DNA of 34,992 nucleotides. It comes from Flammeovirgaceae bacterium. GTDB taxonomy: Bacteria; Bacteroidota; Bacteroidia; Cytophagales; Cyclobacteriaceae. The notes below the pieces were generated by a model. That model saw only the letters and a list, made by a program, of their open reading frames with translations, searched no databases and was not told the origin of the DNA. Shown in pieces: positions 1 to 34,992 of the stretch (its first letter is position 1; every line of letters starts with the position of its first letter). The translations under genes were made by a program, and so were the position numbers. The stretch spans positions 1 through 34,992 of the forward strand of contig JAAUQD010000014.1 of NCBI GenBank assembly GCA_012032815.1. Reading direction: 5' to 3'.

Positions 1-770
1 CGTTTCGGTAGCCAGCATGGTAGTTTGGTTCACCACGCCTACCCGTTGTAGATTTTTTTCCGGATCGAATCCTTCAGAGTGCTTCCATGCAAATTCGTCT
101 GTAAAATTCTTTCGGGGTCTGGTTCCCATGATATAGTCTCCCAGGCGGTGCGCGTCATGTATATCTTTTACTATTACGGAATGTCCGTTTTGTGTGCTGT
201 GTGAAAATGTAGCCCGTGTTTCTTCATGGTTGGGTTTGCCATGAATAATCGTAGTGAACTTTTCATTGGCCATTTTCTCAGCCCGATTCCACACCTTCTC
301 AACGAACGGACAGGTTGTGTTGTACTTATGTACTTCCACACCCATATTGCTTAACCGGTTTTCAACTTCCACGGTCGTGCCAAAAGCCGGAATGATCACC
401 ACATCCTCTTTTGTAATTTTATCCCATGGGATGAATTGCGTTCCATCCGTGTCCATGATAAACTGAATGCCCCGCTCTTTCAAATCCCGGTTCACCTCCT
501 GATTATGAATCATCTGGCTCAAAAAGAAAAACCCGCTTCTCCGGATTTTCCTCCAATGCTTTGTAGCTAATTTCGATAGCATTTTCTACACCATAACAAA
601 ACCCGAAATGCCGGGCTAAATAAAAAATGATCGGGCCGAAATCAAGCTTCGTGGGTGTAAAATCCTGACGCTTTGGATCAATGGATTGTCGATGCAACTT
701 TATCTTTCCGGTGATGGATGACCGGTAATACGCAGGGATGTCAAACTTTTTAATAGTTCCTGTTTTTCAA
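1..770 (-). CDS. ispH: 4-hydroxy-3-methylbut-2-enyl diphosphate reductase, partial and frameshifted
   Basis: IspH (LytB) makes IPP and DMAPP from HMBPP in the last step of the MEP isoprenoid pathway. The translation shows the long Bacteroidota form: an N-terminal part with FDIPAYYRSSITGK, then HFGFCYGVENAIE with the first [4Fe-4S] cysteine, then YNTTCPFVEKVW with the second, and HGKPNHEETRATF. The third cysteine lies beyond base 1, so the C-terminus is missing. The frame breaks in the A5 run at 521-525: ...KRVFL ends one frame and LSQMIHNQEVNRDL continues in the next, consistent with one extra base. The start is unclear. The frame runs up to a TGA with no ATG. A TTG at 770 would fit if the T5 run at 763-767 were one base shorter, giving MKTGTIKKFDIP. 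Identity is certain; the start is inferred. Confidence 0.9.
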
Positions 771-835
771 TGACAACAAAGGTATGGGAAAGTAAGTTAT
801 CACAATGACGAAATAATTTATCGGGCAATGACAAA

Positions 836-857
836 AAACCCCGCACTTGCGGGGTTT
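836..857. terminator. Bidirectional intrinsic terminator
   Basis: A perfect 9-bp stem (AAACCCCGC / GCGGGGTTT) with a 4-base loop ACTT. On the minus strand it is followed by a T6 run, and on the plus strand by CGTTTT. It sits just after the stop of the 57-residue gene and before ispH, so it most likely ends the degP transcript. Confidence 0.85.
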
Positions 858-861
858 CGTT

Positions 862-1035
862 TTATGCGGCCTTTGACAGCTTATCTTCCTTAATCTTATT
901 GGTTCGAACTTCTTTCTTTTCCTGATCAAACCATTTTACTTCCACCAAATTTGCTTTCAGGTACTTCAGCACTTCCATCACCTTGCCATCAATTTTACTG
1001 CGAACCCGCTCGCCTTTCTTGAATAATCTTCTCAT
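862..1035 (-). CDS. Small 57-residue protein, DUF2158/YodC-like
   Basis: A 57-residue basic ORF, MRRLFKKGERVRSKIDGKVM..., ending KEDKLSKAA. The pattern of a G-E-R-V-R-S-K start, a central K-V-M-E-V and a VKWFD core resembles the small DUF2158 (YodC-like) proteins, which carry a conserved xxWFD segment in a small beta-barrel. That family link is by eye only. No signal peptide or membrane segment is seen, so it should be cytosolic. It begins 16 bases after the degP stop on the same strand and is followed at once by a strong terminator, so it is probably the last gene of the degP transcript. Function unknown. Confidence 0.7.
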   Translation of the reverse strand: MRRLFKKGERVRSKIDGKVMEVLKYLKANLVEVKWFDQEKKEVRTNKIKEDKLSKAA

Positions 1036-1051
1036 ACTGTCTGATTTAAAT

Positions 1052-2518
1052 TTACATTCTCAATGCGTAACTCAATTCTCCGGGGTAGTCTTCATATATC
1101 CCCGAGAAGATAATTAAGTCACCTGCGCTTTTCTTATTCATGATATCATTAAACTCTTTAACGGATTTTATGGGTTTGTTGTCAATGTGTGTAATAATAA
1201 AATCATTTCGCATTTCGGTATAGCGTTTCACTTTCCCGTTCTGAAGATTGCTTACGCGTACACCTCCCTTTATTTCAAGTGCACGTAGATCGCTTTCCGA
1301 AATGTCCTGTACTTCAAGTCCCAGCGATTCGACACCTGTTTTATCAACCGGTCTGATCGTTCCCGTATTTCCATCTGCATTCTTCAACACAACCGGTATT
1401 TTGATTTCTTTTCCTTTCCGGTTTACGATGACATCCACCTTATCACCCGGCCTTTTACGCCCGATATATTCAATTAACTCCGAACTTGATTTAATATTTG
1501 TATTGTCCAGTTTTACGACCACATCTCCTTTCTGAACTCCGGCTTCCTTGGCAGAACTGTTGGCTCCAAAATCAGAAATAAATGCGCCTTCATTTACTTC
1601 AAGCGCTTCGCGCTTAACCACCTCGCTGTTTAAGCTCGTTACCTGCACCCCCAGCCATCCACGCTGAACCTTACCATAAGTAATTAAATCTTCAGTGATC
1701 TTAGCAACGATATTGGATGGTATGGCAAAACTATAACCTACAAAAGCGCCATTGTCACTGGCTATGGCTGTATTAATTCCAACCAGTCCACCCAAAATAT
1801 TTACAAGTGCCCCACCGCTGTTTCCGGGATTCACGGCAGCATCGGTTTGAATGAATGACTCAATCCCGGTGTTGCCCGAGATATTCCCCGTTGGATTGTT
1901 ATTGCTATTGATAATTCCAATGTTACGGGCTTTGGCACTGATAATTCCGGCCGTTACCGTTGAGTTCAAATTATAAGGATTCCCCACAGCGAGAACCCAC
2001 TCTCCTACTTTAGTCTGGTCGGAATCTACAAAGGATAAATACGGTAAGTTCTTTTCCTTAATGCGAATAACAGCAAGATCAGTATCCAAATCGGTTCCTA
2101 TTATTTCTGCTTTCAGCGTTCGGTTATCGTGGAGTGTCACTTCAACGATATCGGCATCCGCGACAACGTGGTTGTTGGTTACAATATATCCTTCCGAATT
2201 AATGATAACCCCCGAACCTGTTCCCTGTGCGGGCCCTCTCCTCTGTGGTCCAAAAAAGAAATCAAAAGCATCCGGGTTGCTGGGCGATTGAGTGCTGCGG
2301 ATAGTTGACCGGATGTGGACTACCGCTTTTGTAGTTTTTTCAGCTACCACGGTAAAGTCCAAAGGCTCTCCGCTTGCGGTTAATCTCGCAGCGGATACCG
2401 GTGTGGTTTGATATTCAATTTTAACACCCTGAGTAGTATCATTCCTCCATTCAAAAACTGCAAGTGTAATCATGCTGCCTAGTGCAGCGGCAATCAGTAG
2501 TGAAATAAATCGTTTCAT
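1052..2518 (-). CDS. degP: HtrA/DegP-family periplasmic serine protease
   Basis: A 488-residue trypsin-like protease for protein quality control in the periplasm. An N-terminal signal or anchor helix spans residues 1-23. The protease domain covers about 55-280, with the triad His117 in TNNHVV, Asp147 in DTDLAVIRI and Ser234 in NPGNSGGAL. PDZ1 spans about 285-380, starting at the GWLGV motif, and PDZ2 about 395-480. This two-PDZ layout is the usual DegP/DegQ form and the length is normal. The PDZ2 end is divergent. Start at the ATG just before the signal peptide. The frame is intact. It probably leads a two-gene transcript with the 57-residue protein downstream. The 180 bases upstream hold no other gene. 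Confidence 0.95.
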   Translation of the reverse strand: MKRFISLLIAAALGSMITLAVFEWRNDTTQGVKIEYQTTPVSAARLTASGEPLDFTVVAEKTTKAVVHIRSTIRSTQSPSNPDAFDFFFGPQRRGPAQGTGSGVIINSEGYIVTNNHVVADADIVEVTLHDNRTLKAEIIGTDLDTDLAVIRIKEKNLPYLSFVDSDQTKVGEWVLAVGNPYNLNSTVTAGIISAKARNIGIINSNNNPTGNISGNTGIESFIQTDAAVNPGNSGGALVNILGGLVGINTAIASDNGAFVGYSFAIPSNIVAKITEDLITYGKVQRGWLGVQVTSLNSEVVKREALEVNEGAFISDFGANSSAKEAGVQKGDVVVKLDNTNIKSSSELIEYIGRKRPGDKVDVIVNRKGKEIKIPVVLKNADGNTGTIRPVDKTGVESLGLEVQDISESDLRALEIKGGVRVSNLQNGKVKRYTEMRNDFIITHIDNKPIKSVKEFNDIMNKKSAGDLIIFSGIYEDYPGELSYALRM

Positions 2519-2699
2519 TGGATTAATTTTAAACTATACATTTTAATTCAGCCATTAGGATGATTTACTCTCCTAAAAAGTTTGACGCTCTTATTTATTT
2601 TTTCGCTTCTAATCAACGCCTGCTGTCCGCTAAAATAATGCGGTGTTTACAAATACGAAAATAGTAGTGAATAGGTTCCGCTGATGTACTCAAAATCCT

Positions 2700-3269
2700 T
2701 CATTTCTTTATTAATTCACCGTTTTTGTATTCATATTCAATGGTAACAAATCCGGCCTGATCGTACCATTTTGAAATGCCGTGCCGCGTGCCATTTTTGT
2801 AAGAACCTTCCTCCATGATTTTGCCGTCAGGATAAAAAATACGGACCCGGCCTTCAAGCTTATCATTTTTATAAAAGCGTTCTTCTTTAACGATGCTGTT
2901 CTCAAACTCTTTGTAGTCACCATCGCGTAAGTCCTGATGGTAGTTCATCATTTTAACAATTTTTCCATAGTCATCCAGTTCCAGGTGCAAACCTTCCTTC
3001 TTTCCCTCCATGTAGGTAGTTACACTTTTAGGCAGTCCATTCACATAATAATCTACCCAGGACCCTGCGCGTCTACCGTCTTTGCTATATCCCGTGGTTG
3101 TCAGTATTCCCGACAAATTCAAATAGGTCAACCTCTCCAAATCCGGGGTATCATCAAAAGTATATGGTGCGCCATTTTCAGGAATACCGGATGTGCCGGG
3201 TTCCTCATTTTGATTTGAGGTGGTGCAACTCATAACTGCCAATAAAAAAATAAATCCAAGTTTCTTCAT
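2700..3269 (-). CDS. MORN-repeat (YwqK-type) lipoprotein
   Basis: A 189-residue lipoprotein: signal peptide MKKLGFIFLLAVMSC with the lipidated Cys at 15. The mature part carries repeated strands of the form YKNGxxxGxxxxYYxxG, for example YYVNGLPKSVTTYMEGKKEGLH, FYKNDKLEGRVRIFYPDGKI and SYKNGTRHGISKWYD. These match the MORN-like repeats of the YwqK family, which databases sometimes name an antitoxin. No toxin gene is adjacent, so that label is not supported here. The ATG at 3269 is preferred to an upstream ATG at 3359 because it gives a clean lipoprotein signal. It diverges from rlmI across a 93-base promoter gap. Likely a cell-envelope protein; partner unknown. Confidence 0.8.
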   Translation of the reverse strand: MKKLGFIFLLAVMSCTTSNQNEEPGTSGIPENGAPYTFDDTPDLERLTYLNLSGILTTTGYSKDGRRAGSWVDYYVNGLPKSVTTYMEGKKEGLHLELDDYGKIVKMMNYHQDLRDGDYKEFENSIVKEERFYKNDKLEGRVRIFYPDGKIMEEGSYKNGTRHGISKWYDQAGFVTIEYEYKNGELIKK

Positions 3270-3362
3270 ATCCTGTTTTTTTTGGTAGCCCAAATATATT
3301 AACGTGAATCCGTTCAAATCAAGACAATCTTTAACTTGCCGCTGGATTATAATGATCATAGG

Positions 3363-4528
3363 ATGAAAATTTCCGGAACGTTGAAATTAAAAGCAGGACG
3401 TGATCAGGCTATTAAACGGTATCATCCATGGGTGTTCTCAGGGGCCGTCCAACAGGCAGACGACAATTTAACAGACGGAGATTGGGTATGTGTGACCGAC
3501 AATAAGTCTAACACACTTGGTCACGGACATTATCAAAAAGGAAGCATTACTGTTCGGATACTTTCTTTTGGCGAAACTCCGCCAACGGATTCCTTTTGGA
3601 ATGAAAAAATTAATAATGCGTTTCAGGTACGGCATGCCTGCGCGATTCTGAATGATCAAACCAATGCCTTTCGACTGCTCCACGCTGAGGGTGATGGATT
3701 GCCCGGCTTAATCATTGATTTTTATAATGGTGTGGCTGTGGTTCAGGCTCATTCTGCAGGAATGCACAACGATCGTAAAAACATCTCAATGGCATTACAG
3801 AATGTGCTTGAAGAAAAACTTACGGCTGTATACTACAAGGCCACACTGGAAAGTGTCTCCAATGAATACCTTTTTGGAATGGGTGCAGTTCCGCATGTGA
3901 TTTCAGAATATGGAAATAAATTTTTAGTGGATTGGGAAGAGGGTCAGAAAACAGGGTTTTTTTTGGATCAGCGCGAAAACAGAAATCTCCTTGGCCGGTA
4001 TGTAAAGGGAAAGGATGTGCTCAATACCTTTTCCTATACCGGAGGATTTTCTGTGTCTGCTCTGCAGGCCATGGCAAAAAAAGTTTTCTCTATTGACGCG
4101 TCAGAGAAAGCAATCAATCTCTGTAAAAAAAATATTGAGTTAAATGGATTTAATGAATCCGATCATCCGAGTGAATGCATTGATGTGTTTGAGTTTTTGA
4201 AAGATAAGAAAGATGCCTTCGATGTCATCGTACTTGATCCACCCGCTTTCGCCAAACATAAAGAAGCCAAACATCAGGCCATGAAAGGATATCAGCGATT
4301 GAATGCCGATGCATTTCGTATAATCGGCCGGGAGGAATCGTGTTTACATTTTCCTGTTCGCAGGTTGTTGACCGAAAATTATTTTATGATACCGTGGTGT
4401 CTTCAGCCATTCAATCAGGTCGGCAGATAAAAGTTCTTCATCATCTTTCGCAACCTGCCGATCATCCGGTTTCGATTTATCACCCGGAAGGAGAGTATTT
4501 AAAAGGGCTTGTACTGTATGTACATTAA
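3363..4528 (+). CDS. rlmI: RlmI-type 23S rRNA methyltransferase (m5C), frameshifted
   Basis: Class I SAM-dependent rRNA methyltransferase of the RlmI family, which methylates a cytosine in 23S rRNA (C1962 in E. coli). The N-terminal PUA-like domain covers about residues 1-75. The Rossmann domain follows, with NTFSYTGGFSV (SAM motif I), IDASEKAI (motif II) and VIVLDPPAF (motif IV). The catalytic-type cysteine motif TFSCSQVVDR lies after a frame break between 4320 and 4332. There one base is missing (likely a C near 4325, restoring IIRPGGIVFTF). The downstream frame runs to the TAA at 4526-4528 and ends LKGLVLYVH. The repaired length of about 388 residues fits the family. Start at ATG 3363 gives MKISGTLKLKAGRD. 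Its 3' end overlaps the convergent neighbour by 4 bases. Confidence 0.88.
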
Positions 4529-4920
4529 TGCCGGATACCGCACTCGTCACAATATCTCATTTTGTGGGGTGGTCTTTTCCTGGGAATTTTTTTGTGCCCG
4601 AAATTTTTGAAGTTGGAATATTGCGGCTTGTACAGTTCTTTTAAAATCTTTTGCTTTTCCTTGGCGGCTTGTTCCACCCGTGCGTAAAATTCATACTCTT
4701 TGGTGTGCTGAACCCTTGCCCTTTTTTGTTTAATTGGTTTTTGCTTTTTAGTAATTTGATAGTGTTGGTTTGCTTTTATTGCAGCCTCACTTTTTCCGGG
4801 CGACAATGAGGTCGGAACTTCCGATGACTGACCAAATGCTGATATGAGAACAACGCTTAATGGCAGAATGAAGAAAACAGTTCTCAACCATCTCCTTCTG
4901 AAATGTAGTGACTTTTGCAT
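4525..4920 (-). CDS. Secreted basic protein with C-terminal CDECGIRH, unknown function
   Basis: A 131-residue protein starting MQKSLHFRRRWLR, then a hydrophobic stretch (about 14-30) ending SAFGQ, a plausible Sec signal peptide. The mature part is rich in Lys, Arg and Gln, with a helical, coiled-coil-like region TKEYEFYARVEQAAKEKQK. It ends with YSNFKNFGHKKIPRKRPP followed by KMRYCDECGIRH, whose CxxC and terminal His could bind a metal; that is inference. I believe similar tails occur in other Cytophagia hypothetical proteins but cannot confirm it here. An upstream in-frame ATG at 4998 is less likely because it would add about 26 residues before the signal peptide. The stop overlaps the rlmI stop by 4 bases in convergent orientation. 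Confidence 0.65.
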   Translation of the reverse strand: MQKSLHFRRRWLRTVFFILPLSVVLISAFGQSSEVPTSLSPGKSEAAIKANQHYQITKKQKPIKQKRARVQHTKEYEFYARVEQAAKEKQKILKELYKPQYSNFKNFGHKKIPRKRPPHKMRYCDECGIRH

Positions 4921-4998
4921 AGTTTTTTCAGAACGAAGCTTTCGCGGAATTATTTTGCACTCAGAAAATAAAGTAGATTTGATAACGTAAATTCCCAA

Positions 4999-5214
4999 AT
5001 GAAGAAACTCAATTTTGTGCTACTCATTTTTTTATTTCTGATTATCCCGGCCGGTTGCCAAAAAGAAGACAGTTGCAAGGGAACTCCTCAAGAGGATTGT
5101 ATTTGCCCGATGAACTATGATCCGGTTTGCGGATGTGATGGAATCACCTATGGAAATTCCTGTGAAGCCGGTTGTGTCGGGATTAAAGATTATCACCCTG
5201 GTGAATGTAAGTAG
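4999..5214 (+). CDS. Kazal-type protease-inhibitor lipoprotein
   Basis: A 71-residue lipoprotein: signal [20 protein letters not shown] with the lipidated Cys at 20. The mature part is one Kazal domain, [20 protein letters not shown] then SCEAGC...GEC. Eight cysteines at 26, 34, 36, 44, 46, 55, 59 and 70 fit the disulfide pattern C-P-x-x-Y-x-P-V-C-G-x-D-G-x-T-Y. Kazal domains inhibit serine proteases; the target here is unknown. Its stop is one base from the start of the SH3b lipoprotein, so the two are almost surely cotranscribed and perhaps translationally coupled. It diverges from the secreted basic protein across 78 bases. Confidence 0.88.
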
Positions 5215-5215
5215 C

Positions 5216-6313
5216 ATGAAAAAAATAGTTATACTTCTTCTAATCTTTTCCTGCTCTGCCAAAGAGCAAAATTCCGAATCTGGTGTGAGTGAGTCTGCGC
5301 CATTGGAATCAGTACCAACCACAGAAGGTTCCACACCATCGAAAGAAGAATCGGATTTTGCGATCCTCACCATCCAGGGAAACAACATCTGGGTCAGGGA
5401 TTATCCGAATACCGGAAAAGTGGTGATGACACTGAATGAGGGCGATCGTTGCAAAGTGCTGCAGACCGGTCGGTATGATGTCATTCGCGGAAAAGGAAAC
5501 TCATGGTTTGAGATTGAATATGAAGGCAAGAGAGGGTGGGTATTTGGTTCACAGAGCAATGTCGCTGGCTTAGATATTTCCATTGAAGTTCAGCCGATTG
5601 AGAAAAACCTCAAAGAAATATTCGGTGAAAATTTCGAAGACCTTTTTGGCAAAATATATCTGGAGGAAAAGAAAAAAGAAGTGAAGTCCGATGAAGAGGA
5701 TGGAGAATCATTGACTGTAGAGCTCGATAAGAACCAGATAGAGATTGATTGGTCTTCTGGTGAAGGAGCCATACGAAATCAGACTTACAGTCACGGAATC
5801 TCCAATGAGCTGATTTCTATTATCAATTATAAATCTTTTGCAGGAGCTGCAGGTGTTGCTGGTTCTAACGGATCACTGATTACCAATGGAAATTCCATCC
5901 TTACAAAAATCCCAGGTACGGTAAGGCAAATGGTTGAAGTGGGTGACGGCCAGTTCTTATTGATTTCGGATTATGCGCAAATGATTTCAGGGGAACCTCT
6001 TGTAGGCTATACCTTTTCGGGTGTCTTTGATATCCAGTTGAAAAAAATGTTGAGCCAGCAACAACTTGGATTTTACTTTACCGATAGTTTTAATGGATTT
6101 GAGGCAGATGCCATCTTCCCAGAAGAATCAACTACTACGTTAGATTTACAAAACGGTGATTTGTTCCTTACTGTAAAGGAGCGTTGTAAAATTGTTGATG
6201 TGAATTACAAAGCCAACGATGCCCCTTTTTACTATTTACGGTTCTTCAAGTTTGATGAAAAGAAAAAATTATTTGAAGAATACCGCCAGGAAGAAAAAGT
6301 CATGCTCAATTGA
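5216..6313 (+). CDS. SH3b-domain lipoprotein
   Basis: A 365-residue lipoprotein starting MKKIVILLLIFSC, lipid-Cys at 13. An acidic Ser/Glu/Thr-rich linker spans about 14-47. A bacterial SH3 (SH3b) domain spans about 48-113, recognisable from NNIWVRDYPNTGKVV and SWFEIEYEGKRGWVFG. SH3b domains commonly bind peptidoglycan peptides. The remaining 250 residues have no recognised domain. They contain an acidic charged stretch (EEKKKEVKSDEEDGE) and a beta-rich C-terminal half. Start chosen at ATG 5216 because it gives a lipobox and lies one base after the Kazal stop; the open frame extends further upstream but without a signal. Probably a cell-wall-associated lipoprotein acting with its Kazal neighbour, by context only. 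Confidence 0.75.
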   Translation: MKKIVILLLIFSCSAKEQNSESGVSESAPLESVPTTEGSTPSKEESDFAILTIQGNNIWVRDYPNTGKVVMTLNEGDRCKVLQTGRYDVIRGKGNSWFEIEYEGKRGWVFGSQSNVAGLDISIEVQPIEKNLKEIFGENFEDLFGKIYLEEKKKEVKSDEEDGESLTVELDKNQIEIDWSSGEGAIRNQTYSHGISNELISIINYKSFAGAAGVAGSNGSLITNGNSILTKIPGTVRQMVEVGDGQFLLISDYAQMISGEPLVGYTFSGVFDIQLKKMLSQQQLGFYFTDSFNGFEADAIFPEESTTTLDLQNGDLFLTVKERCKIVDVNYKANDAPFYYLRFFKFDEKKKLFEEYRQEEKVMLN

Positions 6314-6344
6314 TTACAAACTATTTCTTTAATGCCTGATAAAA

Positions 6345-8521
6345 TTACTTACCGGGATTATACCTTCTCTCCACCTTTTTCTCCACATCTTCTTTGTAGT
6401 ACAACACATCTTTAAATATACCCTGACTGTACATTTCTGATTGATCATTGAAGTGCGGGCTTTTTGGATCACTGCTTTGGCCTCCCGTTACGCTTGACTT
6501 CGCTTTTACGCTTCGGCCAAATTCCACTGCACATACGAATCCATTGCCCACATTGCCGTACATTTTTTTAGTGTTCGGATATGTTCGGCTTCCGTAAGAA
6601 GCCAGCGAACCCCAAAGCGCGGAAGTAAAAGCTACCGGATAACTGGGTTTTGAATCATCAAATGAAGGGGTCACTTCACCCGACAGCCGCTGAAAGCGAT
6701 TGATCTCCCCCCAGGGCAATTGCCATTTGCCAAAATCCTTTTGAATGTTCTTTAATGTTTGAGCAAACACCTGGAGCTTTTCCTCTCCTGAAACTTCCAT
6801 GGTCATATAGTTCATCGATTCGAGCTGACCCAGTCTTACTCCACGGCTTGCCATTTTCTGCATCAGGTCCTGTGCCCATAAAATAGACAGTGTTGTGGCT
6901 ACCGATGATTCACTGAACCGGATGTCCCATCCGCGAATGATTTCAATGGGGTCTTTAAGTGCTTCCACAAGCGAATCATTTTTCAATACGTTTTGATCGT
7001 AAGCAGCCACCAATGACGGGGCAAGCTTTTCAAAAGCAGGCAAGTATGAATCGTAGGCCGATTCAATCAGTTTATCCAACGTAAACCCCTTCTTTCCGTC
7101 CAGCACCATGACGGCATGAAGTCCGCGTGGGTTTTCCACATCACGGGCCATGTATTCCGGGTAATCTTCCTTTTTAGGACTGCTGAATCCAGAAGATGTA
7201 AACGGAGTCGAGTTACAATTTTGAATCCAGCCGCTGTGCGGATTCTGTACAATGATCATTTCATTGAGGGTGTGCAGATCACCCCAATCTGTTGCAGGAT
7301 TGCTTCCATCTACCGGCTTTGAAAAATCGAAATCCATGCTTCGCTTGGGCATAAAATTGCCGTGGTAATATGCAATGTTTCCCTGCTTATCAGCGTACAC
7401 TGTATTGTTGGAAGAATTCGTTCGCAACCGCATGTTGGCATGAAAATCCTTAAAGCCATTGGCCTTGGTACGCATATACGATTGGGTAAGCGCATCAATC
7501 GGTCGATTCATTAGTGAAATGCTCACCCACTTATCTTCTTCCCTACGAATGACCGGACCGTGATGGGAATGGTAGGCTGTGAATTCTTTTTCAGAAATTT
7601 TACTTCCATCCTTGTATTTAAGTTTCACCGTTGAAGTAGCGAACGGACGTTCTTCATTTCCGAATTTGTAAAAATATTTTCCGTTTTTTTCTATCACGGT
7701 TTCAACGTATTCATCAATTACATCCGCCCGGCTCGAGGTGTGCATCCAGCCACACGATTCGTTGAAGCCCTGGTAAATAAAAAACTGCCCCCAGGTAGCA
7801 GCTCCATAGGCGTTCAGTCCCTCTTCGCTAATCATGTGTGTTTCAGTACGGAAATAGAATGTCGTGTGTGGATTGATCAAAAGCAGCGTACTTCCGTTAG
7901 CTGTTCTGGATGGAGCGATAGCAAAACCATTGGAGCCACGCGGTTCATCCTCTTTCCCTTCTTCATTAACCTTAGTTGCTGAAGTTGATCGCGAACTATA
8001 AAAATCTTTCAGCCCATTTGGTGAAATTGATTCAATATCACCGCCAATACTTCCTTCACTGAAGAAAAATGGCATCCACGGTTCGAAGCGGGTAATTAGT
8101 TTTGGTTTTACTTCAGGATGAGTGTGCAGATAATAATTAATTCCTGCCGCATATGCATCACATAATTTTTTCAACCAGGGTTCACTGTCGGCATAATATT
8201 TCTTTGCTTTTTCTTCATCATTAAAAAGACGCATGCGCAAATCGTGATAGAGAAAAGATTCTCCATCCACCTCCGCTCTTCGCCCCATCATGTTGATGTA
8301 GTTCATTTCCACGCGTGCAAAATCATCTTCACATTGAGCATACAGCATTCCGAACACAGCACCTGCATCAGTTTTCCCATAGATATGTGGTACCCCGTAA
8401 GTATCCCGTACGATTGAGATTTTATCTGCCTGTTGTTGCCATTGTGCGACCTCAGTGGTTGAAAAATTTTGCGCAAAGAGAGACGGTGAAAAGGAGAAAA
8501 AAGAAAAATCAGTTTCTTCAT
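6345..8521 (-). CDS. Exported penicillin-acylase-family Ntn hydrolase, frameshifted in signal peptide
   Basis: A member of the penicillin acylase / acyl-homoserine-lactone acylase family. These are made as precursors that cut themselves to expose an N-terminal nucleophile and hydrolyse amide bonds. The conserved core is visible: SIVRDTYGVPHIYGKTDA near the N-terminus, the autoprocessing site PRG|SNGFAIAPSRTANG (Ser about 197 after repair), LLLINPHT, and a central SSNNTVYADKQGNIAYYHGN. The repaired protein has about 725 residues, normal for the family. The annotated-looking start at 8357 is internal. True translation should begin at ATG 8521, with a signal peptide MKKLIFLFFSFSPSLFAQ, if one base is missing in the A6 run at 8497-8502. 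Substrate (beta-lactam, AHL or other amide) cannot be told from sequence. Same strand as the two S9 peptidases, 39 bases downstream. Confidence 0.85.
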
Positions 8522-8560
8522 GGGGGTGTTTGGTTCTGCTTTACTTACAACAATAATAAA

Positions 8561-10750
8561 TTAATTACTTCCTGTTACCCTTGGTTCAGGATGAGTGGCA
8601 TATCGATCAAAAAATTCAACAATGCGAACCAGTCGATCCATCATACGTCTTGGGTTTCCACTACGTGACAATTCATGCCCTTCACCCGGATACCGGACGT
8701 ACTCAACGGGCCTGCTCAATATCTTCAAACTCTTGTACAACATTTCACTTTGAATTACTCCCGTGCGCAAATCCTGATCGGAGTGCATGATTAACAACGG
8801 AGTTTTAATCTGATCCACAAAAGTCATCGGAGAATTGGCATCCAGAATTTTTTTTGATTCATCATCCCAGGGGTATCCACCAAAATAATCCGGTACCAAG
8901 CGCCAGGCATTTCCTTCACCCATAAAAGTTGAAAGCTCATAAACACCGCGTTGGCAGTTGGCCGCTTTGAATCGTTGATCCTGGCTGACCAACCACGCTA
9001 CCATATAGCCGGCATAACTTCCTCCGGTTGTAAAATACTGATTGGTGTCAATCCAGGAATATTTTTTGGCTGCATCATCCAGTGCGGCAAGAATATCGTT
9101 GGCAGGGCCTGTTCCCCAGTCTTTAAAATTTCCTTTTTTGAAAGCGTCTCCATAACCTCCGCTGCCCCGCGGATTGCAAAATACAAGTCCGTATCCCCAA
9201 TTCACTTGCATTTCAAATTCGTGCCACATTGAAAATCCTGCGGGGCCCCACATGGCAGTTGGTCCGCCATGAATGTTTAAAATCGTGGGATACTTGCTTC
9301 CCTCTTTTCGATTGGCGGGTTCAATTACCCAGTATTGCACCTTCATTCCATCGGGTCTTGTTACCCAATGCTCTTTTGGCAGCAGAACATTCTTTTCATT
9401 TACCCAATCATTAAATGCAGTGATCTGCCGGTTGCTTTTATCTTTTGTGGAATGCACATACACTTCCCATGGATTTTTAAATTCAGTCAGCGCATAAACA
9501 ATTCTGTCGTTTTTAATGTCATAATCATTTACTCCGCTATCCTCACCGGTAATCTTAGTGGCGTTGCCACCTTTTGCACTCACGACAAAAAGGGGTGCAT
9601 CACCTTCCGTTTGCGCTACAAAATAGACTGACTTTCCATCGCCCGACCAAAGCGCGTTGCCTGCATCCCGGTCGAAGTCTTTAGTCAACACCTGTACGCT
9701 ACTTCCATTGGCGTTGGCCGTAGCCAGATCTGACTGACGGGCCAGGAATCCTGCTCCCGTTTGCACACCAAACAAAATGCTTTTTCCGTCCGGAGAATAA
9801 GAAGGACCAAAAGCGGGCTGATCAGGAATATTGATGATCTCTTTTAACTCACTGCCATCACTGCGCATGGTCCAAATAGACGAGTGCCGGTTATAGTCGG
9901 GAGATTCGGTGTAGCGGGTCGAGCTGCAAATAATGAAGTTGCCATCGGGTGACCACGTTGCACCGCCAAAACTTTGAAACCCTTTCGTGATCTGAATCGC
10001 TTCAGCTCCTTGTTTAAAATCCACAACAAACAAATGGCCAAACTGCTGATCAGTTTGTAAGTCTTGTTCAGCCTGAAACTGAAGCTTATTAATAACACGA
10101 GGATTTTTCTCATTCGCATTCTTAGCCAGCCATGCACGAATCTCTTCTGTGCTTCCATCAGGAGATGCCTTAATGTTTTTCTTTTCTTCATCCTTTAAAT
10201 TTTTCCAGTCGGGTTCATCCTTGAAAGTCCTTCCGGGCCTTTCGTAACTCCACGGTACATTTCCCTCAATTTGAGTCATTCCAATTGAAGCACTAAATAA
10301 AATTTTTGTTCCGTTTGGTGACCAGCGCGGCCCCGAAGCGCCATATTTTGATTTAGTCAACGGATAGGCTTCCCCACCCATCATGGGCAAAATCCAGATT
10401 TGAGCTTTGTCACCATCTCTACGGACGAACGCAATATGCTTGCCATCCGGTGACCAGGTAGGCTGACTGTCATTCTTATCTCCGTATGTCAGTTGCACAG
10501 GTTGTTGATTGCCCACCAGATCAAGGGTGTACAAATGGCGGGTGTAATAATATTCATCCTCTCCTTTTTTGGCTTTCCGGGTAACGACACAAATTGCCCT
10601 CGTTCCATCAGGAGAAATCTGAAGCTGATCGGTGGTCACGATCTTCATGACATCCGAAGCTACTATTGGTTTTTTTGTTTGTGCGAATGCTGCCGGCAGA
10701 AGTAAGAATAGAATGAGCCATACGATGGAGAATTGTTTTATTGTTTTCAT
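8561..10750 (-). CDS. Exported S9-family prolyl-oligopeptidase-like peptidase
   Basis: A 729-residue serine peptidase of family S9 (dipeptidyl-peptidase 5 / acylaminoacyl-peptidase type). Signal peptide: MKTIKQFSIVWLILFLLLPAAFAQ. Residues of about 30-440 form a beta-propeller with repeated WSPDGKxIxF-type blades (TWSPDGKHIAFV, RWSPNGTKILFS, YSPDGKSILFG). The alpha/beta-hydrolase domain follows. The nucleophile is Ser578 in TGGSYAGYM, with Asp660 in HSDQDLRT and His692 in GEGHELSRSG. The frame is intact. Its ATG overlaps the stop of the upstream S9 gene by one base (TAATG), so the two are translationally coupled. Role: likely periplasmic degradation of peptides released by other proteases. Confidence 0.93.
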   Translation of the reverse strand: MKTIKQFSIVWLILFLLLPAAFAQTKKPIVASDVMKIVTTDQLQISPDGTRAICVVTRKAKKGEDEYYYTRHLYTLDLVGNQQPVQLTYGDKNDSQPTWSPDGKHIAFVRRDGDKAQIWILPMMGGEAYPLTKSKYGASGPRWSPNGTKILFSASIGMTQIEGNVPWSYERPGRTFKDEPDWKNLKDEEKKNIKASPDGSTEEIRAWLAKNANEKNPRVINKLQFQAEQDLQTDQQFGHLFVVDFKQGAEAIQITKGFQSFGGATWSPDGNFIICSSTRYTESPDYNRHSSIWTMRSDGSELKEIINIPDQPAFGPSYSPDGKSILFGVQTGAGFLARQSDLATANANGSSVQVLTKDFDRDAGNALWSGDGKSVYFVAQTEGDAPLFVVSAKGGNATKITGEDSGVNDYDIKNDRIVYALTEFKNPWEVYVHSTKDKSNRQITAFNDWVNEKNVLLPKEHWVTRPDGMKVQYWVIEPANRKEGSKYPTILNIHGGPTAMWGPAGFSMWHEFEMQVNWGYGLVFCNPRGSGGYGDAFKKGNFKDWGTGPANDILAALDDAAKKYSWIDTNQYFTTGGSYAGYMVAWLVSQDQRFKAANCQRGVYELSTFMGEGNAWRLVPDYFGGYPWDDESKKILDANSPMTFVDQIKTPLLIMHSDQDLRTGVIQSEMLYKSLKILSRPVEYVRYPGEGHELSRSGNPRRMMDRLVRIVEFFDRYATHPEPRVTGSN

Positions 10751-12843
10751 TATTTTTTGGTTTCTGTTTTCGATTCGGTAATAGGGAGTTCGATTTCTTC
10801 GTTCCAGATGTACTTGTTAAACCATTTTAGATTGTGCCAGTTTGCGGCCAGCCTTTCTTTTGGTTTGTTGATGCCATGACCAAAGCCTTTGTACACGACC
10901 AATTCAGCGGGCACTCCTTTGTCGCGCAAACCCTGAAGCAACTGGTACGCATTAGGAATGGGAACCCGTTGATCAAATTCTCCGTGTTGAATAAGTGTTG
11001 GTGTTTTAGCCTGATTGATGTACGTCATGGGCGATGTCTTTTTGTAAATCTCTTCATCACTCCACGGAGTAGCTTTTAAATACTGCCGGGTAAAAGGATG
11101 AATGTCTGTATTCACATAATACGTCATCCAATCAGAAATTCCTGCTCCTACCGAGATGGCCTTGAACACATCAGAAGTTGTTGTTAAGAATGCAGAGATA
11201 TATCCGCCCTGGCTCCAGCCCATACATCCCATTTTTGATTTGTCTATCATTCCCTTGGAGTCAAGATATTCCACGCCTGATAACACATCCCATGCATCAC
11301 CCACACCAAGATTTTGGACATTCAATGAGCGGAAAGCTTCGCCATATCCGGCTGAACCGCGATAATTAGGTCGCAAAACCAAACACCCTTTGTCCAGCCA
11401 TTGCAAAACCGGATATACACCACCCGGTAAAGGAGTTGGAGAATCAATGCCGGTCGGACCGCCATGGATCATGACCAGCAACGGATATTTTTTCTTTGGA
11501 TCATAATCCTGCGGTTTGTGCAAGACCCCTTCTATTACTGCCCCGTCCCTGCTCTTCCAGGAGATCACCTCACTCTGTGCGGTTTTCCAGTTATCAATTT
11601 GCGAAGTCATGTCTGTGATTTTTGTAACCTGCGTAACAGGAAACGTGGTTCTATAAAGCTCTGTAAGTTGATTGCCATTGCGTCCACTAAAAATCAACTG
11701 CTTTCCCGATAGTGAAACATCCACATTAAAAACCATTTCAGGCAACCCCGCCAGTTCTTTATAATCTCCGTTCGTAGGATTGATGTGATACAAGGGTCTT
11801 CTGGTCTTGTTCCATGCGCTAACGAAGATGCCCGTGGGTCTCCAGCTAAAACCCGCACCCAAATCCTCATCCAGTTTGGCTGCGATTTGTCTTGACTTCT
11901 TATCTGAAATATTCATGATCATAACTTTCGCATTTTTATAATAATTCGAAAGTGTGTCATCCAGACTGGTGGTGTATAAAATTTCTTTTGAATCGGGCGA
12001 CCAGGCCTGAAGTGCATCTGCGCTTTTGTGTGAAACAAGAAGTTCTGTTTTTTTTGATTCGAGATCGAGTATAGAAATATCCGATTTAAAAAATGAATTG
12101 ATCAATGGATCGGGTTGATGATTATAGGCAATTTTTTTTCCTATCCGGTGAAATAAAGATAACTCCCAACCGTAAACTTTCCTTCTGTTAATCGTTTGCC
12201 CCTTGGAAACTCAATGCATCCTGCTTTTACTTTCAGCGAATCGACTGTTTCATAACAAGGCAATTCACTTGGATTAATGGCATCGGCAGAAAAATCTACC
12301 TGCCACAAATGATTTAATCTGAACTCCTGATCATCCACCGAAAATCCACCGTAACGTTTTTCAGTTTCCTTTTTTGATTTATCTTCTTTCTCGGATTTGC
12401 GAAAAACAAAACTCTTTCCTGAAGGATGCCATTCAAAAGAAGAAATTCCTTCTTCTTCATTGGTAACCTGCCTGGCCTCACCTCCCTGTACACGTATTAC
12501 ATATATCTGGGTTTTATTTCCACGATCTGCCAGAAATGCCAGCCATTGCGCTTTATTGGGTGAAAACGCTGGGCTCGTGCTGCTACCTTTGGCTGTGTTT
12601 GTAAACTGAAACGGGGTATCCCCATTTTTTGAAATCCAGATTTCATTATCCGAACGGTTTTCATTCCAATCAGTTGTTTGAACATTGTGAGCAATATAGG
12701 AACCCTCAAACCCGGAAGTCACGCTTCCGATACTTCGAAGTGAAAGTGTTTGCTCAATAGAGGGCACAATTTTTTTGTGCGCTTACAGAAAAAGACATTG
12801 TCGCAATCAACAATATCAGAAATGATCCTGCGTTTATCTTCAT
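10750..12843 (-). CDS. Exported S9-family peptidase, interrupted by three indels
   Basis: A second S9 peptidase of about 690 residues after repair. The signal peptide MKINAGSFLILLIATMSFSVSAQ starts at ATG 12843. The frame breaks in the T7 run at 12770-12776, where one base too many gives a premature stop. It breaks again between 12131 and 12161, where all three frames each carry part of an ISPDGKKIAYNHQPDPLIN propeller motif, so at least two indels are needed. Beyond this the frame is open to 10750. The hydrolase domain has HGGPTGIDSP, nucleophile MGWSQGGYIS, acid HGEFDQRVP and base GFGHGINKP. Either a pseudogene or, more likely, consensus errors, since the fragments show no other decay. It is upstream of, and overlaps by one base, the next S9 gene. 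Confidence 0.88.
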
Positions 12844-12947
12844 AATCGATCTTTTGGTTCAAGATAAGTTTTTAAATTCGTTAAAAGACCAATAAAATTC
12901 CAGCGGTAATTCGTTGGTTTGAAGGCCCGCTTTCTGAATTTAATTTT

Positions 12948-13322
12948 ATGAAATATTTATTCCTCGCTGCATTAATACCCCTATTGTCCTGTTCGGACAT
13001 TCTGCATGAAATTACCCTCGAAAATAATTTCATCGCTGAAGTTTCGAACTCGTACAGGCTAAACAATGATCTTTTATTTCGAATCGATCGTGTTGAGGAC
13101 TCACGCTGTCCAACCCTTGTTAAGTGTATTCAGGCGGGAGACGCCACTGTGTTTTTATCTATTGATAAACCTATCGTTGTAGATACTACATTCACCACTG
13201 TCGAAAATAAAATTGTGATAAATTCGTATTCATTCGAACTGATTGATGTTTCACCTTATCCGGAAACCCCCGGTAACATTAAACAGGATGAATATCGGAT
13301 TACCATGGTGGTAAGAAAATAA
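12948..13322 (+). CDS. Small lipoprotein of unknown function
   Basis: A 124-residue lipoprotein: MKYLFLAALIPLLSC with the lipidated Cys at 15. The mature part is predicted beta-rich. It contains RVEDSRCPTLVKCIQAGDATVFL, a motif with two cysteines (DSRCPxxxxCxxAG) that I recognise from many small Bacteroidota lipoproteins of unknown role; the cysteines could form a disulfide. The C-terminal YPETPGNIKQDEYRITMVV is typical of the same group. It diverges from the S9 peptidase gene over a 104-base gap. No function can be assigned. Confidence 0.75.
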   Translation: MKYLFLAALIPLLSCSDILHEITLENNFIAEVSNSYRLNNDLLFRIDRVEDSRCPTLVKCIQAGDATVFLSIDKPIVVDTTFTTVENKIVINSYSFELIDVSPYPETPGNIKQDEYRITMVVRK

Positions 13323-13399
13323 AAATCAACCCTGTCATGCTATTACGCCATCCGCTTGACATTCATTATTAAGCCATTCATCTTTTAAACCTTTGGCTT

Positions 13400-13435
13400 T
13401 CCGTATTGTCTAAACACCAAACAAAACAATACGGA
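13400..13435 (+). promoter_or_regulatory. Inverted repeat at the 5' end of the pentapeptide-repeat gene
   Basis: A perfect 10-bp inverted repeat, TCCGTATTGT and ACAATACGGA, separated by 16 A-rich bases. An ATG (13437) follows one base later and the likely in-frame ATG (13448) is 12 bases further on. In RNA it would form a hairpin directly before the start; in DNA it could be an operator. There is no T tract right after it, so it is not a simple terminator. A weak TTGACA (13356) and an ACCTTTG word (13389-13395) lie upstream as possible promoter elements. Confidence 0.5.
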
Positions 13436-13447
13436 TATGAAAATGTA

Positions 13448-13783
13448 ATGATTTTCGCGGTGCTTGGATTTATGATGATTTCAGCTGCCGCATTGGGACA
13501 AGATCGGGTAGCTAATGTAGATCGATCACAACAAATTGATCGCGCACAATACGCCAGGCTTCAGCAAGTGCGTGTTCAGCAAGCCAGACTTGATCAGGTT
13601 GATTTAACACAACAACGGATCGAGCAGGCTCGAATGAAGCAAGCCCGGATAAAACACGCTCGTGTAAAACACGCCAGAATCAAGCATGCGCGAATTAAAA
13701 ACGCACGCATCAAACATCAACGTATAAAAAATGCCAGGATTAAAAAAGCAAGAGAAGATGCCGCGTCCGGTGGTGACAATTAA
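13448..13783 (+). CDS. Secreted, highly basic pentapeptide-repeat-like protein
   Basis: A protein of about 111 residues. A hydrophobic N-terminus MIFAVLGFMMISAAALGQ looks like a signal peptide. It is followed by DRVANVDRSQQIDRAQY and then about 13 five-residue units of the form [AVQ]-[RD]-[ILVM]-x-[QHNK]: ARLQQ, VRVQQ, ARLDQ, VDLTQ, QRIEQ, ARMKQ, then ARIKH-like units to ARIKK. Small Ala at i-2 and Ile/Leu at i match pentapeptide-repeat beta-helices, but the usual Asp/Asn is replaced by Arg, giving ladders of Arg, Lys and His. Acidic residues return at the tail (REDAASGGDN). The start is uncertain. An ATG at 13437 would add MKNV with a positive charge if the A4 run after it had one more A. 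Function unknown; polyanion binding is a guess. Confidence 0.7.
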   Translation: MIFAVLGFMMISAAALGQDRVANVDRSQQIDRAQYARLQQVRVQQARLDQVDLTQQRIEQARMKQARIKHARVKHARIKHARIKNARIKHQRIKNARIKKAREDAASGGDN

Positions 13784-13800
13784 ACCGAATGAAGAATAAT

Positions 13801-13823
13801 AAGCCCCGAGAAAATCGGGGCTT
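13801..13823. terminator. Bidirectional intrinsic terminator
   Basis: A perfect 9-bp stem AAGCCCCGA / TCGGGGCTT with loop GAAAA, followed by TTCTTATTTT on the plus strand and preceded by AT-rich sequence usable on the minus strand. It lies between the ends of the convergent pentapeptide-repeat gene and the M20 hydrolase gene and can serve both. Confidence 0.85.
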
Positions 13824-13843
13824 TTCTTATTTTCAACAATTAT

Positions 13844-15152
13844 TTATTTGCCCGTCTTCGCCAGGTATTCCATTGTCAGATTCAGCATCGTTCGCACACC
13901 CAGCAGCATTCCGCTTTCATCGATAAAAAAATCAGGCGTGTGGTGCGCAGCTGCTTTTTCAGAGTTTTCATCTTTGGGCATTCCGCCTAAGAAGAAAAAG
14001 AAGCCTGGTACTTTTTGATGCAAAAAAAGAAAAAATCCTCCGCGCCAGTTACCGGATTTATTACAACAGCATTTTCTTTACCTGCAACCCGCTCAAGAAT
14101 AGGAGCCGACCAGGCGGTAAGTGCCGGATCATTATACGTAACCGGATAACCACGATTGATGTTTACTTCTGCAGTTGCCCAGCGCTCTCTGCAATCTTAG
14201 TGGCGGTGACTTTTATCTTCTCATGCACTTTGTCCTGCATGTCGTTATCCAGTGTACGTATCGTCCCAATCATTTCCGCTTCTTCAGGAATAATGTTAGA
14301 TCGAACTCCGCTCGTAAACTTACCAACAGTAATGACAGCCGCTTCTTTCGTCAGTTCAGTTTGCCGGCTGATGATCGTTTGTAATCCCAAAATAATCTGT
14401 GAGGAAACAACGATGGGGTCTACACCCATCCATGGTGCCGAGCCGTGCGACTGGCGGCCCTTTACCTTAATTGAATACGAATCAGAAGCCGCTAATAGTC
14501 CTTCTGGCTTATAGGTGATCACTCCAACAGGTGTTAACGAACTTATATGTAACCCAAAAACAGCTTCTACTTTGGGATTGTCAAGAGCACCTTCTTTTAT
14601 CATTAGTGCAGCACCTCCTTCTTCACCTTCAGGAGCCCCTTCTTCAGCCGGTTGAAACAAAAACACTACAGTACCGCTGATCTCTGACTTCATCTTAGAA
14701 AGCACTTCGGCTACTCCCATCAGAATCGCAATGTGTGTATCGTGACCACAAGCGTGCATTACTCCCACATCCTGATTTAGGTAAACCGACTTTTCTTTTG
14801 ATGCAAAGGCAAGGCTGTTGCGTTCTGTAACCGGCAAGCCGTCAATATCTGCCCGGAGAGCAATGACCCGTCCGGGTTTTGCGCCTTTCAGAATTCCAAT
14901 TGCTCCCGTTTTAGCCACCGGATACTTCACTTCAAGTCCAAGAGATGTCAAGTGCTCGGCTATCCGTGCTCCGGTTTTATATTCACGGTTTGACAATTCA
15001 GGATATTGATGAAAATGTCTACGCCATTCAATAACCTTTTTTTCAATCTCTTTTGCTTGTTGATCAAGCTTGGCTTGTACTTTTGTATTGATTTGTGCAT
15101 GTGCCGTAAAAACGCTTACAAAACACAACAGGATAATGGAAATGTTTTTCAT
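13844..15152 (-). CDS. Exported M20-family amidohydrolase, two frameshifts
   Basis: A zinc amidohydrolase of the M20 (IAA-amino-acid hydrolase / N-acyl-amino-acid hydrolase) family. Signal peptide MKNISIILLCFVSVFTAHAQ. The metal-binding motifs are HACGHDTH (Cys135, His137), FQPAEEG (Glu170, Glu171) and GLHIS (His202). The dimerisation domain includes KGRQSHGSAPW. The first open stretch stops early at 14163. Repair by one G at 14178-14180 continues as ATAEVNINRGYPVTYNDP. A second break in the A7 run at 14022-14028 restores KVPGFFFFLGGMP, then AAAHHTPDFFIDE, ending YLAKTGK at 13844. The repaired length of about 436 residues fits the family, and the C-terminal HHTPDF carries the last expected metal ligand. 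Likely cleaves N-acyl amino acids in the periplasm; the exact substrate is unknown. Confidence 0.88.
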
Positions 15153-15209
15153 TTGGTTATTCAGTTTGAAGGTAAGTTATAAAAAAGTGCGTTCAGTTTA
15201 AAACCGAAA

Positions 15210-15526
15210 ATGGATTGGATAAAAATCTTTGACTCGCTGCAGCACATGAAGCAGACACTGGGGGATAAACCCAGATTATTGATAGTCCATAACAAAAGAC
15301 TTTGCATTGCCGTCCACGATGATTCGCCATTGGTGGTTAGTGATCGTTGCCCGCATAATGGAGAATCGTTAAGTAAAGGATCAGTTAATTATCTGGGTGA
15401 AATTGTTTGTCCATGGCATGGATACCAGTTTCATCTCCAAACAGGCCGCGAATGTGCTCAACGCGCACCGGATGTTGAAACTATCCCTTACGAATAAAAG
15501 AAGATGGCATTTATATCGGAATTTGA
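15210..15526 (+). CDS. Rieske [2Fe-2S] ferredoxin, C-terminus frameshifted
   Basis: A small Rieske protein of about 105 residues, with the cluster ligands Cys47-x-His49 (CPHNGE) and Cys67-x-x-His70 (CPWHGYQF). It has no transmembrane or signal segment, so it is probably a soluble electron carrier like the NirD or dioxygenase-ferredoxin type. A TAA at 15495-15497 ends the first frame at PYE. The next frame continues KEDGIYIGI to the TGA at 15524-15526, a normal Rieske C-terminus, implying a one-base indel within about 15485-15497. No oxygenase or reductase partner gene is adjacent. Partner unknown. Confidence 0.85.
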
Positions 15527-15575
15527 CTTTGGTTTTTCACTCACAATACTATCTTCGAACGATCGTTTCATAATC

Positions 15576-16566
15576 GTGATTCGTAAATTCATTTATTCAT
15601 TTTCCTTATTGCTGTCGGCACACTCCGCTGTCGGGCAATCGGCAGGTTTGGTTTCGTACTTACATGGTTTTAGTACAACCGAGCAAGTCAGTAAAGAAAT
15701 CCTGGCTACCAAATCCGTTGTTCTGCACGGACACCACCTGACCAATACGGATTTAAAAAATGTTCAGCTGTATTTTCAACAAACCGGTATTGACGCTGTA
15801 GCTTATTTTGATGCTGACATTATTACAGCAGGTAAAGATGTGGAAACAGCTTATTTCAATTATTTCAGCATGCGAGGCATTTCATATTTAATCTTTATTG
15901 AGCACGGAAAGGAGTATAAAATCAATTTTGTTTTAATGGGTGCGGAAAAATTTCTGGACACCAGCATGCCGGTGTGGTCAATGACCAACGTTGATTTGTC
16001 GGAATTGTTGAAAAACATTTATCGCACAGCTCTTTATGATCAGCCCAGAAAAAATTATCTGGTAAATGATATTCCTGAGTCTGATATTTCAATAAATATA
16101 TTTACGGGAAGGCGATCTGAATACTATGCCATTGATCTAAAGGTTGATCCATTAGCCGTACAAAAAACAGGGGATGAAGAATATGATAAGCAGTTAGAAG
16201 AAATCTTTGCAGCACATTATCCATTCAAGTTTACCATGATCGATCCAGGATTGGACGAAAAGGAAATCAGAAAAAAAAGGAATTCCCTATATCGTTTGTC
16301 AAATTAAAACGAGGGGTGAAGTAGCTAAAAACTTATTGGGTTACCCGATGTCATCGGTTGGGTCAGCGATTTCTTCAGTTACCTTTCCAAACGGACAGCT
16401 TCAATTGAAAACCATTCCTAAAGAGACCGTTGTTTATAAGTATTATATCCGACATATCGATTCAGGAAATACTTTTTTAGGAACAAAGTGGGATGCTGAC
16501 ATTCGGTGGGAAGATGCTTTGCGAAATCACATTAAAAATTTCAAGGCCGAGCTTAATATCAATTAG
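15576..16566 (+). CDS. Exported protein of unknown function, frameshifted
   Basis: A protein of about 330 residues with no family that I recognise. A signal peptide VIRKFIYSFSLLLSAHSAVGQ is read from the GTG at 15576, preferred to the ATG at 15504, which lies inside the Rieske tail. The first frame ends at 16307 after an A8 run at 16271-16278. Removing one A joins EIRKKGIPYIVCQIKTRG to the second open stretch, which runs to 16566 and ends FKAELNIN. The body is alpha/beta with alternating hydrophobics (DAVAYFDADIITAG, GISYLIFIEHGKEYKINFV) and a C-terminal KYYIRHIDSGNTFLGTKWD. It follows the Rieske gene by about 50 bases on the same strand. The stop overlaps the convergent glycine-rich membrane gene by 8 bases. 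Confidence 0.7.
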
Positions 16567-16882
16567 CCTTTCGGGATCGTATCAGCAGTAAAATTAAAAT
16601 GACGATAGCCACAATGGTAAATCCATTCATTTGAAATGACGGAAAGAAATTCCAATGTCCGCCCCAGTTACCAGACCAGCCAAATAGGACAGAAAATATT
16701 CCTTTAAAGATGGCTACCATAACTCCAAAAATGGCCCCAAACAGTCCACCGATTATTCCAAAGATGGCTCCAAACAAGCCTGCCAAAATTCCAAATAGCC
16801 CTCCGGCCAATCCGATCCAAAATGGAAAGGTGAACAGAATGATAAGCGCAATTAAAATTGTTCCTCCGGTAGATTTTGCCAT
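16559..16882 (-). CDS. Glycine-rich integral membrane protein
   Basis: A 107-residue hydrophobic protein. Residues 8-65 are an almost continuous run of Gly, Ile, Leu and Phe with repeated GLFG.. and GAIFG.. units (small-xxx-small packing), enough for two close transmembrane helices. A short polar loop GWSGNWGGHWNFFPSF follows. A last helix at about 88-103 ends in RSRKAN, suggesting a cytoplasmic C-terminus. Proteins of this composition often sit beside PspC-type stress genes in Bacteroidota; none is in this window. Function unknown. It overlaps the convergent gene upstream of it by 8 bases at its 3' end. Confidence 0.7.
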   Translation of the reverse strand: MAKSTGGTILIALIILFTFPFWIGLAGGLFGILAGLFGAIFGIIGGLFGAIFGVMVAIFKGIFSVLFGWSGNWGGHWNFFPSFQMNGFTIVAIVILILLLIRSRKAN

Positions 16883-16937
16883 CTCAGAATGATTTATGTC
16901 CTGAGTATAGACACGATTTATTTTACGTTTGGTTATT

Positions 16938-16953
16938 TGTACGAAATCGTACA
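16938..16953. promoter_or_regulatory. Perfect palindrome TGTACGA-AA-TCGTACA
   Basis: A 7-bp perfect inverted repeat with a 2-base centre, 56 bases upstream of the glycine-rich membrane gene's start and inside a 105-base gap. Shape and position fit an operator for a dimeric regulator. No cognate regulator is evident next to it. Confidence 0.4.
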
Positions 16954-16987
16954 GAATTGATAAAAGTCGTTCAGTAAACGAACACGT

Positions 16988-17401
16988 TTAGTCAAATTTA
17001 GCCCTTTTCTTTATGTCATGCTTTTTGTGGCAAGCATTACAGCCGGAGGTTAAATCTCGAAAATTTACAATTGCTTCTTCCGCATTTTGTTCCTCGATGG
17101 ATAACCTGACTTTCTTAATAGGCTCTTGAAGAAGTTCTGTGTAAAAAGATTCGAAGGGTCCGGATAGTTTGCGATGGCTATCAAATTTCTTTATCGCTTT
17201 ATTCAATGTATTATCAAGTTCCTCAACTAACCACGATGCATTCTCAAAATCACTTTTCTTGATTGCATCTCCGGCATTGGTGTGAAGAACCCGTAGCTCC
17301 AGCATAATTTCATTCAAATCCTTTTGTGTAGAGTCGTCATCCGTTTGATCAGATGGTGAGCACCCTGAGACAATCAGTATTAAAAATATCAGTCTTTTCA
17401 T
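16988..17401 (-). CDS. Monohaem c-type cytochrome lipoprotein (cytochrome c'-like)
   Basis: A 137-residue lipoprotein: MKRLIFLILIVSGC with the lipidated Cys at 14. The mature part is helical throughout, consistent with a four-helix bundle, and carries a single haem c site, C121-N-A-C124-H125, near the C-terminus followed by KKHDIKKRAKFD. A C-terminal CxxCH on a four-helix bundle is the layout of cytochrome c' and related proteins, which bind gases or carry electrons in the periplasm. There is no clear distal axial ligand. It lies 60 bases downstream of the acyl-CoA dehydrogenase on the same strand and may be read through from that operon, but no link in function is shown. Confidence 0.8.
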   Translation of the reverse strand: MKRLIFLILIVSGCSPSDQTDDDSTQKDLNEIMLELRVLHTNAGDAIKKSDFENASWLVEELDNTLNKAIKKFDSHRKLSGPFESFYTELLQEPIKKVRLSIEEQNAEEAIVNFRDLTSGCNACHKKHDIKKRAKFD

Positions 17402-17461
17402 ATCAATAAAAATCCCCAGCCAAATTATTATTGACAGGGGACATTCGAAAGGACAAATCGA

Positions 17462-19264
17462 TTAAAAAGGATAGGCTCCTTTTTCTATCACATGATTGGC
17501 CACTTTTCTGCGCGCTTCCTTTAAGTTGTACGGATCTACTTTTGTAAAACGCTTCAACCCCAGTAACATCAATCTCAACTCATCACCCTCCGCAAATGCG
17601 TAAATCGCTTCCCTACCAGCCAGTGCAGATGCGTTCATGGCATGATGTAAATAAATCATGGCCATTTCTTTTTCCATCTCACAAGCTTTTTCGCCCCTTA
17701 TACCAATCATCTTCTCAACCCGAAGGAGTACCGATTCTGCAACATATCCTTCAATCAACATATCGGCAAGATTCAGAAGTACCTCCTGTTCTTCCGACAA
17801 TTTCATCATAAACTTCTGAACGGCTGCGCCAGCCACCATCAGTCCGGCTTTCTTTAAGTTGCCTAATGCTTTCTTTTCTTTCGCAAAAATGGCTGTGTCT
17901 TCCTCAGCACCAAAATCAGGAATAGAAAGTAATTCCTTTTGAACGGCCATAGCGGGCGTCATTAGATCCAGATGCCCCTTCATAGCGCGCTTCATGAGCA
18001 TGTCGATGCACAGCATCCTGTTAATTTCATTGGTTCCTTCAAATATTCGATTGATGCGAGAGTCCCGGTATGCCCGATCCATAGGACCTTCAGCGGAAAA
18101 GCCCATACCCCCATAAATCTGCACGCCTTCATCTACTACGTAGTCCAGCACCTCAGAGCCATGCACTTTCAGGATGGCACACTCAATAGCAAACTCTTCA
18201 AGCGACTTGAGTCTTGCCTTTGCCGGATTCATGCCGCCCGCTACTAATACATTGTAGGCATCATCAATACTTTGACCTGCACGATAGTGTGCGGCTTCTG
18301 AAGCAAACACGCGTGTTGCTGATTCAGCAATTTTATGTTTAATGGCGCCAAAATTTGCAATGGCTGTTCCAAACTGCTTGCGTTCTTTGGCGTAATTCAC
18401 CGCAACTGAAATTGTTTTCTTACTTCCCCCTACGGCCGCTACACCTAACTTGATACGACCGATGTTAAGAATATTAACCGCAATCTTGAATCCATTTTCT
18501 CTTTCAGAAAGAAGATTTTCAATGGGAACTTTACAGTCATTAAAAAAGATTTGGCGAGTTGAGGATCCTTTAATCCCCATTTTCTTTTCCTCTTCATTCA
18601 TGGTGATTCCGCCAAAATTTTTCTCCACAATGAAAGCACTCAGATTTTTGTCATCATCAATTTTGGCAAAGACAATATAAATGTCAGCAAACCCACCATT
18701 CGTGATCCACATCTTTTGTCCGTTGATGGTGTAGTGCTTTCCATCTTTAGTCAATACAGCTTTTGTTTTTCCGGAATTAGCATCCGAGCCGGAATCGGGT
18801 TCCGTTAAACAATACGCGGCTTTCCATTCACCGGTAGCAAGCTTAGGGATGTACTTCTTCTTTTGTTCTTCATTGCCATAATACAGAATGGGTAACGTTC
18901 CAATACCGGTATGTGCCGATAGCGCAACGGCTACAGAATGCCCTGCACCAATCACCTCTGCGACAAGCATGGTAGTATTGAAGTCCATACCAAAACCGCC
19001 CAACTCCTGCGGAACTGATGTTCCTAACAAACCAAGTTCTCCAGCTTTGTCCAAAATGGACGGCATAAGATTGGGGTCTTTCATTGAATCGATTTCATCC
19101 AGCCTGTTAAAAACTTCTTTTTCCAGAAAGTCGTTGCATTGCTGCCTGATCATTTTTTGTTCTTCATTGAAATCCTCCGGAATAAAAATTTCATTTGCTT
19201 TTGTATCGCGGATTAAAAATTCTCCGCCTTTGATTGCTTTTGTTTCTTCTACCACCGTGCTCAT
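17462..19264 (-). CDS. Acyl-CoA dehydrogenase
   Basis: A 600-residue FAD-dependent acyl-CoA dehydrogenase for the first step of fatty-acid beta-oxidation. It has the signature AYCLTEPDSGSDA at the FAD/substrate cleft. QIYGGMGFSAEGPMDRAYRD and RINRIFEGTNEINR follow, the last with the Glu of the catalytic-base position (EGT). It also has a C-terminal extension of about 190 helical residues. That extension makes it longer than typical short-chain enzymes (about 380) and similar to the VLCAD-like forms found in Bacteroidota beta-oxidation operons. The frame is intact. It starts 25 bases after the thiolase stop and is the last beta-oxidation gene of the MarR-led operon. Chain-length preference cannot be told. 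Confidence 0.93.
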   Translation of the reverse strand: MSTVVEETKAIKGGEFLIRDTKANEIFIPEDFNEEQKMIRQQCNDFLEKEVFNRLDEIDSMKDPNLMPSILDKAGELGLLGTSVPQELGGFGMDFNTTMLVAEVIGAGHSVAVALSAHTGIGTLPILYYGNEEQKKKYIPKLATGEWKAAYCLTEPDSGSDANSGKTKAVLTKDGKHYTINGQKMWITNGGFADIYIVFAKIDDDKNLSAFIVEKNFGGITMNEEEKKMGIKGSSTRQIFFNDCKVPIENLLSERENGFKIAVNILNIGRIKLGVAAVGGSKKTISVAVNYAKERKQFGTAIANFGAIKHKIAESATRVFASEAAHYRAGQSIDDAYNVLVAGGMNPAKARLKSLEEFAIECAILKVHGSEVLDYVVDEGVQIYGGMGFSAEGPMDRAYRDSRINRIFEGTNEINRMLCIDMLMKRAMKGHLDLMTPAMAVQKELLSIPDFGAEEDTAIFAKEKKALGNLKKAGLMVAGAAVQKFMMKLSEEQEVLLNLADMLIEGYVAESVLLRVEKMIGIRGEKACEMEKEMAMIYLHHAMNASALAGREAIYAFAEGDELRLMLLGLKRFTKVDPYNLKEARRKVANHVIEKGAYPF

Positions 19265-19289
19265 ACTCGTTATATTTTATTATTAAAAT

Positions 19290-20465
19290 CTAATTCAACA
19301 ATTCGTAAATCCCGGCAACACCCTGCCCTCCGCCAACACATGCTGTTACCATTCCGTATTTTTTCTTTTGCCTTCTCAACTCATTGAACAACTGCACAGA
19401 GAGTCGAGCACCTGAAGAGCCTAATGGGTGACCTACAGCAATAGCTCCTCCATTTGGATTCAATTTCTTGCGATCAATGCCAAGCTCTTGCACAACGGCC
19501 AAGGATTGCGCAGCAAATGCTTCATTTAGTTCTATGATGTCAATATCATCCAGTTTCATATTGGCGCGACTTAACGCTTTGGGTATAGCCGCTACCGGAC
19601 CAATGCCCATGATGCGCGGATCAACCCCCGCAGTAGCATAGCTGATCATCCTGGCAATGGGTTTTAGATTTAATTGCTTCACCATTTTCTCTGACATCAC
19701 CATCACGAAAGCTGCACCATCCGAAGTTTGAGAAGAATTACCAGCTGTGACGGTTCCTTTCGCTGCAAATACTGGTTTCAGTTTGGCTAAAGCTTCTACG
19801 GTAGTGTCCGGGCGTACACCCTCATCCGTATCAACAACAAACTCCCTGGTTTTCTTCTTCATGTTATCATCAACATAAACCTCCTTAACTGTGATGGGAA
19901 CGGTTTCTTCCTTAAATTTTCCTGCTTTGATAGCAGCGGCTGCTTTCATGTGCGATTCATATGAAAACTGATCCTGTGCTTCGCGTGTAATGTTGAATTG
20001 TTTGGAAACTTCTTCAGCAGTAAGCCCCATACTGGTATAGTACGTTGGATTCTCTTTTGCTATTTTATAGTTCAGCGCTGTTCGAAACCCCATTACAGGA
20101 ACGAGTGACATGGATTCGGCTCCACCGGCAATAATGATGTCCGCCATTCCGGCTTTAATCCGGTCGCTGGCAATGCTGATCGTCTCAACACCCGATCCAC
20201 AGTATCTGTTTACTATCATTCCCGGAACATCTTTGCCAAGTGCAAGCAACGAAATGATTCTACCCATTTGCATGCCCTGCTCGGCTTCGGGCACGGCATT
20301 GCCCACGATCAAGTCATCAATCATTTCATTTTCCACACCCGGTACCGATTTTACCAAATGCTTAATTACATCGGCAGCTAAATCATCGGGTCTTGTAAAA
20401 CGAAACCCTCCCTTTTTAGCTTTGCCTACCGCGGTTCTAAATCCAGCAACGATAAATGAGTCCAT
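19290..20465 (-). CDS. fadA: Acetyl-CoA acyltransferase (thiolase)
   Basis: A 391-residue thiolase, catalysing the last step of beta-oxidation (3-ketoacyl-CoA + CoA to acetyl-CoA + acyl-CoA). The nucleophile is Cys89 in NRYCGSGVETI, with His346 in AIAVGHPLGSSGAR and Cys376 in TACVGGGQG. Family-typical ELNEAFAAQ is present. Length is normal and the frame intact. It lies between the four-helix-bundle gene (12 bases upstream) and the acyl-CoA dehydrogenase. The beta-oxidation context favours FadA over a biosynthetic thiolase. Confidence 0.93.
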   Translation of the reverse strand: MDSFIVAGFRTAVGKAKKGGFRFTRPDDLAADVIKHLVKSVPGVENEMIDDLIVGNAVPEAEQGMQMGRIISLLALGKDVPGMIVNRYCGSGVETISIASDRIKAGMADIIIAGGAESMSLVPVMGFRTALNYKIAKENPTYYTSMGLTAEEVSKQFNITREAQDQFSYESHMKAAAAIKAGKFKEETVPITVKEVYVDDNMKKKTREFVVDTDEGVRPDTTVEALAKLKPVFAAKGTVTAGNSSQTSDGAAFVMVMSEKMVKQLNLKPIARMISYATAGVDPRIMGIGPVAAIPKALSRANMKLDDIDIIELNEAFAAQSLAVVQELGIDRKKLNPNGGAIAVGHPLGSSGARLSVQLFNELRRQKKKYGMVTACVGGGQGVAGIYELLN

Positions 20466-20477
20466 AGTAGTTAGTTT

Positions 20478-20846
20478 TTAGTCATTAGCTATTCTTGCTT
20501 TTAGAGATTCTTTCAAAGCCCAATTCATTTTTTGAATTTCGGTTATTTCATTCTGTAGTTCGCTCAACATTGAATCACTAAGAAATTTAACCTTGTTGGC
20601 AATGATTAACTGAGTTTCAAGTTCACATGACGATGCATTTGATATCCCAAGAAAATTGAAAAAGTCTTTTTTAGTGTTTCTTCCAGCTCCTTCAGCAATA
20701 TTTGAAGGAATGGAAACTGCACTGCGTTTTGTTTGTGACATTAATCCATATACTTCTTCTTTTGGAAAACTATCTGTTACGCTGTAAACCTTAACAGCCA
20801 AATCGACTGATTTTTGCCATAATTTAAGCTCCTTATAATTATTCAT
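20478..20846 (-). CDS. Four-helix-bundle protein (S23 / rRNA-intervening-sequence family)
   Basis: A 122-residue protein of the four helix bundle family first seen in 23S rRNA intervening sequences (TIGR02436-like). The hallmark segments are present: LKLWQKSVDLAVKVY, then FPKEEVYGLMSQTKRSAVSI, NIAEGAGR, FFNFLGISNASSCELETQL, and a final long helix. These proteins form pentameric basic bundles related to the Avd protein of diversity-generating retroelements; their cell role is unknown. No reverse transcriptase or rRNA is nearby. It sits between the fadB-like gene (39 bases upstream) and the thiolase (12 bases downstream) in the same direction, so it is read as part of the beta-oxidation operon, probably as a late insertion. 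Confidence 0.88.
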   Translation of the reverse strand: MNNYKELKLWQKSVDLAVKVYSVTDSFPKEEVYGLMSQTKRSAVSIPSNIAEGAGRNTKKDFFNFLGISNASSCELETQLIIANKVKFLSDSMLSELQNEITEIQKMNWALKESLKARIAND

Positions 20847-20885
20847 ATTGCGTATAACTCAGTATTATCCACTCAAGACTCAAAT

Positions 20886-23283
20886 CTAATTCCTCAAAGG
20901 TTTACCTGTCGTTAATATTGATTGTATGCGTTCCAATGTTTTGCGTTCTCCGGTTAATGATAAAAATGCTTCTCGCTCCAGATCCAGTAAATACTGCTCA
21001 CTTACCTCCTGAGGTGAGGTGAGGTCTCCTCCACACATTACATATGCTATCCAGTTTGCAATTTTTAAATCATGGTCGGAAATATATCCACCCATGCGCA
21101 TCCCATTAACACCCGCCATGAATAGCGCCATACCGGTTCGGCCCTGGACTTTAATATTCGTTGCCTGAGTAGGCATCGTGTATCCGGCTTCCGCCAAATC
21201 CAATACTGCCGCTTTCGCATCAGCGATTTGGCGATCGCGGTTCATAGTTATTCGATCATTAGATCGCAGAATTCCCATTTCTCGTGCTTCCTGTGCTGAC
21301 GTAGCTACTTTGGCCGTAGCGATATTCATAAACGCGTTTTGAAGGGCATTTAACTCCACATCACCCTCTTCCAGTGAATCACTTACGCGTTTGGTTAGTT
21401 CCTTTGTGCCACCACCACCGGGTATTAATCCAACACCTACCTCCACAAGTCCTATGTAGGTTTCGGCTGCTGCCTGCACCAAATCTGCATGCATTGTCAT
21501 TTCACAACCTCCTCCCAGGGTCAGGCCGTGAGGTGCCACAACTACCGGAATTGATGAATATCGGGCCCGCATCATGGTATTTTGGAAATGGCGGATCATA
21601 AAATCGATTTCATCGTATTCCTGCTCAATGGCATTCATAAACAATAACCCAAGGTTAGCCCCGGCCGAAAACTGGGCCCCCTGGTTCCCAATGACCAGCC
21701 CCCGGTACGATTGCTCGGCCATATCAAAAGCTTTATTGATACCCAAAACCACCTCGCTGCCCATCGTATTCATTTTGGAATGGAATTCTATGTTGAGAAC
21801 ACCATCGCCCAGATCATAAATGGTAGCACCGGCATTATTCCAGAGTGATTTGTTCTTTATGTTTTCAAGGATGATAAAATCCTGTTTCCCCGGAATGGAG
21901 GTGTATGACTTTGATGGGATGTCATAGTATTTGCGTTCATCGTCTTCAATACTGTAAAATGATTTCTTGCCAGAAGCAACCATGTCGTACACCCATTGGT
22001 TGGGTTTGTACCCAGCGGTTTCCATCGCTGCAAGAGATTTCTCAACGCCAACCGCATCCCATGTTTCGAATGGACCCGTTTCCCAACCGAAGCCCGCACA
22101 CACTGCATCATCGATTCTGAAAAGTTCATCACTGATCTCAGGAATTCTATTGCTTGCATATTGAAACAATCCGTAGAATGCATCGCGATAAAATTCCCCG
22201 GCTTTATCTTTTCCTGCCAGCAAAACTTTAAATCGATCCTTAAGATTGTCGATCGGCTTCGTGGTCTCGAGCGTTGCAAATTTTGTTTTTGCTTTCGGTT
22301 TATACTCAAAGGTTTTTAGATCGAGAGTAAGAATCTCTGTCTTCCCTTTCGCGTCTTTTGTTTTCTTGTAAAAGCCCTGGCCCGTCTTATCACCCAGCCA
22401 ATTATTTTTCTCCAGCTTCGTTACCACATCGGACAGCTTGAACATTTCACGACCTTCGTCATCCGGCAGCCCTGCATATAAATTGTTGGCAACTTTTACG
22501 AGCGTATCTAAACCCACAACATCGGATGTGCGAAATGTGGCGGACTTTGGCCGGCCAATTACGGGACCAGTTAGTTTATCAATTTCATCCACATTCAGAT
22601 CGAACTTTTGCATGGAGTCTATCACTTTCAGTAGGCCCCATACGCCTACCCGGTTTCCGATGAAAGCAGGGGTATCTTTACATAGCACCGTAGTTTTACC
22701 CAGGTACAGATCTCCATAATGCATTAAGAATTCAACGATTTCTTTTCAGTATGCGGGGTTGGTATAACTTCAAATAACTTCAGATAGCGGGGGGGATTGA
22801 AGAAGTGAGTGCCACAGAAATGCTTCTTAAAATCATCACTCCGCCCCTCGGCCATCAGGTGAATAGGAATGCCCGATGTGTTAGACGTTACCAGTGTTCC
22901 GGGCGTTCTGAATTTCTCAACTTCCGTATATACTTTTTTCTTGATGTCTAAATTTTCAACGACTACTTCGATGATCCAATCGTACTCCTTGATCCGACTC
23001 ATATCGTCACTAAAGTTTCCCAGACTAACCCGTGAAGCAAATGACTTGCTATATAAAGGCGCAGGGTTTGATTTAACTGCTGCATCAAAGGAGCTTTGCA
23101 CAATTCTGTTTTTACAGCAGGATGATCCAGCGATAATCCTTTTTTCTTTTCAGTCTCATTAAGTTCTTTCGGTGCAATGTCCAATAATAAAACGTTTACG
23201 CCAATGTTGGCAAAGTGACAAGCAATGCGCGAGCCCATGACACCTGACCCGAGCACAGCAACTTTTTTTATTGATCGATTCAT
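20886..23283 (-). CDS. fadB: 3-hydroxyacyl-CoA dehydrogenase / enoyl-CoA hydratase fusion, two frameshifts
   Basis: A bifunctional beta-oxidation enzyme of about 798 residues after repair. The order is dehydrogenase first, hydratase last, the reverse of E. coli FadB. The N-terminus has the NAD-binding [20 protein letters not shown]. The dehydrogenase motifs include [20 protein letters not shown] and [12 protein letters not shown]. The C-terminal hydratase (crotonase) domain has [20 protein letters not shown] and [14 protein letters not shown]. Breaks: one A missing in the T5 run at 23109-23113 (joins [16 protein letters not shown]) and one in the T4 run at 22743-22746 (joins [14 protein letters not shown]). 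The ATG at 22724 is therefore internal. It starts 13 bases after the marR stop. Confidence 0.92.
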
Positions 23284-23296
23284 ATATTATTCTTTG

Positions 23297-23773
23297 TTAG
23301 TCGATACCGTTGTAAGAGGCTATCTTTTCTTGTTCAACCGATTGGTAAATATTGTTAGTATCTATAATTTGAATTACCTGTTGGATGACATCAAAAAACA
23401 CATCCAGTTTTTCTCCCGGAATTACTGACCGAATCACTTGATTAAATTGCAACACTGTCTCTTTGGCACTTTCTCTTTTCCTTTTTCCTTCTTCGGTTAG
23501 AAAGATTCGAACCATCCGTTTATCCTGTGTGTCTTGCTTGCGATAAATCACACCGTGCTCTTCCAGGGTCTTTAATAACCTCGTTAAACTTCTTGATTCC
23601 AATCCCATCAGGGGTGCAATTTTTGTTGCGGGTGTTCCTTCATCATGAATGTTTAAAAGGATAAACCCCATGCTCATTGTTCCATCGAACTTTGCGGCTT
23701 GCTGATTGTACATTCTTGAAATGGTGTACCATGCAGCCCGGATATGATGATCAATGGTTTCTTCGCGTTTCAC
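23297..23773 (-). CDS. MarR-family transcriptional regulator
   Basis: A 158-residue winged-helix regulator. It has an N-terminal dimer helix (IDHHIRAAWYTISRMYNQQA), a helix-turn-helix at about 45-80 (TPATKIAPLMGLESRSLTRLLKTLEEHGVI) and a wing with the conserved DKRMVRIFLTEEGK. It starts at a GTG (23773), since no in-frame ATG lies upstream. As first gene of the operon containing fadB, fadA and the acyl-CoA dehydrogenase, it most likely represses its own operon and is released by an acyl-CoA or fatty acid; that is inferred from position. Repeats and a palindrome immediately upstream are candidate binding sites. Confidence 0.9.
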   Translation of the reverse strand: MKREETIDHHIRAAWYTISRMYNQQAAKFDGTMSMGFILLNIHDEGTPATKIAPLMGLESRSLTRLLKTLEEHGVIYRKQDTQDKRMVRIFLTEEGKRKRESAKETVLQFNQVIRSVIPGEKLDVFFDVIQQVIQIIDTNNIYQSVEQEKIASYNGID

Positions 23774-23776
23774 GAG

Positions 23777-23819
23777 TTGATTTGAATCAAATATAAATCA
23801 AATATGTTATGCGCGCATA
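23777..23819. promoter_or_regulatory. Candidate MarR operator: dyad, direct repeats and a second palindrome
   Basis: Directly upstream of the GTG start of marR. Dyad TTGATT-TG-AATCAA at 23777-23790. A direct repeat AATCAAATAT at 23785-23794 and again at 23796-23805, an 11-base period or about one helix turn. A perfect 12-bp palindrome TATGCGCGCATA at 23808-23819. MarR proteins bind dyads of this size, so autoregulation is expected; the binding itself is inferred. Confidence 0.5.
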
Positions 23820-23862
23820 CTAAAATGTTGCTTTTTTCAGCCCCACTCAACAAAACAGAGTA

Positions 23863-24414
23863 TTATTTCCATTTAATACTACAACCAACGCTTGGTTTTT
23901 GATCTGGATTTATGGGCTTTTGGTTTATCAGATTATCCAATGCCAACCTGAGATCCTTACCTGTAACATCAACACTGCTGCCGGGTCTGGAGTCATCCAG
24001 TTGTCCGCGATATACCAGTTTGAGCTTGCTATCGTATAAAAAGAAGTCGGGAGTGCAGACTGCGTCATATGCCCTGGCGATCTCCTGGGTCTCATCAAAC
24101 AGATAAGGAAATGGGTAACCCAGTTGTTTTGCAACAACTTTCATTTTTTCTGGATGATCCTCAGGATAAGTAACGGGATCATTTGAACTGATGGCAACAA
24201 ATCCCATTCCTATCGGTATATAATCATTTGCCAATCGAACCAGTTCGTTATTGATATGCTTTACATAGGGGCAGTGGTTACAAATGAACATGATTATTGT
24301 TCCTTCCTTTCCCCGTACATCGTTTAGTGACAAAACACGATCTGATCGTGTGTCCGTTAATTTAAAATCCGGGGCACTGGACCCCAACGAAATCATTGAA
24401 GAGTGAACTGGCAT
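23863..24414 (-). CDS. Thioredoxin-family (redoxin / AhpC-TSA-like) protein
   Basis: A 183-residue cytosolic protein of the AhpC/TSA-redoxin type. It begins with LGSSAPDFKLTDTRSD. The active site is FICNHCPYVKH (Cys45-x-x-Cys48), a variant of the CxxC motif common to this Bacteroidota and Proteobacteria group of thioredoxin-like proteins. The cis-Pro region is AVCTPDFFLYD. It ends with GCSIKWK (Cys178), a conserved tail of this subgroup. No signal peptide. Start at ATG 24414 (MPVHSSMISLG); an ATG six codons later is possible. It diverges from the ABC permease across about 85 bases. Probably a thiol reductase or peroxiredoxin-like protein; substrate unknown. Confidence 0.85.
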   Translation of the reverse strand: MPVHSSMISLGSSAPDFKLTDTRSDRVLSLNDVRGKEGTIIMFICNHCPYVKHINNELVRLANDYIPIGMGFVAISSNDPVTYPEDHPEKMKVVAKQLGYPFPYLFDETQEIARAYDAVCTPDFFLYDSKLKLVYRGQLDDSRPGSSVDVTGKDLRLALDNLINQKPINPDQKPSVGCSIKWK

Positions 24415-24501
24415 TCTTTTTTATAATACCAACACTATTTTACCACACTTAATTCAGTTGTTATGATGCAACTTCATATTTCGTTTACACGTCTTATGAA
24501 T

Positions 24502-26953
24502 ATGCTCAAGAATTATTTCACTATTGCCTTCCGCAACCTGCGAAAGCATAGTTTTTATACCTCCATCAATGTTATAGGTCTTTCGGTAGGAATAAGCATA
24601 GGCTTTATTATTCTGCTATTTGTTCTTAATGAATACCGGTATGATCGTCATCACGAAAATTATGATCGTATCTATAGAATTCACAGCGATATAACTTTTG
24701 GTGGAACTCACTGGGACATGATTTTTGCGCCTTCACCAATGGCTGCAACGCTAGCGAGTGACTATCCCGAAGTTGAGGCTGCTATTCGATTTCGTGAACG
24801 TGGATCGTACCTGATAAAGCGTGAATCGGAAAATATTAAGGAAAATAATGTAATCTGGGCAGACAAAGATTTTTTCAAAATTTTTACGGTACCCCTGATT
24901 TCCGGAAATGCGGATAAAGCTTTAGCAGAACCTAATTCAATCGCGATTAGCAAAAAATTGCAGACAAATTTTTTCCTGATGAACCTGCATTAGGTCAGAC
25001 TCTGATTTTAGATAATAATCTGACAACCAAGGTTACCGCAGTTTTTGAAGATATGCCGTCAACCAGCCATTTTCATTTTGATGTCATCATCGCCATGGCC
25101 GGTTTGGAGGAAGCTCAGAGTACGGTTTGGTTAAGTAATAATTTTCAGACTTATATACTCCTCAAAGAAGGAGCAGATCCAAATGCACTTAACAGCAAGT
25201 TTCCGCAGTTGATTGCTACACACGTCATGCCCCAGTTTTCAGAGGTATTAGGGCCAGACTTGACACCCGAAAAATTTGTTGAGTCGGGAAACAAAATAAG
25301 TTATTCTTTACAACCCCTATCAGACATTCATCTGAAGAGCTCACTTTACGGTGAGTTTGAACCCAACTTTAATATCACTTACATCTATCTTTTCGTGGCG
25401 ATTGCTCTCTTCATTTTAATAATCGCCAGCATCAACTTCATGAATTTATCTACTGCCCGCTCGGCAAACCGAGCTAAAGAAGTCGGTGTTAGAAAAGTAA
25501 TGGGCTCTTTGCGATCTCATTTAATGCGACAGTTTTTAACCGAATCAATTCTGCTAAGCTTCATGTCATTCATTTTAGCCATTGGGATCGCCTATTTATT
25601 GATTCCTGTTTTCAATACGCTTTCAGCCAGGAGTCTTAGTATTCCATTTGGCGAGCCTGGTCTTTATGTCGGAGTCCTTATAGGATCTTTGTTAATTGGA
25701 TTTTTAGCGGGAATCTATCCTTCCTTTTTCCTTTCCGCTTTTAAGCCGGTTAATGTTTTAAAAGGAAACGCCTCATTGGGCATGAAAAGTGGAATGATCC
25801 GGAGTTCGTTAGTTGTTTTTCAATTTATAATTTCCATCCTGTTGGTAATCGGCACCGCCACGGTTTACCTGCAATTGAATTACATCCAAAACAAAAATCT
25901 GGGGTTCAATAAAGACCAAGTCATCGTTGTAGATGATGCCTACGCTCTTGGTGATGACCGCCTCTCATACAAAAATGAGATTTTGCAAAATAGCTTTATG
26001 AAAAGTGCTTCCATAACTGGTTTTTTGCCGGTAATGATAGTTATAGAAGTGATACCCCCTGGTGGGTCGAGGGGAAAGATGCTACTCAGGAAAACATGGT
26101 GAGCCTTCAAAACTGGCAGATCGATCACGATTATATCAAAACGCTAGGCATGAAGATTATGTCCGGGAGAGATTTGTCACAAGATTTTCCTTCCGATTCC
26201 TCCGCTGTAATCCTTAACGAAGCGGCCGCCCAGGCATTTGGATTTACCGGTGATCCGATTGGTCAGCGAATCAACACGTTTACTGATGGCCCTAATGGAG
26301 AAATTGATAAAAACCACTTGCGAGCATTGACTGTCATTGGAATTGTTGAGAATTTTCATTTTGAATCTTTGAAACAAAATGTAGGTCCTTTAATGCTCTT
26401 TTTATCTGACCGTCCCCGTGGAAACATTTTATTCCGTTTTGAGTCTGCCGAAACCGGGCAAGTAATTTCTGTACTTGAAGAAAAGTGGAGGGAAGTTGCG
26501 CCCGATCAGCCCTTCTCCTACTTTTTTCTGGATGATATGTTTGCAAAAATGTACTCTGCTGAAACCCGCCTTGGGACGATATTTGGAATCTTTGCAACCA
26601 TAACCATAATGATTGCCTGCCTTGGGCTATTTGCATTAACCGCCTTTACAGCTGAACAACGAACAAAAGAAATTGGAATTCGAAAAGTGCTGGGCGCAAG
26701 TGTGTCAGGAATCGTTATAATGCTTTCAAAAGATTTTGGAAAGTTAGTATTGATTGCATTTGTCTTATCTACACCCTTTGCCTGGTGGGGAGTAAATAAA
26801 TGGTTAGAGGCCTACCAGTACAAAGTTGAAATCGGATGGCCAATTTACCTGTTGGCTGGAGTTGCCGCCTTCGCAGTAGCCTGGATTACGATGAGTTTTC
26901 AATCCATCCGGGCAGCATTGTCAAATCCGGTTAATTCATTGCGCAGCGAATAG
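24502..26953 (+). CDS. FtsX/MacB-type ABC transporter permease, two frameshifts
   Basis: A permease of about 818 residues after repair. N-terminal helix: MLKNYFTIAFRNLRKHSFYT, then VIGLSVGISIGFIILLFVL. A periplasmic MacB-type domain follows. The middle FtsX block is TYIYLFVAIALFILIIASINFMNLSTARS with KEVGVRKVMGS. A second periplasmic domain precedes the C-terminal FtsX block, TEQRTKEIGIRKVLGASVSG-like, with three helices and a final NPVNSLRSE. Breaks: a missing G at about 24960 (restores ADKFFPDEPALGQ) and a missing A at 26033-26034 (restores NDSYRSDTPWWVEGKD). Start at 24502 gives the family-typical MLKNYF; ATGs at 24463 and 24496 are in frame. No ATP-binding partner is in the window. Such permeases usually export toxic compounds or lipoprotein-linked substrates. 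Confidence 0.9.
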
Positions 26954-27712
26954 CTACGAGGAAGATTTCTTTTGTCTCACCAATTTCGCGGCTTGTTCTC
27001 TCCAGTTGTCTTTTAAAATACGTTTTGGAAAACGAAGAATGGTTTGACTCAGTTTCTCAACAGTTTCATCGCTCATATCGGCAATTTGTTGAAAACTAAA
27101 AATTCCCATTCCATTAAGTTTCCTTGAAATAACCGGTCCAACGCCTTTGATCTCAGTGAGGTCATCACCTTCTTTGGCCGATGTCAGAATTTTTTTTTGT
27201 GCGGGCTTTTGTTTTTGAAATTTCAGCTTCAAGTTCATTTACCCGAATCTTTAATAATGAGGATTCGGCTTCCGATTTTTGAGACTGCGTTCTATTGTCG
27301 TCAAGTTCTTTTTTAAACGTTGTAAAGATAATTCCAATGACTCTTTTTCATCTTGTGCTTTAGAAAGCTCTACCTTCAGGGTTTCACTGGCCTCACGCAC
27401 GCTCAGATGTACTTCCTCCGCGACAGAAACTGATCGGTCTTCATTTGTTTTTTTAGAATTTTGAGCCACCAGCTTATTGACCGCTTCTGTTAATTGCTGA
27501 ATTAACTTTTTTCTTGACATCCAGGCAGCTAAAAACCCTATCAAAAAAGCGACCAGCAACATGACAAGTATTTCGATTATAGCCATTGTGGAATGGTATG
27601 GATTAAAATTTAGTATATCTCCGGGTAAATGCTTGATTTCTGTTAAATACCATTGAGCAGCCAGCCAGCACCACAGCGCAAACACAACTACATAGATATA
27701 TGACCCTTTCAT
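26954..27712 (-). CDS. Membrane-anchored coiled-coil protein with C-terminal HHH domain, two frameshifts
   Basis: Apparent ORFs at 27251-27712 and 26954-27238 are parts of one gene of about 250 residues. The N-terminal part has two membrane helices (YVVVFALWCWLAAQWYL and IIEILVMLLVAFLIGFLAAW), then a long coiled coil. The coil continues in a third frame between 27276 and 27198 (KSEAESSLLKIRVNELEAEI). The C-terminus is a helix-hairpin-helix domain, DDLTEIKGVGPVISRKLNGMGI, of the type in COG3743-like proteins. The breaks are a missing A in the T5 run 27276-27280 and an extra base in the T9 run 27190-27198. The HHH pair often binds DNA or a protein; here it would face the cytoplasm from a membrane anchor. 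The stop abuts the permease stop. Confidence 0.8.
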
Positions 27713-27757
27713 GGATGAGAATATAGCGAGTTATCAAATTGATCGCAACGAAAAAAT

Positions 27758-29089
27758 CTATTTAAATCGCTTGCCATGTTTAATTACAATATCAACATCT
27801 TGAAGTAAATCAATATGGCGTAGTACATCTCCTTTTACCGCAATGATATCGGCATATTTTCCTTCGCTGATTGTTCCATATTCTTTATCAACACCCATGG
27901 CAACGGAAGGCCAGTAGGTCGCAGCACGAATGGTATACATGGCATCTATACCAAATTTATTTACCCACACATCCAGTTCATTCCATGTGCTCTGACTATG
28001 GAATTTCATCGGTATTCCGCTATCTGTTCCTATCAGTAGAACAACACCAGCGTCTTTCAATTGCTTTACCTTTCGCTCCAGTGTTGGTTTTCGAATTGGA
28101 TTGAGTTGAAAGTACGGAAGTTGCCCCGGGCGCTCAATACTCTTTTTGATATCCATAATGATCGAATCTGGAAGCCCAAGATGCCAGGATGTATTGTCAA
28201 GTCGCTCAGGATTATCCCGTATATATTCGTAGTTATACAATCCCTCAACGGTTGGTGTCCAAAACAGTGGACCTAAATTCATCTGAGCGGTGCGCTCTTT
28301 AATCATTACCATGATGTCATCCGGATATTCCGGAGCTGAAGACAATCCTGTGTGCTCAAAACAATCAACGCCCGCTTTCAGGCCTCTTCGAATTTCTTCG
28401 GGCCGATGTGAATGGGCTACTACTTTTAATTTGTGCTTGTGGGCTTCATCAACAACCACAGTAACTTCCTCCAATGTCATCTGATCCTGATCGATAAGTT
28501 TAATGCAATTCACTCCCGCTTTCGCCAGTTGTTGAATCTTAAGCCGGGCATCTGCGATGCCTTTTACTCCCCATCGAAATTCAGCTGTACCCGGATAAGG
28601 TTCGTGCTGAATAAAGGGACCCGACATGTACATGGTTGGTCCCGGTATTTCGCCTTTATTTATTCGGTCTCGAACAGAAAGACTAGCTTCTAACGGTCCT
28701 CCTAAATCGCGGGCACTGGTAACACCTGCAAGCAGGAGTTGATGCGCAGAAGAGGGCATAATCACATCCTTGAAAATTTTAATATACGTTTTGTCCCAAT
28801 GCGTATAGTCACTATGTCCGTTAATCATAAGGTGTACGTGCATGTCCCATAAGCCCGGCATCACGCTCATCCCCTCTGTTGAAATGATTTCCGCATTGGC
28901 GGGTATCGACAAGCTTCCAACTTGCCCAATGGCTTTTATTCGCTGATCCTCAACAAGGATAACACTGTTTTGAAGTGGTTTCCCGCCAAAGCCGTCTATC
29001 AGGGTGCCTCCAACAAGTGCCGTCATTTTGGTTTGACTCATGCCGGAAATGGAGATGGTCAATAAAAGAATTACAATTATTTTATTCAT
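27758..29089 (-). CDS. Exported metal-dependent amidohydrolase
   Basis: A 443-residue amidohydrolase-superfamily enzyme (imidazolonepropionase / prolidase-like subgroup). Signal peptide MNKIIVILLLTISISGMSQ. The beta-sandwich start is ALVGGTLIDGFGGKPLQN. The metal-binding HxH is DMHVH (His84, His86), with Lys197 (CIKLID, possible carboxylated lysine), His226 (VVAHSH), His246 (FEHTG) and Asp356 (IGTDSG). All the core ligands are in place, so it should be active. The frame is intact. It hydrolyses a ring amide, dipeptide or related bond outside the cytoplasm; the substrate is unknown. Two same-strand neighbours lie 45 bases downstream and 62 bases upstream. Confidence 0.9.
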   Translation of the reverse strand: MNKIIVILLLTISISGMSQTKMTALVGGTLIDGFGGKPLQNSVILVEDQRIKAIGQVGSLSIPANAEIISTEGMSVMPGLWDMHVHLMINGHSDYTHWDKTYIKIFKDVIMPSSAHQLLLAGVTSARDLGGPLEASLSVRDRINKGEIPGPTMYMSGPFIQHEPYPGTAEFRWGVKGIADARLKIQQLAKAGVNCIKLIDQDQMTLEEVTVVVDEAHKHKLKVVAHSHRPEEIRRGLKAGVDCFEHTGLSSAPEYPDDIMVMIKERTAQMNLGPLFWTPTVEGLYNYEYIRDNPERLDNTSWHLGLPDSIIMDIKKSIERPGQLPYFQLNPIRKPTLERKVKQLKDAGVVLLIGTDSGIPMKFHSQSTWNELDVWVNKFGIDAMYTIRAATYWPSVAMGVDKEYGTISEGKYADIIAVKGDVLRHIDLLQDVDIVIKHGKRFK

Positions 29090-29151
29090 AACTCGGTGAT
29101 ACTAAATTGAATTTAGCAATTTATTTCAAAACGACCGCCAATATTCCAACG

Positions 29152-31119
29152 TTAAGGGTTGGGGTTCTCTACAAAATCACCACGGAGAAATCGATATCTC
29201 TTTCTTGCTTCAGCGGCAAAAACACTGCCTGGGTATTGGTCCAGAAAATCCCGATAAATCTCCATGGCTTTTTCGTTATCCTTAAGTTGTTGCTCATAAA
29301 TCTCGCCTTGCAGAAAATACGCATCATCGGCCAGCACATCAGCGCTATGCTTGTCCAGAATTTGTTGCAAAAGAGAAATGGATGAGACGAACTCTCCTCT
29401 TTTTAATCTCAGATTGGCTTCGAGCCAATAAACATCGGTAATGATTCGCTCATTGCTTCCAAATGATCGCTGTTCCAGCACCAGTACTGAATCACCCTGT
29501 GCTTGTACAGGAGTCAACCGGAGCGCTGAAGCTTCTTTTGACGTCATCCATTTTGTTTCAGCTCTTTTAAATTCATCAAGCTTTACCAGTGCTTCATCGA
29601 TTTTATTTTGTAATAACAAAAGCTCAATGGATGCATATTCTTTCAAGTCTGTACCGGTTGAATCAAATGTGATGTTTTCAAATATCCTAATACTGAGCTC
29701 CATGGCATCGTTCGATATTTCACGGCTGGTTGCCGCTTTTAAAATATCTAGGTGTTCCATGGCTAACTGAAAATCGCCCTTGTAATACGACAGCTTGGCG
29801 TTCTTAAGTTTGGCCTCATACCCCAGAATAGTTTCTTTTTGTGTTTTCTCAACCTGTGAATATAAAAGCGTTGCCTCCCAGGGTTCTTCTTTCAAGAGAT
29901 AAATGTCTCCAAGCTCGAGTTTTGCTTTTGACTTCAATTGATTTGAAGCCCTGGGGTTGCCAATTAATTTATTCAGTTTAAATATCGCACTATCTTTTTC
30001 ATCAAGATAATAGGCATGAAGAAGCGCCTCGCTAAGCACCGCTTCATTGGAGCTTGCATCATTAGGGTATGCTTTGGCGAATGCTTCATACTCTGAAATA
30101 ATTTCGCGAAGTGAATCTTTCTCTACAGGAAATCTGTTTTTTATCTTCTCTTCCCTGGCTTGAATTCTTCCCAGCCGTGCCGGTAAATAATTGTCGGTAT
30201 TAGAAAACTCACGAATCACATAAGCAAAACTTCGGTCTGCATTTTCAAAGTCTTTGTTGTTTAAGGAGATCTGTGCAATCTCCAATGTTTTTGAATTTTC
30301 CTTTCGGAATTTTCGATCATATGCACGCGCTTGTATATACGCTCCATAAAAATTCTTTTGCTGAAGATTTACCCAGATTAATAAGTCTGCGTAGACTTCC
30401 ATATTTGGATACTGCTGAACGCGCGATAATAAAATCCCCTCAAGGCTTTCGAGTTCCTCAGGCTTCGTCAGCAAAACCTGAAGAAGATTCTTGATGTAAT
30501 TCAGGTTGCCGGGAGTCTGTATTACGTAATTCAAATACTCCGAAACCATTTGTTCGCGCGCTCCCTGAATTCTATAAAGATTGGCAAGCTCCAGCGTATA
30601 TAGATTTGAGTTCATTGTCGTTTCGCGGGCCTGTAGCATAGCCATGATTGCATATTCAACCATCCGATGTTTGGTAAAGTAATCGGATATAGTTTTCGTT
30701 CGATAGATATCGCTTGAATACATTTTAATGATGCTCTTGAAATAGCGGTCTGCTTTAGTGGCGTCTCCGTAGGCTAGGAATATACGACCCAGATCTAATT
30801 TGTAAGGAATCTCTTCATTGTATCGCTTAATGGCACGTTCCGCATAATCTTCAGCATCTTTAAATCGGCCCAGATCCAGGAGTAATTCCAGATAGTCATT
30901 ATGTATGAGCGGAATATTTTCCGGGCTTTTTGCCAATGTTTGATAAACGTCCAGAGCTTTTTCTTTTTCGCCTTTGCCTTGATATTCTCTTGCAATTATA
31001 ATCCAAGTATCTCTATCCTGACTTTGTCCTGTCACTCGGAATAGGAGAATGCACATTAAACAGACTAATGTATTCTTATTAATTAATGTATTTATATAAT
31101 AGTAATAAGTGCTGTGCAT
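29152..31119 (-). CDS. Exported TPR-repeat protein
   Basis: A 655-residue helical protein. A hydrophobic N-terminus (NKNTLVCLMCILLFRVTGQSQ) indicates a signal peptide. It consists of degenerate tetratricopeptide repeats, for instance AREYQGKGEKEKALDVYQTLAK, LLDLGRFKDAEDYAERAI, LGRIFLAYGDATKADRYFKSI and, near the end, YFLQGEIYEQQLKDNEKAMEIYRDFLDQYPGS with AEARKRYRFLRG. This resembles large periplasmic TPR proteins found in Bacteroidota. It is a scaffold or protein-binding protein; no enzymatic motif is seen. The frame is intact. The ATG at 31119 is used; an ATG 22 codons in would give a shorter signal peptide. Confidence 0.85.
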   Translation of the reverse strand: MHSTYYYYINTLINKNTLVCLMCILLFRVTGQSQDRDTWIIIAREYQGKGEKEKALDVYQTLAKSPENIPLIHNDYLELLLDLGRFKDAEDYAERAIKRYNEEIPYKLDLGRIFLAYGDATKADRYFKSIIKMYSSDIYRTKTISDYFTKHRMVEYAIMAMLQARETTMNSNLYTLELANLYRIQGAREQMVSEYLNYVIQTPGNLNYIKNLLQVLLTKPEELESLEGILLSRVQQYPNMEVYADLLIWVNLQQKNFYGAYIQARAYDRKFRKENSKTLEIAQISLNNKDFENADRSFAYVIREFSNTDNYLPARLGRIQAREEKIKNRFPVEKDSLREIISEYEAFAKAYPNDASSNEAVLSEALLHAYYLDEKDSAIFKLNKLIGNPRASNQLKSKAKLELGDIYLLKEEPWEATLLYSQVEKTQKETILGYEAKLKNAKLSYYKGDFQLAMEHLDILKAATSREISNDAMELSIRIFENITFDSTGTDLKEYASIELLLLQNKIDEALVKLDEFKRAETKWMTSKEASALRLTPVQAQGDSVLVLEQRSFGSNERIITDVYWLEANLRLKRGEFVSSISLLQQILDKHSADVLADDAYFLQGEIYEQQLKDNEKAMEIYRDFLDQYPGSVFAAEARKRYRFLRGDFVENPNP

Positions 31120-31382
31120 TTGTTGATAAGTACGAATTTAAAGCAGATGTGGATTGTTTGTTTTTTGAAATGTTTATTAAAAGCTCTGTAAACCTCTTAG
31201 ACCTTTCATTTTTCATCAAATTATACATTTCAAATTACATTGTGGAATTAGTTGTATACATATGATCCTATTGGATTATGTGTGGAGGAAAAGCTATTTA
31301 TAAACATGGAAAGTTTGCTATTGCGACAGATTTAAAAATCTAACGTGTTATGGAGGATTAAAAAAAGTTATAAACAAGTTAT
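31120..31382. other. 263-base AT-rich gap with DnaA-box-like words
   Basis: No gene is supported here. It is strongly AT-rich and holds several words near the DnaA box TTATCCACA (reverse TGTGGATAA). These are TGTTGATAA at 31121-31129 (one mismatch), TGTGGATTG at 31148-31156, TGTGGAGGA at 31281-31289, and TTATAAACA at 31298-31306 and again at 31368-31376 (two mismatches each). A 6-bp dyad AGATTT-AA-AAATCT spans 31328-31341. The mnmG operon (often near oriC in other bacteria) lies next door. Chance occurrence in AT-rich DNA is quite possible. Confidence 0.25.
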
Positions 31383-32993
31383 TCAGAAGCGAATAATAAG
31401 AGGACCGACCTCCCAGTTTTCGCGAATGGGAAAAACGGAGTTCCCTTCCTGAGTGCGGTAATAGTGGACAGGCTCTGGTTCTAAACGCGTAAAAATGTTT
31501 CCATAATCCCAGACACCATTTTGATTTTCATCTACAAGTACCCTGAGTTTATACTCCCCTGCGGGTAGATTTTTGAAGGTCAGCTTCTTGCTGTTTTTAA
31601 CTGATTCAACTACTTCATCTTTTGTATCGAGTAACTGAACCTCAAAACTTTTTTCAAGTGAGATTATTTCAACCAAAAGGGTTCCAGTTGTTTCTGCTGA
31701 GACTTCTTGTATGGAAATGGTTTGCACTTTACTGGTGTCACCTTCTACACTTATAAATGCACCTTTTCCCAATTTTAGAGAAGCCGTTGTTTTAAATGAT
31801 AGTTGTGTTGGATCTACTTTTTTTTGAAGGCTGATTTTTTTGTGAAGTGAATCCAGTTTCAGTTCATCGGGTTTGACAGGATCAATACCCAGTGTGTCAA
31901 ATTGAATGTATAAGCTATCAAAATTTATTTTGGTAATGTGCTTATTGTATGATCCGATGACTTTAAAAGTGGAATTTTCGGTAGTCAGTATGCCCGGACT
32001 GAACCGAAAAGAGAGGGGATCTGGTTTGTATTTTGAATCTTTTTTAGATAAGTAAAACGTTGTATCAATTGATGACTTAATACTGTCCATGGCAGTTAGC
32101 GAAATGTGCACACTATCAGGAGAAGGGTCAGAAGTAAGATAATAACTTATTTCAGTTTGATCATCTCCAAATGAATGAACGATATCCTTAAAATAGGATT
32201 GAGTTGAATAACTGATTATATTCTTATTAAATTTTACACGGGTCAGGCTGCCCAGATTTCTGACCGAGTTGATTTTCAACGGACGTGAATCTATTCCAAA
32301 CGTTTTAATGGAAATACTATCCCGATTTTTATTCAGGTCTATTAAGTCTTTTTTAAATCCGTATGCTTCGGTTTTTGATTCAACAATCAGATTTTTGTTT
32401 TGATCGTAGAAGGCATAGATGTAATAGCTGTTCGGCTTGAGATTTTCAATATGAAATTCACCGTTGGGCAGTGTTTTGGTGAAGTAATCAGGTGTGTGAG
32501 AAAATATATTAAACGTATCTTTTGTATAAATCGCAACCGTCATCGACTCTGGTTTTTTATCGGAGAGCGCGTCTTCAACAGTGCCTGAGATGCGCAATGA
32601 ATCTATATGAGGTCCTGTGCTAAAAGCCAGTTTTAGATTTTCCACTGAATTGCTTTCATGTATATCCTGAATTCCTTCCCTGAAGGAAATACTGTATGTA
32701 GTATTCTCGTTCCAGGTGTTTTCAGGCGTGATAAATACCCGGTTATTTTTTATTTTAAATTCAGTTTTTTTCCCCGGTGATGGAATGATCAGAATTTCCT
32801 CAGCAGGATTGTTTAGTTTAATCATTTCATCAAAAACCAATTCAAGCTCTGAACCACTAAAATTTTTTTGGTTGTGGGCCGGGATTGAGCGCAGAAGAAC
32901 AGGCGGATCTTCATCTTTGGGGCCACCGGTAGGTGTAGTTTGGTTGGCGCATGACCAAAGGTATAGAAGTGCAATTGCCCCAATTCTTTTCAT
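31383..32993 (-). CDS. Ig-like (Big_5-type) domain lipoprotein
   Basis: A 536-residue lipoprotein: signal MKRIGAIALLYLWSC, lipid-Cys at 15, followed by the recurrent Bacteroidota start PTGGPKDEDPPVLL. Residues of about 30-130 form a Big_5-like Ig fold (SGSELELVFDEMIKLNN, WNENTTYSISFREGIQDI). A carboxypeptidase-regulatory-like beta-sandwich follows (NGEFHIENLKPNSYYIYAFYDQNKNL). Further beta domains lead to a C-terminal LPAGEYKLRVLVDENQNGVWDYGN. Likely exposed on the outer membrane. Its ATG overlaps the repaired stop of the methyltransferase by 4 bases, so it belongs to the mnmG operon and should be translationally coupled. Function unknown. Confidence 0.85.
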   Translation of the reverse strand: MKRIGAIALLYLWSCANQTTPTGGPKDEDPPVLLRSIPAHNQKNFSGSELELVFDEMIKLNNPAEEILIIPSPGKKTEFKIKNNRVFITPENTWNENTTYSISFREGIQDIHESNSVENLKLAFSTGPHIDSLRISGTVEDALSDKKPESMTVAIYTKDTFNIFSHTPDYFTKTLPNGEFHIENLKPNSYYIYAFYDQNKNLIVESKTEAYGFKKDLIDLNKNRDSISIKTFGIDSRPLKINSVRNLGSLTRVKFNKNIISYSTQSYFKDIVHSFGDDQTEISYYLTSDPSPDSVHISLTAMDSIKSSIDTTFYLSKKDSKYKPDPLSFRFSPGILTTENSTFKVIGSYNKHITKINFDSLYIQFDTLGIDPVKPDELKLDSLHKKISLQKKVDPTQLSFKTTASLKLGKGAFISVEGDTSKVQTISIQEVSAETTGTLLVEIISLEKSFEVQLLDTKDEVVESVKNSKKLTFKNLPAGEYKLRVLVDENQNGVWDYGNIFTRLEPEPVHYYRTQEGNSVFPIRENWEVGPLIIRF

Positions 32994-33867
32994 GGCTTAA
33001 CTACGTAAATGAGGCTTGAAAAATTGTTTGATTTAGAAGCTAACCAGTTTGATCGAAAGCCTGTGATTAAAGCATTGATATATCCGGTCAGGGTGTTTTT
33101 TCCACGTTTGTTTTTTCACTGAGCAGGGAGACGTAATAACTATCCAACTTCATCGGTATCGTGGTTACAACATTTAGGCCATTGTTTTTAGCGAGCTTAT
33201 TGAAATTGGAAGAAGAAAAATGCCACAGATGACGAGGAACATCAAATCCTGCCCAATACGCATTATATTTATTTGCATCAAACGATTCATAATTTGGAAG
33301 AGCAATAACAAGGATTCCGTTTTGAGCTAAAAGCGTTTTCAGTTTTTGAATTGTGCCATTAGGATCGTGAAGATGTTCCAATACGTGCCAAAGCGTGATG
33401 ACATTGAATTCGTGCCCGGAAACCTCCTCCAGTTTGGTATGAATGTGGGAAGCTGTTTTTTGAGCAGCAAGTTTTTGTGCCTTCATCGAAGGCTCAACTC
33501 CGGTAATTTGCCACCCCGATTTTTTACATGCGAAAAGAAAGTCACCGGTTCCACAGCCAACATCCAGTAAGGTACCCTTTTGGGAGTGAGCAGAAATGAT
33601 GGTTTGTTTCCATCTTAATGTGAAAGCTCTGGCGATTTTGAAAAGATAGTCTGTGAGAGTAACGGCTGTTGAAGAGTGAGAGATATAATCAGCGTCTGGA
33701 TAAAACGACATAATCTCATCCTGAGCAGGCTGTGGCCGGGTAACCAGAAATCCACAGACCCCGCATGACGAAATGTGAAACACAGAATTGCTGGCTGTAT
33801 AGTCAACGCATTCATGTACTACATTGAATTCTTGCCCTTGACATAACGGACAGGCTTGTGGCGACAT
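32990..33867 (-). CDS. Class I SAM-dependent methyltransferase with N-terminal zinc ribbon, frameshifted
   Basis: A methyltransferase of about 292 residues. The N-terminal CPLCQGQEF ... SSCGVCGFLVTRPQ provides a CxxC...CxxC zinc ribbon. SAM motif I is LLDVGCGTGDFLFACKKSGW, then VEPSMKAQKLA, and LWHVLEHLHDP (motif IV/V). This is the Methyltransf_23 type often next to mnmG in Cytophagia. The first frame stops at 33088. A missing A in the T6 run at 33111-33116 restores RGKNTLTGYINALI, ending SSLIYVVKP at the TGA 32990-32992. This fills the apparent gap and makes the stop overlap the next gene's ATG (ATGA). Its ATG abuts the mnmG stop. Substrate unknown. Confidence 0.85.
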
Positions 33868-34992
33868 TTACCTACCCAGGTATACAGTTAGAATGGAAAC
33901 ATCAGAAGGGGATACGCCACTGATCCGGGACATCTGACCAATCGTTTCAGGACGGATTTTTTTCAACTTCTCGCGAGCTTCCGCTGAAAGCGCTTTAACA
34001 CGATCATAATCGAAATCATTTCGTATTTGAAAATTCTCAAGGCTTTCGATTTTGCTGGCAAGTTTTTGCTCACGCTCTATATAACTTTCATATTTGGCAG
34101 TAATTTCTACCTGCTCAAGCACATCGTCAGGATATTTATCAAGCAGTGCGTTAAGCGAACCGCTTACTTTGCGCAACATGGAGATTCCGATCTCAGGTCG
34201 CTTCAATAGATTAATGACAGGAATTTTCTCCCGAATGGTTGCTGTATTTATTTCTTCAAGCTCCTGGTTTGATGATGGCTCAATTTTGTAGAGTGTAAGC
34301 TCTTTTGCAAGCTGAGTTACAGCGTTCTTTTTATCAAGTACCAAATCAAGCCGGCTATCACTGGCTAATCCCAGGGCATGTCCTTTTTCTGTTAACCGCA
34401 AGTCGGCATTGTCTTGGCGAAGAAGGATTCTGTACTCTGCCCTTGAAGTAAACATGCGATACGGTTCTTCCGTGCCTTTGTTGATTAAATCATCAATAAG
34501 TACTCCGATGTACGCCTCACTTCTTTTTAAACTAAATGGTTCTTTCTCCTTGATTTTATTGTGTGCATTAATTCCGGCCATTAGCCCCTGGCAAGCGGCT
34601 TCTTCATACCCGGTAGTTCCATTAATTTGACCAGCAAAGTACAGATTATCAATTAGTTGAGTTTCTAAACTGAGTTTAAGCTGGGTTGGTGGGAAGTAGT
34701 CATATTCGATGGCATAACCGGGCCGAAACATCTTTACATTTTCAAATCCTGGAATTCTTTTTAGTGCATTGTGCTGTATATCTTCTGGAAGAGAAGTAGA
34801 GAAACCGTTGACATAGATTTCAATTGTATTCCACCCTTCAGGCTCTACAAAAATCTGATGACGGTCCTTATCAGCAAACCGATTGATTTTATCTTCTATG
34901 GATGGACAATATCTTGGCCCGATACCTTCAATTCGACCTTGAAACATTGGCGATTTATCAAATCCATTTCTCAAGTTCTGCGTGCGTTGACT
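33868..34992 (-). CDS. mnmG: tRNA uridine-5-carboxymethylaminomethyl modification enzyme MnmG, partial
   Basis: The C-terminal 374 residues of MnmG (GidA), an FAD protein that with MnmE modifies U34 of certain tRNAs. Visible motifs: RNGFDKSPMFQGRI, GPRYCPSIEDKINRFADKD (second signature), NGFSTSLPEDIQ, YFAGQINGTTGYEEAACQGLMAGINA, FTSRAEYRILLRQDNADLRL, and the C-terminal SGVSPSDVSIL domain. The frame is open to base 34992, so the N-terminal FAD part lies beyond the window. The TAA stop directly abuts the methyltransferase ATG. The two are one operon with the Ig-like lipoprotein. Confidence 0.95.
   Translation of the reverse strand, partial: SQRTQNLRNGFDKSPMFQGRIEGIGPRYCPSIEDKINRFADKDRHQIFVEPEGWNTIEIYVNGFSTSLPEDIQHNALKRIPGFENVKMFRPGYAIEYDYFPPTQLKLSLETQLIDNLYFAGQINGTTGYEEAACQGLMAGINAHNKIKEKEPFSLKRSEAYIGVLIDDLINKGTEEPYRMFTSRAEYRILLRQDNADLRLTEKGHALGLASDSRLDLVLDKKNAVTQLAKELTLYKIEPSSNQELEEINTATIREKIPVINLLKRPEIGISMLRKVSGSLNALLDKYPDDVLEQVEITAKYESYIEREQKLASKIESLENFQIRNDFDYDRVKALSAEAREKLKKIRPETIGQMSRISGVSPSDVSILTVYLGR

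Follow-up and report, generated by a model that had tools for sequence, protein, structure and literature searches.

The window analysed here, a 34,992-nt stretch of genomic DNA, encodes at positions 13448-13783 of the forward strand a small protein made largely of basic five-residue units. The question that this locus raises is whether such a protein is an exported pentapeptide-repeat beta-helix, as an initial annotation had it, or something else, and with which other genes it may be expressed.

A basic five-residue repeat and its family

The pentad-repeat ORF (13448-13783, +), taken from its first in-frame ATG, encodes 111 aa. A linker joins its hydrophobic leader to thirteen five-residue units (residues 36-100; 13553-13747, +, as read from the protein sequence), and the short tail AREDAASGGDN ends the chain. 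Units 1-7 are ARLQQ, VRVQQ, ARLDQ, VDLTQ, QRIEQ, ARMKQ and ARIKH, and units 8-13 are ARVKH, ARIKH, ARIKN, ARIKH, QRIKN and ARIKK. Identity at a lag of five residues in the mature protein is 0.46, against a shuffled mean of 0.10 with 0/2000 shuffles reaching 0.46, and identity at a lag of seven is 0.00, i.e., there is no heptad. The initial annotation had counted about 13 such units in a very basic protein, and both points stand: the ORF is present with 13 units, far above chance, and the net charge (K+R-D-E) is +16 with a pI of 11.7. Tandem Repeats Finder returned 0 rows for the gene and the codons differ among the 13 units, so the five-residue pattern is maintained at the protein level. Downstream lies a terminator-like hairpin of 9 pairs followed by a T-rich stretch (13801-13823, +), found in a terminator scan of the window that returned three such sites against 0.8 expected.

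We would like to note that the window protein was analysed from 13448, unrepaired. An ATG at 13437-13439 (+) aligns with the start of the orthologues (MKKV...) and is one base out of the repeat frame; since further ORFs in the window also seem disrupted, a sequence error here is possible. The M20 peptidase (amidohydrolase) gene at 13844-15152 (-) looks broken, its N-terminal part being open at 14163-15152 and its apparent C-terminal end lying at 13844-14023 in another frame, and together with the out-of-frame start at 13437 it gives a hint of indel errors, or of decay, in the assembly. An S9 prolyl oligopeptidase ORF (10750-12105) adjoins a PD40 beta-propeller ORF (12141-12767), both on the minus strand, as if one gene (10750-12767) had been split by a frameshift. 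The leader of the pentad protein was judged by eye from sequence and alignment: a signal-peptide-like hydrophobic segment (13448-13498, +) ends in ...AALG and is followed by QDR, of which Q and R are invariant in the family alignment. The description of the protein as exported is thereby supported at the level of its leader, export itself being a prediction.

Six orthologues, in G025, G017, G058, UBA2338, G169 and G253, bring the family to seven members (the G058 orthologue is the same protein as that of UBA2371); the named records of these relatives are Flammeovirgaceae and Cyclobacteriaceae MAGs. All six have the same leader and repeat, which is closed by REDAA or RLDAA. Across the seven members the number of units is 11, 11, 13, 16, 16, 16 and 23, the pI is 11.1-11.7, lag-5 identity is 0.24-0.47 vs 0.08-0.11 when shuffled, and lag-7 identity never exceeds the shuffled mean. 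Over the 106 family units, position i is hydrophobic (I/L/V/M/F) in 105, position i-1 is Arg in 98, Asp in 6 and Lys and Ala in 1 each, and position i-2 holds Ala 59 times and Lys 20 times; the 13 units of the window protein have 9 Ala, 2 Val and 2 Gln at i-2, with Lys in 0/13. Gly is absent from the repeat units of all seven. In the four of 21 family pairs with a computable dS, dN/dS is 0.047, 0.085, 0.132 and 0.267.

A contig scan of genomes with the window protein alone as query found no relative, and a search with an alignment of three members did find relatives. At genus level the gene is sporadic, in 4/62 genomes; the further matches L021-L024 (E 1.9e-4 or weaker; L023 read in part) were rejected, since they read as pentapeptide proteins of the ordinary kind that also have transmembrane parts. 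A family-level search of 196 genomes gave matches at E <= 0.001 in 15, three of which (the window's, G169 and G253; E < 1e-20) were accepted as orthologues, the remaining 12 being weaker (E 4e-9 to 8e-4; some of them read). A class-level search of 395 genomes gave matches in seven, with only the window's own accepted and the six others rejected by eye as DNA repeats, antisense frames or ordinary pentapeptide proteins. At three loci, L050, L052 and L056, which belong to two genomes of another family, a 15-base DNA repeat translates into RLKDS/SRLKD-like units, and such repeats imitate pentad proteins in profile searches. The pentad gene adjoins a gene that, from its sequence, we take to be mnmA (as with similar neighbour names), on its upstream side, in G025, G058 and UBA2338, and in G017 it is one gene further away with the same genes preceding. 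Around mnmA in the window's genome there is no pentad gene, and the neighbours in G169 and G253 are different, mnmA not being among them.

Predicted fold of the repeat

Pentapeptide-repeat proteins can be recognised by at least eight contiguous units together with a PF00805 score above cut-off, and the window protein has 13 units and scores 24.2 bits against a gathering cut-off of 20.2, which bears out the pentapeptide-like size pattern initially described. None of 10 scrambled or phase-permuted copies of the protein matches PF00805 or PF13599, so the size pattern is real. Nevertheless, two of the phase-permuted controls score 28.9 and 21.5 bits with the unrelated histone-like family HC2 (cut-off 40), and 24 bits is therefore weak for a sequence of this kind. 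Within the family, PF13599 matches 6/7 members and PF00805 5/7 (E up to 10), and the family profile matches pentapeptide structures, designed and natural (4yfo, E 4.9e-10; 2j8k, E 3.6e-05).

The right-handed beta-helix proposed in the initial annotation did not emerge from structure prediction. AlphaFold2, given a 7-row alignment (pTM 0.38-0.39), predicts for the window protein a single helix over residues 2-108 (mean pLDDT 76.8, with block means > 90 at residues 61-100) and for the G058 orthologue helices over residues 25-52 and 56-151 (mean pLDDT 79.3). The quadrilateral right-handed beta-helix that marks pentapeptide proteins is thus missing from the models of both members, a result that, given the 7-row alignment, is not final; a helix or disordered chain is the very outcome that the initial annotation had named as speaking against its own model. 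AlphaFold2 tends to draw helices for K/R/A-rich repeats. The unit VDLTQ (13598-13612, +) may mark a break or N-cap between two helices, according to the alignment and the G058 model. Its counterparts are PDLTQ, ADLTQ, TDLTQ or PDFTQ in 5/6 orthologues and LRISQ in G253, such that an xDLTQ or xDFTQ unit, in which Asp replaces Arg at i-1, is found in 6/7 members, the window's included. The helix break of the G058 model, at residues 53-55 (QPD), coincides with this unit, which would suit a helix N-cap, and the window protein model has no break there.

The i-2 position points into the core of known pentapeptide structures. Lys occupies it in 20/106 units of the pentad family vs 3/306 interior units of 28 ordinary pentapeptide matches, these being stretches taken from Pfam match positions in proteins of the relatives (30 loci minus L078 and L084), some of which may be two stretches of one protein. 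From the models and these counts, the pentad protein is likelier to be a helix, or partly unfolded, than a beta-helix.

With the pentapeptide proteins (PF00805; HetL, Rfr32, MfpA/Qnr) the family shares five-residue units with Ile/Leu at i and, in part, small residues at i-2, and Rfr32 too has a signal peptide, according to the accessible part of a review (PMC8145042). It differs from them in having Arg at i-1 in 98/106 units, no Gly and a pI above 11, in the Lys at i-2 of the orthologues and in its predicted helix. The initial annotation had also held that acidic DNA mimics make up most of the known pentapeptide proteins, a view at odds with that same portion of the review, where an explicit biochemical function is known for two cases and DNA mimicry is the property of the MfpA/Qnr group (PMC8145042).

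A promoter-like element and the genes behind it

Upstream of the pentad gene is an ECF-type promoter-like element (13385-13413, +), seen also in the relatives and consisting of TTAAAC (13385-13390), 17 nt and GTCTAA (13408-13413). In the form TTAAAC-N17-RTCTAA it lies upstream of 7/7 family genes, although their loci differ, and it begins 51-64 nt ahead of the start; all seven members thus carry the element at promoter distance, as would be expected for targets of an ECF regulon. The AAC of the first box and the TCNAA of the second resemble ECF promoters. A perfect 10-base inverted repeat, TCCGTATTGT...ACAATACGGA (13400-13409 / 13426-13435), overlaps the -10 box of the pentad gene; it was dropped as a shared element because 0/6 orthologues have it. 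An ECF-type motif of Flavobacterium psychrophilum, derived from mapped transcript starts, has a CGT box at -10, as given in the part of the study available to us (PMC9723704), in contrast to the TCTAA of the window element.

By count alone, TTAAAC-N17-RTCTAA is not enriched in six genomes (22 sites vs 19 for the reversed control); 5/22 of these sites directly precede an ECF sigma gene, in 5/6 genomes. The longer form TTAAACC-N16-GTCTAA has 61 sites in 39/60 genus genomes, and the reversed pattern 24 sites in 19/60. All 61 motif sites and all 24 control sites were fetched and read by script, and an ORF start was found 10-60 nt downstream of 53/61 motif sites vs 3/24 controls. The genes after the 53 sites are 20 ECF sigma genes, 32 genes for exported-like proteins and 1 other, so that, as read from sequence, the ECF gene and the exported-like proteins have the promoter-like element in common. 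The 32 comprise 5 basic proteins with the motif RQKAQR, 4 acidic DADD lipoproteins, 2 pentad genes and 21 others; "exported-like" here follows a simple hydrophobic-stretch rule under which a small number of calls, L137 for instance, are doubtful and two of the three control ORFs also score. Eight motif sites lack an ORF start at 10-60 nt, at three of them (L120, L135 and L139) because the start is further off.

The 20 ECF genes, in 20 genomes, resemble that of L109 (BLASTP E up to 1e-5), whose product matches Sigma70_r2 and r4_2 in Pfam (one scanned). In 6/6 loci read, the window's own genome (L106) among them, the operon order is ECF sigma factor, a protein with a single hydrophobic span, and a Spy-like, exported-looking protein with an LTPEQAEKFWP-like sequence. 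The single-span membrane protein (one scanned) matched no Pfam family, and the Spy-like protein (one scanned) falls below the Pfam cut-offs for Metal_resist (24.7 vs 29.2 bits) and LTXXQ (17.2 vs 24.3). The 7 pentad members together matched 15 families, and the LTXXQ (Spy) profile is not one of them.

Other genes behind the same promoter include those of the acidic DADD lipoprotein family (L099, L102, L104, L129, L135, L139 and L143; pI 4.5-5.7), which carries, e.g., VEFDNADDF or EDSYFDDADD near the lipid anchor; L135, the one scanned, had no Pfam match. The single genes at L093, L118, L124, L140, L154 and L161 encode a DUF4382 lipoprotein, a DUF6515 protein and further small, basic, exported-looking proteins, and one lipoprotein among them resembles, by eye, a cytochrome c peroxidase.

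The proteins with RQKAQR...IRR form a second exported-looking, very basic family, found in 28/60 genus genomes in a search with a five-protein alignment (L115, L125, L142, L153, L164 and L193-L219; pI 11.4-11.8 across five computed members); one protein was scanned and had no Pfam match. Six of the 28 genes were already known through the motif, leaving 22 as an independent set, and 16/22 have the motif with <= 2 mismatches at -40 to -54. The exceptions are L198 (motif only at -121), L201 (3 mismatches), L207 and L216 (5) and L219 (6), and L220, not located, is counted among the six without motif. When the upstream regions of 20 RQKAQR genes were shuffled, 0.05% of the shuffled sequences came within 2 mismatches of the motif at any position of the 150 nt. 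The -10 box is GTCNAA in most of these genes. Homology between the pentad and RQKAQR families was looked for and not found (BLASTP E 0.91; hhalign probability 7%, owed to the signal peptide). Mutual exclusion of the two was rejected, since 3/4 pentad genomes of the genus also have RQKAQR.

Known systems and the explanation favoured

Asr of E. coli, described as an intrinsically disordered periplasmic chaperone in the accessible part of its report (PMC10746267), likewise has a leader followed by a repetitive basic chain. The Asr profile NF033636 gives 3/7 pentad members 19-26 bits over most of their length, the best being 26.0 bits for the L005 orthologue against a cut-off of 50, which places the family outside NF033636; for the window protein no match to this profile was listed. 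Ile/Leu at intervals of five residues is not known as a feature of Asr. MXKDX repeat proteins (TIGR02953) are exported, and like the pentad family they are small and built of pentad repeats. They work by sacrificial Met oxidation, whereas the pentad family has few Met, and TIGR02953 was listed for 1/6 orthologues scanned, at 7.2 bits (E 4.8) against a cut-off of 41, well outside that family. An MXKDX repeat protein that adjoins an ECF sigma/anti-sigma pair is homologous to the hypochlorite scavenger MsrX, going by the available part of the source (PMC8315932).

What the genus operon shares with CirY/CirZ-Spy of Phocaeicola vulgatus is its gene layout. In that system, as far as the accessible text of the study goes (PMC13114119), an ECF sigma gene, an anti-sigma gene and a spy gene are co-transcribed, the sigma factor raises itself, and removal of the anti-sigma factor raises sigma and spy; the EcfO regulon of EcfO-Reo-NigD has surface lipoproteins. 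The same text mentions a basic pentad protein for neither system (PMC13114119). Another Bacteroidota anti-sigma factor, Dma2, governs vesicle formation according to the part available of its report (PMC13088901). A non-exhaustive literature search for such a regulon or motif returned, among the entries listed, no title or abstract opening that describes the TTAAAC/GTCTAA promoter pair.

With modest confidence, we favour the explanation that the pentad protein is an exported polycationic rod, helical or unfolded, belonging to an autoregulated ECF regulon that probably answers envelope stress. Behind its signal peptide a short helix would lead, through a D-L-T break, into a long basic helix built from five-residue units, possibly partly unfolded in solution, with Arg, Lys and Ile/Leu distributed all around the rod and not on one face. 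Its gene would be transcribed alone from TTAAAC-N17-RTCTAA, and the likely regulator is the ECF sigma factor that has the same promoter and stands in an operon with an anti-sigma-like membrane-anchored protein and a Spy-like exported protein; this sigma factor would be the one that reads the sites. Damage to the envelope, presumably the stress signal, would release the sigma factor from its membrane partner, and the freed sigma factor would raise expression of the operon that encodes it and of a group of exported proteins. The pentad protein may then coat polyanions of the stressed envelope and so protect it, as Asr or Spy do; phosphorylated lipid A or LPS, nucleic acid and unfolded acidic protein are the candidate targets. 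This protective binding role is drawn by analogy, with Asr as the nearest working model. Polyanion binding, suggested in the initial annotation, is retained here as a possibility; its beta-solenoid is probably wrong.

Other explanations have to be weighed against this one. The initial annotation's model, a true pentapeptide right-handed beta-helix with a basic surface, exported and binding a polyanion, would account for the PF00805 score above cut-off, the PF13599 and PF00805 matches through most of the family, the profile matches to 4yfo and 2j8k, the near-invariant hydrophobic i, the failure of all ten controls to match and the lack of Lys at i-2 in the window protein. We consider it unlikely, however, given that AlphaFold2 draws both members as all helix, that Lys is so much more frequent at i-2 in the family than in ordinary matches, that the repeats are without Gly, and that repeat profiles can inflate period-five scores, as the HC2 scores of the permuted controls illustrate. 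A secreted matrix polycation binding nucleic acid or LPS (histone-H1-like or an extracellular-DNA binder), mostly disordered and structural in role, would sit well with the high pI of all seven members, with the resemblance of phase-permuted period-five basic sequences to HC2 and with the variable repeat number (11-23 units); we find it rather unlikely, as the promoter shared with the ECF sigma gene and the Spy-like operon argues for a stress-induced supply, and the sporadic distribution (4/62 genus genomes) also speaks against it. That the gene is no more than a random or decayed reading frame within repetitive DNA is extremely improbable. Several class-level matches (L050, L052 and L055) are indeed, by eye, 15-base DNA repeats read in frame, but the pentad gene contains no DNA repeat, promoter-like and terminator-like elements flank it, dN/dS is well below 1 in the computable pairs, and the conservation of leader, repeat and REDAA/RLDAA end in six orthologues refutes this reading.

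A bolder extension of the regulon, which we hold to be quite improbable, is that the genus answers damage electrostatically. One sigma factor would release together several exported polycations that look unrelated to one another (pentad rods, RQKAQR proteins and others, most with a pI above 11) and the acidic DADD surface lipoproteins (pI 4.5-5.7). Polycations and lipoproteins would pair on the outer membrane or on vesicles shed from it, sealing or shedding damaged patches. The pentad rod would here be a five-residue helical screw with charge in all directions and no hydrophobic face.

For the pentad family, the favoured reading of an exported, helical or unfolded polycation carries a warning, namely that a basic repeat without Gly may be a helix even when Pfam labels it pentapeptide. 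For the genus, a single motif ties dozens of exported-like proteins, several of them without a known family, to an ECF sigma factor and its Spy-like partner, and what began as an odd sequence becomes a testable regulon within a Bacteroidota genus.
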